Source: an uncultured Flavobacteriales bacterium
Lineage (GTDB): Bacteria; Bacteroidota; Bacteroidia; Flavobacteriales_G; Salibacteraceae
NCBI GenBank assembly: GCA_943788775.1
Contig: CALSRO010000005.1
Span: 124,001-188,000 of the forward strand
Direction: 5' to 3'
DNA: 64,000 nucleotides
Below are positions 1-64,000 of this stretch, in pieces. The translations under genes were made by a program, and so were the position numbers. The notes under the pieces are model-generated. The model saw only the letters and a program-made list of their open reading frames with translations, did not search any database and was not told the origin of the DNA. Numbering within the stretch: the stretch's first letter is position 1; every line of letters begins with the position of its first letter.

Positions 1-672
1 ATTCAAAACTGCCTCATACTGTCGATTGGCATAGTCCAATTGATAAGTAATATTGGATTGAAGCAAGCGTACCTGATCTGCATCTTGTTTTTCTAAGAAA
101 CCCACTTCATAAAACTTGGATGTCTCCGAATAAATCTGTTCAATATTCTTCTTATTCTCTTCAAGGGCCTGAATATTTTCCTGAGCCGCAATCGCATTGA
201 TATATGTCTGTGATATACTCGTTTTTACTTCATTTTCGCTTCGTTCAGCTCCTAGTTGAGAATACTTCATGTATTCTTTGGCTGACTTTATACCGACAAA
301 ATATGATCCATCGAAGAGTAGCTGACTTGCGGTTATTCCGCCAGTCAAATTATGTGGAAGTCCAAATTGAAGGGGAACCAAAACTCCCGGAGGAGCCGAT
401 GGGTCAAAGGCACTTGCTTCGGCCACCTGAGTGGGAATGTCAATGAAGTTGTTGTAAGTAGCCTCCGCATTCACTTGAGGTAAGCCAATGGCTGTGATTT
501 CTCGGACCTTGCTTTGACTGATTTGAATATCCATCTGCGCTTGTTGCAGCTGGTAGTTGTTTTTTATCCCATAGGCCAATGCTTCCTCTAAAGAAAATGA
601 CTTGCCCTCTTGTGCAACCAACGATGTGCCCAAGGGGATGAATATTAAATAGATAATGAACTTGCGATGCAT
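1..672 (-). CDS. TolC-family outer membrane efflux protein (partial, C-terminus beyond window)
   Basis: The frame is open from an ATG at 672 to the left edge (224 codons), so this is the N-terminal half of a longer protein. It begins with a signal peptide (MHRKFIIYLIFIPLGTSLVA, then QEG) and continues with the long helical repeats of outer membrane efflux proteins (SFSLEEALAYGIKNNYQLQQ, later AEATYNNFIDIP). Family members form trimeric outer-membrane channels that work with a periplasmic adaptor and an inner-membrane pump; those partners would lie left of the window. The TetR gene ends 5 bp upstream, so the two are probably one transcript. Type of pump served is unknown. Confidence 0.88.
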   Translation of the reverse strand, partial: MHRKFIIYLIFIPLGTSLVAQEGKSFSLEEALAYGIKNNYQLQQAQMDIQISQSKVREITAIGLPQVNAEATYNNFIDIPTQVAEASAFDPSAPPGVLVPLQFGLPHNLTGGITASQLLFDGSYFVGIKSAKEYMKYSQLGAERSENEVKTSISQTYINAIAAQENIQALEENKKNIEQIYSETSKFYEVGFLEKQDADQVRLLQSNITYQLDYANRQYEAVLN

Positions 673-677
673 GGTGA

Positions 678-1310
678 TTATAGTTCGATGTTTTCTTTTA
701 GGACTTTTTCTTTCAGGTATTCTAGGCCTTTTTCGCTTGCAATACCACGAATGTGATAGCGCATCATTTCCAGATGAATTTTCTTGAATGAGTACTTTTC
801 GGGAGGGAAAGTGACCCCATCCGAGCATAAATGCACTTTGTTCGCATAGAATGCGGCAATCAAATGCGGGTCGAGATTATCTCTGTAAAGACCCTGTTCA
901 ATACCCTTCTTCAAGTTGCCCTCAACACACTCGTGTATGAACTTGTTTTGAAATTGATGGAACACATCCCATGCCTGTGGATGGTATTTCTGTAAATCGT
1001 AATTGATGGATGGGTGGATTTGACCAAATTTTTGACTCATTTCCTTGGTCAATTCAAACAACATATCAATGGCATTCGGAATGTTATCGCAAAGATGATT
1101 TGCTTGAGTCATTTCCTGTGAAACCAATGTTTTAAGCGCCTTGGTGACCAAATCATTTTTGTCCGAAACGTAGAGGTATAGAGTCTTTTTTGAAACGCCA
1201 AGCTGTCGCGAAATATCGTCCATAGTCATGCTCTTGATTCCAAATCGCATGAATAGGTGCACCGCTCCAGTTAGTAACTGTTGTCCACGCTTATCTATTT
1301 CTAAGTCCAT
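678..1310 (-). CDS. TetR/AcrR-family transcriptional regulator
   Basis: A 210-residue protein with an N-terminal helix-turn-helix (MTMDDISRQLGVSKKTLYLY, roughly residues 28-47) and an all-helical C-terminal ligand-binding half, the usual TetR layout and length. I chose the ATG at 1310 (MDLEIDKRG); an upstream TTG at 1334 would add eight unlikely residues. The gene lies directly upstream of the TolC gene in the same direction, the common arrangement of a local repressor of an efflux operon. A palindrome at 1345-1372, 35 bp upstream of the start, is a plausible operator for autoregulation. The ligand cannot be deduced. Confidence 0.88.
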   Translation of the reverse strand: MDLEIDKRGQQLLTGAVHLFMRFGIKSMTMDDISRQLGVSKKTLYLYVSDKNDLVTKALKTLVSQEMTQANHLCDNIPNAIDMLFELTKEMSQKFGQIHPSINYDLQKYHPQAWDVFHQFQNKFIHECVEGNLKKGIEQGLYRDNLDPHLIAAFYANKVHLCSDGVTFPPEKYSFKKIHLEMMRYHIRGIASEKGLEYLKEKVLKENIEL

Positions 1311-1344
1311 AATTCGGGGCGAATGTAGAAACAATAATTACACT

Positions 1345-1372
1345 GGAAACAAAAAACAAATAAAATGTTTCC
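1345..1372. promoter_or_regulatory. Candidate TetR operator (inverted repeat)
   Basis: Arms GGAAACA (1345-1351) and TGTTTCC (1366-1372) are perfectly complementary and separated by 14 bp of A/T-rich sequence. The site is 35 bp upstream of the TetR start and touches the stop codon of the gene at 1372-1839. Position and symmetry fit a binding site for the TetR dimer; this is inference. Confidence 0.5.
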
Positions 1373-1839
1373 TATGGATCTTTGAGGTTGCCCGAAATGG
1401 CGTCTCTATTATAAAGCCAAATAGATCTTTGGTAAAAATTAGTGGAAGTACCAATGATTACACATCCAGCTAGGTAAGGAGGTAATGCAGCCATAGCGCC
1501 AATGCTAGGGTTCAGTGTGGCGGCCGAAATAATGAGAAGAACAGGAACTGATCCAATGGTCAGAGCCGTGCCGATCAGGATACGTTTTCTGTAGAGTCTG
1601 AAGCTTTCCCAGCCGCTTTCCGATCGCTTCAATTCATTTTTTAAATTCTTTCTAAATAGACCATACCTGATCATTTCACCGTTCAACTCAAATCCCCCAG
1701 ATTGTTGCAGAATGATGGTTGAATCGTATAAAGATTGCAATTCGTCCATGGAATATGCACCAGTGTTTTGTGCAAACGAAATGAAAGGTGCCAACATTAG
1801 AATAGCACCGCTAATGATGGAGAAAATGAAATGCTTCAT
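1372..1839 (-). CDS. Hypothetical membrane-associated protein with signal peptide
   Basis: A 155-residue protein with an N-terminal signal peptide (MKHFIFSIISGAILMLAPFI, cleavage near SFAQ), a short helical, charged middle part (residues 30-85) and one or two hydrophobic segments near residues 90-130 (ILIGTALTIGSVPVLLIISA, then GAMAALPPYLAGCVIIG). I do not recognise a family. The protein is probably exported or anchored in the inner membrane. It lies behind the TetR operator region in the same direction, but nothing shows that it belongs to the efflux operon. Confidence 0.65.
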   Translation of the reverse strand: MKHFIFSIISGAILMLAPFISFAQNTGAYSMDELQSLYDSTIILQQSGGFELNGEMIRYGLFRKNLKNELKRSESGWESFRLYRKRILIGTALTIGSVPVLLIISAATLNPSIGAMAALPPYLAGCVIIGTSTNFYQRSIWLYNRDAISGNLKDP

Positions 1840-1941
1840 GCTGAAAATTGAAAAGAATTAGTGAAAAGCTTAATATGATTTTTTTCGATTTCACTGGCGA
1901 AAGATCCTAATTTCGGAATTACTAACCTTATTATGCACAAT

Positions 1942-1949
1942 TACATTTG
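1942..1949 (+). promoter_or_regulatory. -7-like element overlapping the annotated start of the LytTR regulator
   Basis: TACATTTG matches the Bacteroidota -7 consensus TAnnTTTG exactly. No clear TTTG lies 19-21 bp upstream. Transcription from it would begin near 1955, downstream of the TTG at 1947, so it bears on the choice of start codon. Confidence 0.35.
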
Positions 1950-2681
1950 AGTACCCTGAAAATCTTGGTGGTTGAAGATGAACTCATCATTGTGGAAGAC
2001 ATGCGAATGATGCTAGAAAATCTTGGATATATCGTCACAGGAGTTGCACTGGATTTTGATGAAGCACAAATAATGCTTGAGGCGGATAAACCAGACATAG
2101 TGCTCACTGACATTGCTTTGGGAGGAGAAAAGGATGGGGTAGATTTAGCACAGGAAATCAAGGTTAAGCATGAGATCCCGTTCATCTTTGTGACCTCACA
2201 TTCAGATAAATCCACGTTGGATCGAGCGAAGTTTGTTAAGCCAAATGGTTACTTAGTTAAGCCGTTTGAAGAAAAGGATTTATATACTTCCATCGAAATT
2301 GCGATAGCCAATTTTAGCGGTGAAGTACCTACATCAGAAGAGGACAATGAGCCACGGGGGTTTTTAGTCAATGAAGCGGTATATGTGAAGGATGGTCATG
2401 CCCTCGTAAAGGTTAAATTGGATGAACTATTTTGGCTGAAATCCGAAGGAAATTATATTGAGCTGCACCAAAGTGATAAGAGGAATGTTGTTCGATCAAC
2501 GCTTCATGAATTTCTAGATAAACTACCTGCGAACAAATTCTTTCGCGTTCATAAGTCTCATGCTGTTAACATTGAGAAAATCGATGCTATAAATGGAACG
2601 AACATCACAATCGGGGGAGAAGAAATACCGATTGGAAGGCAATATAAGGAGGAGCTGATAAGTAAATTAAATACTGCTTAG
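1947..2681 (+). CDS. LytTR-family response regulator
   Basis: A 244-residue two-domain regulator. The receiver domain covers about residues 4-120, with the acidic pair in LVVEDE, phospho-acceptor Asp55 (VLTDIALG) and the conserved Lys in GYLVKPFEEKD. The LytTR DNA-binding domain covers about residues 140-242 (LFWLKSEGNYIELH, FRVHKSHAVNIEKI, IPIGRQYKEEL). It would take phosphate from the TPR histidine kinase that follows 1 bp later. The start is doubtful: the frame offers only TTG at 1947 or CTG at 1956 (CTG-AAA-ATC, where a receiver normally begins M-K-I-L-V-V-E-D), and the only nearby ATG (1933) is out of frame and stops after five codons. The start codon may have decayed. Confidence 0.85.
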   Translation: MSTLKILVVEDELIIVEDMRMMLENLGYIVTGVALDFDEAQIMLEADKPDIVLTDIALGGEKDGVDLAQEIKVKHEIPFIFVTSHSDKSTLDRAKFVKPNGYLVKPFEEKDLYTSIEIAIANFSGEVPTSEEDNEPRGFLVNEAVYVKDGHALVKVKLDELFWLKSEGNYIELHQSDKRNVVRSTLHEFLDKLPANKFFRVHKSHAVNIEKIDAINGTNITIGGEEIPIGRQYKEELISKLNTA

Positions 2682-2682
2682 A

Positions 2683-4713
2683 TTGGTCAGGCCTTGTGTA
2701 TACATTGTGTTTAGTCGCTGGTTGCTATGCATACTGTTAGCCCTAATAGGCGTTAATCTAACTCACGCCAAATCTTACCGAGACAGTCTCATTGGAGCCA
2801 TCGACCATCTTGAGCCGTCAATCGAACAGATAAAGGCATTGGAGTTGTTGCAACGCGATTATATTCAGAGTACAGAATATGACTTGGCTTTTGAAGCTTC
2901 CTTCCAAATGCTTAATTGTCAGATTCGATAAATTATAGAGAAGGAGTAGCAAGGGCACAGGCCCATTTGTCCTATTGCGACTACTTTAAAGGCAACTATA
3001 ATTTGGCTATCAATTGGACGAAAAAAGCCAAGATCAGCGGAGAATATAACATGGGTGCTCATTTTATTTCCACTTGCATTGGTAATGCTGGATTGCTTTC
3101 TCAGGAATTGGGTGAATATGACAGCGCGATGGCCTACTTGCTTGAGTGCTTAGCGATTCGGACTGCTGGGGATGACACCGTGCACATAGCATATACACAT
3201 TACGATATCGCTGAACTACACAATGAGTTAGGCGAATTTGAAAAGGCCGTATATCATCATGAAAAGGCTCTAAACCTTAGAAAACAGATTCCAAATGTTG
3301 TAGATGATTATAATGTAATTGAAGACTCATATCGAGCACTAGCCATGGCTTATCATAGAGACGGTGATAACGTGAAAGCTAGATCACTGCTTGGACAATC
3401 ATTAGAAATTAATCTACGAAAAGGCGATGTAAAAAGACATTCGAACACGCTGAGAAATCTGGGGGAAGTGGCAATAAGTGAATCTAAATTCACAGAGGCA
3501 TTGACATACCTGAACGAAAGCTACACACTAGATAGCTCCATTCATAACATGGAAAACTCAGCGGAGCTCTACACCTTGATAGGAACAACGTATTTGAAAC
3601 TGAGAAAATATGATTTGGCAGAGCTCTGGCTTATTAGGTCTCGAGATTTGTCAAGACAGCGAAATTTAGGTCCTGACCTTGTTGCTGCCTATGAGGCATT
3701 AGCGGAAGTATATTCCTCCAGCAACAGATTTTCCGAGGCTGTGGATTACTTAAAGCGCGCCCAAAACAAGAAGGATTCATTGTTGAATGAAAAGAAGATT
3801 AAGGCATTAAAGGAAATGGATGTCCGTTACCAAACATCTATTAAGGAAGCTAAGATTGCAGAGCTCAATACACAAAACGAGTTGGCTCAAGCCGAGGCGA
3901 AATTGATTGCTACGGAAGCAAATCGAACACGATGGATATTATTTGGAGTACTAATCATATTGGCACTTACTGTGGGTTTAGTTGTCATCGTTCAACTAGG
4001 AAGGAAAAAAATGGAAAGAACGAACCTGGTGTTGAAACAGCAAAAACTGGATATCGAAGAAAAGAGTGAACTCATATCTAAATCATTGACCGAAAAGGAG
4101 GCTTTGCTCAAGGAGATTCACCACCGAGTTAAAAACAACCTGCAAATCATTTCATCCTTATTGAACCTCCAGTCATTCTCTTAAGGATTCGAGTGCCTTA
4201 GATGCGATCAAAGAGGGGCAGCATCGAGTAAAATCAATCGCGCTTATCCATCAAAAGCTGCATCAAACCGAAGATTTGTCACAGGTCGATTTTCAAGAAT
4301 ATTGCGAACAACTGGTGTCCTTCTTGCAATCAGCATTTGCTCAAAAAGGAAAGGACATACAGACAACTGTTAAAGCCAACAGAATTCAATTAGATATTGA
4401 CACTGCCGTGCCGCTTGGATTGATCATTAATGAGTTAGTTACCAACGCCTATAAGTATGCGTTTTCGGATCAAGATATTGGTGTGATCGAAATAGTTCTT
4501 AGCAGAATGGATGAGGGACTGAGTCTAGATGTTAGGGATAATGGAAAGGGGATGCCTGAGGATTTTGATTTAACCAAGGCCAAGTCATTGGGAATGAAGT
4601 TGGTGCAAATCCTGTCTCGTCAGCTAAAAGGGAAGGTAAATTGGGCAAACTCTGGGGGGGCACATTTCATTATTGAATTCAAAGAGTCGGCTGCTCGAAA
4701 AATATCTGCATAA
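2683..4713 (+). pseudogene. TPR-repeat sensor histidine kinase (HisKA_2/HATPase_c), two frameshifts
   Basis: Three frames together encode one recognisable kinase of about 675 residues. It has an N-terminal hydrophobic export segment (ending near THAKS), tetratricopeptide repeats with typical [14 protein letters not shown] and [14 protein letters not shown] units, a transmembrane helix (near 3935-3995), a HisKA_2 phospho-acceptor box ([20 protein letters not shown]) and a HATPase_c domain (NELVTNAYKYAF; DNGKGMPE). The frame breaks near 2910 (one base short) and near 4175 (one extra T; removing it restores [18 protein letters not shown]). It begins 1 bp after the response regulator, probably at TTG 2683. 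With two breaks no full kinase can be made from this sequence. True decay and sequencing error are both possible. Confidence 0.82.
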
Positions 4714-4852
4714 TTACATTCATACTCATTTAAATGTATTTCATCCCAAATAGTTGTCTGTGCGAAAGCGTTTTTGAAAATTGTACACCCGAAAGCAACG
4801 ATTATTTGGGTTAGAAGTTAATATTGCATATAGTTTAGTACTAACCCCAAGG

Positions 4853-4878
4853 AGCACCTGTTCAACAGGTGCTTTTTT
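4853..4878 (+). terminator. Intrinsic terminator
   Basis: Stem AGCACCTG (4853-4860), loop TTCAA, stem CAGGTGCT (4866-4873) run into six T residues. It ends the rightward LytTR/kinase transcript. The ~140 bp between the kinase stop and this hairpin contains no gene that I can see. Confidence 0.85.
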
Positions 4879-4879
4879 A

Positions 4880-5500
4880 TTAGAACAAGTTTAGCACTAG
4901 AAAAAAGCCCAATTGAACGCTAAAAACTGCATACCCGACATTCCTATTTAACTGGATATCTGTTCTTTGCCATGGTAGCGAAATGAGAGCTGAAATGACA
5001 AACCATGAAATGTAGTTGGACATTGGGATATCGCCAATTGACCATGTCCAAAAATTTAGCTGAATGGCTACTGGTTCGATGAACAGGTCAAGAACAGTCA
5101 TTAGCATAGCGGCTATGGCAATTCGAATCAAGAAATTTACTTGAATAGTCTTACTGATAGCGTTTGTGGCATAGAGCAACATGAGCCAGTTTACTCCAAT
5201 CATAAGCGGAGTTGAAAACAATTGCAGCCCTAGTACTGGACCGTACGAGTATTCACCAAATGGCCAACCCGTATTCACACCAATAACCTCAATGAAAAAA
5301 CCGAGGACAAAACTAAATACGAAAATCCACCAACGCTTCCAGTCGGCATGGTTCCAACCAATTATCCCTAATGTAAGTAACAAGTTTACTGGTGTTAGCT
5401 TTAGGAATTGTTCTGAATCACCGATCAAAACACCGCCAATTCCAATGGCATGAAAAAGCAATAAAACAGCGATCGATATGTGTAATTTAAACCGTTTCAC
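4880..5500 (-). CDS. cruF: Carotenoid biosynthesis protein, CruF-like 1',2'-hydratase (DUF422 family)
   Basis: A 206-residue integral membrane protein with about six hydrophobic segments and the conserved core of the DUF422/Caroten_synth family (GFFIEVIGVNTGWPFGEYSY, then DLFIEPVA and FWTW). Characterised members (CruF) hydrate the psi-end group of gamma-carotene-type pigments in the membrane. The start at 5500 overlaps the end of the desaturase gene by 14 bp, so the two are co-translated. Hydratase plus CrtD-type desaturase is the pair needed for the acyclic end of monocyclic carotenoids such as saproxanthin or myxol. The family assignment is firm; the exact substrate is inferred. Confidence 0.8.
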   Translation of the reverse strand: MKRFKLHISIAVLLLFHAIGIGGVLIGDSEQFLKLTPVNLLLTLGIIGWNHADWKRWWIFVFSFVLGFFIEVIGVNTGWPFGEYSYGPVLGLQLFSTPLMIGVNWLMLLYATNAISKTIQVNFLIRIAIAAMLMTVLDLFIEPVAIQLNFWTWSIGDIPMSNYISWFVISALISLPWQRTDIQLNRNVGYAVFSVQLGFFLVLNLF

Positions 5501-6956
5501 TGGCTATTAATTCAGAAGTGATTTTTGCGCTTAATAACGCCAAAGGAATTCCTCCTCCGGGGTGAACACTGCCACCGCACAAGTATAGATTCTTAATGTT
5601 CTTAGAAAAGTTTGGATGCCTTAAAAATGCAGCGAGTTGGTTGTTTGAGCTGGTTCCGTACAATGCTCCCTGATAACTTCTAGTGTCTTGCTCGATACCC
5701 TGCGGTGTCCATATCTTTTCTTCCATAATCAGCGGTTCAATGTCCACATTTAGATTCCTATTAATCTTCGCGATAACTCGCTTCTTCAGTTCGCTAACTT
5801 GTTGATCCCAATCTTGCCCTTTGTGCGCTGGAGCATTGATCATTACAAACCAGTTTTCACAATCCTTAGGTGCATCCTTCGGATTGCTTTTGCATGATGC
5901 ATTGATGTACACTGTTGGGTCATTGGGTAATCTATTTTGGTTGAATATTTCTTCAAATTCCAATTTGTAGTCTCTTGAAAAGAGAATATTGTGCAGCGAC
6001 AATTCTGGAAATGAGCGCTTGATTCCCCAATAGAACACCACCGCTGAACTCGAGCGCTCTTGATTCAGTGATTTTTCTGGAGCCAGTGTTTTAGGCATCA
6101 ACTTTTTATATGTGTAATACACATCAGAGTTACTTACCACAATATCGGAATGATGTTTTATTCCACTCGCTTTGATGCCGACCGCTCTATCTGAATCGAT
6201 ATCAATTTCATCCACCTCTTGATTGAAATGAAATTTCACCCCTAATTCTTCCGCCAGTTTTTGTAGAGAGTTAGGAATGGACTGCATTCCATCTTTAGGT
6301 GCGAAAGTGCCAAACCCGTGCTCAAACCACGGAATCACATTTAAAATACCTGGAGCTTTGTATGGATTGGAACCATTGTATGTTGCAAATCGATCAAACA
6401 ATTGCACCAAATGTGGCTCTTTGAGTCGTTCAGCATTTGCCTTGTGCATTGTTCTCAAGATGTCGAATTGGCCAATTTTCAATAATGATTTTGCAGTGTC
6501 TGAACTCAACCAGGTGGTTGCTTTGTGCAATGATTTTTCAAGGAAAATTTTACCGCTGTTGCTGTAAATATTCTCGATGTGTTTGAAATAGTCAATTAGC
6601 GTTTTTTGCCTCACGCCCAATTTTTCCTCCACTTCTGCCGCAAATCTATCAGGTTCAGAATACCCAATGAGCCTCATTCCATCATCCCAAAAATATCGGC
6701 AAGACTCTTCTTGCTTATCAAATTCAAAATATTCCTCAGTGGGTTTATTGGCTAGATCGAATAATTCAGTCACAAAGTGCGGCATAGTGAATAATGAAGG
6801 ACCACCGTCAAAGCGGTATTCACCAAGGTTGAATGAATGGAGCTTACCTCCAGCATAGCTATTAGCTTCAAATACGTGAACATCGTGTCCGGCATTCGCC
6901 AATCGAATACTTAAAGCAATGGAACCAATGCCCGCCCCTATGATAATAACCTTCAT
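5487..6956 (-). CDS. crtD: Phytoene desaturase family FAD oxidoreductase, probably CrtD (3,4-desaturase)
   Basis: A 489-residue CrtI-family enzyme. The ATG at 6956 places the dinucleotide-binding motif at the N-terminus (MKVIIIGAGIGSIALSIRLA), followed by EANSYAGGKLHSF and the family's FDGGPSLFTMP. The C-terminus carries the carotenoid-desaturase signature (YLCGGSVHPGGGIPLALLSA). It dehydrogenates carotenoid chains at the membrane using FAD. CrtI and CrtD are close in sequence; I prefer CrtD because the overlapping partner is a CruF-like hydratase and no phytoene synthase gene is nearby. Extra in-frame starts at 6998 and 6986 would put an odd 14-residue tail before the FAD motif. Confidence 0.83.
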   Translation of the reverse strand: MKVIIIGAGIGSIALSIRLANAGHDVHVFEANSYAGGKLHSFNLGEYRFDGGPSLFTMPHFVTELFDLANKPTEEYFEFDKQEESCRYFWDDGMRLIGYSEPDRFAAEVEEKLGVRQKTLIDYFKHIENIYSNSGKIFLEKSLHKATTWLSSDTAKSLLKIGQFDILRTMHKANAERLKEPHLVQLFDRFATYNGSNPYKAPGILNVIPWFEHGFGTFAPKDGMQSIPNSLQKLAEELGVKFHFNQEVDEIDIDSDRAVGIKASGIKHHSDIVVSNSDVYYTYKKLMPKTLAPEKSLNQERSSSAVVFYWGIKRSFPELSLHNILFSRDYKLEFEEIFNQNRLPNDPTVYINASCKSNPKDAPKDCENWFVMINAPAHKGQDWDQQVSELKKRVIAKINRNLNVDIEPLIMEEKIWTPQGIEQDTRSYQGALYGTSSNNQLAAFLRHPNFSKNIKNLYLCGGSVHPGGGIPLALLSAKITSELIASETV

Positions 6957-7013
6957 GTTTCGCAAAGAAAAGAGAGTGATCAACATATCGCGCATCATAT
7001 TTGTTTCTAACCA

Positions 7014-7571
7014 ATGATGTCAAGTAAGCTGGTTCAAATATTTGCAGGAGCGATGGTCGTATTGATCTTTCTGATGTTTGCGACTCAACCTGAGCATAAA
7101 CCTCTAAAGTCGAGTGTTCTAGGTTTTAAAGTGTTAGAGTCGGATGCACTTTTTTTCAAAAACCTAAGACAGTTTTATTATGACAAAGAATTTCATGAAG
7201 ATGCGGGTTATGAATTATTCAGACATCCTGATCAAAAACCTCTAGATAGTCATGAGCCAAGACTAGTCATCCTAAACAATTGGCTCATGGATGAGGCATA
7301 TATTATGTTTGAAAACAAAGATGGATCATCCATCCATGCGAAACTTAGATTGAAAAATGAGGGGGATGAAATTGTCTATGATCTTCAAGGAGCTAATGCA
7401 GTTCAGCAACAAGAAATTGCAGCGGGGATGTATTATTCATTGGCGGATGCCCAAAGTTCTTTTCTTATCTACAAGGATGACACTTGGGTGCCGATTTGGG
7501 ACTCTGAGTCGAAACGAAAAATTATAAAGGGGATTTTAAAAGACTATTTCAAATTGGTGGGATCATTGTGA
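7014..7571 (+). CDS. Hypothetical membrane-anchored protein
   Basis: A 185-residue protein with one N-terminal hydrophobic segment (LVQIFAGAMVVLIFLMFA, residues 5-22) and a soluble remainder that probably faces the periplasm. The soluble part mentions no known catalytic motif; it is rich in aromatic and acidic residues (FFKNLRQFYYDKEFHEDAGY, WVPIWDSESKRKI). Two adjacent ATG codons (7014 and 7017) can both serve as start. It is divergent from the carotenoid operon. I do not recognise a family. Confidence 0.65.
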   Translation: MMSSKLVQIFAGAMVVLIFLMFATQPEHKPLKSSVLGFKVLESDALFFKNLRQFYYDKEFHEDAGYELFRHPDQKPLDSHEPRLVILNNWLMDEAYIMFENKDGSSIHAKLRLKNEGDEIVYDLQGANAVQQQEIAAGMYYSLADAQSSFLIYKDDTWVPIWDSESKRKIIKGILKDYFKLVGSL

Positions 7572-7611
7572 TGGTTGAACTATTGCATTAGGATTCGTGT
7601 AAATTGCAGTC

Positions 7612-8289
7612 ATGAATCGTAAAAAACGACAAAAAGCGGATCGATTGTATCTGTTGTTAGCTGCATTGTTTATTACTGCCCTGGTAGTTTGCAATTTGAT
7701 CGCTAACAAGTTCATCACAGTTGATTTAGGCTTTTACATTTTCACTATTTCTGCTGGCGTATTGCCCTATCCGATTACATTTTTAATTACAGACATTCTC
7801 AGTGAAATCTACGGTCAGAAAAAGACCAATCAGGTCGTGATTACTGGTTTTGCAGCATTGGTTTTTACCATGTTTATCTTGTGGATTGGGGGTGAGTTTA
7901 ATGCGATTGGTAGCTCACCCGTATCTGATGACATATATGACAGTGCATTCGGAAATTCAACCAGGGTGATCTTTGCTTCGATGGCTGCCTATTTGGTCGC
8001 TCAATTGGTTGATGTGAGATTATTCCATTTTTGGAAAAAACTGACCAATGGCAAAATGTTATGGTTGCGAAACAACGCGTCCACAGTGCTGTCACAACTG
8101 GTAGATACAACACTGGTTGTGGGGGTGCTATTTTATGGCAAAGAATCCTACGAAACCATGGCTTCATTGATTCAAGATGGCTGGATTTTCAAGGCTCTGG
8201 CAGCCTTAATAGACACTCCAATTATATATGTAATCACATGGGTTTTAAGACGGCAATTTCATTTAAAATTTGGTCAAGAAGTTTCTTAA
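7612..8289 (+). CDS. yhhQ: Queuosine precursor transporter (YhhQ/DUF165 family)
   Basis: A 225-residue inner-membrane protein with about six transmembrane segments. It shows the family signatures CNLIANKFITVDLG, the PYPITFLITDILSEIYGQKK loop near residues 52-71, and LRNNASTVLSQLVDTTLVV in the second half. Characterised family members import queuosine precursors (preQ0/preQ1) for tRNA wobble modification. It stands alone in the same direction as the SUF operon, 114 bp before sufA. Length and motif order are normal for the family. Confidence 0.88.
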   Translation: MNRKKRQKADRLYLLLAALFITALVVCNLIANKFITVDLGFYIFTISAGVLPYPITFLITDILSEIYGQKKTNQVVITGFAALVFTMFILWIGGEFNAIGSSPVSDDIYDSAFGNSTRVIFASMAAYLVAQLVDVRLFHFWKKLTNGKMLWLRNNASTVLSQLVDTTLVVGVLFYGKESYETMASLIQDGWIFKALAALIDTPIIYVITWVLRRQFHLKFGQEVS

Positions 8290-8344
8290 TGCCTTGGGGG
8301 TTGCTAAATCGCTGTTTATCCAGTATTTTCGCGGTAAAATGGAC

Positions 8345-8369
8345 TCTATTTAGATTGCTTCTAAATAGA
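8345..8369. promoter_or_regulatory. Perfect inverted repeat upstream of the SUF operon (candidate operator)
   Basis: Arms TCTATTTAGA (8345-8354) and TCTAAATAGA (8360-8369) are perfect complements around a 5 bp spacer. The site lies 35 bp before the sufA ATG and is A/T rich without a T-run, so it does not look like an intrinsic terminator of yhhQ. A dimeric iron-sulfur or iron-sensing regulator is the obvious candidate ligand; no such regulator gene is in the window. Confidence 0.5.
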
Positions 8370-8403
8370 TCGAACTAATCGTAAACTCAAATGTTGGTGC
8401 ATT

Positions 8404-8730
8404 ATGATAAAAGTGAGTGATAGTGCCAAAGAGCAAGTTGAAAAATTGCTTGGCGAGCAGAAAATTGAAGGAGACTCCTTTATTCGCGTTGGAGTGAAGG
8501 GTGGGGGTTGCTCAGGCCTGACCTACGTAATGGACTTTGATTCCGCATTGAAAGATGACGACAAGGTCTTTGAAGACAAAGGGGTCAAAATCGTGGTGGA
8601 CAAAAAGAGTTTCCTATACCTAGTCGGCACTGAATTGAATTATTCAGGGGGCCTTAATGGAAAGGGATTTGAATTTGTTAATCCCAATGCAAGCCGCACA
8701 TGCGGTTGTGGCGAAAGTTTCTCAATTTAA
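8404..8730 (+). CDS. sufA: A-type iron-sulfur cluster carrier (SufA/IscA family)
   Basis: A 108-residue HesB/IscA-family protein with the three conserved cysteines in their usual context: Cys36 (GGGCSGLTY) and Cys100/Cys102 (SRTCGCGESF) near the C-terminus. A-type proteins carry assembled clusters from the SufBCD scaffold to target enzymes. It is the first gene of the SUF operon, 42 bp before sufB. The name sufA rests on operon position; sequence alone would equally allow IscA or ErpA. Confidence 0.88.
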   Translation: MIKVSDSAKEQVEKLLGEQKIEGDSFIRVGVKGGGCSGLTYVMDFDSALKDDDKVFEDKGVKIVVDKKSFLYLVGTELNYSGGLNGKGFEFVNPNASRTCGCGESFSI

Positions 8731-8772
8731 AAAAGACTAATCGCTATTAGCAATTAGCAAAAAGCTATAAAC

Positions 8773-10221
8773 ATGGCATATACTGAAGCAGAATTAGCCG
8801 AAGAACTGAAGAGTAAGAAGTACGAGTTTGGATTTGTGTCCAATTTCGAATCGGACAAGGCACCTAAAGGTCTGAATGAAGACATCATTCGTTTGATTTC
8901 GGCCAAAAAGAATGAACCAGAATGGTTGTTAGAGTATAGACTCAATGCACTCAAGGTTTGGCAAGATATGAAGGAGCCAAAGTGGGCACATATCCACTAT
9001 CCACCAATAGATTTTCAAGATCTACACTATTACTCCGCTCCAAAAACCAAGAAGAAATTAAACAGTTTGGATGAATTGGATCCAGAACTCAAATCGATGT
9101 ATGATAAGCTTGGGATAAGCACCGAGGAGCAAAAAAGATTGACAGGTGTAGCTGTGGATGTCGTAGTTGACAGTGTGAGCGTTGAAACCAGTTTCAAGGA
9201 AAAGTTGGGGGAGCTTGGGATCATTTTTTGTTCGTTTTCAGAGGCAGTGCAAAACCATCCCGATCTGATCAAAAAATACATGGGTAGTGTAGTTCCAACG
9301 AATGATAATTTCTATGCTGCTTTGAATGCGGCTGTATTTACAGATGGTTCGTTCTGCTATATACCTAAAGGTGTCCGATGCCCGATGGAGCTAAGTACAT
9401 ACTTCCGAATTAATGATGCTCAAACAGGTCAATTCGAACGGACCTTGGTGGTGGCAGATAGTGGAAGTTATGTGAGTTATTTAGAGGGTTGTACTGCTCC
9501 AATGCGTGATGAGAATCAGCTGCATGCCGCAGTAGTGGAACTCATCGCCATGGATGATGCGGAGATAAAATACAGCACCGTTCAGAATTGGTATCCAGGT
9601 AACGAGGAGGGCAAAGGCGGGATCTACAACTTCGTAACCAAGCGTGGACTTTGCGAAGGGGCAAATTCAAAGATAAGCTGGACTCAAGTAGAAACGGGCT
9701 CTGCCATTACTTGGAAATATCCAAGTTGCATTTTGAAAGGAGATAATTCCATTGGTGAGTTTTATTCTGTTGCGGTGACCAATAATTATCAGCAAGCCGA
9801 TACTGGAACGAAAATGTTACATATCGGAAGAAACACAAAGAGCACCATCATTTCAAAAGGAATTTCGGCTGGAAAGAGTAACAACAGTTATCGAGGGTTG
9901 GTTAAAATACTGCCAAAGGCTCACAACGCGCGAAATTTCAGTCAGTGCGACTCACTGCTTTTAGGCAGTGAGTGCGGAGCACACACATTTCCTTATATCG
10001 AAGCTCAGAACAGCTCCGCGAAAGTCGAGCACGAGGCTACGACCTCTAAAATCGGTGAGGATCAAATCTTCTATTGCCTACAACGCGGCATTGATGAAGA
10101 GAAAGCGGTAAGTCTTATTGTGAACGGATACGCCAAAGAGGTGTTAAACAAGCTTCCGATGGAGTTTGCCATTGAGGCTCAGAAACTATTGAGCATTTCA
10201 TTAGAGGGTTCGGTAGGCTAG
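8773..10221 (+). CDS. sufB: Fe-S cluster assembly scaffold protein SufB
   Basis: A 482-residue SufB of normal length. Recognisable core stretches include [60 protein letters not shown] and, at the C-terminus, [20 protein letters not shown] with the conserved E-x-A-x-x-L-I-V-N-G-Y. SufB forms the SufBC2D scaffold with SufC and SufD and receives sulfur from SufS. The C-terminal half is the beta-helix plus helical SufC-binding region. It is followed after only 3 bp by an unrelated glycosyltransferase gene, which separates it from sufC. Confidence 0.96.
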
Positions 10222-10224
10222 GCT

Positions 10225-11700
10225 GTGAATTTTTTGTCGAAATATCAAAATTGGGCATGGGTCATGCTCTTCATTCCCATTTACCTTTTCATTTTTTTGA
10301 AACTGGGGTCTGCCCATATTCGGCTCTGGGATGAAGGATGGTTTACTGTACATGCCATTGAGATGTTGCAAAATGGCTCATGGTTTACTAGTTATTTTGA
10401 TGGAGTTCCCAGCTTTAAGTCCTCCAAACCACCGATTCAAACGTGGCTGCAGATGGGGTCAATCAGTTTGTTCGGCCTTTCGGAATTATCCTTACGACTT
10501 CCGAGCGCCATTGCAGCTGCTGCAACGGTTTTTTCTATCTATTTTTTTGTGAGTCGTCATTCAACGGTAAGGCAAGGTTTGATGAGTTCGATGATACTGT
10601 TAACCTCTGTGGGCTATGTTGGGTTTCATACAGCACGGGGTGCCGAGGCAGATTCGCTATTAACCTTAACGTTGGTTTTGCAGGCAATATGTCTCTACGA
10701 ATTTTTACTCCGTAGTGAGTGGAAGTGGTTTTATGGATTCGCCCTATGCCTGGCTATTTCGTTTTGGGTTAAATCAGTCGCAGGGTTTTTATTCCTACCG
10801 GGGTTTGCCATCTTTATTGCAGTTTATCGAAGGGATAAGATGCTTAATCTGATTCGATCTAAACAGCTTTGGATTGCAGTCGCGGGTGTGATAAGCGCAG
10901 TTTTGGCATTTCTAATCATTCGCGAAAATGTGCAGCCTGGTTATTTGGCCATGTTCTTGAAATCTAATGTTGGTAGATATGCTAAAAGTGTTGGCCATGA
11001 TCATGGTTGGGATTACTATCTCAAACAGATGCTGGATGGAAGATATCATTGGTGGATGGTGATAGCAGTAATTGGTTTTGCTTCGTCTCTTCTCGAACAA
11101 AATGCGGATAACCTGTTGTCAATCTTCGCCTCGGTCGTGGCAATTTCATTCCTAGCAGTAATTTCATTCTCAAGGTCAAAACTCCTTTGGTACGATATGC
11201 CTTTTTATCCCATGGCTGCCATTCCTGCGGCAGCATTCATTGAAAGAATCGTTAAGAATCGATCATTTAAGTACAGCCTCACAGCAGTAGTCTTGGTTTT
11301 CTTTTTTCCATCCTATGTAATGTTTTCAAATTCTCAGAGCAATCGATTGAATTTGGGAGAGCTGAATTTTGAATCGCAGGAGATATATCTAAGCGAATCA
11401 TTTCATAAAGGTGAGAGTCTAGATGGCCTCATTGTAGTGCATGACCATTTCCATGGGTCCTTGCTCTTTTACAAGTATAAATACGCCTCATCAGGGCAAG
11501 AGTTAGTGCTTCAAAACCATGTCAACGATTTAAAAGTAGGGGATGAGGTATTAGTGCGCGGGGATGAGCACAAGACGGAATTACAGTCTAAATTTCACTT
11601 GGAAAAGATTGATGAAAAATACTCAGCGATTCATTATAAAATCACAGAATTCTTATTGGACAACCCTGTGGAAAATGAGGTTAACAGCATAAGACGATAG
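10225..11700 (+). CDS. ArnT/PMT-like GT-C membrane glycosyltransferase, first of a tandem pair
   Basis: A 491-residue polytopic membrane protein of the PMT_2 (dolichyl-phosphate-mannose or lipid-linked sugar) superfamily. The first periplasmic loop carries the acidic motif RLWDEGWFTVHA (residues ~31-42) expected of GT-C enzymes, followed by SSKPPIQTWLQ and LRLPSAIAAA; about ten transmembrane segments precede a soluble C-terminal domain of ~130 residues. Such enzymes move a sugar from a polyprenyl carrier to lipid or protein on the periplasmic side. It starts with GTG 3 bp after the sufB stop, so translation is probably coupled. Its presence inside a SUF operon is unexpected. Acceptor and donor are unknown. 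Confidence 0.85.
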   Translation: MNFLSKYQNWAWVMLFIPIYLFIFLKLGSAHIRLWDEGWFTVHAIEMLQNGSWFTSYFDGVPSFKSSKPPIQTWLQMGSISLFGLSELSLRLPSAIAAAATVFSIYFFVSRHSTVRQGLMSSMILLTSVGYVGFHTARGAEADSLLTLTLVLQAICLYEFLLRSEWKWFYGFALCLAISFWVKSVAGFLFLPGFAIFIAVYRRDKMLNLIRSKQLWIAVAGVISAVLAFLIIRENVQPGYLAMFLKSNVGRYAKSVGHDHGWDYYLKQMLDGRYHWWMVIAVIGFASSLLEQNADNLLSIFASVVAISFLAVISFSRSKLLWYDMPFYPMAAIPAAAFIERIVKNRSFKYSLTAVVLVFFFPSYVMFSNSQSNRLNLGELNFESQEIYLSESFHKGESLDGLIVVHDHFHGSLLFYKYKYASSGQELVLQNHVNDLKVGDEVLVRGDEHKTELQSKFHLEKIDEKYSAIHYKITEFLLDNPVENEVNSIRR

Positions 11701-11703
11701 CGA

Positions 11704-13137
11704 GTGGAATTATTGCTGAAATATCAAAAATGGAGCTGGTTGTTTCTTCTGGTTCCGATTTACGTGTTTATCTTTTTAAAGCTCGATTCCTTTCACGTCA
11801 TGATTTGGGATGAAAGTTATTTTGCGGTGCATGCTACTGAAATGTTCTTGAACAATTCTTGGCTTTTACCCTATTACGATGGTGAGCCGATTAATGGGGG
11901 AACTAAACCTCCGATTCAATATTTGTTTCAAATCCTCTTCATACACATACTTGGCATCAATGAGCTAGCACTTCGTCTACCAAGTGCAATTGCGGCAGCC
12001 GTTTCGGTATTAATTGTATTTCATTTTGCTCGTTCCCGATTTAGCGAGACCGCGGCTTGGACTTCGTCATTCGTCTTATTGACATCCGCTGCTTTTATCC
12101 ATTTTCATACTGGCAGAGGTATGGAAGCTGACGCGATGCTAGCCCTGGTTATGCTTTTACAGGTAGTTGTCTTTTCACAATTTGTAAAATACAATTCTTC
12201 AAAGTCATTAATTCTTTTGGGTTTTATGATAGCCCTCGGCTTTTTAGTCAAATCTATCGCGGGATTCATGTTTGTACCTGGCTTTGTAATCTACATGCTC
12301 ATATATGAGCGGAATCGAATTGAATCGCTATTCAAGTCACCTTCCTTTTATACAGCAATCGTAATTGCTGTTGGTCTTCCCATTGCTTATATAGCTTATA
12401 GAGAATGGGCGCTGCCAGGATTCATTGACTTTATTATGGAGCGTCATGTTGGTCGATTCAGTAACGAGTTAGGCTATTACCAGTCTGCACATTATTATTT
12501 CAAACTCTTTACTACTCATCGGTTTTTGATTTGGGTAGTTCCTTCCTTAGCTAGCTTGTATTATGCGTTTGTTTCAAAAGACAAGCTGAGTCAAGAGGCT
12601 CGATTAATTGCCGTGATTGCCCTATGCTATTTTGTCTTGATTAATATTTCGAATACTAAATACGAACACTATTTTAACCCACTTCATCCATTGTTTGCGC
12701 TAATGATTGGATTTATGGGGTATTCCATATTTCGACAAATTAGTAATCTTAATACGATCATAATGCTCGCCATTATATTCAGCATCCCCTGTTATATAAT
12801 GTTCATTAAGTCTCAATCGAATTACATGGAACCACTGGGCGATCATAATGATAATAGTACTCGATACCTCTATGCAATCAGCAAGACCGATAAAAGCATA
12901 GATGGTTTAAAGGTGTTGGACAATGGATTTGACGCACCCTTGATTTTTTACAAGCATAAGTTTGCTGCAATGGGTCAAAACATTACTATAAACGACAATA
13001 ATATAGAAGTAGGAGATCATGTGCTTACCGCCAATGGTGAGTTTCATGATAGGCTCAACAACGAATTTTACACAGAACATATCGATCAATTAAACAAAGC
13101 AATTGTTTACCAAATAAACGCACGAAAGAATGAGTGA
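11704..13137 (+). CDS. ArnT/PMT-like GT-C membrane glycosyltransferase, second of a tandem pair
   Basis: A 477-residue paralogue of the gene before it, alignable from end to end: KYQKWSWLFLLVPIYVFIFL against KYQNWAWVMLFIPIYLFIFL, IWDESYFAVHATEM against LWDEGWFTVHAIEM, TKPPIQ against SKPPIQ, and identical RLPSAIAAA. The acidic loop motif, the transmembrane layout and a C-terminal soluble domain are all kept. It too begins with GTG 3 bp after the preceding stop, and its own stop overlaps the sufC start by 8 bp. The pair looks like an old tandem duplication that is now fully part of the SUF transcript. Function in the cell envelope is inferred from family only. Confidence 0.85.
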   Translation: MELLLKYQKWSWLFLLVPIYVFIFLKLDSFHVMIWDESYFAVHATEMFLNNSWLLPYYDGEPINGGTKPPIQYLFQILFIHILGINELALRLPSAIAAAVSVLIVFHFARSRFSETAAWTSSFVLLTSAAFIHFHTGRGMEADAMLALVMLLQVVVFSQFVKYNSSKSLILLGFMIALGFLVKSIAGFMFVPGFVIYMLIYERNRIESLFKSPSFYTAIVIAVGLPIAYIAYREWALPGFIDFIMERHVGRFSNELGYYQSAHYYFKLFTTHRFLIWVVPSLASLYYAFVSKDKLSQEARLIAVIALCYFVLINISNTKYEHYFNPLHPLFALMIGFMGYSIFRQISNLNTIIMLAIIFSIPCYIMFIKSQSNYMEPLGDHNDNSTRYLYAISKTDKSIDGLKVLDNGFDAPLIFYKHKFAAMGQNITINDNNIEVGDHVLTANGEFHDRLNNEFYTEHIDQLNKAIVYQINARKNE

Positions 13138-13897
13138 TTTTTTTTCCATAAAGAACCTTCGAGCATCCATTGAAGGCAATCAGATATTAAAAGGAATTAA
13201 CCTAGAGGTGAAGCCAGGCGAGGTTCACGCAATCATGGGGCCAAATGGCAGCGGTAAGAGCACGTTGTCATCTGTGCTTGCAGGTCGTGAGGATTACGAA
13301 GTGGAGGCCGATGAAGTAACATTTTTAGGTAAGGATTTGCTTGAATTAGCGCCAGAAGAACGAGCCAGAGAAGGCCTCTTTTTGGCATTTCAATACCCAG
13401 TGGAGATACCAGGAGTAAGCAATATCAACTTCTTGAAGGCAGCCATCAACGCCAAGAGAAAGCACGCAGGATTGGATGATATCACGGCCAAAGATTTCAT
13501 GGCAATGGTAAAGGAAAAGCAAGCTATGGTTGAGTTGAAATCTAACCTCGCTAATCGATCTGTAAATGAAGGATTCTCCGGAGGTGAGAAGAAGCGTAAT
13601 GAAATCTTTCAAATGGCCATGCTCGAACCGAAGCTTGGTATCTTGGACGAAACGGATTCAGGCCTGGACATTGATGCATTGAAAATCGTATCAAATGGTG
13701 TGAATAAACTAAGGGGAGCAGATCGTTCATTTATTGTGATCACACACTATCAGCGTTTGCTGGACTACATTGTTCCAGACTTTGTACATGTGCTTTTTGA
13801 AGGGCGCATCGTTAAATCAGGCGGCAAGGAGTTAGCACTAGAATTAGAAGAAAAGGGCTACGACTGGATCAAAGAAGAAGTGGCGATTCATAATTAA
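13130..13897 (+). CDS. sufC: Fe-S cluster assembly ATPase SufC
   Basis: A 255-residue ABC-type ATPase without membrane segments. The Walker A motif is GPNGSGKST (residues 37-45), the ABC signature is GFSGGEKKRNEI, Walker B is LGILDETDSGLDIDAL, and the H-loop is VITHYQRLL. SufC drives conformational change of the SufBCD scaffold during cluster assembly. The ATG overlaps the end of the second glycosyltransferase by 8 bp, so it depends on translation through that gene. sufD follows after 44 bp. Confidence 0.96.
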   Translation: MSDFFSIKNLRASIEGNQILKGINLEVKPGEVHAIMGPNGSGKSTLSSVLAGREDYEVEADEVTFLGKDLLELAPEERAREGLFLAFQYPVEIPGVSNINFLKAAINAKRKHAGLDDITAKDFMAMVKEKQAMVELKSNLANRSVNEGFSGGEKKRNEIFQMAMLEPKLGILDETDSGLDIDALKIVSNGVNKLRGADRSFIVITHYQRLLDYIVPDFVHVLFEGRIVKSGGKELALELEEKGYDWIKEEVAIHN

Positions 13898-13941
13898 TCT
13901 TTCATGATTTCAATGAGATCACGATTTATAAAATCTAACAC

Positions 13942-15192
13942 ATGAATCAAAAAGAAATATTTGTAGCCCAATTTGACAGCATTCCTGCTCAATTCCCTAT
14001 TCAGGGAGAAGCACGAGCGGCTATACATAATGGGATTGATTTTCCTACAACTCGAGACGAGAAATGGAAATATACCCGCGTGAATTCCATTTTAGAATCA
14101 TCCTTTCAGTCGGTTGAATCTACGCTTGAAAATGTTGATTCGTTTAAACTGGATGCGACTTGGTCTTACTTGGTATTTGTCAACGGAAAATTCAACCAAA
14201 CCATAAGTGACGATATGCCTGATGGAGTTTCAATGACGTCATTGGCCGCCTGCAATGGAGATGTTAAAAAGGAAATGCTCTCCAAATTGGGAAGTCTTAT
14301 CGACTTTAAAAAAGAAGCGTTCCCATCATTAAATACAGGCTATTTTGAGGATGGAGCCTTTATCAAGGTTAGGAAGAACACCAAAATAGAACAGAATATT
14401 TGCATCCTGAGTATCACCGATGGTCAGGGTCAGGCCGTGAATGCTCGAAACTTAATTCATGTTGAATCAGGTGCGGAGGTCAAGTTCGTTCACCAGTTTG
14501 AAGGATTGGATAATGAAAACTCATTCACCAATTCCGTTTGCGAAATATTCGTGGATGAAAATGCCCATGCTGACTACTACCTTATTGAAAGCGAGGGCGC
14601 CAACACCAAGGCGATAACCAATACCAATATTTCGCAGAAACGAGATAGCAATTTTACCATTGTGACTATTACTAAGTCGGGTCAATTGGTTCGAAATAAT
14701 ATCAACATGGCCATCACCGAGCCAGGTTGTGAATCAAACATGATGGGCATCTATTTTACGGATGGCAACCAGCATGTGGATAATCAAACCTATGCCGATC
14801 ATCAAGATCACGGTTGCAATAGCAATGAACTTTATAAAGGAGTCATGGCAGATCGATCGACCGGAGTATTTAATGGTAAGATTATGGTTCACCAAGCAGC
14901 TCAGCAGACCAATGCCTTCCAGAGCAATCAAAACATTTTGCTGAGCGACAAGGCCACGATTAACACCAAACCCGAATTAGAAATTTATGCGGATGATGTA
15001 AAGTGTTCGCATGGTTGCACCATCGGTCAATTGGACGAGGAAGCCATGTTTTACCTGCAGAGTCGTGGATTAGGAAAGGAAGCCGCGCACCGCTTGTTGG
15101 TTCAAGCTTTTGCTCAAGATGTAATCGATACAATCAAAATTGATAGCCTACGCCAGAGTGTGGAGCAATTCATAGAATCAAAATTTGAATGA
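13942..15192 (+). CDS. sufD: Fe-S cluster assembly protein SufD
   Basis: A 416-residue SufD, paralogous to SufB but without its N-terminal extension. Conserved features are TRDEKWKYTRVNSIL near the N-terminus, the beta-helix core, and the C-terminal block with DDVKCSHGCTIGQLDEEAMF and LQSRGLGKEAAHRLLVQAFA. It partners SufB and SufC in the scaffold and has been linked to iron acquisition in characterised systems. Its stop codon overlaps the sufS start by 4 bp, so the two are translationally coupled. Confidence 0.95.
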   Translation: MNQKEIFVAQFDSIPAQFPIQGEARAAIHNGIDFPTTRDEKWKYTRVNSILESSFQSVESTLENVDSFKLDATWSYLVFVNGKFNQTISDDMPDGVSMTSLAACNGDVKKEMLSKLGSLIDFKKEAFPSLNTGYFEDGAFIKVRKNTKIEQNICILSITDGQGQAVNARNLIHVESGAEVKFVHQFEGLDNENSFTNSVCEIFVDENAHADYYLIESEGANTKAITNTNISQKRDSNFTIVTITKSGQLVRNNINMAITEPGCESNMMGIYFTDGNQHVDNQTYADHQDHGCNSNELYKGVMADRSTGVFNGKIMVHQAAQQTNAFQSNQNILLSDKATINTKPELEIYADDVKCSHGCTIGQLDEEAMFYLQSRGLGKEAAHRLLVQAFAQDVIDTIKIDSLRQSVEQFIESKFE

Positions 15193-16409
15193 GTTTAGAC
15201 ATTGCAAGTATTCGTGCTCAGTTTCCAATTCTAGATCAAGAGATCAATGGAAAGCCATTGGTGTATTTGGATAATGGAGCGTCCTCGCAAAAACCACAGC
15301 GAGTGATTGACGCCATTAGCCATTATTACGAAAACGATCACTCCAATGTGCATCGCGGTGCACACACACTGAGCCAGCGCGCTACGAATGCGTTTGAAGC
15401 TGTCAGAAAACAAGTGCAGCAATTCATCAATGCTGAACACGAGCATGAAATCATCTATACCCGTGGAACCACAGAAGCTATCAATTTAGTGGCGAGTTCT
15501 TTTGGCAAAGTTTTTATCGAAGAGGGTGATGAAGTCCTGATTTCCACGATGGAACACCATAGCAATATAGTGCCTTGGCAGATGATGTGCGATGAATGGG
15601 GAGCCGTATTGAAGGTTATTCCTATCACTGAAAGCGGAGAAATCATCATGGATGAATTTGATACATTACTATCAGGAAGAACAGCGATGGTGGCGATTAA
15701 TCACGTGAGCAATGCACTTGGAACGATCAATCCCTTGCGCGAAATCATCGATAAGGCGCACAAAGTGGGTGCGGCTGTACTAATTGACGGAGCACAATCA
15801 GTGCCGCACATGAAAGTAGATGTGCAAGACTTGGACGCGGATTTTTATTGCTTTTCGGCTCATAAAATGTATGGACCAACGGGCATTGGTATTCTCTATG
15901 GCAAAGAGCAATGGCTGAACGATATGCCTCCATATCATGGGGGTGGAGAGATGATTGATAAGGTCTCATTCGAAAAAACTACTTACAATTCGCTACCATT
16001 CAAATTTGAGGCCGGCACACCAAACATAGCAGATACTATTGCCCTGGGTGAGGCCATTCGATTCATGGATGAAGTTGGGGTGGAAAACATTGGAGCATGG
16101 GAACACGAATTGGTGGAATATGCCACTGAAAAGCTACTTGAAATTGAAGGCTTGCGCATCATTGGAACCGCCAAAAACAAGGCCTCAGTCATTTCGTTTT
16201 TAGTAGGTAACATTCATCCATTTGACATGGGAACCATTCTCGACCAGCTCGGAATAGCCGTTCGCACGGGCCACCATTGCACCATGCCTTTGATGGAGTG
16301 GTATGGCATTCCGGGCACAGTGCGTGCTTCATTTGCCGTTTACAATACCAAAGAAGAGGTTGATGTGTTAGTTGCTGGAGTGAATCGAGCAGCGATGATG
16401 TTGGGGTAA
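15189..16409 (+). CDS. sufS: Cysteine desulfurase SufS
   Basis: A 406-residue PLP-dependent group II cysteine desulfurase. Lys226 (CFSAHKMYGPTGIG) forms the PLP Schiff base, HVSNALGTINP and DGAQSVPHMKVDVQDLDAD contact the cofactor, and Cys364 (VRTGHHCTMPLM) is the persulfide-forming residue. It removes sulfur from cysteine and feeds the SufBCD scaffold. Group II desulfurases normally need SufE or SufU as sulfur acceptor; neither follows here, the next gene being radA. The partner must be encoded elsewhere. Confidence 0.95.
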   Translation: MSLDIASIRAQFPILDQEINGKPLVYLDNGASSQKPQRVIDAISHYYENDHSNVHRGAHTLSQRATNAFEAVRKQVQQFINAEHEHEIIYTRGTTEAINLVASSFGKVFIEEGDEVLISTMEHHSNIVPWQMMCDEWGAVLKVIPITESGEIIMDEFDTLLSGRTAMVAINHVSNALGTINPLREIIDKAHKVGAAVLIDGAQSVPHMKVDVQDLDADFYCFSAHKMYGPTGIGILYGKEQWLNDMPPYHGGGEMIDKVSFEKTTYNSLPFKFEAGTPNIADTIALGEAIRFMDEVGVENIGAWEHELVEYATEKLLEIEGLRIIGTAKNKASVISFLVGNIHPFDMGTILDQLGIAVRTGHHCTMPLMEWYGIPGTVRASFAVYNTKEEVDVLVAGVNRAAMMLG

Positions 16410-16425
16410 ATTTTAACTTCGATCC

Positions 16426-17793
16426 ATGGCAAAAACCAAAACAGCATTTATTTGTCAAACCTGTGGCACACAAGCTCCAAAATGGATGGGGCAATGTCCA
16501 GGCTGTAATGAGTGGAATACTCTGATTGAAGAGGTCATTTACAAAGAAAAGAAGGGTGGAGTAAGGCGATCGTTTGTCGATAATATTTCCAAAAAACCTG
16601 TGCCCATCACTCAGGTGAGCAGCGAGGATGCGGAACGAATTCCACTTCCAGACATTGAATTGAACAGAGTGCTGGGTGGTGGATTGGTGCCAGGCAGTGT
16701 TACGCTGATTGGAGGTGATCCAGGTATCGGTAAATCAACATTACTGCTTCAATTAGGGCTGAATTTTTCGAGTCAAAAGATATTATATGTTTCCGGTGAG
16801 GAAAGCGCCAATCAAATCAAAATGCGGGCGGAACGCATTGGGAAGTTGCATGATAATTTATTGCTCTTGACTGACACCTCCTTGGAGCGAGTGATGGAGC
16901 GCATTGATGAAATTGAACCAAATCTCGTCATCATTGATTCCATCCAAACCATGCAGAGTCCAGAGGTTGATTCAGTGCCGGGTTCAGTGGCGCAAATTAG
17001 AGAGTGCACTGGCGAGCTCATTCAGTTTGCCAAGGAGACAAACACACCTGTGGTGCTCATAGGTCACATCACCAAAGAAGGGAACATAGCCGGACCCAAA
17101 GTGATGGAACATATGGTGGATGTAGTTCTTCAGTTTGAAGGAGAAAGACAGCATTTGTATCGTCTGCTTCGCTCGTCAAAAAACCGTTTTGGATCAACCA
17201 ACGAGTTGGGTATCTATGAAATGCAGGGCTCTGGATTAAAAGAAGTCCACGACCCGTCTCAAGTGCTGATGAGTCAAAGAGACGAAGGCCTCAGCGGTTC
17301 AGCTATTGCAGCCAGCATGGAAGGTGCTCGACCCATGATGATAGAAGCACAAGCGCTCGTTAGCACTGCGGCATATGGTACTCCCCAGCGAACGACCACA
17401 GGTTTCGATCAGCGCAGACTGCATATGTTGTTGGCAGTGCTCGAAAAACGTTGCGGTTTGGCCATTGGTAAGTTTGATGTGTTCGTGAATATGGCTGGTG
17501 GCATTCGCGTGGATGATCCTGCCATTGACATGGCAGTTTTGTGTGCGGCATTGTCTAGCTCAGAGGATTATCCCATTCCAGCAAAAACGTGTTTTGCTGG
17601 CGAGGTGGGCTTGAGTGGTGAGATTAGACCAGTAACTCGCATTGAGCAGCGCATTCGCGAGGCAGAAAAGCTTGGCTTTGAAGAAATATTTGTTTCAGGC
17701 TATGGCCTGAAAGGCATCGAAACCAAGGGCATGAATATCACCGTTCGCCCCGTAAAGAGGGTGGATGAAGTGTTTCAGCAGTTGTTTGGATAA
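16426..17793 (+). CDS. radA: DNA repair protein RadA
   Basis: A 455-residue RadA of normal size. It has the N-terminal four-cysteine zinc finger (Cys10, Cys13, Cys24, Cys27 in FICQTCG and GQCPGCNEW), a RecA-like ATPase core with Walker A GGDPGIGKST, the RadA-specific KNRFGSTNELGIYEM motif and a C-terminal Lon-protease-like domain (VFVNMAGGIRVDDPAIDMAV). It processes branched recombination intermediates. A -7-like TAACTTCG sits 4 bp before the ATG, so it may be transcribed separately from the SUF operon with little or no leader. Confidence 0.96.
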   Translation: MAKTKTAFICQTCGTQAPKWMGQCPGCNEWNTLIEEVIYKEKKGGVRRSFVDNISKKPVPITQVSSEDAERIPLPDIELNRVLGGGLVPGSVTLIGGDPGIGKSTLLLQLGLNFSSQKILYVSGEESANQIKMRAERIGKLHDNLLLLTDTSLERVMERIDEIEPNLVIIDSIQTMQSPEVDSVPGSVAQIRECTGELIQFAKETNTPVVLIGHITKEGNIAGPKVMEHMVDVVLQFEGERQHLYRLLRSSKNRFGSTNELGIYEMQGSGLKEVHDPSQVLMSQRDEGLSGSAIAASMEGARPMMIEAQALVSTAAYGTPQRTTTGFDQRRLHMLLAVLEKRCGLAIGKFDVFVNMAGGIRVDDPAIDMAVLCAALSSSEDYPIPAKTCFAGEVGLSGEIRPVTRIEQRIREAEKLGFEEIFVSGYGLKGIETKGMNITVRPVKRVDEVFQQLFG

Positions 17794-17811
17794 TGGTTCT
17801 AAGTCAAACGA

Positions 17812-19167
17812 CTACTTCACATAAACCGTCTTTGCATTCACGAATTCAAGAATGCCCTCTGCACTCAATTCGCGACCAAATCCAGAACGTTTAATTCCTC
17901 CAAACGGAAGTCTAGGGTCACTCTTTACCAATTCATTGATAAAGACAGCACCTTCATCAAATTCGTGGACTCGCTCCAGAGCTGCCTCAGAATTTCCAGT
18001 ACAGATAGTTACTCCCAATCCGAAGCTACTTTGATTGCTCAATTTAATGGCTTCATCAAAGTCCTTGATTCGAATGAAAGGCGCTACTGGACCAAAAAGC
18101 TCTTCGTCAAATGCAGGCATGCCAGGTGTTACGTTTGTCAAAACCGTTGCATCATATTTGGCGCCATCTCGTTTACCGCCCATTTTTAAAACGGCTCCTT
18201 TTTCCAGGCTGCCGTTCACTTGCTTCTCAATTCCTTCGGCAAGATCAACGCGCGCTAAAGGCCCAATCTTGGTTGACACATCCGTAGGATCATTAAACTT
18301 CAAATCTTCTACCCGCTTCAAGAATTTCTCCACGTATTCGTCATGGATTTCATCGGCTACTAAGAAACGTTTTCCAGCAATACAGCTTTGACCGCTATTC
18401 AAAAACCTAGCACGGAATCCAGTATCCACGGCTGCATCGACATCTGCATCTTTTAATACGATTACCGCGTTGCTCCCGCCTAATTCCAATACGCTTGGTT
18501 TGAGCACACTGCCTGCAGTGCTAGCTACTGCTTCACCTGCCCTTTCACTTCCCGTCAATGAGACCGCCCTCACTTTCGGATGCTTGATGATCGCGCTCGC
18601 CTGATCATTTGACAACACTAATGTTCTAAACGCATTTTCTGGATACCCTGCTTTTTTAAAAGCCTCTTCAATATCGTATGCACAACGGGTCACGTTTGGT
18701 GCATGCTTCAGAATAGCTGTATTGCCCGCCATTAATGCAGGAGCAGCAAATCTCAACACTTGCCAGAACGGGAAATTCCAAGGCATAATAGCATAGATTA
18801 CGCCCAATGGGTCATAGCGAACAAAGCTTTTAGAGGCGTCTGTTTCCACCACTCTTGGTGCTAGGAATTTGGCTGCGTTTTCGGCATAGAATTTACAAAC
18901 CCAAGCGCATTTTTCTACCTCAGCCAGGGATTCAGAAATGGGCTTACCCATTTCTTCCGTGATATGTGCGGCATAGGTTTGTTTGTTCTTCAATAAAACT
19001 TCGCCTACTTTAATCAAAAGCGCAGAACGCTGTTCGAAGGAAGTTTTCTTCCACTGATGAAAGGTGGAATCAACGGACTCAATAATACCATTCGCTTCTT
19101 CGTCTGTGTGATTATTAAATTTCTCGATGGGCTCGAGGTTCCAAGGGTTAATTGTCGAAAATTCCAT
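17812..19167 (-). CDS. NAD(P)-dependent aldehyde dehydrogenase (succinate-semialdehyde dehydrogenase type)
   Basis: A 451-residue ALDH of the short SSADH-like class that starts directly with substrate-domain sequence (MEFSTINPWN). Catalytic Glu228 (LELGGSNAVIV) and nucleophile Cys262 (FLNSGQSCIAGKRF) are both present, and the oxyanion/cofactor region MPWNFPFWQV is intact. The enzyme oxidises a small aldehyde to its acid. The C-terminal FGGIKRSGFGRELS block is typical. It is a single-gene unit, convergent with radA (18 bp gap). Succinate semialdehyde is the likely but unproven substrate. Confidence 0.88.
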   Translation of the reverse strand: MEFSTINPWNLEPIEKFNNHTDEEANGIIESVDSTFHQWKKTSFEQRSALLIKVGEVLLKNKQTYAAHITEEMGKPISESLAEVEKCAWVCKFYAENAAKFLAPRVVETDASKSFVRYDPLGVIYAIMPWNFPFWQVLRFAAPALMAGNTAILKHAPNVTRCAYDIEEAFKKAGYPENAFRTLVLSNDQASAIIKHPKVRAVSLTGSERAGEAVASTAGSVLKPSVLELGGSNAVIVLKDADVDAAVDTGFRARFLNSGQSCIAGKRFLVADEIHDEYVEKFLKRVEDLKFNDPTDVSTKIGPLARVDLAEGIEKQVNGSLEKGAVLKMGGKRDGAKYDATVLTNVTPGMPAFDEELFGPVAPFIRIKDFDEAIKLSNQSSFGLGVTICTGNSEAALERVHEFDEGAVFINELVKSDPRLPFGGIKRSGFGRELSAEGILEFVNAKTVYVK

Positions 19168-19281
19168 GTCCTAATTTTCCGCAAGATTACGTAGTCTAAG
19201 TGGATTGCAGCAGCTTTCCATTGGAATTATTAGTGGCTTTTTAGCACTTAGATTTTGACGTACAGAGTAGTGGCATAAAAC

Positions 19282-19289
19282 TACTTTTG
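19282..19289 (+). promoter_or_regulatory. -7 promoter element TACTTTTG
   Basis: TACTTTTG is an exact match to TAnnTTTG and ends 6 bp before the ATG of the acyltransferase at 19296. A TTTG at 19254-19257 is 24 bp upstream, longer than the usual spacing. If used, the transcript would start at or beside the ATG and be leaderless. Confidence 0.45.
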
Positions 19290-19295
19290 CCAGCT

Positions 19296-20546
19296 ATGTT
19301 TGTGTATCATTTTCTTCGGTTTTGGGTGGGTGGAGCGCTTCGAGTTTGGATTCGTAAAATCTACGCATCATTTGAGGCTCCTTTGCCAGAAGATGTGCCG
19401 ATCATTTTTGCCTGTACCCACCCTAATTCTGCCATTGATTATTGCTTTTTACCGCTGATTACAAGGAAGAAAAGTTTTGTAATGGTTCGTGGTGATGTGT
19501 TTGCTAATAAATGGCTGGATAAATTCTTGCGTGCACTTTGGATGTTGCCAGTGTATCGAATGAGAGATGGGTATAGTACCTTAAATAAGAATGCAGATAG
19601 CTTTCAGGAGTGTTACAATGAATTTGACAAGAATGGAAGAACGCTTATATTTTCTGAGGGTACAAGCATCCAGGAAAAGCGACTTCAGCCCATGAAAAAG
19701 GGGACGGCAAGATTGGCGCTAGATTATTTAGAATCAGGCTCGAATAAAGAGATCTATGTGGTGCCCATGGCAAACAATTATTCGAGATTTCGCCAATTCA
19801 GATACACGGTCATGACGAAATTTGCCAAGCCCATCAAGGTTTCGGATTACAGAGAGTTGTACGAGGAGAATCGAGCGAAGGCTTACAATCAATTAACCGA
19901 TGATATTGAAGCCTCGCTAAAGCGAATTTTAATTGAGGAGAATGATTACGCGGACGATAGTTGGGCGGAGAAAGCGCTGAACGTTTTGCGTTTTAATCGC
20001 CTAGATAACAGACGCGAATGGATCATAGAAGATGAACAACCGCTTAATGAGGAGAGGGCGTTGGTTGAGCGATTCAACGAAAAAGGGGATTCGGCTGTAT
20101 CTGAGGATTGGAAAAAAGCCTATCGCGATCTTAAAGTAGATGAAGAGATGGAGGGGTTACTGAAAAGAAGCGGTAGGAAGGATGTGCATTGGATGTTGCT
20201 TTTTTCTTTGTCCATTTTTTCAGCCTTGGCTTATGTGATTCATTTTATTCCATTAGAAGTGTCCAAATGGATTGTGAAGAACAAAATAAAGGATGTTTTA
20301 TTCGAGAATACAGTGATAATTTTGGGATCATCTGTTTTTTACCTGTTACAGTTTATCATTGTTGCCACAGTACTAAGCATCATTTTTGGATGGACAGGAT
20401 TCGTAACTGCTTGCTCAATGTTGGCTGTTTCAGCCATCTATTCTGAGATTGTGGATGACTTTCGATTTGCGTGGAGAAACCACAAATTGGTCAATAAAAA
20501 AGCCGAGTATACCCGGCTTTTTAATGAATTGATGAAGGTTAGTTAA
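19296..20546 (+). CDS. PlsC-like glycerolipid/1-acylglycerol-3-phosphate acyltransferase
   Basis: A 416-residue protein. The N-terminal 210 residues are a PlsC-type acyltransferase with the catalytic H-x5-D of this branch (CTHPNSAIDYCF), a VRGDVF block and the glycerol-phosphate-binding FSEGTSIQEKR. The second half is an acidic linker followed by two long hydrophobic segments (near residues 290-310 and 330-375), so the protein sits in the inner membrane. It probably acylates lysophosphatidate or a related lipid. I chose the ATG at 19296 over the TTG at 19287. The last codons contain a terminator hairpin (20497-20522), and the stop overlaps the convergent rhodanese gene by 4 bp. Confidence 0.82.
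   Translation: MFVYHFLRFWVGGALRVWIRKIYASFEAPLPEDVPIIFACTHPNSAIDYCFLPLITRKKSFVMVRGDVFANKWLDKFLRALWMLPVYRMRDGYSTLNKNADSFQECYNEFDKNGRTLIFSEGTSIQEKRLQPMKKGTARLALDYLESGSNKEIYVVPMANNYSRFRQFRYTVMTKFAKPIKVSDYRELYEENRAKAYNQLTDDIEASLKRILIEENDYADDSWAEKALNVLRFNRLDNRREWIIEDEQPLNEERALVERFNEKGDSAVSEDWKKAYRDLKVDEEMEGLLKRSGRKDVHWMLLFSLSIFSALAYVIHFIPLEVSKWIVKNKIKDVLFENTVIILGSSVFYLLQFIIVATVLSIIFGWTGFVTACSMLAVSAIYSEIVDDFRFAWRNHKLVNKKAEYTRLFNELMKVS
20497..20522 (-). terminator. Intrinsic terminator embedded in the acyltransferase coding sequence
   Basis: Stem AAAAAGCCG (20497-20505), 8 nt loop, stem CGGCTTTTT (20514-20522); read on the minus strand it ends in a six-T run. It lies about 20 bp beyond the stop of the leftward rhodanese gene while coding for the last residues of the rightward acyltransferase. 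It could terminate in both directions. Confidence 0.75.
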
Positions 20547-20851
20547 ACCAAGGCGTTTACACTGTGCCAACCACCTCCATTGACAGCCTCGATGCCATGT
20601 TTCTGCAAGATTTGCGTGGCTTGACCACTTCTTCCTCCAGAAGCACAACAAGCGACTACTGGCTTGTTCAACTTTTTTATATCCTTGATTTTAGCCTCGA
20701 CCGACTGCAGCGGAATGTTCTTAGAACCTTTCACATGTCCTCCAGCGAATTCTCCCGGAGATCGAACGTCAATAATTACAGCGCCACGCTCTAAAAATTC
20801 TTTGGTTTGGCCTCCGCCACCACCACCAAATATTGCATCAAATAATCCCAT
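20543..20851 (-). CDS. Single-domain rhodanese-like protein
   Basis: A 102-residue rhodanese domain. The signatures are VIIDVRSPGEFAGGHVKGSK and the active-site loop ACCASGGRSGQA, in which the second cysteine is the expected persulfide carrier. Such small proteins handle sulfane sulfur in the cytoplasm. A glycine-rich stretch (GGGGGG, residues 9-14) precedes the domain. A -7-like element lies 18 bp upstream. It is monocistronic and convergent with the acyltransferase, overlapping its stop by 4 bp. Confidence 0.88.
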   Translation of the reverse strand: MGLFDAIFGGGGGGQTKEFLERGAVIIDVRSPGEFAGGHVKGSKNIPLQSVEAKIKDIKKLNKPVVACCASGGRSGQATQILQKHGIEAVNGGGWHSVNALV

Positions 20852-20868
20852 TTCTTTTAAATTTTAGG

Positions 20869-20876
20869 CAAATCTA
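20869..20876 (-). promoter_or_regulatory. -7 promoter element for the rhodanese gene
   Basis: On the minus strand TAGATTTG matches TAnnTTTG exactly, 18 bp upstream of the ATG at 20851. No convincing -33 TTTG is visible, so this is a half-supported promoter. Confidence 0.4.
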
Positions 20877-20916
20877 GGGCCTTGAAATACCGCGGTAAGT
20901 GACTTCAGTCACTCAG

Positions 20917-21957
20917 CTAGTCTTTCACCCGATTGAATGCCATCACAGAGAACAACCATCTTGGCAAGGGTTTCTTCTTGCGTTTTTTACTCAAGGTCAA
21001 CAACCAATTTAGTTTTTTGGAAACGGTGATTTTGTCGGTTTCTACCAACTCGATCAACGACCCATCCGGATCTTCTAAATAGGCAAATCGACCTGCAGCC
21101 TCGCCCATGTTAAAGGAATCACCGCTATCAACAGTGAATGGGTTGTCCATGGCTTGCGCCCGTTCTTTAATATCGTCCATTTGATTGACATCGAAGCACA
21201 AGTGAATGTAGCCTTGGTCTCCCCAATAGCGACCATCTAAATTGTGCTTAGAACTGGCTTCTTCGGTCGGTTGTAAAAGTTCCACATGAAAAGCGCCAAA
21301 AACTTCAGAGAATGCACCGGTGTTTCTATTACTTGGCTCCAAACGAATACGTCTATATTTTTTATCCCCATCGGTAAGTCCTTTCAAATCCTCAAATACA
21401 GCCTCTTTGTCATAGACAATGGTGTCGATCTCCAAAACCTCGCGATAAAACTTGAGTGACTTTTCCATGTCGGAAACGCCAATTATGACTCCTTCAATAC
21501 CTCCAAATAAGCTGTGCTTTTTTTGGTACCAATGGTCAGTTTCGCTGGCTATAAAAGGATTTCCAAACGGATCTGTTACGCTGAAACACTTGTTTCCTGC
21601 CAGATCGGTTACTACTGAACTTGTTGCATTTGCCTCAACAGATTCGTGTCCCAGCTTTGCATCGCGGCATTTAATTTTAGTGACTAATAGTCCATTGCTT
21701 AATAAAGAGAAAGGATGTTGATCCGCGGATCTGCGACTTGTAAATTGCCAGATCTCCATTCCACCGCCTCCATTAAGGTTCATGGCCAATATGGCGTGGC
21801 GTGACTGTACTTTTCCACCTGTGTATTGAGTCATCAACGGGGCCTCCGCAGCTTCATCAAAAACAGGAACATCGAAACCAAAATTTCTTCTGTACCACTT
21901 GAATGATTTATGCACATCAGTCGTGCCGATGCCCATTTGTTGAATGCCATTAATCAT
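20917..21957 (-). CDS. VOC-family (glyoxalase/dioxygenase fold) protein with two domains
   Basis: A 346-residue protein with two vicinal-oxygen-chelate domains, about residues 1-125 (MGIGTTDVHKSFKWYRRNFG) and 135-310 (GVIIGVSDMEKSLKFYREVL, ending AGRFAYLEDPDGSLIELVET). Possible metal ligands are the His/Glu residues of these repeats (for example FHVELLQP and YIHLCFDV). A basic, hydrophobic tail follows (KKRKKKPLPRWLF). It is translated directly after an SDR gene (2 bp gap), so the two probably act on the same small molecule, which cannot be deduced. Confidence 0.8.
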   Translation of the reverse strand: MINGIQQMGIGTTDVHKSFKWYRRNFGFDVPVFDEAAEAPLMTQYTGGKVQSRHAILAMNLNGGGGMEIWQFTSRRSADQHPFSLLSNGLLVTKIKCRDAKLGHESVEANATSSVVTDLAGNKCFSVTDPFGNPFIASETDHWYQKKHSLFGGIEGVIIGVSDMEKSLKFYREVLEIDTIVYDKEAVFEDLKGLTDGDKKYRRIRLEPSNRNTGAFSEVFGAFHVELLQPTEEASSKHNLDGRYWGDQGYIHLCFDVNQMDDIKERAQAMDNPFTVDSGDSFNMGEAAGRFAYLEDPDGSLIELVETDKITVSKKLNWLLTLSKKRKKKPLPRWLFSVMAFNRVKD

Positions 21958-21959
21958 AG

Positions 21960-22751
21960 TTAGTTGGGTTTAATGCGTTTAACAACAATGCGAAATAACC
22001 AAGGCGCATATCGATGCAAATAAATTAAAACTTGTTCTCTACCGAGATATACTTCTGCACTTCCTTTTTCAGCTGCCTTGATAATAGCAAGAGCACACTC
22101 TTCTGCTGTTATTCCTCTCGCTAATCGTTCGTCCATCGAATTGGCCGGTGTACCGTCTCCAGTCAGGGCATTGTGCCCGATCTCAGTTTGTACACGACCT
22201 GGCAATAGAAAAGAGATCCTAATGTCTGTTTCCTTCAACTCGGCTCGCAATGATTCAAAGTAGCCGTGCAATGCGTGTTTGCTCGCAGCATACGATGATC
22301 GCAATGGAAATCCGAATTTTCCAGCGGGTGAACTCAATATCACAATGTTGCCCTGTTGTCGCTCCATCATACCTGGTAACACGGCTCTAGCAACTGTAAC
22401 AGCGCCAAAATAATTTGTTTCCATCAGTTGTCGTTCGGATTCTGGCGAGGCGTCCCAAGTCAATGATCGTTGACTGATGCCGGCATTATTAATCAAGACA
22501 TCGACTGAGTTGAGCAATGATTGATGTTCTTGTATTACGCTGGTGAGTTCAGCTGAATTACTGACGTCTAATGGAAGGATTTTATGGTTTTCCGAATGAT
22601 CTATTGACAGGACCAGATCTTGCAGAACTGATTCTCTTCGGCTACTTAGGATCAGCTTGGCCCCTTTTGGTGCCAGCGTTTTTGCCACCGCTTCGCCTAT
22701 ACCGCTCGAAGCTCCAGTAATCCAAACTGTTTTATTATTCCAGAAACTCAA
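21960..22751 (-). CDS. Short-chain dehydrogenase/reductase
   Basis: A classical SDR of about 263 residues. It has the NAD(P)-binding TGASSGIGEAVA near the N-terminus, the NNAGIS motif, Ser of ILSSPAGKFG and the catalytic YAASKHAL, so the active site is complete. A short hydrophobic stretch near the C-terminus (YAPWLFRIVV) may associate with the membrane. No ATG is in frame; TTG at 22751 gives the family-typical start (M)SFWNNKTVWITG, while TTG at 22775 would add eight residues. It is the first gene of a two-gene operon with the VOC protein. Confidence 0.87.
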   Translation of the reverse strand: MSFWNNKTVWITGASSGIGEAVAKTLAPKGAKLILSSRRESVLQDLVLSIDHSENHKILPLDVSNSAELTSVIQEHQSLLNSVDVLINNAGISQRSLTWDASPESERQLMETNYFGAVTVARAVLPGMMERQQGNIVILSSPAGKFGFPLRSSYAASKHALHGYFESLRAELKETDIRISFLLPGRVQTEIGHNALTGDGTPANSMDERLARGITAEECALAIIKAAEKGSAEVYLGREQVLIYLHRYAPWLFRIVVKRIKPN

Positions 22752-22825
22752 AATTTCAATGTTGGTGCAAACCAAGTGGTTTTTGTGGAATAATGAGATA
22801 CATTAGTGCCACTTCAATGCAATAG

Positions 22826-23185
22826 ATGGATTTAGTAGAGCGATATAGCCGGCACAGTAACAAAGAATTGGTGGACATTATTGAAAGTCCCGTTGATGAT
22901 TATTCCGAAGCAGCTATTGACGCTGTAAAAACGATTGTGAAAAACCGTCAACTTACGGAGGAGGATGTTCGATCATTGTCCAGAGAGATTATCGGATTGC
23001 GGATTAGGGAATACCTGAAAAACTTTGATGTGATCAATGATGAGTTAACAATGCCGCATAGTCGGTTATTGAACGAGGAGGAGGTGAAGGCGCTGTTTCA
23101 AACTGAATTTGCTCGATTTAAAAATGAGAGTGACGACATGATTCCAGACAGTTGGCAATATATTTTGGCAGCTGCATTTGGATAA
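22826..23185 (+). CDS. Hypothetical small acidic protein
   Basis: A 119-residue soluble, helical, acidic protein without signal peptide. It begins MDLVERYSRHSNKELVDIIE, resembling short proteins whose first part counts repeated 'S-N-x-E-L-x-x-I' helices, but I do not recognise a defined family. It sits alone between the divergent SDR and the convergent gldM-like gene. Confidence 0.6.
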   Translation: MDLVERYSRHSNKELVDIIESPVDDYSEAAIDAVKTIVKNRQLTEEDVRSLSREIIGLRIREYLKNFDVINDELTMPHSRLLNEEEVKALFQTEFARFKNESDDMIPDSWQYILAAAFG

Positions 23186-23227
23186 GAAAGACCCCGACTC
23201 TTTTCAGAGCTGAGGTAGTTGTAATGT

Positions 23228-24859
23228 TTAGATTATTTTGATCATAATCGGGCTCATCTCGTGCTTCACCCCATCATCCCCAATCGCAAAGATTTTGTCA
23301 AAAGTTACCGTGGTGCCTGATGGAAGGGCGCTAATGATAGTTTTCATTTCAGCGTTAAACTCATTGCTATTTTCTGTCGCATCAACGGCTCCTCCCTTGT
23401 AAAACGTGTTCATTCTAAACGATGTCACTTTACAATTTAGGTTGAACTCAAAGTCATCAGAATACAGTGCTCTTATACCGCGACTGGCAATTAATCGGCC
23501 AGCGCTTAGATTTCCGCTACTCTCAATTTCTCCAATTTTTGCATATGGCTTGGGCAGCCTTTTGACACGAAATTCTGAACGGCCTAATTCCTTAGTTGTT
23601 CCATCTTCCATTTCAGCCTTGACTACCACAAATACTTGTGAAGGAGAACTGCGACTCATTTGAACTTCATATTCTCCGTTAGACGCAGCTCTCAATGAGT
23701 TTCCTCCTGTGATGGAAACGCTGAGGTTTTCATTGGGAACACCCGGAGCAGAAACCTTGATTGGATTTTTAATGCCTTTGTAGAGCACATTCATTTTTGT
23801 TGGCGCCACTGTGGTTGTAGGCTTCGCTACTAAGTATTCGCTCTCGAAATGGAAATCCTTCGTAGATCCATCGTTACGTTTCATTTTTATCACACCATGA
23901 TAAGTCTGAAATCCTTCCTTGGTTGTTTTTACGTTGAGTCTTCCTAGTCCATCATGAACTTCTAATGAGTCTTGAATATTCACCAAGCTTTCATCAGGGC
24001 CAAAATCACCAATGAACATTTCTGGTTGTTCAGTTCTGCTGAATGCGGCCAAAAACACATCTGCTTTGTATTCCTCTCCTAAAAGGACGTAACTGGATTG
24101 TGGAACCACTTTGGCGGCAATGGTGTCGAACTTAAAGTCGTTGAGCGTGACGTTATCATAGAGTGACTTTAGTGCATCATTCTCAGCAGCTCGAATGTCC
24201 GATTGTATCTTAGTTAAATTGGTGATACACGCGGCTAAGGGTAGATGGTAGAAGTTACCGACTTCCCAGTTTTCTAGCTTTCCGTCCGCGTTGGGCACTT
24301 TCCCTAGTACGATGTCAGATTCGATTTTTTCGATGATGTCTTTTTCTCGAATAGGGTCGAATAATGCTCCGAGATCATCTCGAAATCGCTCTAATTCTGA
24401 TTTGAGTTCAAGTGCTGTGAATTCACCTTGTTTTGGGAAGGCAGCTTCCGATCCAATGAGGATTTTTGTCGGGACATCGTAGTTATCTTTTTTGTCCACG
24501 TTTCTGAGCGCATACATTGAATCAGCAGTGGTTTCATCGTATCCAACGGTCTGCTGAATGAGATGGCCTTTGAGTTGCTCGACATATTGGTTCATCTCTT
24601 CAGACATTTGTTCCACTTCCAAGGCCCGCTCATAATAAGGTCGAGTCTTCTTGGCGTCCAATGCCAACTGAGCGCGGAATTGATCCATGACCGATTGGCT
24701 TTTATGGTAGATGGTTTCATTGGTGGTAATCAATCCATCATTAATAACTACAAAAGCATTTAATAGATCTTTTGAAACGTTGAGTGCGAGTAATGCGGTG
24801 AGTACGAGGTACATCATTCCGATCATTTTCTGTCTTGGGGATTCTTTTCCTCCTGCCAT
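23228..24859 (-). CDS. gldM: GldM-family gliding motility/T9SS protein, orphan
   Basis: A 543-residue GldM-type protein. The N-terminus has the family signature MAGGKESPRQKMIGMMYLVL with a single transmembrane helix (residues ~13-32), then a helical periplasmic domain and beta domains with the conserved VAPTKMNVLYKGIKNPIKVSA. GldM spans the periplasm and couples the GldL proton motor to the outer-membrane ring of the type IX secretion system. Here no gldK, gldL or gldN flanks it, so it is either a paralogue or a relocated gene. The T9SS cargo proteins in this window would use the system. A perfect palindrome lies 51 bp upstream. Confidence 0.85.
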   Translation of the reverse strand: MAGGKESPRQKMIGMMYLVLTALLALNVSKDLLNAFVVINDGLITTNETIYHKSQSVMDQFRAQLALDAKKTRPYYERALEVEQMSEEMNQYVEQLKGHLIQQTVGYDETTADSMYALRNVDKKDNYDVPTKILIGSEAAFPKQGEFTALELKSELERFRDDLGALFDPIREKDIIEKIESDIVLGKVPNADGKLENWEVGNFYHLPLAACITNLTKIQSDIRAAENDALKSLYDNVTLNDFKFDTIAAKVVPQSSYVLLGEEYKADVFLAAFSRTEQPEMFIGDFGPDESLVNIQDSLEVHDGLGRLNVKTTKEGFQTYHGVIKMKRNDGSTKDFHFESEYLVAKPTTTVAPTKMNVLYKGIKNPIKVSAPGVPNENLSVSITGGNSLRAASNGEYEVQMSRSSPSQVFVVVKAEMEDGTTKELGRSEFRVKRLPKPYAKIGEIESSGNLSAGRLIASRGIRALYSDDFEFNLNCKVTSFRMNTFYKGGAVDATENSNEFNAEMKTIISALPSGTTVTFDKIFAIGDDGVKHEMSPIMIKII

Positions 24860-24909
24860 GATTTCTGTTGGTTTTGGTTAAACGAAGTGAGAAAGCACAA
24901 CTCTACTTG

Positions 24910-24930
24910 CTTGGTGATTAAATCACCAAG
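24910..24930. promoter_or_regulatory. Perfect 21 bp palindrome upstream of gldM
   Basis: Arms CTTGGTGATT (24910-24919) and AATCACCAAG (24921-24930) are perfect complements around a single A. It lies in the otherwise gene-free 24860-25124 interval, 51 bp upstream of the gldM start. It has no T-run on either side and a one-base centre, so it is better read as a protein-binding site than as a terminator. Confidence 0.45.
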
Positions 24931-25124
24931 AATCGCAAACCGGTCATTGCGATGCTTAAGTGTTGAATCGAAGTAGCTACTGTTCGAAATACAACGCTGA
25001 AGAGCTTGCTGCTGATAATGGAATGCAGACAAAGAAAAAACGGTACAGGTAATTGATATCGATTTCTACCAAGGAGTCTAATAATTCGACAAGGAATTGA
25101 AATCTATTGAGCAAGAGACTTTTT

Positions 25125-25728
25125 CTAGATCAAGGAAAACTCGTAGATCGCTAAGAACGGCAACCAACTAGCCCAGGCTATGAATATGTACATGGAGTCA
25201 CCATGCCAATCGAGATAATGAACACATATGAATGACCATAGTCTGAGGAAAACAGCTGATAGAGTCAATACATAAGCACGGGTCATAAACTGCCTATGTT
25301 TTCTATTTACTCCGCGTTGAATAAACCAAAAACCACGAAGTGCAAATACAAACCAGAGTGTGGATAAGAGAATAAAGCTTGAAGTAGAGAGCCAGCCTCC
25401 AATTGCTGAAAACGCCATGATAAAGCCGCTCGGGGCAGCGATAATTACAGAGGAAAGAAAAGCTAAACCAAATGCCTTGTGCGCGTTGGGATGTTTTTTT
25501 TTCCAGTCGAACAAAGGCCTGAATTGTTCCAGCGAAAAGGGCGATTGGTGCTGAAATTATGTGCGCGTAGAAAGCCCACTTGTAGGGGCCGCTAAAAAGG
25601 ACTTCTTTCCCAATGAGAAAACCACCGCTAAAGTCGGGTTGGAAATAGTCGAAAGATTTAAACACAATGAGTGCCCCTATGATGCAAATCGGGATTCCCC
25701 AGATCTTACCCAGCCATGCCAAACTCAA
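25125..25728 (-). pseudogene. DUF2306 membrane protein interrupted by a frameshift in an A9 tract
   Basis: Two overlapping frames encode one DUF2306-like protein of about 200 residues with six or so transmembrane segments: GKEVLFSGPYKWAFYAHIIS then APIALFAGTIQAFVRLEKK in the first frame, and HPNAHKAFGLAFLSSVIIAA onward in the second. The frames meet in a run of nine A residues (minus strand, 25494-25502); eight would restore VRLEKKHPNAHKA. That makes slippage, phase variation or a sequencing error equally likely. The start is weak (TTG at 25728 or 25722) and lies inside the end of the IS-derived frame, so the N-terminus may have been lost at the island junction. Confidence 0.7.
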
Positions 25729-26008
25729 CGATTCTTTGGTTGATCATGTGCTCACCATTCTCTTCCAATAGGGCTTTAACGGATAGTATAGTTTGCACGT
25801 TTTGTTTGTCAATGTCTGACATCAGGTCATCTACATTGTCATGCTGAGGGGAATACCACCTTTTACCTGAAAAGCACTTCTTCCATGCGCTAATTTGAGT
25901 AGGTTGAAGCTCATACTTTTGAGCTAGTTCAGCTAAACTACTTCGCTCTTTGATTGCCTCTAGTACCACTTTGGTCTTGAAGCTCGATGTGAATTTTCTT
26001 CGTGTCAT
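25706..26008 (-). pseudogene. IS3-family transposase OrfA remnant
   Basis: The first ~45 residues are a clear IS3 OrfA helix-turn-helix start (MTRRKFTSSFKTKVVLEAIK, then LAELAQKYELQPTQISAWKK). After residue 45 the sequence stops resembling OrfA, and no OrfB is present, so the element is truncated near 25870. One terminal inverted repeat survives at about 26033-26056. The remaining ORF (YSPQHDNVDDLMSDIDKQNV and onward) is of unknown origin and runs into the DUF2306 gene. Confidence 0.7.
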
Positions 26009-26032
26009 ATTACAGTAAATTTATTCATTAAA

Positions 26033-26056
26033 CTTACTGTCCGAATTCTTGGGGTA
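26033..26056 (-). mobile_element. IS3-type terminal inverted repeat
   Basis: ACTGTCCGAATTCTTGGGG is the reverse complement of an IS3-like end (CCCCAAGAATTCGGACAGT), placed about 25 bp upstream of the OrfA start as in intact elements. The opposite end is missing. The element was inserted in, or next to, the recombinase remnant that follows. Confidence 0.6.
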
Positions 26057-26058
26057 TC

Positions 26059-26202
26059 TACACTATAGAAATATACCAGCGCACAGGCTCATTAGTGAAG
26101 CTACAGAAGCTGATGGGTCATTCAAGCCTGAATGTATCCTTAACTTATTTAAGGGGCTTAGAGGTGGCTGAATTAACCGAGGAGGATATGCCTAAGGTTT
26201 AG
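26059..26202 (+). pseudogene. Tyrosine recombinase/integrase, C-terminal remnant (left)
   Basis: A frame of 47 codons ending at TAG 26202 encodes the end of a phage-type integrase: QRTGSLVKLQKLMGHSSLNV then SLTYLRGLEVAELTEEDMPK. It contains the family's L-M-G-H-S-S box and the Tyr nucleophile region (LTYLRGL). The upstream part was replaced by the IS3 end, with no start codon left. It marks the left end of the accessory island and is in the opposite orientation to the right-hand remnant. Confidence 0.72.
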
Positions 26203-26260
26203 ACAAACTCATTTTAACCTAAAACGCATCATTTTCACCTCTTTTTGGCCATTTTTAGTC

Positions 26261-26416
26261 CTTTTTGACTCAAAAACACTCAAAAAACGTCAATTATCCC
26301 TCAAAATCGACTAAATCCTGAAAGTTAAAATCTAAGGTGTCGAATCACCTCAGGGGGAGGGTTGTTTTAAATCGGTTTTTTGGTTTGGTCAGGGTTTCAA
26401 GGGTATAGTATAACCC
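26261..26416. repeat. Island repeat R1
   Basis: First of four related ~155 bp copies. Landmarks are CTCAAAAtcgactaaATCCTGAAAG-type left arm, an inner hairpin (CTAAGGTG, loop TCGAAT, CACCTCAG), GGTTGTTTTAAATCGG, and a right end GTTTCAAGGGTATAGTATAA followed by CCC. It fills most of the 300 bp gene-free gap before the DUF4177 gene. Confidence 0.75.
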
Positions 26417-26509
26417 ATTGTCTGCGTATATTAAGCAATTGCTTGTCTTTAACAAAAATCATAATGTCTAAGGTCTTAATATTTATATTTATAAAAAACT
26501 AATTAGGTT

Positions 26510-26731
26510 ATGAACGATACTAAGTACCAAGAATACAAGGTGATTCGGATATCAGAAAGCGGGTGCAGTGCAGTCCTTTTTGGCTCAGCTAACTTACCAC
26601 TGAAAAAAATTAACTCCGTACTCAATACAAACGGTGCCGAAGGTTGGCAAGTTGTATTTCAGTTAGTTGAAACTAAGAGGTTGTGGTTTTTCTGGACTCG
26701 AGAATCTATGATAGTGACATTTGGTCGATAA
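26510..26731 (+). CDS. DUF4177-like small protein
   Basis: A 73-residue protein that fits the DUF4177 pattern: EYKVIRISESG at the start, LKKINSVLNTNGAEGWQVVF in the middle and a beta-strand end (SMIVTFGR). The family is widespread and uncharacterised. It lies between repeat R1 and the yidD gene, whose ATG follows its stop directly, so the two form a pair in the island. Confidence 0.72.
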   Translation: MNDTKYQEYKVIRISESGCSAVLFGSANLPLKKINSVLNTNGAEGWQVVFQLVETKRLWFFWTRESMIVTFGR

Positions 26732-26953
26732 ATGAAATGGCTACTCCTAAGACTAATAGCGTTATATCAGTCGAGAGGCGGTGGTGAGCATTTGTTGAGT
26801 GTAGAGTGTAATTTTTCTCCTTCTTGCTCGGAATATTCTCGTCAAGCGATAGAAAAATATGGTTTAATAAAAGGAGTTCTACTAGCATACCAGCGAATTA
26901 GAAGGTGTAACAACCCTAATTTAGATAAGCAAATACCTGACCCATTAGAATAG
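26732..26953 (+). CDS. yidD: Membrane protein insertion efficiency factor YidD-like
   Basis: A 73-residue YidD with the full signature: LIALYQSRGGG, the two-cysteine CNFSPSCSEYSRQAIEKYG, KGVLLAYQRIRRCNNPN and an acidic end. YidD is normally beside rnpA/yidC and assists inner-membrane protein insertion. Here it is on an accessory island, directly behind a DUF4177 gene, so it is probably an extra copy. Repeat S1 begins 4 bp after its stop. Confidence 0.85.
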   Translation: MKWLLLRLIALYQSRGGGEHLLSVECNFSPSCSEYSRQAIEKYGLIKGVLLAYQRIRRCNNPNLDKQIPDPLE

Positions 26954-26957
26954 CTTA

Positions 26958-27027
26958 AATCCTGTTCTTTCAATGCAGTAAAGGGTAGTATTTGGTAACC
27001 TAGATATGTATTAGTAAGGGGTGTTAT
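26958..27027. repeat. Island repeat S1
   Basis: A ~70 bp sequence also present at 36058-36128. Shared blocks include TTTCAATG, AGTAAAGGGTAGTATT and TAGTAAGGGGTGTTAT; I estimate near 88% identity by eye. In this copy the end runs into a hairpin (TAAGGGGTGT, loop TATTG, ACACCCTTA with one bulged G). Confidence 0.75.
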
Positions 27028-27185
27028 TGACACCCTTAGGATATGTTCTAACAATAGATGATGCAAGTCATATGTGATGTTGCTTGTGATATCATTCGCT
27101 ACATATCATTCCACTTCTTAGGCTCATTCATAGAAATCACTCAAGATGATTCTAGAGCAAATAATTAATATTGAAAGCCATAGCA

Positions 27186-28214
27186 ATGCAAAACATGATG
27201 AACAAACAAATTATTCGGTCAATCAAAAAATCACTTTCGAGTTTTGATTTTACCAATCTTGACGAACGCTGCTCAAATGAAGCTCAAACACGCTTTAACC
27301 TAATTGAGCCTCTTCTCGAAATTTTGGGATATAGTCGTATTGACGATATGGCTACTGAAATTAATGCGGGTTGGGGGAAAAAAAATGACAAGGCTGATAT
27401 TGGCTTAATTCTCAGAGGGAATAAACCTGAAGTGATAATTGAGTGTAAGAAATTTGGAAAAAATCTCACTGATAAAGAAGCATCGCAACTCAGCAATTAC
27501 TTTGTAAATACGGAACATTCAAAAATTGGAATTTTGACAAATGGCCTTGAATGGTTGATTTATGCGCCTAACCAATCTAAAAGAGAAAGTAAGCTCTATG
27601 AGCTGCCCTTTATGTCATTAGACTTTAGTGAGATAGATGAAACGCTTATAGAAAATTTCGCAAAACTTCATAAGAACAGTATCGACTTAAAAGAATTGGT
27701 AGAAGAAGCCCAAGAGTTTTTCTTCCTGGAGAATTTCTCTGATGCTCTTTGTGCTGAGTTGGCGGACCCATCAGATAATTTTATAAAGGCCCTTTACACA
27801 AGGATGGGGGGAAACAGGCTGACAACAAGAATCGAAAATAAGTTGAGAGACATGGTCAATGCTAGAGCAATTCAAGAAGTTCTCCCGCAAGTAATGGAGA
27901 GAGAGTCTGAGAATGGAAGCATTGTCATTACCACAGCCGAAGAGTTAAAGATTTACCATTCAATCAAGACAATCTTAATAGCAGCAATCAAAAAACTTGA
28001 CGCAAATCGCATCTCTTACCGTGATTTAAAGGGAAGTTTCAATATAATTTTAGATTCTAGTAATAGAAATCTAATTGCTAAGGTAAGTTCCTCAAAAGGT
28101 AAGATGTTTGTTGAAATAGATGGTGAAAAGTATGAGGCTGATGAACTAGACTCTATTGTTAAAATGAAAAAGCAACTCGTTGATATTACTCAACATCTTA
28201 TTGAGAACAGCTAA
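27186..28214 (+). CDS. Orphan type I restriction HsdR N-terminal-like nuclease
   Basis: A 342-residue protein (ATG at 27186; TTG at 27171 is possible). The N-terminal ~150 residues match the HSDR_N/COG4748 type: EAQTRFNLIEPLLEILGYSR, then a PD-(D/E)xK-like core (DKADIGL and VIIECKKFGKNLTDKEASQL) and ILTNGLEWLIYAP. The remaining ~190 residues are helical with a small beta domain at the end and contain no helicase motif. No HsdM or HsdS gene accompanies it. It may act as a stand-alone defence nuclease or regulator. It lies between repeats S1 and R2, like a cassette. Confidence 0.72.
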   Translation: MQNMMNKQIIRSIKKSLSSFDFTNLDERCSNEAQTRFNLIEPLLEILGYSRIDDMATEINAGWGKKNDKADIGLILRGNKPEVIIECKKFGKNLTDKEASQLSNYFVNTEHSKIGILTNGLEWLIYAPNQSKRESKLYELPFMSLDFSEIDETLIENFAKLHKNSIDLKELVEEAQEFFFLENFSDALCAELADPSDNFIKALYTRMGGNRLTTRIENKLRDMVNARAIQEVLPQVMERESENGSIVITTAEELKIYHSIKTILIAAIKKLDANRISYRDLKGSFNIILDSSNRNLIAKVSSSKGKMFVEIDGEKYEADELDSIVKMKKQLVDITQHLIENS

Positions 28215-28236
28215 TGATTTGATAGAGAGTTAAGTG

Positions 28237-28396
28237 CTTTTTGACCCAAAAAACATCAATTATCCCTCAAAACCAACTAAAACCTGAAAGCTAAAACCTA
28301 AGGCATCGAATCACCTTAGGGGTGGGTTGGTTTAAATCGGGTTTGTGTTTTGGTTAAGGTTTCGAAGGGATAGTATAACCCCATATCTGGGTGTGT
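28237..28396. repeat. Island repeat R2
   Basis: Second copy of the R family. It shares with R1 the left block CATCAATTATCCCTCAAAA and with all copies the TAGTATAACC end. Its inner hairpin is perfect over 7 bp (CCTAAGG and CCTTAGG around CATCGAATCA), which makes it the clearest copy. It occupies the gap between the nuclease gene and the SHOCT micro-ORF. Confidence 0.78.
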
Positions 28397-28511
28397 GACT
28401 TCATTTTTTTGTTGGAATATTTAACGATATCAAAGAAAAACCACACCTTTAGCCACTGAGTGAACTAGCAAAGAAGAACTGCAGATATATTAAACCCTCA
28501 AATTTCAGAAG

Positions 28512-28619
28512 ATGGAATTAAAAGAACTTTTAGATATGGGAATAATTTCACAGGAAGAGTTTGACACAAAAGCCAAGACCCTGAAACTCATAGTGCTGGC
28601 TCCATCGGCCGCAGATTAG
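28512..28619 (+). CDS. SHOCT-like micro-protein (35 aa)
   Basis: ATG at 28512 opens a 35-codon frame to TAG at 28619. The sequence LKELLDMGIISQEEFDTKAK matches the SHOCT pattern (short C-terminal oligomerisation domain). It may be a free micro-protein or the tail of a lost larger gene; no upstream in-frame remnant is visible. Confidence 0.45.
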   Translation: MELKELLDMGIISQEEFDTKAKTLKLIVLAPSAAD

Positions 28620-28686
28620 CAGCACACAGTATTAAGCGAGAAAAATGCTGAAGGTGATTTCATTTCAGAGAATGGATTTTTAAAAT

Positions 28687-29382
28687 ATGACGGGTACAGT
28701 GAAATTTTTTTGGTATTCATTACTATTTTTTGCCCTTGCAAGTTGTGAAAAATATGACCCTTATGAAGATACTCCTAATACAGCTTGTCCTGGGGGGTGT
28801 GATGCTAGTTTTGAAATTAATCCTGAACAACAGCCAGAGGCCTATCTAGATGATGAGGGTTTTTGGCATGTTTATACAGGAGGATTGTCATATTTTCAAA
28901 TTATAGGTCAATTAGAAGAACCTCATGATTTTTACCATATAAATGATATTCCTGATGTTAGTGTTGCAATGGATTCAGATTATTGGATAACTTTTGATAC
29001 TATCTCATTTACTACCCCTATGTATGGTTTTTTAAGTTGGTACAGTTCACCTAATATGGATACTCCTCTACCTATTGGTGATACAACATATTCGATTAAT
29101 GGGTTGATTTTAAATGATGAAAGTATAACGAATTTAGTGGGATATGAAATAACTCCCCATACTTGTATGGACTGTCCATATTCCAGTACTTTATTTGGTG
29201 TTTACTCTAGGTACAACACCCATCCAACTTTCAATATTTTCAATTTAGGAGAATTAAAAGGAGATACAGCTACATTTTTTATTGAAATTGAATATGCAGG
29301 GGAGTGGAGAGGCTCACAAAACCCTAATGCATCAGCTGCCTATCTAAAAAACACAACAGATTTAAAAGTAATTTTTGAATAA
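28687..29382 (+). CDS. Hypothetical lipoprotein
   Basis: A 231-residue predicted lipoprotein. A hydrophobic leader ends in the lipobox ALASC (Cys at residue 20), followed by an acidic spacer and a beta-rich, aromatic domain (FWHVYTGGLSYFQIIGQLEE). Two cysteine pairs (CPGGC and CMDC) could form disulfides. It should sit in the outer or inner membrane facing the periplasm. I do not recognise a family. Low G+C relative to the flanking chromosome agrees with its island location. Confidence 0.7.
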   Translation: MTGTVKFFWYSLLFFALASCEKYDPYEDTPNTACPGGCDASFEINPEQQPEAYLDDEGFWHVYTGGLSYFQIIGQLEEPHDFYHINDIPDVSVAMDSDYWITFDTISFTTPMYGFLSWYSSPNMDTPLPIGDTTYSINGLILNDESITNLVGYEITPHTCMDCPYSSTLFGVYSRYNTHPTFNIFNLGELKGDTATFFIEIEYAGEWRGSQNPNASAAYLKNTTDLKVIFE

Positions 29383-29555
29383 CTGGTTTGATAGCAGAGC
29401 ATTATAAAATCGTCCTTGAGTTTTTAGAGAGCTAATTAGGTTGGTATATCAGCGAAGCGAAAAGAGAAACTGAACAGAATGGAACACCCTGATTTCAAGT
29501 CTGACTATTATGCTTGGATGGAAAACTTAAAGGACTAAACCAATAAATTAATCAT

Positions 29556-30032
29556 ATGCTTTACCTCAAAAAAATAATAGCATTCATTGTCTTCTTTGGC
29601 GGATTAGGTGGAGTGCTGTTTTTTATAGTACATGTTTATCAAGGGGATATTAATGGCCTAGATGAGTGGTTTGATTTGTCAGTATTATTAATACCATCTA
29701 TATCAGGAGTAATTTATGTCATTTCCACCAAATTTGGCGATGCAGTGTTTCCAGACGTCATAAATACTTACCAAGAAAATCAGACACTCAAAAAACAGAT
29801 TAAGCAGAAGGAATCGGAAGAGCAAAAAGCTCGGGCGGAGAGAAGAATGGAGAAATTACGCTATTTGACAGACCAAATAATAATCACCAATGCCCTAAGA
29901 GGTGACGATGACACTGAGACTGCCAAGTATATATTACTCAATAATTACAAAGAGAAAATTGAGTCAATTGAGGCAGGTTTAGACGAGGATAGAGATGAAA
30001 TGATATGTCGACATAAAGGCAGGTCAGTTTGA
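29556..30032 (+). CDS. Hypothetical protein with two transmembrane helices and a coiled coil
   Basis: A 158-residue protein with two hydrophobic segments (IIAFIVFFGGLGGVLFFIVH and LSVLLIPSISGVIYVIST) in the first 60 residues, followed by a long charged coiled coil (QTLKKQIKQKESEEQKARAE) and a helical cytoplasmic end. No family recognised. The upstream 170 bp hold only a short codon remnant (ends 29537) without a start. Confidence 0.6.
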   Translation: MLYLKKIIAFIVFFGGLGGVLFFIVHVYQGDINGLDEWFDLSVLLIPSISGVIYVISTKFGDAVFPDVINTYQENQTLKKQIKQKESEEQKARAERRMEKLRYLTDQIIITNALRGDDDTETAKYILLNNYKEKIESIEAGLDEDRDEMICRHKGRSV

Positions 30033-30130
30033 ATGTCATGGAACTATTGAACTCGGTATCAAGATTACGTCCAGGACGCTAAATGTTGATGCACTCTTTG
30101 AAAGTCCCGATATATATTTGATTTACAATT

Positions 30131-30559
30131 ATGCCAATCGCAATAGAACTCGTCAATCTTTTAATTCCTAAGGATGCAGTCGCCAAAAAGTACCTCGGTG
30201 GAGAGAGTCAGTTCATACAGGACTTTAACATCAATGATTCCAATAATCGTCATTCTCAAGATGATGAACTATTCAGTATTGCTGCCATGAATGCCGATGA
30301 ATATGATATTGATGCTCTAAAAAGTAGAGGGCTTGAATTCAACAGCGAAGCCTCGTCCTCGAATGATTTCGTAATTTGTTCTCGCTATGGAGGATTCTAT
30401 TGGAATGTGGATTGGATTGAAGGAAATTATATGTTTATCTGGCATAAAAGGGCTACTCAGAGTAAAGTAGAAAGGGCCATTCATATTGAAACTAAAATGA
30501 CCATGGATAAGATTGCAGAAATGGTCGAGGAAAATCCAACATTTCTAGACTCGTTCTAA
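30131..30559 (+). CDS. Hypothetical protein
   Basis: A 142-residue soluble protein rich in acidic residues. It has no signal peptide or membrane segment. The ATG at 30131 lies in another frame inside a 50-codon start-less remnant (30009-30170), which suggests that the gene arrived next to, or over, a decayed neighbour. The aromatic stretch GGFYWNVDWIEGNYMFIWHK is its most distinctive feature. No family recognised. Confidence 0.55.
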   Translation: MPIAIELVNLLIPKDAVAKKYLGGESQFIQDFNINDSNNRHSQDDELFSIAAMNADEYDIDALKSRGLEFNSEASSSNDFVICSRYGGFYWNVDWIEGNYMFIWHKRATQSKVERAIHIETKMTMDKIAEMVEENPTFLDSF

Positions 30560-30673
30560 AATGATTTGAAGAATGCTGTTGGATGAAATAGGATACTCGC
30601 CTTTTGGCGGTCTTAAATAGCATCAATTATACCCGCCCTGAGTAAAGGAGAAATGATTAATTAAAAGCTCTGG

Positions 30674-31187
30674 ATGACACGCAGAATAATTGAGAGAGGA
30701 GGCAAGACATACAGGGTTCTAGATGGAACCTCTTCCGATAGTCTTTATTTTTTTGACCGTGGTGTAGTCAGGCTGAGAAAAGGAGATAATTATCAAGGAG
30801 CTTATGAGGACTTCACATCTGCCATTAATCTTGACCCGAATTTTGCTGATGCCTATGTGAATAGGGCAATTACATATCGGTGTCTCAATAAACGCCAAGA
30901 GGCATATGATGACGTGAGCTAAAGCACTAGAGTTAGAGCCCTTAAACACGGCAGCACTTTTTAATAGAGGCTACATGTACGGTCAGCAGGAGATGTTTCA
31001 GGAGTCATTAACTCAGATGGATGCCGTAATTAAGCTCGACCCTACGCATGAAAAGGCCATATTCTACCGAGGGATAGCAAAGGTCAATTTAGACGATGAA
31101 GCAGGAGCTTGTGAGGACTGGAAAAAGGCGGTTGAATTGGGTTTTGAAGACATTCACGGTATAATTGACGAGCATTGTAAGGGCTGA
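30674..31187 (+). pseudogene. Tetratricopeptide-repeat protein with one-base frameshift
   Basis: Two frames together encode a ~170-residue TPR protein: DRGVVRLRKGDNYQGAYEDF and AYVNRAITYRCLNKRQEAYD in the first, NRGYMYGQQEMFQESLTQMD and AIFYRGIAKVNLDDEAGACE in the second. They join near 30917, where removing one T restores V-S-K-A-L-E-L-E-P-L-N. As written, the product stops after 82 residues. Protein-protein interaction is the general role of such repeats. Confidence 0.7.
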
Positions 31188-31282
31188 ACTCCCAAACACT
31201 TTCCCAAACCAATCCGAAACCCTCATCTTCAAAAACGAATCTAACTCCTTCTTATGAGTTCATCTTTCACTTTGTGAAGAGT

Positions 31283-31648
31283 ATGGATTACAAATACAAT
31301 CGGTTAACTCTTCCAATTGAGTCGAAGTCTTCAACTTCACCACCTAGGCATAGAAACACAAAAGGGAGAACACCGAAAACGGTATCTCCCTATTTTAAAG
31401 ATTCTAAGGGTAAGAACTTACCTGATTATTGGGATGAAGATATTATCAGAACCTCAGTATCTAATCAATTAAAACTGGATATTGAACATCCTGCACCGTT
31501 CCCAATTAACTTACCCATTATTCCAATCCTTCAAACTACGGATGAAGGTGATTTGGTGTTAGATCCCTTCTGTGGTAGTGGAACTACGGGAATTATTTCT
31601 AACTCTATTGGAAGAAGGTTTGTTGGGGTGGATATAAAAAGGGATTAA
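31283..31648 (+). pseudogene. DNA methyltransferase C-terminal remnant (beta-class order)
   Basis: A ~121-codon frame that contains an SAM-binding motif I near its end (LVLDPFCGSGTTGIISNSIG, then RRFVGVDI) preceded by the HPAPFPINLPI block seen in type II N4/N6 methyltransferases, but no catalytic (D/S)PPY motif. In the beta-class order that motif lies N-terminal, so the 5' part is missing. GTG at 31274 or ATG at 31283 could start translation, but a product without the catalytic loop would be inactive. Confidence 0.7.
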
Positions 31649-31683
31649 CAACGAATGTCAATCCCTTTACTTCGATTTAAGTA

Positions 31684-32484
31684 TTACTTCGAAAGAATCA
31701 ATTTATCTGAGTAACGAGTATTGTCTTTTACAATAGTATAAATATAGACTCCGTTTTCTATTGAAGAAAGATCAATTGAATGATTAGTTTCAGAAATTAG
31801 ATGAGACTTAATCAACTTACCTGTAATATCCTTGATTTCAAAATGGTAGGGAACTTCAGATGATTTTAATTGAATCATTCCATTTGTTGGATTTGGAAAA
31901 AAACTTAATGATTTAACAAAATCATCATTTACACCTAATGGAAATACATTCAAAATTGTTGAAGAAGAGGTGTCTAAACTACAATTTTGTCTAACCCAAC
32001 ATCTGAACCGTGTATTATGATTTGCTGTTTTTGATAAATTATCTATGACCAAAACGGAATCATTGGCACCAGAGAATTGACCAGTATTAACTAAATTTTC
32101 AAATACACCATTTGAACTCATTTTCTGCCATTGATAAGTCGACTCTGGATAATCAGATTTACAAGTGATCTTTGCTGATTTACCTTCTTCTCCAACGACA
32201 CTACTATCTGGATTAGACAGAACTCCACAGACGGATACTTGAAGATCTCTGGAATCTCTGCATGTATCGTTACCATTTATAAACAACACCTCACATCTGT
32301 AAGTCAAACCATTATCATCAAAGGTTAGATTGTTTACCGATAAATTCTCCGTATTGACTCCTGAGTACCTTCCCCCATTCTGAAGTAATGTAATGACTCC
32401 TAGAGTATCAACTTCATACCATTGATACTGATTGTTAGTTGAATCAGTCACACTAACTGTTAATTTTTTCTTTATTATTACCAC
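31684..32484 (-). CDS. Ig-like repeat protein with T9SS C-terminal sorting domain (N-terminus uncertain)
   Basis: A 266-residue frame with at least two Ig-like units, each with the pattern 'tYQWqk...G.FsGan...L.i.nl' and paired cysteines (ITCKSDYPESTYQWQKM; RFRCWVRQNC). The last ~75 residues are a type A sorting domain (SFFPNPTNGMIQL, then SSIENGVYIYTIVKDNTRYS). No signal peptide is present at the GTG at 32484, so the 5' end is probably lost and the protein may not be exported. It is divergent from the next T9SS gene. Confidence 0.65.
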   Translation of the reverse strand: MVIIKKKLTVSVTDSTNNQYQWYEVDTLGVITLLQNGGRYSGVNTENLSVNNLTFDDNGLTYRCEVLFINGNDTCRDSRDLQVSVCGVLSNPDSSVVGEEGKSAKITCKSDYPESTYQWQKMSSNGVFENLVNTGQFSGANDSVLVIDNLSKTANHNTRFRCWVRQNCSLDTSSSTILNVFPLGVNDDFVKSLSFFPNPTNGMIQLKSSEVPYHFEIKDITGKLIKSHLISETNHSIDLSSIENGVYIYTIVKDNTRYSDKLILSK

Positions 32485-32526
32485 CGAAAATTTTAAAATC
32501 TTTTATTACAAAAAAATTAAAAACCT

Positions 32527-34122
32527 ATGAGAGACAATGTTCCATGCTCCATCAAACTGAGTTTGTACGCTCAGTTCAAGCTCATTCTAGTGATAATTAG
32601 TTTCGGCGCCATTAATCCAGCTTTTTCGCAACAAGTTGTATTTGATTATGATGGGAACACTTACACAATAGGAGATTATGGTGATCAGTCTTGGACACTT
32701 CAAAATTATAGATGTACAAGTTATGCTGATGGTACACCGATACCCGAGTTTAATGGCACACAAAGTGAATGGGCAGCCTTAACCACAGGAGCTTATACTC
32801 ACGTAAACAACGATTCTACAAATGATGAAATATATGGACTACTCTATAATGGCTATGCCGTGAAGGGAGTTCATGATAATGATGCATCTACGCCTAATAA
32901 AGTTTTTGCTCCTGAAGGTTATCAAATACCAAGCGCTGAACAATATGTTTCTTTGGGTGCATGGCTAGCAGATAATGGCTTCAATTTTACAAGCAGTGTA
33001 AATGCTTACACCTCTGCAGCTGCACTAGCGGCTGGTGAGTGGGACTCAAGCAATGCTCCTGGAAGCCCAGGTAAGTCTTTGGACACTAATGGCATGGCGT
33101 TAAACACTAGCGGGTTTGGTTGGTATGCCACAGGCTGGAGGGATAACATTGGGTTTGAATTGATGGGTAAATATGGTCCCCATTGGACTCGAACTGCAGC
33201 TGATTGGGATGCTTCGGAGGATTGGAGTTATACTGTTGGTATTAATTGGGAGTCTGCTATAGTATTCCTGAACGGGTGGACTAACAATGTTGGTTTTCCA
33301 GTGCGACTTGTGCAGGATAAAATTTGCGAAGAATATAATAATGGAAGCGTATTTAATGAATCAGTTAGATATGCAAGTGCCATCGATTGCTGGACAAATA
33401 TTGACGCAGATGGAGACGGCAGGTCTTGGGGCGCTGGACGAGGACAAGCTGGAACTTTTGGAACTGATGTGTCATTTGTTTCCTCTTCATATTGGTTCAT
33501 TTCACAAACCAGTGGGACAGTTCTCTATCCAGATAATTGGCTTATCAGTCCTGCAATAGATTTAAGCTCTTATTTACCTTCTGATAGTTTGACACTTGAA
33601 TACAATGTAACAGGAAGAACCAAGGATTATTCGCAAGAGCATTATACGGTCTACCTTGCTCAGGGTGATGCTATTTCAGACTTTGAAGAAGCTGGTGCGT
33701 TGTTTGCTGAAACGCTCCCTGAAGTTGGTCCTGGAACCGGTTCGGAATTTAAAACCGTAAAGTTAGACGCTTCGGGTTTTGCTGGATTATCCGATGTGCA
33801 CATTGCATTTAGACATCATGAATCTTATGACCAACATGAAATTCATATAAATGGAATATCTCTTGAATCTAAGTATCCACTCAATTCAATTGAAGTGACT
33901 ACTCGAAACACACTCATATATCCCAATCCTAGTAATGGAGTGTTTTATTTATCTGAAGCCAAAAAAGGAACTTACAACCTACTTAATGTTAGCGGAAAAT
34001 TAGTTGGTAGAGGCTCGACAGAAGCCTTACTTGATTTCTCGAAACTATCAACTGGTGTCTATTTTCTTGAACTTAATGGCAACGATGGCTCAAATCAACA
34101 TCACAAAATCATTCTCAATTAA
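32527..34122 (+). CDS. Secreted FISUMP/choice-of-anchor J protein with T9SS sorting domain
   Basis: A 531-residue secreted protein. After a signal peptide (cleavage near AFSQQ) comes a Fib_succ_major (FISUMP)-type domain over about residues 36-265 (QSWTLQNYRCTSYADGTPIP, APEGYQIPSAEQYVSLGAWL, VGFPVRLVQD). A choice-of-anchor J jelly-roll follows (CWTNIDADGDGRSWGAG; DNWLISPAIDLS) and then a type A sorting domain (IYPNPSNGVFYL; STGVYFLELNG). It is likely exported by T9SS and attached to the cell surface. Its ligand is unknown. It is the largest intact gene of the island. Confidence 0.82.
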   Translation: MRDNVPCSIKLSLYAQFKLILVIISFGAINPAFSQQVVFDYDGNTYTIGDYGDQSWTLQNYRCTSYADGTPIPEFNGTQSEWAALTTGAYTHVNNDSTNDEIYGLLYNGYAVKGVHDNDASTPNKVFAPEGYQIPSAEQYVSLGAWLADNGFNFTSSVNAYTSAAALAAGEWDSSNAPGSPGKSLDTNGMALNTSGFGWYATGWRDNIGFELMGKYGPHWTRTAADWDASEDWSYTVGINWESAIVFLNGWTNNVGFPVRLVQDKICEEYNNGSVFNESVRYASAIDCWTNIDADGDGRSWGAGRGQAGTFGTDVSFVSSSYWFISQTSGTVLYPDNWLISPAIDLSSYLPSDSLTLEYNVTGRTKDYSQEHYTVYLAQGDAISDFEEAGALFAETLPEVGPGTGSEFKTVKLDASGFAGLSDVHIAFRHHESYDQHEIHINGISLESKYPLNSIEVTTRNTLIYPNPSNGVFYLSEAKKGTYNLLNVSGKLVGRGSTEALLDFSKLSTGVYFLELNGNDGSNQHHKIILN

Positions 34123-34197
34123 AGAGTATCAAAACTTAAGTGATGACATGGTTCTTTAAGTACTGCTAAGCATTGAATCAACAATCTAAAACACCTC

Positions 34198-34355
34198 AAT
34201 TCTCACCCTAGACCAACTAAAACCTAAACCTTCAAATCACCTTGGGGGTGTGTGATTCTAAATCGGTTTTCTGTTTTGGTTAAGGTTTCAGAGGTATAGT
34301 ATAACCCAATGTGTGGGTGTATAGCACCGTCTTCACAATACTTTGGTATCGAGTC
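34198..34355. repeat. Island repeat R3
   Basis: Third copy of the R family, beginning near GACCAACTAAAACCT and ending GGTATAGTATAACCCA, GTGTGGGTGTATAGCACC and TACTTTGGTATC. Its right extension (after AACCCA) is shared with R4, so R3 and R4 form a subtype. It follows the FISUMP gene by ~75 bp. Confidence 0.75.
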
Positions 34356-34390
34356 GGATGATGATTGAAGCCTATTTGAGTTCTTCAATT

Positions 34391-34445
34391 GCTTACAACG
34401 GTTAGTATAAGCGGTCGTTTTAATGCCGTTTATACATTGTTATGC
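34391..34445 (-). other. attC-like hairpin at the end of the DUF2752 gene
   Basis: On the minus strand it begins GCATAAC (34445-34439), followed by an arm GTATAAACGG and, after an 11 nt centre, CCGCTTATAC, then a partial outer complement ending GTTGTAAGC. The inner arms pair over 10 bp with one mismatch. The stop codon TAA of DUF2752 lies inside the first box, as in integron cassettes. The second outer box is only partly complementary, so this is a resemblance, not proof. Confidence 0.45.
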
Positions 34446-34679
34446 TTTGTATTTTCTACTGAATTTAAAATAGTCTTGCGTTAGATAGTAAAACCCAAAT
34501 GGTGTTATAATATATATTAACCAATTGCTTTCAAATGCCTTTCTATAGTCTAGCTCTATTAAACTAATAAATGCAGTCGTCAAACCACAACCAGGGCATT
34601 GAACCCCAAATATTGACTTCCATAAGCAAGGAATACAAATATCAATTTCTGCAGTAGCTTTCAATATTGCAGAGAACAA
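34440..34679 (-). CDS. DUF2752-family small membrane protein
   Basis: A 79-residue protein with the DUF2752 core CPGCGLTTAFISLIELDYRK, then AFESNWLIYIITPFGFYYL. The CPGCG motif and the two hydrophobic segments are characteristic. The family is uncharacterised and common in Bacteroidota. Its stop codon is part of the attC-like hairpin, so it looks like a single-gene cassette inserted between R3 and the recombinase remnant. Confidence 0.78.
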   Translation of the reverse strand: MFSAILKATAEIDICIPCLWKSIFGVQCPGCGLTTAFISLIELDYRKAFESNWLIYIITPFGFYYLTQDYFKFSRKYKA

Positions 34680-34714
34680 AAAATAAAAACCTACGATTAT
34701 AAATATTTTATTTT

Positions 34715-34996
34715 TTAGTCATCAGAACCTAGAAGACACCTGCTGTCTTGGTTTTGGGCTAATAATCTGTCTAATGGATTGACAATTTTTTGCAATTCAC
34801 GGGTCGATACGTGGGTGTAAATAGCTGTTGTTTCTATCGATTCGTACCCAACCATTGTTTGTACCAATCGCAAGTCAGTTCCGTGATCAATCAAGTGTGG
34901 TGTAAAACTATTTCTTCGCATGTTTGGTGTAGCTTTCTTTATTCCTGCTTTGCGCACAATTTGACCTAAATTAGCACTTCTGGAACACCCAAAAAC
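34715..34996 (-). pseudogene. Tyrosine recombinase (XerC/D- or integron-integrase-like), C-terminal remnant (right)
   Basis: A frame open from about 34996 down to 34715 encodes the last ~93 residues of a tyrosine recombinase: SRSANLGQIVRKAGIKKATP, then HLIDHGTDLRLVQTMVGYES, then IYTHVSTRELQKIVNPLDRL. The catalytic Tyr (AIYTHVS) is present. The first catalytic Arg region reads NMRRNSFTPH where H-x-L-R-H-S-F is expected, and the preceding domains are missing beyond a stop codon upstream. It is inactive as it stands. Confidence 0.75.
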
Positions 34997-35128
34997 AAAC
35001 TAAACTACTTAAAATTAATTGGATACGCGGATTAATTATTTTTGACTTTGACCTATACAAGCACAGGTGAGTAAATGTTAGGGGTTACTCTGGAGTGTAG
35101 GGGGTGGCTATCGAAAATCTTAGTACTT

Positions 35129-35372
35129 GATTGAAAATCAATAAAAACCTGAAACCTAAAACCTAAGGCATATCATCCTCTCAGGGGTGGGTTGTTTTAA
35201 ATCAATTTCCTGTTTTCGATACAGTTTCAAGGGTATAGTATAACCCAATACAGCGAATCACATAACTGTAAACATAGTAAGGATATACTTAGTATTATAC
35301 TAGCTAAGTTTACACTTTTTACATGCCACATCTGGGTGTATGGCATCCTCTCTACAATACTTTGGTGTCTAG
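35129..35372. repeat. Island repeat R4, split by an ~80 bp insertion
   Basis: Fourth R copy. Left part AAAACCTGAAACCTAAAACC through GGGTATAGTATAACCCA (to ~35246); right part CATCTGGGTGTATGGCATCC through CTTTGGTGTCTAG (from ~35327). R3 has the two parts joined, so about 80 bp were inserted at 35247-35326. Confidence 0.7.
35247..35326. mobile_element. MITE-like insertion inside R4
   Basis: The inserted segment carries inverted ends TGTAAAC (35267-35273) and GTTTACA (35308-35314) and an inner palindrome TAGTAT-T-ATACTA, so almost all of it can fold into one hairpin. It has no coding capacity. Target-site duplication is not clear. Confidence 0.45.
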
Positions 35373-35375
35373 ACA

Positions 35376-36057
35376 ACCACTGTTATTGATTTAATCAACA
35401 GTTTCTAAACCCATGTGGAAAACGAGGCCTTGTCCATGCCTGTATCTATCCGTATCTTGTCAACTCTCAGAAAGAGATTAATTCCCATGTGGTCGGTGTA
35501 GCATAAGAACTGCCGAATACTTGTAGCACCTAATAAACGTTGGAAGCTACTTGGACCAGGTAAAACAAAATCTGCGTAAGAACTGCAACTGTGATTCCTT
35601 TATACGTTTCGCCCATGCGCCATCAGTTATACAGCTTACCCAGTAACAATGCTAACCAGTTCCTAGCAACAACATTTAAACGTATCAGGGGGCGCATAAC
35701 ACTCAGTAGAACTAATGAAGCATTACAGTTACTCTTTGAATGTCGATGCTAGTTGTTGTTGATAGAGGTGATAACTGAATAATTAACGGTGTGATTGGTT
35801 ACACTAGGGTAACACCATCTATTATGTCATAGTTACACAAACGGTTACTTCAGGGTTTAAGATTTTTTTAGGAAAAATCCTCTTTACCTCAAAGCATTCA
35901 ACTTTTCAAGGGATTAATCAAACCTTTAGAGATTCAACATATAGCATAGTCACCTTAACATGTTGGTCTTCAGTTTTTTTAAAAGAAAAAAAATATACCA
36001 TGTCATAAGATAATGCAGCAAATAAGGTCAAGCTGTATAACATAACCATAGGGTGTG
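35376..36057. other. Gene-free stretch
   Basis: I see no credible coding region on either strand; the longest frames are about 20-30 codons without a start context. Short direct repeats occur (CCCATGTGG twice, TAAGAACTGC twice). It may be decayed DNA or hold an unrecognised RNA. Confidence 0.5.
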
Positions 36058-36128
36058 AATCCTATTTCTTTCAATGTAGTAAAGGGTAGTATTCGTTAAC
36101 CCAGATATGTGGTAGTAAGGGGTGTTAT
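36058..36128. repeat. Island repeat S2
   Basis: Second copy of the ~70 bp S repeat (first at 26958-27027), in the same orientation and 9.1 kb away. Both are followed by different sequence, so the right border of the repeat is at GGGGTGTTAT. Confidence 0.75.
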
Positions 36129-36276
36129 AGGTGACAATAGTCTTTACTCAATACATCTCATTACATGTAATCACTGTAACCATCTCGAAGAGATAAATAA
36201 ACTTAGATATGTATATCTATAAGGCACATTATTTTTAAATTTATTTTATTGATATTCAGTGAGTTAACATGAAAAA

Positions 36277-36307
36277 GGTTTACACCTTCACAAATTTCTT
36301 GTAAACC
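36277..36307. promoter_or_regulatory. Inverted repeat upstream of the HTH gene (distal)
   Basis: GGTTTACA (36277-36284) and TGTAAACC (36300-36307) are perfect complements around 15 bp. It lies 38 bp before the start of the HTH gene. The same GTTTACA/TGTAAAC words border the insertion in R4. Confidence 0.4.
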
Positions 36308-36316
36308 AGGTAATTA

Positions 36317-36345
36317 TATAAGTGAACGCTTAAAATTCACTTATA
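36317..36345. promoter_or_regulatory. Perfect inverted repeat touching the HTH gene start codon
   Basis: TATAAGTGAA (36317-36326) and TTCACTTATA (36336-36345) are perfect complements around 9 bp, and the second arm ends directly before the ATG at 36346. A protein bound here would cover the start codon region and the likely transcription start. Confidence 0.55.
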
Positions 36346-36795
36346 ATGTCAAGAACAAGTTGGTCAGATGACGACCTGGAGAAGCTGTCTAGGAAGAAGA
36401 ACCATAGGGTAAGATACAACGGACATAATTACATCTGGGAGCATCGTCTAAAGGGTAATAAATGGGAGAAACATAGTATCGACTGCTACGCTGAGTATCG
36501 AAAACCATTACATGAAATTCATTACTGGACATACAATTACGGAAAAGAACTGTCTGAAAGACAATCAAAACAGGATAGTTTACACTACCGTGAACTGAAG
36601 CGATATCTATCAATCACGGCTAGAATGGTAAGGATTAGAGAAAATCCTAAACTGAAGACAAGGGATAAGATTAGAATGGTAATGAAGACTATGCCTAAGA
36701 AAACCGCAGTTGGGATAGCTGAACTGTTAAATATATCTAGGCAGATGGTCCACAAGCATCAGGTTGAAATATTAAGGGGTAATACATCAAACTGA
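36346..36795 (+). CDS. Small basic DNA-binding protein with C-terminal helix-turn-helix
   Basis: A 149-residue, strongly basic protein without signal or membrane segment. The N-terminal half is rich in Arg, Lys, Tyr and Trp (HNYIWEHRLKGNKWEKHSID). The last third is helical and ends in a likely helix-turn-helix (KKTAVGIAELLNISRQMVHK). I do not recognise a family. Two inverted repeats precede it (one touching its ATG), and three 11 bp-spaced direct repeats begin 21 bp after its stop. This is the arrangement of an autoregulated initiator, excisionase or copy-control protein; function is inferred only from layout. Confidence 0.65.
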   Translation: MSRTSWSDDDLEKLSRKKNHRVRYNGHNYIWEHRLKGNKWEKHSIDCYAEYRKPLHEIHYWTYNYGKELSERQSKQDSLHYRELKRYLSITARMVRIRENPKLKTRDKIRMVMKTMPKKTAVGIAELLNISRQMVHKHQVEILRGNTSN

Positions 36796-36816
36796 CATCG
36801 TCATTGAGGGTAAATT

Positions 36817-36846
36817 AACTGTCTCATAACTGTCTGAAAACTGTCC
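36817..36846. repeat. Three iteron-like direct repeats, 11 bp period
   Basis: AACTGTCT at 36817 and 36828 and AACTGTCC at 36839 start exactly 11 bp apart, about one helical turn, so a protein could bind all three on the same DNA face. They follow the HTH gene by 21 bp. Confidence 0.6.
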
Positions 36847-36947
36847 AAAACGATGTTTTTTGTACTTTTCGAGCCGTATAGCGTGTTCCTTCTATGTTTG
36901 ATTATTGCCTCTGTTTTTAGCGAAAGTTGGTGGAGCAAAAAGGTGAT

Positions 36948-36968
36948 TGATTGTTTTTTAAACAATCA
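36948..36968. other. Hairpin between the iterons and the tRNA gene
   Basis: TGATTGTTT (36948-36956) and AAACAATCA (36960-36968) pair perfectly over 9 bp around three T residues. It is A/T rich and lacks a following T-run. No gene is visible between 36796 and the terminator at 37026. Confidence 0.45.
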
Positions 36969-37025
36969 TGAAACCTAGTCGTACCAACACTTGCAATAAA
37001 ATTAAGACGACCTCTGGCTCATAAT

Positions 37026-37063
37026 AAAAAACCCCCAACGCTATCAAAACGATGAGGGTTTTA
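37026..37063 (-). terminator. Intrinsic terminator of the tRNA gene
   Basis: Read on the minus strand, AAAACCCTCATCG pairs with CGTTGGGGGTTTT around a short loop and continues into a six-T run. It begins about 5 bp beyond the 3' end of the tRNA. Confidence 0.7.
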
Positions 37064-37067
37064 TTCG

Positions 37068-37141
37068 TGGTCCCACCTGGGCTCGAACCAGGGACCACCT
37101 GATTATGAGTCAGGTGCTCTAACCAACTGAGCTATAGGACC
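37068..37141 (-). tRNA. tRNA with CAU anticodon (Met elongator or lysidine-modified Ile2)
   Basis: A 74 nt cloverleaf on the minus strand: acceptor stem GGTCCTA/TGGGACC, D-arm GCTCAGTTGGTTAGAGC, anticodon stem CCTGA/TCAGG with loop CTCATAA, T-arm around GGTTCGAGCC and discriminator A. The CCA end is not encoded. CAU is shared by Met and Ile2 tRNAs, and I cannot decide between them by eye. Its 3' end faces the accessory island, the usual position of an integrase attachment site. Confidence 0.9.
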
Positions 37142-37197
37142 AGCTTTTCAGTTGAAAAGGTGCGCGAATTTAATCATTCGTACATTTCGCAGCTCAT

Positions 37198-37834
37198 ATG
37201 AATGCACCAGAAATTAATGCCATCATTTTTGATTTAGGCGGAGTCATTTTAGACATCGACTATAACAGAACTGTTCGAGCTTTTCAAGCGCTTGAATTTG
37301 AGGATTTTGATCAGCAATACAGCAAGATGAAACAGTCGGGTGTTTTTGATCGATTAGAGCGAGGAGAAATTGGATGAGGCGGAATTTGTTTCGATTATGC
37401 AGCAAAGTATCCCTCATGCCAGTCAAGAAGAAATTATCGATGCTTGGAACGCCATTATTTTGGACTTTCCATCGGGGCGGTTGGATTACATCAATGAGGT
37501 TCGAAAAAAGCTGCCTATTTTTTTGCTGAGCAACACGAACGAAATTCACCTGAAGTGTTTTGATCAACTTCTATTCGAATCGACAAACTCTCACATCAAA
37601 GATCATTTCAATAAGGCCTACTTATCTCATGAAATGAGTTGTAGGAAACCTGAGCCAGAAGCTTGGAAGATCATTTTAGAGGAACAAGGTTTGAAAGCGA
37701 GAACCACTCTATTTATAGATGATTCTCCACAGCATATTGCTGCTGCTCGTAACTTGGGACTGCCATGTATTCATCTGCAGTCAATAGATGAATTAGAAAG
37801 GGAACTTGCTCCTTTCTTGACACAATTCAATTAA
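37198..37834 (+). pseudogene. HAD-superfamily hydrolase (HAD-IA) with one-base frameshift
   Basis: Two frames together encode a ~210-residue HAD-IA phosphatase. Motif I is IIFDLGGVILDID (nucleophile Asp in the first frame), motif II is FLLSNTNEIH, motif III the Lys of CRKPEPEAWKII, and motif IV TLFIDDSPQHIAAA. The frame breaks near 37374: removing one G restores LERGEIDEAEFVSIM. As read, translation would stop after 59 residues. The 3' end overlaps the convergent epimerase gene by 42 bp. All four motifs are intact, which favours a recent event or a sequencing error. Confidence 0.82.
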
Positions 37835-38203
37835 TACTCCGTTCGCAGATTTTGGATGGAAGAAGCATACCAGCTTATTATCAGCACCAGTTTTGACCTC
37901 TCCGATGGCCTGAAAACCTTCACTGATCAAACGTTCTCGTTCGGAAACTATGTCTTCTACATCATATGCGATATGATGAATTCCTTCGCCTCGCTTCGCT
38001 ATGTACTTTGAAATTGCGCTTTCATCTGAAGTGCCCTCTAGCAATTCAATTTTGGTTTCACCAATTCGAAAGAACGAAGTGGATACGGCCTCAGATTCTA
38101 CTGTTTCTAGCTTGTAAGGGGGTGAGTTGAAAAGCTTAGCATATGTTTCATTTGCGGCTTTGAGATCCTTAACAGCGATTCCTATGTGTTCAATTTTCCT
38201 CAT
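37793..38203 (-). CDS. mce: Methylmalonyl-CoA epimerase
   Basis: A 136-residue single-domain VOC enzyme of normal length. MRKIEHIGIAVKDLKAANET gives the first metal-ligand His, GEGIHHIAYDVEDI the second, and the Glu near the end (GVLIELCQER) the third. It interconverts the (R) and (S) isomers of methylmalonyl-CoA in propionate metabolism. The carboxylase beta subunit at 56921 belongs to the same pathway but is 19 kb away. The last 14 codons overlap the convergent HAD gene. Confidence 0.9.
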   Translation of the reverse strand: MRKIEHIGIAVKDLKAANETYAKLFNSPPYKLETVESEAVSTSFFRIGETKIELLEGTSDESAISKYIAKRGEGIHHIAYDVEDIVSERERLISEGFQAIGEVKTGADNKLVCFFHPKSANGVLIELCQERSKFPF

Positions 38204-38217
38204 AAACTATGGGCAAT

Positions 38218-38243
38218 AAAAAACCCCTCACTAGGAGGGGTTT
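38218..38243 (-). terminator. Intrinsic terminator
   Basis: CCCCTC (38224-38229), loop ACTAG, GAGGGG (38235-38240), extended by AAA/TTT. On the minus strand it is followed by a T-run, so it ends the transcript of the gene at 38261 before mce. Confidence 0.85.
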
Positions 38244-38260
38244 CAAAATGTTCGTTAGTC

Positions 38261-39073
38261 TTACTTCTTTTTCATGAACTCAATGGTAGAGTTGTCATAG
38301 TTCAAGTAGTAAATGCCTTTCTTCAAGTTAGAAGCATCAATTTTATTTGAGTATCCTTTCTTAACAATGTTACCGTGAATATCATACACTTCGAACATGG
38401 TTTCTGCGGAGAAAGTAATGTCGTTATCCACTTTTGCAGAAGCCCCCGTCACTACAGGCACTGTAGAAGTGTACTCAGCAGCTGGAGAATATCTTGGTAC
38501 ACCAGTGTAATCAATTTGCTTCACTCTAAACTTGTTTGTTCCTGAGTGCGGAGTTACTTGAAATGAATAAGAATTCGTCTTTCCAGTTCTACCTGCGCCT
38601 TCTACTTCACCTACGTATACCCACTTGTTCCATCTATACTGCTCCACAACATAAGTCAATACACCGGCCTCGTCAGTAGTCGACCATGTGAGTGTTCCAT
38701 TGCTACTCACGCTAATGCTTTGAGTCTTGTATGTGCTTTTTGGATTCAGCACTTCTGGGTTCAACACTTTAGGTGTAGGACAGTCATCCTTGTGCTTTAT
38801 TACTACTACGATTTGATCACCAAGATCTAAATCGAGAATAGATAGGTCAATTTCGAATGCACTTGAGTTCCATTCGTCCGTGGTCACACTTCCGTTAACG
38901 GTAACTTCAAATACACAGAAACCAACGCCCGTTCCGGCAAAGGCATTTTTAACGTAAAGGTTTTTTCCTTGGTAATTTCCTTCTAACACAATGTTACCAG
39001 CCATTGCGACACTGGAAGCAATGGATAACAATAGGATGATTAGGGTCTTGAAAGCGGAAGTCATTTCACTCAT
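38261..39073 (-). CDS. Secreted protein with T9SS-type C-terminal domain
   Basis: A 270-residue protein from the ATG at 39073, which puts a clean signal peptide first (MTSAFKTLIILLLSIASSVA). A small beta domain (residues ~25-90) and a fibronectin-like domain (LTYVVEQYRWNKWVYVGEVE) precede a short sorting domain (TMFEVYDIHGNIVKKGYSNK, then LKKGIYYLNY, ending in a basic KKK). The last part matches type A sorting domains loosely. It is presumably exported to the surface. In-frame starts further upstream (39124) would bury the signal peptide. Confidence 0.72.
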   Translation of the reverse strand: MSEMTSAFKTLIILLLSIASSVAMAGNIVLEGNYQGKNLYVKNAFAGTGVGFCVFEVTVNGSVTTDEWNSSAFEIDLSILDLDLGDQIVVVIKHKDDCPTPKVLNPEVLNPKSTYKTQSISVSSNGTLTWSTTDEAGVLTYVVEQYRWNKWVYVGEVEGAGRTGKTNSYSFQVTPHSGTNKFRVKQIDYTGVPRYSPAAEYTSTVPVVTGASAKVDNDITFSAETMFEVYDIHGNIVKKGYSNKIDASNLKKGIYYLNYDNSTIEFMKKK

Positions 39074-39130
39074 TTTAATCTTAGCCTGTAGAGTTGCTCG
39101 CACAAATTTAATATTAGATTTCAACCAACG

Positions 39131-39703
39131 CTACGATGGGTTGTTATTTGCTTTCATATAGTTCACACTTTCCATCATCATTCGAGCTACACTCTCAGCA
39201 TAACCGCCTTCTTCATTGTAATCATGAATTTCATAAGCGATACCATCAAATGTTTTAATGGCGTAGAAATGAAAGACCGGATCGATGCTTGAATTAGCAA
39301 TAGAGGATTTATAAAGTATGTAGTCATCGCCTTGTTCAACGATCTCATTCGTAAATGTAATGTCTTCGTTCAGCATTTGAATATGGGAGCTTAAGTCTCC
39401 TTCAATAAGCTCAGCTATTATTACATCGTAGATGGTACCCACCTTAATTCGTGTTTCGCCAAAGTCGTTCGCTGTTATGCTATGTTCACCTCTCGATTCA
39501 TCAGGAATGGTGATTGTCGCGTTAACAAAGTAATCTGAAAGATCTGCTTCAACACTTCCACGCTGTAATGATGCTGGGAGGTCTGATACAGTTGCAGTTG
39601 AATCGGTTGCTTCATCTGAGGTTTCTGATGAACCACCCCCACATGAGGCGAGGGTAAATAGAATTGCTGAAAAAAATAGATGTCTGGTTTTCATCATAGT
39701 CAT
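39131..39703 (-). CDS. Hypothetical lipoprotein
   Basis: A 190-residue predicted lipoprotein. The leader ends in FTLASCGGGSSE, with the lipid-modified Cys at residue 21 and a Ser/Thr/Glu-rich linker behind it. The remaining ~140 residues form a mixed alpha/beta domain without recognisable motif (IYEIHDYNEEGG-like end region). It is transcribed in the same direction as the T9SS-type gene, 57 bp upstream of that gene's start. Confidence 0.7.
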   Translation of the reverse strand: MTMMKTRHLFFSAILFTLASCGGGSSETSDEATDSTATVSDLPASLQRGSVEADLSDYFVNATITIPDESRGEHSITANDFGETRIKVGTIYDVIIAELIEGDLSSHIQMLNEDITFTNEIVEQGDDYILYKSSIANSSIDPVFHFYAIKTFDGIAYEIHDYNEEGGYAESVARMMMESVNYMKANNNPS

Positions 39704-39742
39704 TGCGCCCGAAAATACTCGTTTTTTGATAGGTTGAAACCT

Positions 39743-40726
39743 TTATGCGAGTGATAAGATGTAAAGTTGAGATATTCCAAGAACCATTATCCCTTTAAGC
39801 CAATGCGATAGAGTTCGATAATGATGACTTTGTCGGGCTCGGTACAGACGCAATGAAATGAATACTGTTAGGAGCATAAGGATCAAGAAAATTAGAGTCA
39901 TTCCAACAAAGAAGTCGGTGTGAAAAACAAAGGGAACTTCTAAAAAGAGCATGGCCATTAGAAGTGAAAAAACGATTGTTTTGGTATTCTTGATTCCAAA
40001 TAGTTGATGCAGAGCAATTACTCCATTCTCTTTGTCACCAGTGATATCCTCTAGGTCTTTGATGATTTCACGTGCCAAGTTTATACAGAAGATTAAAAGA
40101 GTATAAATCACCGTGAGATAAATAAAACTTTGTCCGATTCCAGATGGTGTATCAAGTGCGATTTCGATGGCTGACCATTCTGAAATAATGATGAGTGGAA
40201 TAAGTGCAGCAATCAGTGCGCTTACAATTAGGTTACCGATGATTTTATATCGTTTGAACCATATTGCATACCCTGTCAATAAACTAATTGTAGTTGGCAG
40301 TATCCAAAGGTCAGAAAGGTGTTTGGTCTCAATGGCAATATAAACGGAGAGTGCGATTACAAGTAAGCCAATCACCAAGATCGTTCCCCAAAATTGATGA
40401 ACAGTCCAGTTCGCAGTCACTAAGAATCGATTCGGACGGTTTATGGCGTCTACTTTTTTATCGAACCAATCATTCATCCAATAGCCCATTATTGTGATGA
40501 GTACCACATCTAAGACGAGCAGGTTGAATTGTGAAGCTGTTAGTCCGAAGCTCAGTCCTGCCTCCTCCAATAAAGGACCGATGATAAAGATTCTCAATAG
40601 CCAAAGAAAGGCGACTATGATCAGCAAGTTCGGTAGTCGAATAAAGGAGATGAGACTTTTATAGGATATCAACTTCTTAGGGTTTGTTTTTTTTGAAGAA
40701 GCGCAAAGTTTGATGACATTCGCCAT
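39743..40726 (-). CDS. UbiA-family prenyltransferase (geranylgeranylglycerol-phosphate geranylgeranyltransferase type)
   Basis: A 327-residue polytopic membrane prenyltransferase. The first Asp-rich motif is NDWFDKKVDAINRPNR (N-D-x-x-D-x-x-x-D) and the second is DLEDITGDKENG (D-x-E-D-x-x-G-D), both binding the Mg-pyrophosphate of the isoprenoid donor. Eight or nine transmembrane helices follow. In Bacteroidota this branch is usually annotated as a DGGGP synthase homologue; the acceptor here is not proven and could be another aromatic or glycerol lipid. A -7 element lies 12 bp upstream. Confidence 0.82.
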   Translation of the reverse strand: MANVIKLCASSKKTNPKKLISYKSLISFIRLPNLLIIVAFLWLLRIFIIGPLLEEAGLSFGLTASQFNLLVLDVVLITIMGYWMNDWFDKKVDAINRPNRFLVTANWTVHQFWGTILVIGLLVIALSVYIAIETKHLSDLWILPTTISLLTGYAIWFKRYKIIGNLIVSALIAALIPLIIISEWSAIEIALDTPSGIGQSFIYLTVIYTLLIFCINLAREIIKDLEDITGDKENGVIALHQLFGIKNTKTIVFSLLMAMLFLEVPFVFHTDFFVGMTLIFLILMLLTVFISLRLYRARQSHHYRTLSHWLKGIMVLGISQLYILSLA

Positions 40727-40737
40727 TGCGGATTAGC

Positions 40738-40745
40738 CAAATGTA
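40738..40745 (-). promoter_or_regulatory. -7 promoter element for the UbiA-family gene
   Basis: On the minus strand TACATTTG matches TAnnTTTG exactly, 11 bp before the ATG at 40726. A TTG lies 22 bp further upstream (40768-40770), close to normal spacing. The leader would be about 5 nt or absent. Confidence 0.5.
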
Positions 40746-40779
40746 AGTGCCGCAATTCAATCTTAATCAATCGGTGTTT

Positions 40780-43179
40780 ATGAGGGTTTTCCTTTGGTTG
40801 TTTTCGTTTATGTTTTGCGGACTGATATCCAATACAGTGGCACAATCTTATACGATAAGCGGTTTTGTGGAAGACGGGTCCAGTGGTGAGCGATTAATTG
40901 GTGCGAATGTATTTGACGCAAATACATTTGTGGGTACAACAACCAATGCCTACGGTTTTTACAGCATTACTTTGAAAGAAGGTGATTATGACATTCAAAC
41001 CTCATTTGTGGGCTTTGAACCTTTTAATCTTGCTATCAATCTCAAATCAGATACGAGTGTAAACATCAAATTGGGGGGTATGTTGGAATTGGATGCGGTG
41101 GAAATCACAGCGACTCAGTCAGAAAAGATTCAGGACGAATCTCAAATGAGCGTAATTGAAATTCCGATTGCAACCATCGAAAAGATTCCAACTCTATTGG
41201 GCGAAAAGGATGTTTTAAAGTCACTACAACTTCTACCGGGCGTGCAGAGCGGAAGCGAAGGTTCAAGCGGAATGTATGTGCGTGGTGGTGGTCCAGACCA
41301 GAACTTGATTCTTTTGGACGGTGTACCAGTGTACAATGCGACCCACCTCTTTGGTTTTTTCTCTGTTTTTAATACGGATGCAATTAATAGTGTGGAGTTG
41401 ATCAAAGGGGGCTTTCCTGCTCACTATGGAGGGCGACTGTCATCTGTTGTTGACATCAGAATGAAGGAAGGAAACATTAATGAATTCCATGGTTCTGGAT
41501 CGGTGGGGATTGTCGCTTCAAAGTTGACACTGGAAGGTCCAATTGTGAAGGACAAAGCATCATTTATCATCTCTGGTAGAAGGACATATATTGATCTTTT
41601 GGCAAGACCAATCATTAAAAGGCAATTTGAGCAAAGCGGGAGTAAAGGAGTGGCAGGCTACTATTTCTATGATTTGAATGGAAAAGTAAACTGGAAAATA
41701 TCAGATAAGGATCGGATTTATCTGAGTTCGTATTTTGGTGATGATCGTTTCTATTTTAATATTGAAGAATCCACTGATCTTTCAAATAATCAGACTATAC
41801 GTGATGACCTGGGAGCTAATTTGGGATGGGGAAATGTCACAACTGCGCTAAGATATAATCGAGTCATTAGTCAGAAATTATTCATGAACGTAACGGCAAC
41901 TTATAGTCGGTATAATTTCAATGTTGGCCAGTCGTTCGAGTCATATTCTGAACCTGCCGATCCATCCTATGCAGAAAACTTTGCCTTTGATTATTCCTCT
42001 GGAATTTATGATTGGTCAGGCCGCATTGACTTCGATTATATTCCGAGTCCGAATCATGTTATCAAGTTTGGAGCGGGCGACATCTATCACACATTTGTGC
42101 CTGGCATTTCAGTTTTCGATGCGTCCGTAGGTGGGTCAGGACAAATCGATACCACCTTTGGAGCGAAGAGCATTTTCGCACATGAGTACTTCACATATGT
42201 CGAAGATGATTTTAAATTGGGTGCTCGCTTCAAGATGAATCTTGGGTTACATTTTTCAGGATTTGTGACATCAACCGATCATTATTATTCATTACAACCG
42301 AGGGCTTCAGCTCGATATTTAATCAACGAAAACTTGAGTGTCAAAGCTTCCTACGCTCAAATGCAACAGTATATTCATTTATTAACCAATGGAACCATCG
42401 GGCTTCCAACAGATTTGTGGGTGCCTTCTACCTCGCAGGTCAAACCAGAGGATTCGAGACAAGTGGCTGTTGGTATTGCACAGACTATCCGGCAAAAATT
42501 TGAGGTGAGTGTTGAGGCTTATTATAAAACCATGACCAATTTGATTGAATACAAGGATGGTGCGAGCTTTTTTAGTGGTGGTGGAGATTGGGAAAGTCAA
42601 ATTGAGTCAGGCAAAGGCTGGTCGTATGGATTAGAACTATTCGTTCAAAAAAAGGTCGGAAAAACAGCTGGTTGGATTGGATATACGTTGAGTTGGACCG
42701 AACGACAATTTGATAATTTGAATTTTGGTGAGGCGTTTCCCTATCGATATGATCGAAGACATGATTTGAGTATTGTATTGACCCAAGAAATCACAAAGAA
42801 CATAGACTTTGCTGCTACTTGGGTTTATGGGACAGGAAACGCAGTGAGCCTTCCAACCGAACGATATGCTTCTCCCAGTTCAACTCTAAATGGCTTTTTC
42901 GGTGGAGAAATTGAATATTACGAAAGCCGAAATGGTTATAGAATGGCCAGCTATCATAGGATGGATGTTGGGATTAATTTTCATAAACAACGAAAATGGT
43001 GGGATCGAACCTGGAGCATTGGGGCATATAACGCCTACAGCAGAAAGAACCCATTCTTTTTGTACTTCGACACAAGTTACACGGTTGATGCCAATGGTAC
43101 AACTCAGCCCCAGCAACAGCTGGTTCAAGTCAGTCTATTTCCTGTAGTTCCATACATCAGTTATAGTTTCAAATTCTAA
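40780..43179 (+). CDS. TonB-dependent receptor with carboxypeptidase-like regulatory domain
   Basis: A 799-residue outer-membrane receptor. After the signal peptide (from ATG 40780; end near TVAQS) comes a CarboxypepD_reg-like domain (SGFVEDGSSGERLIGANVFD), then the plug (GSSGMYVRGGGPDQNLILLD, LIKGGFPAHYGGRLSSVVDI) and a ~22-strand barrel ending in SYSFKF. It imports an unknown ligand using TonB energy. The DUF4249 lipoprotein gene begins at the last base of its stop codon, a frequent Bacteroidota pairing. The GTG at 40747 is an alternative but poorer start. Confidence 0.92.
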   Translation: MRVFLWLFSFMFCGLISNTVAQSYTISGFVEDGSSGERLIGANVFDANTFVGTTTNAYGFYSITLKEGDYDIQTSFVGFEPFNLAINLKSDTSVNIKLGGMLELDAVEITATQSEKIQDESQMSVIEIPIATIEKIPTLLGEKDVLKSLQLLPGVQSGSEGSSGMYVRGGGPDQNLILLDGVPVYNATHLFGFFSVFNTDAINSVELIKGGFPAHYGGRLSSVVDIRMKEGNINEFHGSGSVGIVASKLTLEGPIVKDKASFIISGRRTYIDLLARPIIKRQFEQSGSKGVAGYYFYDLNGKVNWKISDKDRIYLSSYFGDDRFYFNIEESTDLSNNQTIRDDLGANLGWGNVTTALRYNRVISQKLFMNVTATYSRYNFNVGQSFESYSEPADPSYAENFAFDYSSGIYDWSGRIDFDYIPSPNHVIKFGAGDIYHTFVPGISVFDASVGGSGQIDTTFGAKSIFAHEYFTYVEDDFKLGARFKMNLGLHFSGFVTSTDHYYSLQPRASARYLINENLSVKASYAQMQQYIHLLTNGTIGLPTDLWVPSTSQVKPEDSRQVAVGIAQTIRQKFEVSVEAYYKTMTNLIEYKDGASFFSGGGDWESQIESGKGWSYGLELFVQKKVGKTAGWIGYTLSWTERQFDNLNFGEAFPYRYDRRHDLSIVLTQEITKNIDFAATWVYGTGNAVSLPTERYASPSSTLNGFFGGEIEYYESRNGYRMASYHRMDVGINFHKQRKWWDRTWSIGAYNAYSRKNPFFLYFDTSYTVDANGTTQPQQQLVQVSLFPVVPYISYSFKF

Positions 43180-44153
43180 TGAAAAGGTTAGTGAAATACT
43201 TGGTTGTGGCATTGTTCATAATAATGCAAGTGGGATGCGAAACCGTTGTGGACATCGAACTTCCAGAAAGGGATAGTCAACTCACATTGAACTGCCTGTT
43301 TAATTCATCTGAAAACATGAAGGTTACTGTGCATGCAAGCAAGGGCACACTAGAGGCTGGTGAATTAGAAGTGGTAAGAAATGCCACGGTTACAGTTACT
43401 GGCACTGATGGAACTATCGAAACAGTGAAAACGACAATCTTTGATCCAAAGAATTTTGCAGAGTATTATACCTTTTCATTCTTACCAAAGTCGGGAGTGA
43501 ACTATACCATCACTGCAAGCGCCCCAGGATTTAAAAATGTTCAATCCATAGGGTCTATTCCTGAGGCTACAGAAATTATAGCCGTTGATACGGCTACCGT
43601 AATTAACAAGGGATTTGAAGAAGGGCAAATCAACATAACCTTCCGCGATCCTGCAGAGAAGGGCAATTCTTATGAATTCAAATTTTATGCGCTGGTATAC
43701 AATATTGATACAATGGACGGCCAATTTGTTTTTGAACCAATCACACAAGAATTATATGCTTACTTCAGCGATGTCAACGACTTTTTTGGCGGAGATGGAA
43801 ACGAATTGCTAGTTACGGATGAACTATTTAACGGGCGTGAATACACACAACGTGTGAATTACGATTTTCAATTGCCCTATTTGGAGAGTGACACATTCGA
43901 TACTGCAGGATTTGAACCTGCATTATTCTTATCCGCTTATTTGATCACAGAGATGCGAACATTAAGCGAAGACTATTTCTTATTCCAATCGACATATAAC
44001 AAATACCTTTTTTCCTCAGGAGATCCATTCGCCCAACCGGTGCAGGTTTATGGAAATATTGAAAATGGTTTTGGAATTTTTGCCGGTTACAACTCTACAT
44101 TCGATACGCTGCAGATCAATCAGGGCTTATTTCCTTCGCCACTCGATCCTTAA
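43179..44153 (+). CDS. DUF4249 lipoprotein, partner of the TonB receptor
   Basis: A 324-residue lipoprotein with lipobox MQVGC (Cys at residue 20) and the DUF4249 start VDIELPERDSQLTLNCLFNS, followed by two beta-rich domains (ATVTVTGTDGTIETVKTT; YTITASAPGFKNVQSIGSIP). Family members accompany TonB receptors and probably act as surface lids or ligand binders, by analogy with SusD; this is not established. The ATG overlaps the receptor stop by 1 bp. The stop overlaps the convergent cystathionine gene by 4 bp. Confidence 0.85.
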   Translation: MKRLVKYLVVALFIIMQVGCETVVDIELPERDSQLTLNCLFNSSENMKVTVHASKGTLEAGELEVVRNATVTVTGTDGTIETVKTTIFDPKNFAEYYTFSFLPKSGVNYTITASAPGFKNVQSIGSIPEATEIIAVDTATVINKGFEEGQINITFRDPAEKGNSYEFKFYALVYNIDTMDGQFVFEPITQELYAYFSDVNDFFGGDGNELLVTDELFNGREYTQRVNYDFQLPYLESDTFDTAGFEPALFLSAYLITEMRTLSEDYFLFQSTYNKYLFSSGDPFAQPVQVYGNIENGFGIFAGYNSTFDTLQINQGLFPSPLDP

Positions 44154-45304
44154 GACATAGCGTTTTTCAAGTCATGGATCAAGTCATCGATATGCTCGAC
44201 ACCTACACTAAGTCTAATTAGTGAATCTGTAACTCCATTTTTCTCACGTTCCGCTTTTGGAAGTGCTGCATGAGTCATGGTGGCGGGATGTCCGGCAAGA
44301 GATTCTACCCCACCTAAAGATTCTGCCAGCGTGAAAACACGAAGTCTTGAAACCAAATTGAAGGCATCATCTAACTTATCACCCTTTAGTGAAAAGCTAA
44401 TCATACCGCCAAAACCACGCATTTGCTTTTTAGCCACATCATGGTTAGGGTGCGACTCAAAACCTGGCCAATAAACTTTGTCTACATAGGGGTGTGCTTT
44501 TAACCAATGAGCCACTTTTTCCCCGTTTTCACAATGTCTTTGCATTCTTAAATGCAGTGTTTTAATGCCTCTAAGTGCTAGAAATGAATCCATCGGGCCG
44601 CAAACAGCACCAACTGAGTTTTGTATGAAGGCGAGGTCATTTCTTAGTTCATCATCATTTAGGGCTAAAAACCCCATCACAACATCACTATGGCCCGCAA
44701 TGTATTTGGTAACACTGTGCATCACAATGTCGGCACCTAGATCTAGCGGATTTTGAAGATAGGGTGAGGCAAATGTGTTGTCAACCACTAGCAATAGATG
44801 GTGCTTTTTAGCCAAATTGGCAAAAGCTTCAATGTCAATGATATTCATTGTTGGGTTGGTAGGGGTTTCTAACCACAGCATCTTCGTATTTGCATTTATC
44901 AAAGGCTCAACGTCTGCCACGTTTTGCATACCTGCGAAGCGAAATTTCAAACCATATTGCTCGTGAACTTTTGTGAACAAACGATATGTACCACCATAAA
45001 GATCATTGGTGCTAATAATCTCTGCACCCGGTTTTAACAATCGCATGCACGCGTCAATTGCCGCCAATCCACTTCCAAAAGCAAGTCCGTGTTTTCCATT
45101 TTCTAAGGCAGATAAGTTCTTTTCGAGCACATGTCTGGTTGGATTCTGTGTGCGACTGTATTCATATCCTTTATGCACACCTGGACTTGATTGAGCATAT
45201 GTTGTAGTTTGGTAAATTGGGGTCATGATTGCACCCGTAGCCTTATCTGGTTCAATACCTGCATGTAAGGCTTTTGTCTCGAATTTATATTCATCGTTCT
45301 GCAT
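44150..45304 (-). CDS. Cys/Met-metabolism PLP enzyme (cystathionine gamma-synthase/lyase)
   Basis: A 384-residue PLP enzyme of the Cys/Met family. It has YEYSRTQNPTRHVLEKNLSA, the PLP-binding Asp in LLVVDNTFASPYLQNPLDLG, and the Schiff-base Lys in VMHSVTKYIAGHSDVVMG. The C-terminal SLGGVESLAGHPATMTHAAL motif is typical of cystathionine gamma-synthase and gamma-lyase. Sequence alone does not decide between synthase (MetB) and lyase. It is a single-gene unit, divergent from the MtfA-like gene, with -7-like TACATTCG on the minus strand at 45309-45316. Confidence 0.9.
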   Translation of the reverse strand: MQNDEYKFETKALHAGIEPDKATGAIMTPIYQTTTYAQSSPGVHKGYEYSRTQNPTRHVLEKNLSALENGKHGLAFGSGLAAIDACMRLLKPGAEIISTNDLYGGTYRLFTKVHEQYGLKFRFAGMQNVADVEPLINANTKMLWLETPTNPTMNIIDIEAFANLAKKHHLLLVVDNTFASPYLQNPLDLGADIVMHSVTKYIAGHSDVVMGFLALNDDELRNDLAFIQNSVGAVCGPMDSFLALRGIKTLHLRMQRHCENGEKVAHWLKAHPYVDKVYWPGFESHPNHDVAKKQMRGFGGMISFSLKGDKLDDAFNLVSRLRVFTLAESLGGVESLAGHPATMTHAALPKAEREKNGVTDSLIRLSVGVEHIDDLIHDLKNAMS

Positions 45305-45369
45305 ATCGCGAATGTATAATTCGGCATTTGGATAACTGATGATTCTCTACGAGTTGCATCTTTGAGCAT

Positions 45370-46239
45370 ATGTCTGTGGTTGTCATACTCATAGTTGCAG
45401 CACTTGGTTTTGCTATTGTATACTACAAATTCCAAAAACCTTGGAAAGAGGTTGATACACCCTTTCCAAAGCAATGGCGATTGATTTTAGTCGAGAAGGT
45501 CAATTTTTACAATGCATTGAATAGTCATGAAAAGAGTCAATTCGAGCACCGAGTTCACGAATTTCTGCTAAACCATCGGGTGACTGGTGTTAGTGTGAAA
45601 ATCGATGAAGTGGATAAGGTTTTGTGTGCGGCAAGCGCGATCATTCCCATTTTTCGATTTCCCGAATGGCGATACACCAATCTTGTCGAAGTGTTGATTT
45701 ATCCAAACCACTTTGATGACCAATTTAACACGGAAGGAGAAGAGCGTAATATTCTAGGAATGGTGGGCACGGGTTATATGGAGGGGAAAATGATCTTATC
45801 TCAAATGGCATTGCATAAGGGATTTGAAAACTCAACAGACAAGCGAAATACAGCCATTCATGAATTCATTCACCTGATTGATAAAATGGACGGAACCGTT
45901 GATGGTATTCCATCCGTTTTGATGCAGAACCAATCGAGCATTCCCTGGCTATCGTTAATTCATGATAAAATGGATGAGATTCACAAGGACAAATCTGATA
46001 TTGATCCTTATGCGGGCACGAGCAAATCTGAGTTTCTGCCAGTTGTTAGTGAATACTTTTTTGAACGCCCTAAGTTACTGGCATCAAAGCATCCAAGGCT
46101 ATATGAAGCGCTTGAGGCCTTTTTTAATCATGAAATGGACAAGCGTTCGTTGCAAGTAAAAAAGCATGTCATTCGAAGAAATAGTCCCTGCCCATGTGGC
46201 AGTGGCGAGAAGTTCAAACACTGTTGTTTGGATGATTAG
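45370..46239 (+). CDS. MtfA-like zinc peptidase with C-terminal SEC-C domain
   Basis: A 289-residue protein. An N-terminal membrane helix (VVVILIVAALGFAIVYYKF) is followed by an M90/MtfA-type peptidase with the zinc motif HEFIHLID (residues ~161-168) and the third-ligand region further on (EFLPVVSEYFFERPKLL). The last ~25 residues are a SEC-C zinc finger (RRNSPCPCGSGEKFKHCC), as in SecA and other proteins. MtfA of E. coli is cytosolic and lacks both additions. The SEC-C may bind ribosomes or partners. Substrate unknown. Confidence 0.85.
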   Translation: MSVVVILIVAALGFAIVYYKFQKPWKEVDTPFPKQWRLILVEKVNFYNALNSHEKSQFEHRVHEFLLNHRVTGVSVKIDEVDKVLCAASAIIPIFRFPEWRYTNLVEVLIYPNHFDDQFNTEGEERNILGMVGTGYMEGKMILSQMALHKGFENSTDKRNTAIHEFIHLIDKMDGTVDGIPSVLMQNQSSIPWLSLIHDKMDEIHKDKSDIDPYAGTSKSEFLPVVSEYFFERPKLLASKHPRLYEALEAFFNHEMDKRSLQVKKHVIRRNSPCPCGSGEKFKHCCLDD

Positions 46240-46249
46240 TCGAGGGAAA

Positions 46250-47347
46250 TTACTTTGATTTTTTAAAACTGATCAACTTTCTTCCTAAGTAGGTTCGTTG
46301 AATCCACCTGGGGAGTATGATGGCGCCCATAACCAAGTATGGATAATAGGTCATGAATCTCCAAACAACCGCCACGGTCAACGTTAAACCTACAGGAGCA
46401 ATGAATTGCTGAAGGAATCCCTCAAATGCAATTTCGGCTACGCCAGCTCCGCCAGGGGTAGGTGAAATGAGCAAGATAACCCACATGACCAGCTGACGAG
46501 CATATATCAAGAAATGTTCAGCAATGCTTATATCTACAATGGTGAAGGCCAAAATGATAAAGTTCACTACCCAAAAGCGTGCAGTCCAACTGAGAAAGGT
46601 GGCAGTAAATGCTTGAACCCAAAAACTAAATGGCTTTGATTTTAGTTCACCGCTGGTTATTACTAGGTCATCACCAGTTTCAATAGCTCCTTGTTTCCAA
46701 CGATCCAAAAGGCGAGTCGAAAACACTCGAATAAGTAAGTTTCTAGCCCCCTGTGGGAAACGAAAAATCGCGAGGTAAATCGCTGTGATTAGGAATAGTA
46801 TAAATACATATCCAACAATAAATATTTCACGGGCTCCGAGCTCAAATCCGAAAAATGTACTCTGCATTTCCATAGGGAAAAGCGTGCTCCAACCCACAAA
46901 TATTAACAGAAGCGGAACCATTAACACATAAAAAAGCTCATCTAAAAAAGCAGTGATCATAACGACTGCAGTGCTTCGACCCAACGAAATTTTTTCTCGG
47001 TTCACTATAAAAATGGCCACACTTGATCCTCCAACAACCGAAGGAGTAATGCTCGATGCAAATTCCCAGAGCATGATTACTTCAAAGGCTTGTCGCCAGT
47101 TGAGTTTTTTGTCTGTGAGTATGCGAATGCGAATCATGTAGCCAATATCGCGCAGAGCAACCATAATAAGCGCTACTCCCAGCCAGCCCGTGGTGTGCCA
47201 CTCCCAAGAGAATACCTCGAGGGCTTCCTTTTGGTTTTGAAAATCACGATACAAGAACCACGCAACTATAGCTAGACCAATGCCAATAGGTATGAAAACC
47301 TTTTTGGGGTCCGAGAGTTGTCTTATTGGATTTGATCGCTTCGCCAT
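46250..47347 (-). CDS. UPF0104/lysylphosphatidylglycerol synthase-like transmembrane protein
   Basis: A 365-residue inner-membrane protein with about eight transmembrane helices and the family markers EFASSITPSVVGGSSVAIFI near residue 90 and LLISPTPGGAGVAEIAFEGF near residue 290. The family corresponds to the flippase half of MprF without its synthetase domain; a role in lipid flipping or translocation is likely, and the lipid is unknown. It converges on the MtfA-like gene with a 10 bp gap. Confidence 0.82.
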   Translation of the reverse strand: MAKRSNPIRQLSDPKKVFIPIGIGLAIVAWFLYRDFQNQKEALEVFSWEWHTTGWLGVALIMVALRDIGYMIRIRILTDKKLNWRQAFEVIMLWEFASSITPSVVGGSSVAIFIVNREKISLGRSTAVVMITAFLDELFYVLMVPLLLIFVGWSTLFPMEMQSTFFGFELGAREIFIVGYVFILFLITAIYLAIFRFPQGARNLLIRVFSTRLLDRWKQGAIETGDDLVITSGELKSKPFSFWVQAFTATFLSWTARFWVVNFIILAFTIVDISIAEHFLIYARQLVMWVILLISPTPGGAGVAEIAFEGFLQQFIAPVGLTLTVAVVWRFMTYYPYLVMGAIILPRWIQRTYLGRKLISFKKSK

Positions 47348-47363
47348 CGCAGCCGTGAAAATC

Positions 47364-47371
47364 TACTTTTG
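47364..47371 (+). promoter_or_regulatory. -7 promoter element TACTTTTG
   Basis: Exact match to TAnnTTTG, 25 bp upstream of the GTG at 47397. No TTTG is at normal -33 distance (the nearest is 29 bp upstream). Confidence 0.35.
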
Positions 47372-47396
47372 TAAGCGAACTACAAGAACCAAAAGC

Positions 47397-47747
47397 GTGA
47401 AAAAAATATACCACCTGAGCTCATGCAACACATGTCAGCGTATTATGTCGGAAACAGGTACCGATGGATTCGAGGTAATTGATGTGAAAGAGAAGATTAT
47501 TTCCGAGTCAGATTTAGACTTTGCCAAAAGCCAAATAGGTTCATATGAAGACATGTTCAACAAGCGCGCGATTAAGTACCGCCAAGATGGTTGGAAGGAA
47601 AAAGACCTAAGTGATGATCAATTTAAAGAGTTGATCTTAACGGAGTATACCTTCCTGAAGCGGCCGATATACTTTATCGATGAAGAGGTATATGCTGGAA
47701 ATGCGAAAAAGACCGTGGAGGCCATCAAATCTAAACTGAGTGAGTAA
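47397..47747 (+). CDS. ArsC/Spx-family thioredoxin-fold protein
   Basis: A 116-residue ArsC-family protein. The GTG at 47397 gives the natural beginning VKKIYHLSSCNTCQRIM, with the redox motif C-N-T-C near residue 10; RPIYFIDEEVYAGNAKKTVE closes the fold. It could be an arsenate reductase or a Spx/MgsR-like regulator; no arsenic genes are nearby, so I leave it open. The GTG start of the DMT transporter overlaps its end by 8 bp. Confidence 0.8.
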   Translation: MKKIYHLSSCNTCQRIMSETGTDGFEVIDVKEKIISESDLDFAKSQIGSYEDMFNKRAIKYRQDGWKEKDLSDDQFKELILTEYTFLKRPIYFIDEEVYAGNAKKTVEAIKSKLSE

Positions 47748-48654
47748 GGTATTGCAAGCACACATCGTGCTTTTTGTTGTTGGCGCATTTTACGCGATTA
47801 ATTACATCGTTGCGAAGGATATAATGCCAACCTATATAGGGCCAAGCGGATTCATATTTTACCGGGTTTTTATAGCCACTATATTATTTTGGATCGTACA
47901 TAGATTCATTTCTAAGGAGAAAATTCAAAGAGAAGATTACCCAAGGTTCATTCAGTGCGCATTGTTTGGGGTGGCCATGAATCAGTTGTTTTTCTTTAAT
48001 GGATTGAATCTCACAACAGCTATCAACGCATCCGTAATCATGACCAGTAATCCGATTTTAGTATTACTCGCATCGGCCGTGATACTCAAGGAGCGGATCA
48101 CTCCTGCCAAAACCATCGGAGTCACCATGGGAGTGGTTGGTGCGGTATTGCTCATCGTGCTTCCCGTCATACTTGGCATGTCGTCCATGGATTGGAAACA
48201 AGGCGACTCGCTGGGCGACTTTATGATTTTTGTGAACGCGCTCAGCTACGGGTTGTACTTGATAAGTGTCAAACCATTGATGGCCAAATACGAAGCAATG
48301 ACTGTAATCAAATGGGTCTTCTTATTCGGATGCGTTATGGTGCTTCCCTTTGGATATAGCCAGGCTTTGGTGGTAGATTGGACTGCGATGCCAACCGAAA
48401 TACTATTAGGGTTTGCCTATGTGATCATATGCGTCACCTTTTTGGTTTATTTCCTCAATGTATTTGCCATGAAAACGGTGAGTCCATCTGTGGTCAGTGC
48501 TTATATCTATTTGCAACCGGTACTTGCTGGTGCGTTGAGCATAGGGTTAGGCAAAGAAAAACTCCACTGGATACAAATACTGGCTGCAGCACTCATATTC
48601 GGTGGAGTCTATTTAGTAAGTATTCGAAAGTCGCCTTTAGCGAATAACGATTGA
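47740..48654 (+). CDS. EamA/DMT-superfamily transporter
   Basis: A 304-residue permease with ten transmembrane segments in two EamA repeats. Markers are NGLNLTTAINASVIMTSNPI in the first repeat and PSVVSAYIYLQPVLAGALSI in the second. It likely exports or imports small metabolites; the substrate cannot be predicted. It starts with GTG inside the end of the ArsC/Spx gene, so both are co-expressed, and its end overlaps the convergent M43 gene by 18 bp. Confidence 0.85.
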   Translation: MSKVLQAHIVLFVVGAFYAINYIVAKDIMPTYIGPSGFIFYRVFIATILFWIVHRFISKEKIQREDYPRFIQCALFGVAMNQLFFFNGLNLTTAINASVIMTSNPILVLLASAVILKERITPAKTIGVTMGVVGAVLLIVLPVILGMSSMDWKQGDSLGDFMIFVNALSYGLYLISVKPLMAKYEAMTVIKWVFLFGCVMVLPFGYSQALVVDWTAMPTEILLGFAYVIICVTFLVYFLNVFAMKTVSPSVVSAYIYLQPVLAGALSIGLGKEKLHWIQILAAALIFGGVYLVSIRKSPLANND

Positions 48655-51000
48655 TTTGGTCTGAATAGTTCCCGAGGATTCAACTTGCATAAAGTATACT
48701 CCAGAACTTAAATCGGTTCCAACAACGAATGAGTTGTTATTGATGTTTTTTTGCATCCAAACCATGCGCCCCGTGTAATCCATGATGGATATTCCATCAA
48801 TATTCGAGCTTGAACTTACTGTGAATGTTCCATTGGATGGGTTTGGAAATACGTTTACAATAGTCTGTTCTACTTTTTGAATGCCGACTCCAGACTCACT
48901 TACAGTGAAACTCCAAACATCACTCCAATCGCTGGTTGACCCACTTTGGTCGTAATGAACTCTCCAATAATATGTACTTCCAAGCTCTAAATCCTCAGCT
49001 AAGAATTCGGTATCGTTACCATTTGGCTCAATAGTTTCGAAGGCCTTGGTTCCGGTTATTTTATCTTGACTGTCAAAAGTTTGTACAACATCTAATTCGT
49101 ATTCGTAGCTATTCACATATCCTGCAGATTTCCAGTCTAGTAAAACATCCTTGGCCATTCCTTGCTTTCCATTTTCTGGAGCACGGAGTAAGAGTTCGCC
49201 ATTGAATGTTCCATTCACTGAAAAGTCATCTATGTAAAGGTTGTTACCACCCACACCAGTAAAACTGAATTTGAAAATCACTCCTTCCTGCATGAAAGAT
49301 TGGTTGTTGATTGTGACCGTAAAGTCGTTCCATTCACTTTGGTCAGCAGGAACAAATGGCGTTGCCACTGGACTTGTTACCGATTGAAGTTGGGTAGTTG
49401 ATCTCGACCAAACCAAAGCCCAAGTCTCCCCACAATCGCTGCTACCATAAACTCGCAGAAATACACTGTTCGCTCCAGTCGATCTCGCGAAGGCCTCCTT
49501 AAATGAAATATTCACGCTGCTGAAGGTAGACAGATCATAACTCTGCGTTATCAGCTCATCTGTGCGATTACCACACTTGCCGTAATTGTCAATTTTTAAT
49601 GATTTCTCACCTGTATAAGCCGCTTCAATCGTGATTTTCCATCCGTATTCGTCATTGTCAATATTGTCGTCAAGCCACTTATCGGAAGGTAAACTTACAG
49701 CGTCTTCTAATCCGTCAGTATATGGTGCAAATTGACCTTCTGATGACAGAACAAAAACCTTCTTCGTGGTTTGCGCTGTGTTCGTATCATCTATCGCTGT
49801 GTATGCTACGTCATATAAACCAGCATAGGGAAAGAGCACTTCAGGATTTGGATCAGTTGAGGTGGGAGGAATAGCTTCACCACCAAATTCCCAAGAAGAC
49901 GCAACTCCTGTATTTAGAGAAGCATCCGAGAAAATTACTGGCTCAAACTGACATATTAACTCTACGTCCGTTGTGAAGTCAGCTTGCACCAATCCGACCA
50001 CTCCGGTAGCAATGAGGTTTTCCTCACTTACTAAATCTTCCAATCGGTTGACCGTTTCCAAAGTGGCGATCATTCGATCCTTTTGCCCTTCGCTGAACAT
50101 GTTTTGACAGCTGTTATAGCTCATGTAGTTTTCGATTTGATCGGGTGTTCCATTCGGATAAGGTGAATTACCACTGGCATCGTTACTGCAAGTATTGGTT
50201 GTAGAACTGCAGTTGTATGTTGCACCGGCCGCTGGTGGGGTGTCACAAACATCATCGCCTGAAAAGGCACAATTTCCGCCACACCCATCTTGAAATGTGT
50301 GGAATAAATTTAGACAATGACCAATTTCATGAGTTACAGTGCGGCCATCTGCAGTGGATGTTCCAATCGTTCCAAACGCATCATTGCGCACTACTAAACC
50401 GTACGTGTTCCAAGATCCAGAACCTGGAAATTGAGCATAACCCAATATGATTCCACCGCCACTAGTAAAATTGTAAATGGATTCTACAATCCAAATATTC
50501 ATGTACATATCACTCGGCCAATAGCTGATTGACTTCACGTTATTCTGAGCATCTACTGCCTGAGATGTTTCGGTTCGAACAACACCGTTGGTGGGATCTC
50601 CATCAGGATCTAATCGAGCGAGTCTAAATTCGATGCCTGCGTCAGCAGCGTATTCGTCAAATGGACTTCGCGTTTGATTTGTGTCAGGATTTTTTCGATT
50701 GAAATCCTCATTTAAAATTCGAATTCCGTCATTGATCTGAGACATAGAGATGTTACCATCACAGGTGCTGTACAAAACATGCACAACCACAGGGATAATG
50801 AACTTTTCATCCGCTCGGCTAGCACCCCGATTCACAATATATTCGCTTAACTCTTGACGTTGCTGTTCAAAAGCAGCTCTGTTTTCAGGACTTTGATTTA
50901 GGTATTGTTCTAAGTGCTCATCAGTCGCACAACCATAATCTTGGGCTAAAGCCCCCATGCTTAAACACCCCAAAAGGGCGATCATCAATCTTTTCTTCAT
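48637..51000 (-). CDS. M43-family zinc metalloprotease with PKD and T9SS sorting domains (copy 2)
   Basis: A 787-residue secreted pappalysin-type (M43) protease. Signal peptide (to MGALAQDYGC), catalytic domain with HEIGHCLNLFH (Asn in place of the usual Gly, which is seen in this family) and the Met-turn NYMSYNSCQ, a PKD domain (SWEFGGEAIPPTSTDPNPEV), a MAM/jelly-roll-like module and a fibronectin-like part, then the sorting domain (VFPNPSNGTFTVSSSSN; SSGVYFMQVESSG). It is likely secreted through T9SS to degrade extracellular protein. It lies 12 bp behind a paralogue with the same architecture, in one operon. Confidence 0.9.
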   Translation of the reverse strand: MKKRLMIALLGCLSMGALAQDYGCATDEHLEQYLNQSPENRAAFEQQRQELSEYIVNRGASRADEKFIIPVVVHVLYSTCDGNISMSQINDGIRILNEDFNRKNPDTNQTRSPFDEYAADAGIEFRLARLDPDGDPTNGVVRTETSQAVDAQNNVKSISYWPSDMYMNIWIVESIYNFTSGGGIILGYAQFPGSGSWNTYGLVVRNDAFGTIGTSTADGRTVTHEIGHCLNLFHTFQDGCGGNCAFSGDDVCDTPPAAGATYNCSSTTNTCSNDASGNSPYPNGTPDQIENYMSYNSCQNMFSEGQKDRMIATLETVNRLEDLVSEENLIATGVVGLVQADFTTDVELICQFEPVIFSDASLNTGVASSWEFGGEAIPPTSTDPNPEVLFPYAGLYDVAYTAIDDTNTAQTTKKVFVLSSEGQFAPYTDGLEDAVSLPSDKWLDDNIDNDEYGWKITIEAAYTGEKSLKIDNYGKCGNRTDELITQSYDLSTFSSVNISFKEAFARSTGANSVFLRVYGSSDCGETWALVWSRSTTQLQSVTSPVATPFVPADQSEWNDFTVTINNQSFMQEGVIFKFSFTGVGGNNLYIDDFSVNGTFNGELLLRAPENGKQGMAKDVLLDWKSAGYVNSYEYELDVVQTFDSQDKITGTKAFETIEPNGNDTEFLAEDLELGSTYYWRVHYDQSGSTSDWSDVWSFTVSESGVGIQKVEQTIVNVFPNPSNGTFTVSSSSNIDGISIMDYTGRMVWMQKNINNNSFVVGTDLSSGVYFMQVESSGTIQTKSIVIR

Positions 51001-51012
51001 CTCTTGTTTTCT

Positions 51013-53382
51013 CTACTTCGAAATAATAAACTGCTTGTACTCTGTTCCTGCATCTGAATCAATGCGCACGAAATAAGTACCCGAAACTATGGACTGAAGA
51101 TCCACTTCAACCATGCCTACAACACCAAATGCGTATGATTGGTTCAGAACAGCTTTTCCATCTATACTCAAGACGCTAACAGCAGATACCTTTCGTTCAG
51201 TCGCAAACTCTATATGCAGACGGTTCTGCGCAGGGTTTGGATAGAGAACGAATTCGTCATTTGTCATACTTTCTTGAACTCCTACACCATCTTGAGCCAC
51301 GGTAAATGACCACACTTCGCTCCATGCAGAGGTTGATCCATTCTTAAGGCTATTCACACGCCAATAATATGTACTACCTCTTTCCAATCCAGATGTCGCG
51401 AATTCCGTATCCTCATTGGCAGATGATTCATCTATATATACGGTGGTACCTGTTTGAACCGATCCAGAGGTGAAATTTTGGTCCGTATCCAACTCATAGT
51501 TGTAAGAACTTGAACCTGGCACAGCTTGCCAGTTAAGTAATACGTTGTCATTCATTGAAGGTGCGCCATCCTTAGGATATACTAAGAAGGGGATGTCGTT
51601 GTAGTTTCCAGAAATGTTGATGTTATCCAAGTATATATGGTTTCCACCATCGTTCTTCGATTGAAACTTAATCATTGTATGCGCGCTGAACCATTGCGAT
51701 GGTAAATTGCTAACCGTAAATGTTTCCCAGTCAGATGCGGTGGGTTCAAATATGACCGTTGTAACAGGTGTTGAACCAGACAACGAGTTTCCATTTCGAG
51801 TCCATATATTTCTCCATGTCTCACCACAGTCGTCACTAACAAAAAGCGTCAGAGCATCGGCATTGTCACCAGCTATTCTAGCGTAGGCTACATCAAACGA
51901 GATATTGATTTGCTGCAAGGGTCTAAAGTCAACACTCGAAAATATTAAGTCGTCAATACTGTTTCGTTGTGCTCCAATGTTCGATAGCTTATAGCACGTG
52001 TTATCACCAGATCCGAATTCTGTGTTGTACTCCCAAACATTGTCCTCATCTTCCTCCAAGTAATTATCGGTGATCCATTTTCCATCTTCTGAAAAATCAT
52101 CAATAAATGGCACTCCAACTCCCACTGGCTCAGAAACTGCAATGGCATTTTCTTCAGATACGGTCAAAGAGGTGGAGCCTTGGGTAACGGTCAACTCTAC
52201 TTTGTAAAGACCTGCTTGTGTGAATGCAAATTCTGGATTGCGATCACTGCTAGTTAAGGTTTCAGGTCCTGTGATTGTCCACGACCATGATTCAGCTCCA
52301 TAAGTTGATTCATCATAAAATTTGACTGAATCTCCGGTGCATAAAGCTCGCTTTTCGATATGGAAATGAGCGGCAGTCAATTCTGAAACGCCTGTATTAT
52401 TCAAATTGCTTTGTTTCCAAAGGTCCTTGCGGTCAGCTAAAGCACTGTTGAGTACGTTTCGCATTACCGTGACTTGTCCTTTAGTAAAATTTGCTTCACA
52501 GCTTGCATAATCCATGAAGTTCTGAATATTGTCTAGCGATCCACAAGTTGATCTTGTCAAGTCGCAATTACCAGCACTTACCCCGAGGCAATTCGGAGTG
52601 TCGCTAATTCCATCATCCATTTGACAGTTGTTTGCGCCATCGCATGGTGAACTTTGCTGCGATCCATCACAACCTGGCGCATTGGTTTCTCCCCAAGTAT
52701 GTGGAAGCCCTAAGTAGTGACCAATTTCATGGGTTAAGGTCTTTCCTGTGGTGCCGCTTGCCGTCCCAATCGAGCCGACATAACGATGGTTGGATATGAC
52801 TCCATCCGCATCTGGGTTGCCATCAGCCGCTGGTGGACGATATGCATAAGCCGCTGCCCCACCTATATAAATCACATCAGTTACCCAAATATTTAAGTAT
52901 TCATCGCGTGGCCAAGGATCTAGTTTTGAACCGTCATCACCCACGTAAGTTTCCATGGATTCAATGCGCTCAATTCCGGTCGTAGGGTTGCCATCCGGGT
53001 CTTTTTTAGCCAAACGAAACTCTAAATCTCCAACCCCAATGATTCCTGTAAATGCGCTGACCAGAGAACTTAATTCATCATTAGATGCCGAATAATCTTC
53101 ATTGATTATTCGCATGGCATCGTGAATTTGGGCATCGGGAATATTTTCAGGACCGTTGTTGTGAATGATATGAAATACCACTGGAATAACATACAGCTCA
53201 GCGCGCTCTCCTGTTTGAGTTTGCTGGGCAAACATATCTTGTTTAAAGTTTTGAAACTTCTGCTCTAAGTCTGGATCTGTTTGACGAAGCTGTCGTTCGA
53301 TTATATGCTGAGCACATGGATGCTGTGCAAAGCTGGAGATTACCATCAATAAACCGGTGATCGCGAGAAAAAAGGACTTCAT
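51013..53382 (-). CDS. M43-family zinc metalloprotease with PKD and T9SS sorting domains (copy 1)
   Basis: A 789-residue paralogue of the next gene with identical domain order. Signal peptide (MKSFFLAITGLLMVISSFAQ), catalytic motif HEIGHYLGLPH, Met-turn NFMDYASCEANF, PKD unit (SWSWTITGPETLTSSDRNPE), jelly-roll, fibronectin-like unit (LERGSTYYWRVNSLKNGS) and sorting domain (LYPNPAQNRLHIEF; SGTYFVRIDSDAG). Start ATG at 53382; the GTG at 53388 is also possible. Both copies keep their zinc ligands, so two active enzymes are expected. Confidence 0.9.
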   Translation of the reverse strand: MKSFFLAITGLLMVISSFAQHPCAQHIIERQLRQTDPDLEQKFQNFKQDMFAQQTQTGERAELYVIPVVFHIIHNNGPENIPDAQIHDAMRIINEDYSASNDELSSLVSAFTGIIGVGDLEFRLAKKDPDGNPTTGIERIESMETYVGDDGSKLDPWPRDEYLNIWVTDVIYIGGAAAYAYRPPAADGNPDADGVISNHRYVGSIGTASGTTGKTLTHEIGHYLGLPHTWGETNAPGCDGSQQSSPCDGANNCQMDDGISDTPNCLGVSAGNCDLTRSTCGSLDNIQNFMDYASCEANFTKGQVTVMRNVLNSALADRKDLWKQSNLNNTGVSELTAAHFHIEKRALCTGDSVKFYDESTYGAESWSWTITGPETLTSSDRNPEFAFTQAGLYKVELTVTQGSTSLTVSEENAIAVSEPVGVGVPFIDDFSEDGKWITDNYLEEDEDNVWEYNTEFGSGDNTCYKLSNIGAQRNSIDDLIFSSVDFRPLQQINISFDVAYARIAGDNADALTLFVSDDCGETWRNIWTRNGNSLSGSTPVTTVIFEPTASDWETFTVSNLPSQWFSAHTMIKFQSKNDGGNHIYLDNINISGNYNDIPFLVYPKDGAPSMNDNVLLNWQAVPGSSSYNYELDTDQNFTSGSVQTGTTVYIDESSANEDTEFATSGLERGSTYYWRVNSLKNGSTSAWSEVWSFTVAQDGVGVQESMTNDEFVLYPNPAQNRLHIEFATERKVSAVSVLSIDGKAVLNQSYAFGVVGMVEVDLQSIVSGTYFVRIDSDAGTEYKQFIISK

Positions 53383-53474
53383 AAGCACGCTGTCTTAGTT
53401 AGGGCTAGCGAAAATAGCGATTACACTGCTTAATTTTTAAGCAATTGGCTTATCCGATGGAATGGCTATACCAA

Positions 53475-54167
53475 CTATTCATTTATATCGGTAAACCGCT
53501 GAATATCCTTTACCTGTCCAAAAATCATCAATGTGTCATTTTCGGTCAACATGGTTTTAGAGCTTGGCACTCCTAATACGTGCTGCTCTGTGACGGTTTC
53601 CCCATTTTTGATTTCCTTAAACTCCCTTTTGATGGTAATGACCGTCAACTTGTATTTATCCCGAAGACCAACATCTTCAAGCGATCGATTTATAATTCGT
53701 TTTGGCGCTCGAATTTCCACGATTTCAAAATCGTCTGGTAGCTCTAAGAAGCTCAAAATACTCGGGTTTAATAATCGTTCCGCGACTATTTTTCCAACCT
53801 CATCCTCAGGCGTTAAAATTTCACTTACACCCAATCTTTCTAATATCATTCGTTGGTGCTTGCCATGAGATCGTGCAATAATGCGTTTCGAATTCAATTC
53901 GAGTAGGTGAGCCGCACATAACAACTGTGCTTCAAAGTCTTTTCCAATTGCCAATACAACAGCATCTACCTCGTGAATCCCGTGAGAGATTAATGCTTTG
54001 CGGTCGGTGGCATCCATGCAAATGGCCATGGCCACATCATCTTTAATAGACTCAATGTGAGCGGGACTATTATCAATGGCAATAACTTCAGCGCCTTTGT
54101 TTGATAAAACTGATGCAATGGCTCTACCAAATTGTCCTAGTCCAATTACCGCGTATCTTCGAGACAT
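53475..54167 (-). CDS. TrkA/KtrA-type potassium channel regulatory protein (RCK)
   Basis: A 230-residue protein with an N-terminal RCK_N nucleotide-binding domain (RRYAVIGLGQFGRAIASVLS, then AVVLAIGKDFEAQLLCAAHL) and a C-terminal RCK_C domain (FEIVEIRAPKRIINRSLEDV; TLMIFGQVKDIQRF). Such proteins gate Trk/Ktr potassium channels in response to ATP, ADP or NADH. The usual channel subunit gene (trkH/ktrB) is not adjacent. A -7-like element is present 18 bp upstream. Confidence 0.88.
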   Translation of the reverse strand: MSRRYAVIGLGQFGRAIASVLSNKGAEVIAIDNSPAHIESIKDDVAMAICMDATDRKALISHGIHEVDAVVLAIGKDFEAQLLCAAHLLELNSKRIIARSHGKHQRMILERLGVSEILTPEDEVGKIVAERLLNPSILSFLELPDDFEIVEIRAPKRIINRSLEDVGLRDKYKLTVITIKREFKEIKNGETVTEQHVLGVPSSKTMLTENDTLMIFGQVKDIQRFTDINE

Positions 54168-54184
54168 GGTTTGAAAATTTTTGA

Positions 54185-54192
54185 CAAACCTA
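54185..54192 (-). promoter_or_regulatory. -7 promoter element for the RCK gene
   Basis: On the minus strand TAGGTTTG matches TAnnTTTG exactly, 17 bp before the ATG at 54167. The -33 position reads TTTT. The divergent sigma-factor gene starts 112 bp away on the other strand. Confidence 0.4.
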
Positions 54193-54304
54193 CTGCTTTT
54201 GGCATTGCCTAAAAGTAGTTTGAAATGTCAGATAAAATATTTTTCTCGCTTGCTGTAACAAACAGCGAGGCTTGCCGTCTCAAACCAGCAACTTGACCTC
54301 AAAC

Positions 54305-54787
54305 ATGGATGTAAGAGCGTATAATAAGATTGTAGATGAACATGCCGATGGCTTGTTTCGTTTTGCCTATTCCATGTGCAAGGATCGAGATGACGCTCAA
54401 GATGTAGTACAAGATGCTTTTTCCAAGTTGTGGGAGAAAAAAGACCAAGTTGACCCATTGAAGGTAAAGTCTTACATATTCACTACTGCTCATCACAAGG
54501 TGATCGATATGTTTAGAAGGAACAAACGCTTTCAAAAAATGGAAGACTCTACATTTCATATGACAACACATCAGAAGTCACACGATTTGAAAGAGGTGTT
54601 AGATGAGGCGTTGAATACATTGCCAGAAATTCAGAAGTCGGTGATTCTGCTTCGTGACTATGAAGGATACAACTATGAAGAAATTGCAGAAATAGCTGGG
54701 TTAACCCTCAGTCAGGTGAAGGTTTACATTTTCAGAGGAAGACAAAAACTAAAGAGTTACATAGGACAAATGGATGTTGTAATATGA
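54305..54787 (+). CDS. ECF-family RNA polymerase sigma factor
   Basis: A 160-residue ECF sigma factor. Region 2 is FRFAYSMCKDRDDAQDVVQD and AFSKLWEKK, with the DNA-melting KVKSYIFTTAHHKVIDMFRR; region 4 is LPEIQKSVILLRDYEGYNYE then EIAEIAGLTLSQVKVYIFRG. The ATG at 54305 gives a normal N-terminus; a TTG/ATG-like start at 54272 would add 11 residues. The stop overlaps the start of the next gene by 4 bp, so sigma and presumed anti-sigma are coupled. Confidence 0.9.
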   Translation: MDVRAYNKIVDEHADGLFRFAYSMCKDRDDAQDVVQDAFSKLWEKKDQVDPLKVKSYIFTTAHHKVIDMFRRNKRFQKMEDSTFHMTTHQKSHDLKEVLDEALNTLPEIQKSVILLRDYEGYNYEEIAEIAGLTLSQVKVYIFRGRQKLKSYIGQMDVVI

Positions 54788-55797
54788 GTCAGTTGATCAA
54801 TATATCGAACTACGAAGAATTCGTCATGGACTACATTGACGGGACTTTGGATGTCATTGATCGTGCTCATTTCGAAGCATTCCTCCTTAAACATCCAGAA
54901 GTTGCTCTAGAGGTTGAAGAAATGATGGAATCTGATTTGAATATTGTGTCGATCGCTGAAGGATTGGATGCCAATTCACTTAAGATATCTGTAACACCTG
55001 TTGATGGAATTGATGAATCAAACTATGAAGAGGCCATGGCCCTCAGTGTTGATTCAGATTTGGATCCACGCTTGGCAAATAGCGTCCAATCTTTTGTGGA
55101 TAACAACCCAAAGCTGGCGAAGGATTATAAAATGTACATGGCAGCTAAACTTAGCGCTGATCATCAATTGGTTTACGCTGATAAATCACGTCTGAAGCAG
55201 CCTATTCCTCTCTTTGTATTTAATCCGATGGTTTATCGCATCGCGGCAGCAATTGCGATCATTCTTGGAATTACAGCACTATTGAATTCGATTCAAAATG
55301 AAATGTATGTTCCTAGGGATGGATTGTCGAATTACGCTTCGTTCGATGTCGAGAACATTGGTAGTCCTGTCTCAAAGTCCGTTTCTAATGGCACAATAGA
55401 TTTGGTTGAGAATGCATCTGTTGCGAATAGAATCGTACAAAACATAGAGCGGTTGCCAATTAAAGAGCCAGGTTCAAAATGGAAAGCAGCACCAGTTTTA
55501 GACAGAGAGCAGCCAAGTTTAGCGATCGCTCAAACGAGCATTCTTCCTGATGGTATGGATAGACCAATTCCAGCGGAAGAGTTGAACCTTGCTCAATTTG
55601 TCGGAAAAAAATTTTTGGGTCTTTCACCAGACAAAACTGGAACCACGAAGTCCCTTTTAAAAGAAAGTGCAAAAAAGGTCATCGATCAAAGCGACCAAAT
55701 CGCATTGAATACGGTAAAAGCGGACAATAACAAAAAGACATTTAGTCTTATGGCTGGCACCTTGGAGTTCAAACGAGTGACTTATAGGTCCAATTAA
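54784..55797 (+). CDS. Putative anti-sigma factor (single transmembrane helix)
   Basis: A 337-residue protein with a cytoplasmic N-terminal part of ~150 residues, a transmembrane helix (MVYRIAAAIAIILGITALLN, about residues 149-168) and a periplasmic remainder. The beginning YEEFVMDYIDGTLDVIDRAH, FEAFLLKHPEVALEVEEMME resembles anti-sigma N-domains of Bacteroidota but has no zinc-binding H-x3-C-x2-C. Membrane topology and coupling to the ECF gene support the role. The periplasmic half is unlike a known sensor. Confidence 0.7.
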   Translation: MSQLINISNYEEFVMDYIDGTLDVIDRAHFEAFLLKHPEVALEVEEMMESDLNIVSIAEGLDANSLKISVTPVDGIDESNYEEAMALSVDSDLDPRLANSVQSFVDNNPKLAKDYKMYMAAKLSADHQLVYADKSRLKQPIPLFVFNPMVYRIAAAIAIILGITALLNSIQNEMYVPRDGLSNYASFDVENIGSPVSKSVSNGTIDLVENASVANRIVQNIERLPIKEPGSKWKAAPVLDREQPSLAIAQTSILPDGMDRPIPAEELNLAQFVGKKFLGLSPDKTGTTKSLLKESAKKVIDQSDQIALNTVKADNNKKTFSLMAGTLEFKRVTYRSN

Positions 55798-55892
55798 TTC
55801 GATTTTTTTCGAACAGCCTGTAACATCCAAATACTTATCCCGTCACACCATCAAATCACCGGGAATCGGAGATAAAGTCAAAAACTATAATC

Positions 55893-56798
55893 ATGAAAAA
55901 GTTACTTACCATTCTATCCATAATTCTGTTCACAGCTCAAGTAGGAGTTGCGCAGGAAGAAGCAACGAAAAGCGATTCTACGAAAACAGCACAAACAAAA
56001 AAGAGCGATTCGGTAGAAGTAGTGATTACTCCAAAACGTGGACAAGATTCTACGATTGTGAAAGTGGCAGGAATGAAAATCATTGTTTTAAATGATGACA
56101 AAAATGAGCCAGGAAAGATCATTGTAGATTCTGAAGTAGACAATGACACGGTTTACTACAAAGACAAGCATGGCGATAATGTCACTCATTGGGCTGGCAT
56201 TCGAATTGGGGTAAATGGATATATGACAGACAAAGGGTTGCCAATTCCCACCACGCATGAGTTTCTTGAGTTGGACTATGGTCGAAGTGTGAGTGTGGAT
56301 GTCAATTTACTTGAAAAAGACTTTCGATTATATAAGCAGCATATCGAGTTGGTGACTGGTTTAGGAATGCACTTTGCGAATTATACCTTCGAGAATAAAT
56401 ACACCACTTTAGTCAATACTGATCCATTAGGTGCCACGGTCGACTCAACTATTTTACTTGACAAGAACAGGCTCAGAGCAACGTATATAACGGCTCCTTT
56501 ATTATTAGGTTTTAGCACACACAAGGATGAAAACAAAGCTTTTCGATTAGCATTTGGTGGACAAGTATCTTGGAAAATTGCTTCAAAACTGAAGCAGCAA
56601 TACAATCTTGGAGGTCAAACATTCAAGCCAAGGATCAAGTCAGATTATGACCTCAATCCGTTTCTTTTTCATGCGGTGGCTACGGCAGGATTTGGTCCGG
56701 TTAATATTTATGCCAACTATGGTTTGAATGAATTATTCGAAAACAAAAAGACCTTAGCCCTGACTCCATTTGATGTTGGAGTGCAATTGATGTTCTAA
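55893..56798 (+). CDS. Outer membrane beta-barrel protein (PorT-like fold)
   Basis: A 301-residue protein with signal peptide (to VGVAQEEATKSD), a Ser/Thr/Lys-rich linker and, from about residue 100, an eight-to-ten strand barrel typical of PorT-type proteins (HWAGIRIGVNGYMTDKGLPI; NIYANYGLNELFENKKTLAL; final FDVGVQLMF). It probably inserts in the outer membrane. It is 95 bp behind the anti-sigma gene and is likely a member of the same regulon. An intrinsic terminator follows. Confidence 0.78.
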   Translation: MKKLLTILSIILFTAQVGVAQEEATKSDSTKTAQTKKSDSVEVVITPKRGQDSTIVKVAGMKIIVLNDDKNEPGKIIVDSEVDNDTVYYKDKHGDNVTHWAGIRIGVNGYMTDKGLPIPTTHEFLELDYGRSVSVDVNLLEKDFRLYKQHIELVTGLGMHFANYTFENKYTTLVNTDPLGATVDSTILLDKNRLRATYITAPLLLGFSTHKDENKAFRLAFGGQVSWKIASKLKQQYNLGGQTFKPRIKSDYDLNPFLFHAVATAGFGPVNIYANYGLNELFENKKTLALTPFDVGVQLMF

Positions 56799-56821
56799 AA
56801 AAGCTGTTTAGTTAGGTTGCT

Positions 56822-56862
56822 GAAAATCCTGTTCGCATAAGCCGAGCGGGATTTTCTTTTTT
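56822..56862 (+). terminator. Intrinsic terminator
   Basis: GAAAATCC (56822-56829) pairs with GGATTTTC (56849-56856) around a GC-containing loop and is followed by six T residues. It ends the sigma/anti-sigma/barrel transcript. Confidence 0.8.
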
Positions 56863-56878
56863 CTCATGTTTGTGCGAA

Positions 56879-56886
56879 TAACTTTG
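56879..56886 (+). promoter_or_regulatory. -7 promoter element for the carboxylase gene
   Basis: TAACTTTG matches TAnnTTTG exactly, 34 bp upstream of the ATG at 56921. The expected -33 position (~56857) reads TTTTC rather than TTTG. Confidence 0.4.
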
Positions 56887-56920
56887 CGCGCTGACTCAGC
56901 GATTGGGTCGAATAAGGAAA

Positions 56921-58468
56921 ATGAGCATGGAAGAGAAACTGAATATTCTACAGAATAAGATAGACGAAGCCAAAAAAGGCGGTGGAGAAAAGCGAATTGA
57001 AGCGCAACACAAAAAGGGTAAACTGACCGCTAAAGAGAGGTTAGAGCTTTTATTTGACAAAGACTCATTTCAAGAAATGGGAATGTTAGTGCAACATCGT
57101 TCTGTCAATTTCGGACTGGACAAGCAAAAGTTTTTAGGTGATGGAGTCGTCACTGGATTTGGCAAAATCAATGGCCGATTGGTATATGCTTTTAGTCAAG
57201 ATTTCACCGTTTTAGGTGGTTCATTGGCAGAGGCGCATGCTGAGAAGATTTGCAAAGTCATGGACTTGGCCATGAAAAATGGCGCACCACTTTTAGGATT
57301 AAATGATTCGGGTGGAGCACGAATTCAAGAAGGTGTGGTCTCGCTCGGTGGTTATGCAGATATATTTTATAGAAACACATTGGCAAGTGGAGTGATTCCA
57401 CAACTAAGCGCCATCATGGGGCCTTGCGCGGGAGGTGCTGTTTATTCTCCAGCCTTGACTGATTTTATATTGATGGTGGAGAACACAAGCTACATGTTTG
57501 TGACAGGTCCAAACGTGGTGAAAACTGTGACAAACGAAGATGTTACTGCTGAAGAATTAGGTGGAGCCGATACGCATGCATCGAAATCTGGGGTAACACA
57601 TTTCGCATGTGAAAACGAAGTTGACGCTATCAATCACTTGAAGCAACTTTTGGCTTACATGCCCTCCAATTGCGAGGAAGAAGCACCTCGGTTGCCCTAT
57701 ACGGAAGGAAATGAAAAACGTGATAAGCTGAATGGAATTATTCCAGAAAATCCGAATCAACCCTACGATATTCGAGATGTGATTTCTGAAACAATGGATG
57801 GCGATTCGTTTTTGGAAATACACAAGGACTACGCGGAAAATATCGTTGTCGGTTTTGCACGTCTTGCGGGAAGAAGCATTGGAGTGGTAGCCAATCAACC
57901 TGCCGTTCTGGCTGGAGTATTGGATGTCAATTCCTCTAAAAAGGGAGCGCGATTTGTACGGTTTTGTGACGCATTCAATATTCCACTATTGGTTTTTGAA
58001 GATGTGCCAGGGTTTTTGCCAGGAACAGATCAAGAATGGAATGCGATCATTACAAATGGCGCTAAATTGCTTTACGCATTCAGCGAAGCTACGGTGCCAA
58101 GAGTGACCGTTATTACCAGAAAGGCCTACGGTGGGGCATATGATGTAATGAACTCAAAGCACATCGGAGCAGACATGAACTTTGCTTGGCCATCTGCAGA
58201 AATTGCTGTGATGGGTGCCAAGGGGGCTGCAGAAATCATTTTCAGAAAAGAGATTGCTGAAGCGAGTGATCCTGCTACGAAATTGAAAGAGAAAGAAGCG
58301 GAATATGCAGAGCTATTTGCTAATCCATACAATGCGGCAGCGCGTGGATATGTAGATGAAGTTATTCGTCCAGACCAAACGAGGGAGAGGTTGATACGAG
58401 CTTTCGAAATGCTCGAAAACAAAGTGGATAACTTGCCAAAGAAAAAGCACGGCAATATTCCCTTGTAA
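56921..58468 (+). CDS. Acyl-CoA carboxylase beta subunit (propionyl/methylmalonyl-CoA type)
   Basis: A 515-residue carboxyltransferase with both crotonase-like halves: [20 protein letters not shown] at the N-terminus, the acyl-CoA-binding [20 protein letters not shown] and [20 protein letters not shown], and in the second half [20 protein letters not shown] and [20 protein letters not shown]. It transfers a carboxyl group from biotin to propionyl-CoA or a related acyl-CoA. Start ATG at 56921 has a purine-rich AAGGAAA just upstream; the TTG at 56903 is less likely. No biotin subunit gene adjoins it. Mce (37793) acts on its likely product. Confidence 0.92.
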
Positions 58469-58480
58469 GCCGCTTAGTCG

Positions 58481-60421
58481 ATGAAGCAACTGATTTGGAT
58501 CTTACTTTTTTCGGCAATAGGCATTGTTGTAAAAGCTGAGCGTCCAGATAGTTTGCTGCAACTTTTGCAATAAACCGATGATTCGCTTAAGTCGAAGGTG
58601 TATAGTGAGATTGTCTGGCACTACGTTTTTAACCAACCAGATAGCGCCCTTTACATCGGTAGAACAGGATTAAATAATGCTCATAAGTACAATCGAAATT
58701 CGGGCTTAGCAGGACTTTACAACAGAATGGGTGTCGCACATGACGTTGCGGGAAATCCAGATAGCGCCATCGTTTATTACGAGAATGCCCTGAAATACGC
58801 TCGCTTGGGGAAGGTGATTTCCACTGAAGCCGGAGCCCTGAATAACCTCGGATTAATCTATTGGAACAAGGATGATTTAGAGAAGGCAATCGAATATTAT
58901 TTTGCTTCCATTAAACTCTTTGAGGAAATTGATAACCAACAGGGAATTTGAAACACGTACAACAATTTGGGTCTGATTTTCATAGACCAAAAGTTGAACG
59001 ATAAGGCGATCGAGTACTTTAGGAAGGCGGATAAAATCAGATCCGATATTGGGGATCAATACGGGTTAAGCGCTACCTATCTCAACTTGAGTTTAGCGTA
59101 TAGCAATCTTAAATATCCCGACTCCGTTGAGCTTTACATTAGAAGGGCCATTAGCCTAAAAAAAGAGATTCAAGACCTGTATGGGTTGGCAAAGGCCTAT
59201 AATAACTTGGCCTTGCATCATCGTGCTTCTGACTCTCCAGTAGATTCCATTCTGATCTATTACCGATTGGCTTTAAACCAACATCGATCGATTGGTAATG
59301 AATATGGAGTTGCCAGCACGATCAGCAACATGAGTCCGATAGTGGGTGAGTTTTTGAATGTGAAAATGGCCATAGACACCATCAATTTAGGCATTGAAAT
59401 GGCTGAAAAAAATGGATATAATGAACTACTCATTCAGATGTACTGGAATAAGGCACTTCTATATTCATTTATCGATGAGGCAGACTCCATCGTTAAGAAC
59501 ACGATTTTGAGCAGGAATATGCGTGATTCTGTGGAAGCGGAAAGAAACCTCGAATTGATCACCGAATACGAAACCAAATTCCAAACGGAAAAAAAGGAAA
59601 AGGAAATTTTAAGGTTAGATGCCGAAAATGCAGAGTCAGCATTGGCTATATCTCGGCAGCGAAATTGGATGATTGGAATCATCCTTGGGTTTTTAGTGTT
59701 TGCTGGATTCGGAGCATTCGTTTACGCGCAACGCAAAAGAAAAAATGAAGCTAGACTGGCGGAGCAAGAACTAGGCTTTCGTAAAAATTTGCTGGATGCT
59801 ACTGTCATCGCAGAAGAAAAGGAGCGCCAGCGTATCGCCAAAGATCTACACGATGGCTTAGTACAATCGCTTGCAGCACTGAAAATTGGAATTCAAGTTG
59901 CCTTGGATGGCGCTTCGCTTGATGAAAAGGCCAGTTCGGCAATCAAAGAACACAAAAGGCAAATTGACCTGGCAGCTGCAGAGGCTCGCAGCATAAGCCA
60001 TCAGATGATGCCTAGAGCGCTGCAAGAAAGTGGTTTGCAATTGGCGTTCGAAGATATGTTAGCCAAAACACTGAATGCATCTCATATTCAATACTCGTTT
60101 GAGCCATTTGGACTGGGGGATGAAAGGTTGCCTGAGTCTATTGAGATAGGTTTGTATCGAATTTGTCAAGAGCTGGTCAACAATATCTTGAAACACAGCG
60201 AGGCTACCGAAGTTTCGGTGCAACTCATCAAGACCAAAACGCATGTCGTCTTGCATGTGGAAGACAACGGGAAAGGCTTCAAATTGGACAATAAAAAGGA
60301 GCAAAGTGGCATTGGATTGAACAACATTTTCAGCAGGGCCAGTTCAGTGAATGGCGAGGTGAACTATGAAAATGGAAAACCAAAAGGAACCATTGCCAAT
60401 ATTCGGGTTCCCTTGAGGTAA
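58481..60421 (+). pseudogene. TPR sensor histidine kinase (HisKA_3) with two in-frame stop codons
   Basis: One continuous frame of 646 codons from ATG 58481, interrupted by TAA at codon 31 (58571-58573) and TGA at 58949-58951. Between and after them the protein is normal: a signal peptide, TPR units (SGLAGLYNRMGVAHDVAGNP; ATYLNLSLAYSNL), a membrane helix (GIILGFLVFAGFGAFVYAQR), the HisKA_3 phospho-acceptor (RIAKDLHDGLVQSLAALKIG, His457) and HATPase_c (DNGKGFKLD; IGLNNIFSRASSVNG). No shift of frame is needed, so the stops are substitutions. A fragment from an internal start could be made. The intact paralogue follows by 53 bp. Confidence 0.85.
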
Positions 60422-60439
60422 AATGGGTTGATTACCCTA

Positions 60440-60470
60440 TTTGATTGAGTCAAAGGCTAAGATACATTTG
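60440..60470 (+). promoter_or_regulatory. Promoter of the intact TPR histidine kinase
   Basis: TTTG (60440-60443), a 19 bp spacer and TACATTTG (60463-60470) match the Bacteroidota consensus TTTG-N19-TAnnTTTG perfectly. The ATG lies 5 bp beyond the -7 box, so transcription starts at or just next to the start codon. Confidence 0.7.
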
Positions 60471-60474
60471 ACCC

Positions 60475-62553
60475 ATGCCATACCAAATCCCTTTTCGAGT
60501 CAATTCTATTTGTCTTCTTTTCTCATTTGTGCTTTCATGTCAAATACAATCGCAAACGGATAGTCTACGTTCAGTTTATGAATCTATAAATGACCCTGAT
60601 GAAAAGTTGGTTGTATTGAACCAGCTGGCTTGGTCTATTAGAAGGGAGAACCTCGTAAGTTCAGATTCTATGGCTCGAGCCGCCTTAGTTCAGGCCAAAG
60701 AACTGAAAAACCAAAATGAAATTGCGGTGGCAAAGAATACACTGGCGGTGATTGACATCATGAATGGTCGATTTCCGGAAGCCATTGCCAAATTGAAAGA
60801 GTGTTCTAAGATCAACTTGGAACAAAAAGCATACAAGGGCTTTTTGGATAATGAAATGAACGTTGGACTGACCTATTATTTCCAAGGGAGATTGGATACG
60901 GCAGCTACGATCTTGCTTGCGGTTTCCAAATTGGCCGATTCACTGGACGTGCAGAGTACACGAGCGAAGATTCTCAGCAACCTCGGGGCAATCTATCAAA
61001 GTATGGGTAAGTACCAAAATGCCCTTGAAGCATCTTTAGAATGTTTGGAGGCAGCTACCGAAATGAAAGATCAGGAATTGTACTCAGCCACTGCCGGAAA
61101 TATCGGTTTGTTGTTCGACTATATGGGCAATTATGAAAAAGCCATTTATTACCAAAAACAGAGCATTGCCATCGATTCAACTCTAGGAGATAAATCGGGC
61201 ATGTCCTATTCCTATGGAAATTTAGGTGAAATCTATAGGCAAATGGAATTATGGCCAAAAGCATTTGAATGCTATTCTATGGCACTAGAAATGGCTACGG
61301 AAATTGGCGATTCAGAGGCAATATCGGGTCAACTGATGAATGTATCTCTCTATTATGATCATGTAGGAAATTTGGTTAAGTCCAGACAGTTGATCCTTCA
61401 GAGCTTGGAGATCAGTCAGAGAAATGGATACCCATATCAAATTGCCCTGGCTCATTCACAACTCGGGATGACCGATTTAGCAGAGAATAATGTTGATGGA
61501 GCGTTGAGGAATTTGCGCCTTTCCTTATCCATGAGCTTAAATCAACAAATAATGGATTTAGTTACCGCTAATTACATGGGTTTATCCGAAGCATTTGAAA
61601 GGGCAGGTAATTCAGATTCTTCGCTTCATTACCTGAAGCTACATGTTGATATTTCAGATTCATTAAAAACTGAGGAGTCTAAAGAGACCATTGAACGCTT
61701 AGAAACGCAGTTTAGAGTTCTAGAAAAGGAAAACGAAATCTCCGAACTCAGCGCCAAACAAGCTCAGGATGCTTTGGCGCTGGCACAACAACGCAATTGG
61801 ATCATTGGCTTAATAGCCATGGTCTTGATCACGCTTATGGGCGGTTGGGTCATAATTGATAGAAGGCGAAAAAAAGCGCAAGAAGTACTGGCCGCAGAGC
61901 GCTTACAATTTCAGAAGAATATGCTTGATTCAACCGTTCTTGCACAAGAGGAAGAACGTCAGCGTATTGCGAAAGACTTGCACGATGGCTTGGTGCAATC
62001 GCTTGCTGCGCTGAAGCTAGGTGTGCAAAACTCAATGAACGTAGCTGGGCTCAGTGCAGAACAAAAAGGTTCATTTTCAGAACACATCAAAAACATCGAT
62101 ACCGCAGCGGAGGAAGCCCAAAATATTAGTCATCAGATGATGCCACGAGCCTTGACTGAGACGGGCCTGATCTCCGCATTTGAGGACATGCTTTCCAAAA
62201 CCCTAAAGCAAACAGACATCGGTTACAACTTTGAGCAGTTTGGGGTTTTGAATCAACGATTCAAGCCATCCATTGAAATCGGATTATATCGCATTGCCCA
62301 AGAGCTGGTAAACAACATTCTGAAACACAGTGGAGCCAAACATGTGGATATTCAACTTTTGAAAACCAAAACACACTTGGTATTGCATGTGGAAGATGAC
62401 GGGAAAGGATTTGAGTTTGACAAGAAGGGATCTCAGAACGGCATTGGCCTCAACAATATTTTCAGCAGGGCCAGTTCGGTGAATGGCGAGGTGAATTATG
62501 AAAATGGAAAACCAGGAACGATTGCGAATATTCGAGTTCCGCTTGGAGACTAG
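60475..62553 (+). CDS. TPR-repeat sensor histidine kinase (HisKA_3/HATPase_c)
   Basis: A 692-residue NarL-class sensor kinase. The signal peptide or first helix ends near CQIQSQT. About six TPR units follow (GRFPEAIAKLKECSKINLEQ; MGNYEKAIYYQKQSIAIDST; MELWPKAFECYSMALEMATE), then a coiled coil, a membrane helix (NWIIGLIAMVLITLMGGWVI), HisKA_3 with His503 (RIAKDLHDGLVQSLAALKLG) and HATPase_c (NILKHSGAKHVDIQLLKTKT; DDGKGFEFD). It senses an unknown signal with its TPR part in the periplasm. No response regulator adjoins it. The C-terminal 35 residues almost equal those of the broken paralogue. Confidence 0.92.
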   Translation: MPYQIPFRVNSICLLFSFVLSCQIQSQTDSLRSVYESINDPDEKLVVLNQLAWSIRRENLVSSDSMARAALVQAKELKNQNEIAVAKNTLAVIDIMNGRFPEAIAKLKECSKINLEQKAYKGFLDNEMNVGLTYYFQGRLDTAATILLAVSKLADSLDVQSTRAKILSNLGAIYQSMGKYQNALEASLECLEAATEMKDQELYSATAGNIGLLFDYMGNYEKAIYYQKQSIAIDSTLGDKSGMSYSYGNLGEIYRQMELWPKAFECYSMALEMATEIGDSEAISGQLMNVSLYYDHVGNLVKSRQLILQSLEISQRNGYPYQIALAHSQLGMTDLAENNVDGALRNLRLSLSMSLNQQIMDLVTANYMGLSEAFERAGNSDSSLHYLKLHVDISDSLKTEESKETIERLETQFRVLEKENEISELSAKQAQDALALAQQRNWIIGLIAMVLITLMGGWVIIDRRRKKAQEVLAAERLQFQKNMLDSTVLAQEEERQRIAKDLHDGLVQSLAALKLGVQNSMNVAGLSAEQKGSFSEHIKNIDTAAEEAQNISHQMMPRALTETGLISAFEDMLSKTLKQTDIGYNFEQFGVLNQRFKPSIEIGLYRIAQELVNNILKHSGAKHVDIQLLKTKTHLVLHVEDDGKGFEFDKKGSQNGIGLNNIFSRASSVNGEVNYENGKPGTIANIRVPLGD

Positions 62554-62988
62554 ATTGAATGTCGAATACTGAATTTCGAAATCCCAACAATAGCACTGCA
62601 AGTGAACGTTACCTCTCGCCCCATTCTCAACAATAGCGGGCTGAATTTTGGGCCACTGAATGGATAACCAGTCCCGTGGGAAACGATGGATTCAAGTTTC
62701 AGTAGCGTTGGCCAAGCTGGTGATTAGAATTCAGAACTGTGGTTTTTCTGTGTCGATTTATCGCACAGAAAAAATTGTCTTGAATGGGGCTTGACTTTTT
62801 TGCTTCTTTGGAGCCTGTGCTGAGTTTGTCGAAGCAGCAAGCAAAAAAGGAAGAGAAGAATCCAGTTACAAACCGAACAATTCTCAACCATCAATATTCA
62901 ATGCACAAATGAATATCGAATGTTGAACACCGAATTTCGAAATAATTCGATTAGCATCTACTGGTTGCGCTCATTGATTGCACCCAGA
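62554..62988. other. Gene-free interval between convergent genes, with repeats and a hairpin
   Basis: No gene seen. Two related segments lie at 62557-62585 and 62911-62945 (both contain TCGAAT followed by GAATTTCGAAAT-like sequence). A strong hairpin occupies 62743-62773 (TTTTTCTGTG and CACAGAAAAA), and a widespread short motif with CTGAGTTTGTCGAAG lies at about 62819-62833. Confidence 0.5.
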
Positions 62989-64000
62989 TCATTGAACAAT
63001 AAAACTCGTAACTGCAGAATGCTGTTGGGTAGTCCAATGCAGGAAATAAACTCCCGATTGCAAACCAGCTACATCGAGCATATACGATTCAGTGTTATTC
63101 AATGCTTTTTGCAGTGAAACCTGCCCCAAGGCATCAAGAACCGTAATTGTAGCCATCGCGGATTCCGGGACCTGGATAGTCAACACATCACTCGTGGGAT
63201 TGGGAAATACGGAAATGCCCTGTGTATAAGCTGTCCTTCGCAATGAGGGCACACCTGCTGGATAATTACCATCACGTTGCATGTACTTCAGGCCTCCCTC
63301 ACCGGTTCCAACAAGCAGGTCGAAAATCTCATCTGAGTCAAAATCTGAAATGGCGGGTGTAATGCGGTCCGAAAGGATGAAAATGGAATCGGCCATCTTA
63401 AACGAATCGCTCAAATTGGTCCTGATTTCATAAACATTGATGCGTTTTTCACTGGTGCCAACGAACAGGTAAGGTTTGTCGCCAAAGGCAGGATTATTCA
63501 CGTATCGAGGGGCTGCAAATCCATTACAACAAAAGAAACTCACATCTATTTTACCAAACTCAGCAATGGTCGGAGCACTGGCAAATTGTGCGCTGGAGAG
63601 GGTTCCTGTGTTTTCGAAATAGGCAATGGTCCCCACGCGCTCGCCCACCAAAAGGTCTAACAATCCATCGCCATTGATGTCAGCAATTTCGGGGGCTGCA
63701 TTTTGATCAATGCTATTGATGCCCATGTAATTTGGCGCAACAAGTGTAAAACTGGCAACTCCACCAATCGGATTATTTCTGAAATAGTGCAGAAATCCAT
63801 CGGCATCGCCAATGAGCATGTCCAAATCACCATCATTGTCTAAGTCGCCCAATGCCGGATGGGCCGCTTGAAAGGCGAAGTTTGAGGTGTTGGCAAAATC
63901 ACCATCCGTCAAACTGAAAGATGGGGAGGTGGCCGTGCCTACGTTTTCAAAATAATTGAGTCGACTGCGTCTGTTGCTGGTCGGGGAGCGGTAAAAATCG
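62989..64000 (-). CDS. FG-GAP/VCBS-repeat surface protein with T9SS sorting domain (partial, N-terminus beyond window)
   Basis: The frame is open from the right edge to TAA at 62989 (about 337 codons). It holds FG-GAP/VCBS units with calcium-loop patterns (GDLDNDGDLDMLIGDADGFL; ADINGDGLLDLLVGE; SDFDSDEIFDLLVGTGEGGL) and ends in a type A sorting domain (VFPNPTSDVLTIQVPESAMA; SGVYFLHWTTQQ). It is probably a surface or secreted beta-propeller protein exported by T9SS. The signal peptide and further repeats must lie right of 64000. Confidence 0.85.
   Translation of the reverse strand, partial: DFYRSPTSNRRSRLNYFENVGTATSPSFSLTDGDFANTSNFAFQAAHPALGDLDNDGDLDMLIGDADGFLHYFRNNPIGGVASFTLVAPNYMGINSIDQNAAPEIADINGDGLLDLLVGERVGTIAYFENTGTLSSAQFASAPTIAEFGKIDVSFFCCNGFAAPRYVNNPAFGDKPYLFVGTSEKRINVYEIRTNLSDSFKMADSIFILSDRITPAISDFDSDEIFDLLVGTGEGGLKYMQRDGNYPAGVPSLRRTAYTQGISVFPNPTSDVLTIQVPESAMATITVLDALGQVSLQKALNNTESYMLDVAGLQSGVYFLHWTTQQHSAVTSFIVQ

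Follow-up and report, generated by a model that had tools for sequence, protein, structure and literature searches.

tRNA islands with arm-type repeats, and with integrase promoters overlapped by the integrase's own recombination sites, are already known. The 10K island of Riemerella anatipestifer is a genomic island with a tyrosine recombinase that is integrated in tRNA-Arg (PMC6764341). The islands described here resemble those of the 10K type in that the integrase adjoins the tRNA gene, direct repeats are found at both ends and the cargo lies in between. Unlike them, they use two tRNA targets (Met and Asn) and have a conserved HTH gene at the far end as well as two plus three phased repeats. 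In the KplE1 prophage (IntS/TorI) the recombination sites overlap the integrase gene, and the integrase represses its own expression (PMC2951348). As in KplE1, where the gene for the recombination directionality factor (RDF) is separate, the integrase is transcribed away from attL with the recombination sites over its promoter region. Yet the present HTH protein matches no excisionase family, the sequence and the spacing of the repeats differ, and self-repression of the integrase is here only proposed.

RDFs are typically small and basic, often have a winged HTH and can double as transcriptional regulators, and in ICEMlSym R7A the RDF gene is located away from int (PMC11963761). The present system is like IntS/RdfS of that element in having several putative P/arm-type repeats in attP, and RdfS is likewise a basic HTH protein, small in its case, which controls excision and is not encoded beside int. 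Whereas RdfS has 89 aa and is HTH_17-like, our HTH protein varies between 149 and 171 aa across copies and has an extra N-terminal domain, and a role in excision is for this protein a candidate one.

The locus lies in a window of 64,000 nucleotides, the whole stretch of DNA that was analysed, from an uncultured Flavobacteriales bacterium. All coordinates below refer to this window unless another locus is named, and the features are as follows.

26062–26202, + strand: remnant of the cognate integrase, 46 residues from the C-terminus, 93% identical to residues 309–354 of the intact integrase
36277–36307: palindrome 1, GGTTTACA-N15-TGTAAACC, a candidate operator for the HTH gene
36317–36345: palindrome 2, perfect 10-bp arms, directly before the ATG
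36346–36795, + strand: HTH gene, 149 aa, candidate excisionase/regulator, with the HTH in the C-terminal part (residues ~105–147)
36796–37066: attR arm, non-coding and conserved, with a perfect palindrome of 9-bp arms (36948–36968) and a terminator before the tRNA 3' end
36817–36846, + strand: three AACTGTC repeats with 11-bp spacing, proposed integrase arm-type sites on the attR side
37064–37112, − strand: att core, the 3' half of tRNA-Met up to the anticodon arm (49 bp, exact recurrence)
37067–37141, − strand: tRNA-Met(CAT) (ARAGORN, Rfam), the integration target

We consider it reasonably probable that this locus represents attR of a genomic island targeted to tRNA genes, in which the AACTGTC repeats (iterons) bind the integrase and the HTH protein serves as RDF and/or regulator of the element. 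An otherwise unexplained layout of gene plus repeats can thereby be read as a defined attachment site to which an integrase, a core and a set of arms belong, and an unnamed protein family gains a candidate function.

The HTH gene is the last gene in a family of tRNA-integrated islands within an uncultured Flavobacteriales genus. Two complete islands were found, one of 16.7 kb at tRNA-Met (G012:C3, L052) and one of 7.0 kb at tRNA-Asn (G018:C21, L023). The order of elements is a copy of the tRNA 3' half, two AACTGTC repeats, the tyrosine recombinase, cargo, the HTH gene, three AACTGTC repeats and the tRNA. At the far end the tRNA 3' half is followed by ~60 bp and then by AACTGTCTAA(G/T)AACTGTCT directly at the GTG start of the integrase, while at the HTH end the HTH gene is followed by AACTGTCTCATAACTGTCTGAAAACTGTC, a conserved arm of ~220 bp and the tRNA. 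The att repeats are exact over 49 bp (Met, G012) and 32 bp (Asn, G018), and the 49-bp core of the window recurs exactly in two other places, the far end of the island in G012 and the inner junction in G020. Only two genes are common to both complete islands, the integrase gene, of which a fragment is shared as well, and the HTH gene; no conjugation genes were recognised in either island.

In the island copies with a downstream flank, the HTH gene is convergent to tRNA-Met or tRNA-Asn and ends ~270 bp from the tRNA 3' end. The flanking tRNA of G020:C10 is a 3' half only, and the order there is HTH gene, arm, half tRNA, iterons and intact integrase, i.e., a tandem. An unoccupied tRNA-Met beside its native terminator was found in G014, on a contig that stops within the tRNA gene. 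The same terminator lies outside attL in G012, and neither int nor the HTH gene was found in the G014 genome. The HTH unit is 96–97% identical between the window and G020 as compared to ~70% for the neighbouring chromosome, and the islands have therefore moved recently between species of this uncultured genus. Judged by sequence comparison, the island, its att cores, the linkage between iterons and integrase and the horizontal movement are all well established. The preliminary description of the window had expected a recombination module at the tRNA-proximal end of the island, and in this it was right.

The cognate integrase of the relatives is a tyrosine recombinase of 354 aa that matches Pfam Phage_integrase above the cut-off. 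Integrases that are 96–98% identical are inserted in both tRNA-Met and tRNA-Asn (L023 11876/18849, L052 998/17649 and L053 8596/13332), and the anticodon arms of these two tRNAs agree (CTGATTAnnAGTCA) save at the anticodon. Such near-identical integrases on two tRNA genes give a handle on how integrases switch targets. As far as our searches reach, this dual use of tRNA-Met and tRNA-Asn is new, as are the element family itself and the unnamed HTH family, including its homologue in a phage. A more distant integrase relative (43%) was seen in the window's own genome (C8, L057 8495–9586), where it lies next to tRNA-Arg and its start is preceded by short repeats of its own.

The three phased repeats of the preliminary description are indeed found at 36817 (AACTGTCT), 36828 (AACTGTCT) and 36839 (AACTGTCC), with a spacing of exactly 11 bp. 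The phased 7-mer triple occurred in 0/50 shuffles of the island and the iteron pair in 0/100 shuffles of the window; the triple is not due to chance. A scan for AACTGTC-N4-AACTGTC in 13 genomes of the genus gave 28 pairs, six of them directly 5' of an integrase gene, 21 on the HTH side (within a triple or as a pair remaining from one) and one stray. Thus 27/28 pairs are found at att sites, while the reversed control pattern occurred once in these 13 genomes. The repeats adjoin the start codon of every cognate integrase and flank the core on both sides, with two on the int side and three on the HTH side. On the HTH side they follow ~20 bp after the stop codon of the HTH gene in all eight island copies having a downstream flank. 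These right-hand repeats lie ~260 bp from the crossover region, which would be far by comparison with the arm-type sites of lambda.

Diverged integrases were also compared. The G033 integrase (65%) has kept the AACTGTC pair at the same place, and in the ~60% group of another family (G102, G278 and G343, with 54–60% integrases) the pair is kept with a degenerate second repeat, with ACTGCCTCAGTACTGCC at the tRNA end. The 47% integrases have ACTGACAG repeats before the gene instead of AACTGTC. No HTH homologue was found in any of the genomes with these diverged 47–65% integrases, and the HTH homologue of the phage Panino (see below) has neither AACTGTC repeats nor a tRNA attachment site beside its gene. 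Because diverged integrases keep the repeats or co-vary with them where the HTH gene is missing, and the phage homologue occurs without them, the repeats go, to judge by their distribution, with the integrase and not with the HTH gene. Being tied to the integrase, the "iterons" are most likely arm-type sites, and the region 36277–37141 is best read as the attR end. Binding by the integrase is suggested by this linkage together with the known arm-type tyrosine recombinases (PMC11963761; PMC2951348).

In the mechanism that we propose, the element is a circle that the tyrosine recombinase would insert at the anticodon arm of a tRNA-Met or tRNA-Asn gene, and it would supply its own tRNA 3' half and terminator so that the tRNA gene is restored. 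The AACTGTC repeats (three here, two on the int side) would serve as arm-type sites for the integrase, and the two on the int side probably also let the integrase repress its own gene. The HTH gene, as the distal gene, would become the immediate upstream neighbour of attP and int once the circle is excised. Its basic product would most likely act as RDF and/or element regulator, and probably regulates its own gene via palindrome 1.

The HTH protein had previously been described as basic and unrecognised. The open reading frame and its basic character (pI 10.1; 33 K/R vs. 17 D/E) hold, while a homologue has now been found. The dN/dS ratio of ~0.2–0.3 in all comparisons made shows that it is a real coding gene. 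The C-terminus gives weak matches to HTH_11 and sigma-r4, all below the family cut-offs. A second copy with 44% identity is present in the same genome, and relatives were identified in five further genomes of the genus and as one relic outside it (G031). No other homologues were found in a class-wide sample (395 genomes) or a phylum-wide sample (395 genomes), and three queries against IMG/VR gave no relative. The sole other homologue found is PANI_CDS0129 of Maribacter phage Panino, a hypothetical protein of 131 aa (31% identity, E 2e-15), which is homologous over nearly the full length and is encoded by the first gene of a rightward operon. Panino is a podovirus described as virulent (PMC11590407).

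Structure prediction and remote-homology searches, which the preliminary description had proposed, thus gave this one distant phage homologue and no fold match: the full model (pLDDT 73) and the N-terminal domain had no hit at E < 0.001 in the PDB, nor had the full model in BFVD. The models hint at an N-terminus of a β-sheet plus a helix, which is a hint and not evidence as their confidence is moderate (pLDDT 73 and 68). No excisionase family was matched in Pfam, PHROGs or NCBIfam, and with no Xis/RDF family match we do not file the protein as an RDF. RDFs are very diverse as a class, so the missing match weighs little. The earlier suggestion of an excisionase-type layout stands in so far as an excisionase-like role is possible. 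The protein is basic with an HTH-like C-terminus, yet its length is above the typical RDF size.

We regard the HTH proteins as an unnamed and undescribed family of putative DNA-binding proteins that probably control excision or gene expression of the element. The protein is to us the best candidate for the excisionase/regulator, since the integrase and the HTH gene are all that the complete islands have in common, and since it is basic, would be encoded next to attP and upstream of int once the element has excised as a circle, and has a gene that is preceded by a conserved palindrome. Integrase relatives in other families occur without an HTH homologue, and the HTH protein is therefore dispensable for such integrases in general.

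It is possible, though we think it the less probable case, that the HTH protein only regulates transcription, namely its own and perhaps that of cargo or int, with no part in recombination. The sigma-r4/HTH_11-like C-terminus would suit this, as would the Panino homologue, whose gene comes first on the rightward side of a divergent switch; a gene heading an early operon fits a transcription regulator better than an excisionase. Palindrome 1, conserved before the gene, would suit it as well. Two perfect inverted repeats had been reported, one of them ending exactly at the ATG, and both are there: palindrome 1 has 8-bp arms (GGTTTACA 36277–36284 and TGTAAACC 36300–36307) and lies 9 bp upstream of palindrome 2 (TATAAGTGAA 36317–36326 and TTCACTTATA 36336–36345), whose last base adjoins the ATG. 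Conservation with the gene is seen for palindrome 1 (GTTTACA...TGTAAAC), which stands before the HTH gene in 9/9 island copies that were aligned, even where protein identity falls to 44%. It is not seen for palindrome 2, which is restricted to the subgroup of the window (94–100% copies; 9-bp arms in a 66% copy), the whole stretch being missing from the 44% subgroup. When the 150-bp upstream region was shuffled (first order), a perfect 10-bp inverted repeat with a loop of up to 25 turned up in 2% of the shuffles and an 8-bp one in 18%. The palindromes are thus only mildly unusual for such an A/T-rich stretch and by themselves weak evidence. Motifs shared between palindrome 1 and the attachment arms were A/T-rich 7–8-mers only. 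Against a purely regulatory role, the HTH gene is consistently found beside the attachment arm whatever the cargo, and the complete islands have no other RDF candidate in common.

A more specific form of the favoured reading, which we put forward tentatively and think rather unlikely, is a minimal tRNA-island system with no dedicated genes other than an integrase and a new family of two-domain excisionase (β-sheet N-terminus plus HTH) that is shared with a flavobacterial phage, in which cargo modules are exchanged between 117-nt direct repeats of constant direction.

That the HTH gene is no more than accessory cargo, trapped by chance beside the attachment arm, seems doubtful. It is missing from related islands of other genera and families, and its coding region diverges or swaps independently of the flanking arm. 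The first 225 bp of the attR arm are 81–99% identical between copies of different HTH subgroups, whereas the first 390 coding bases of the HTH gene are ~50% identical. The arm thus exceeds most of the gene in conservation, which is what constraint by recombination would lead one to expect, and gene conversion between copies in the same genome (the window and L022, 99%) probably adds to this likeness. Trapped cargo does not, however, agree with the finding that nearly all attR-type ends of the genus carry the HTH gene or a remnant of it while other cargo changes; the exception is G016:C269, on a small contig. In related islands of another family (L067 and L069) the position of the HTH gene at the tRNA end is taken by other genes. 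A structured RNA in the attachment arm was also considered and rejected, as there was no meaningful Rfam match besides the tRNA and the single-strand DNA fold had a z-score of −1.

The preliminary description had viewed the iterons as sites of the HTH protein itself, bound as by an excisionase or copy-control protein, and this we now hold to be quite improbable. The repeats follow the HTH stop codon closely in every island copy with a flank, and the last 60 coding bases of the HTH gene, the DNA of the recognition helix, are 78–85% identical between subgroups against ~50% for the rest of the gene. The repeats nevertheless remain with integrases lacking an HTH partner, and the phage homologue has none beside it. 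Homologues without these sites, which the preliminary description had named as a refutation, do exist for the iterons (Panino) and for palindrome 2 (the 44% group); palindrome 1 is kept in the nine aligned island copies and the iterons in the eight with a downstream flank. An iteron-type replication origin with its initiator on a plasmid-like element, also suggested earlier from phased direct repeats beside a basic HTH gene, is most improbable and was rejected, as the same repeats stand at both island ends beside att cores, no Rep/initiator family was matched and no relative was found among 72,556 plasmids. A fourth AACTGTCTGAAA was noted within the HTH coding region (36548–36559); it is shared by the 94–100% copies and missing from the 44% group.

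In the window copy, attR and the HTH gene are present, while the integrase is reduced to its last 46 residues. No attL iteron pair was found for it, and no intact cognate integrase was found in its own assembly (95% complete). With attL and int lost, the copy is not expected to move alone, and mobility would probably require help in trans. At 34715–34957 the same island also holds the C-terminal end of a different tyrosine recombinase (Pfam Phage_integrase), left over from another insertion. A 63-nt repeat (90%) is present upstream of the HTH gene (36066–36128) and at 26965–27027, and is also seen in relatives.

The island cargo includes a type I restriction system. Direct repeats of ~117–150 nt were observed at 26303, 28269, 34217 and 35134 as well as in L052, L017 and L023, and occur in 7/13 genomes of the genus. 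An integron cassette array with attC-type hairpins was rejected for these repeats, as the 17 copies of the 117-nt repeat gave four predicted pairs, none of them compensatory, and no covarying fold. The repeats separate cargo modules and have the orientation of int and the HTH gene regardless of the direction of the cargo. One multi-gene module is common to the window (29547–31187) and L052 (12085–13783).
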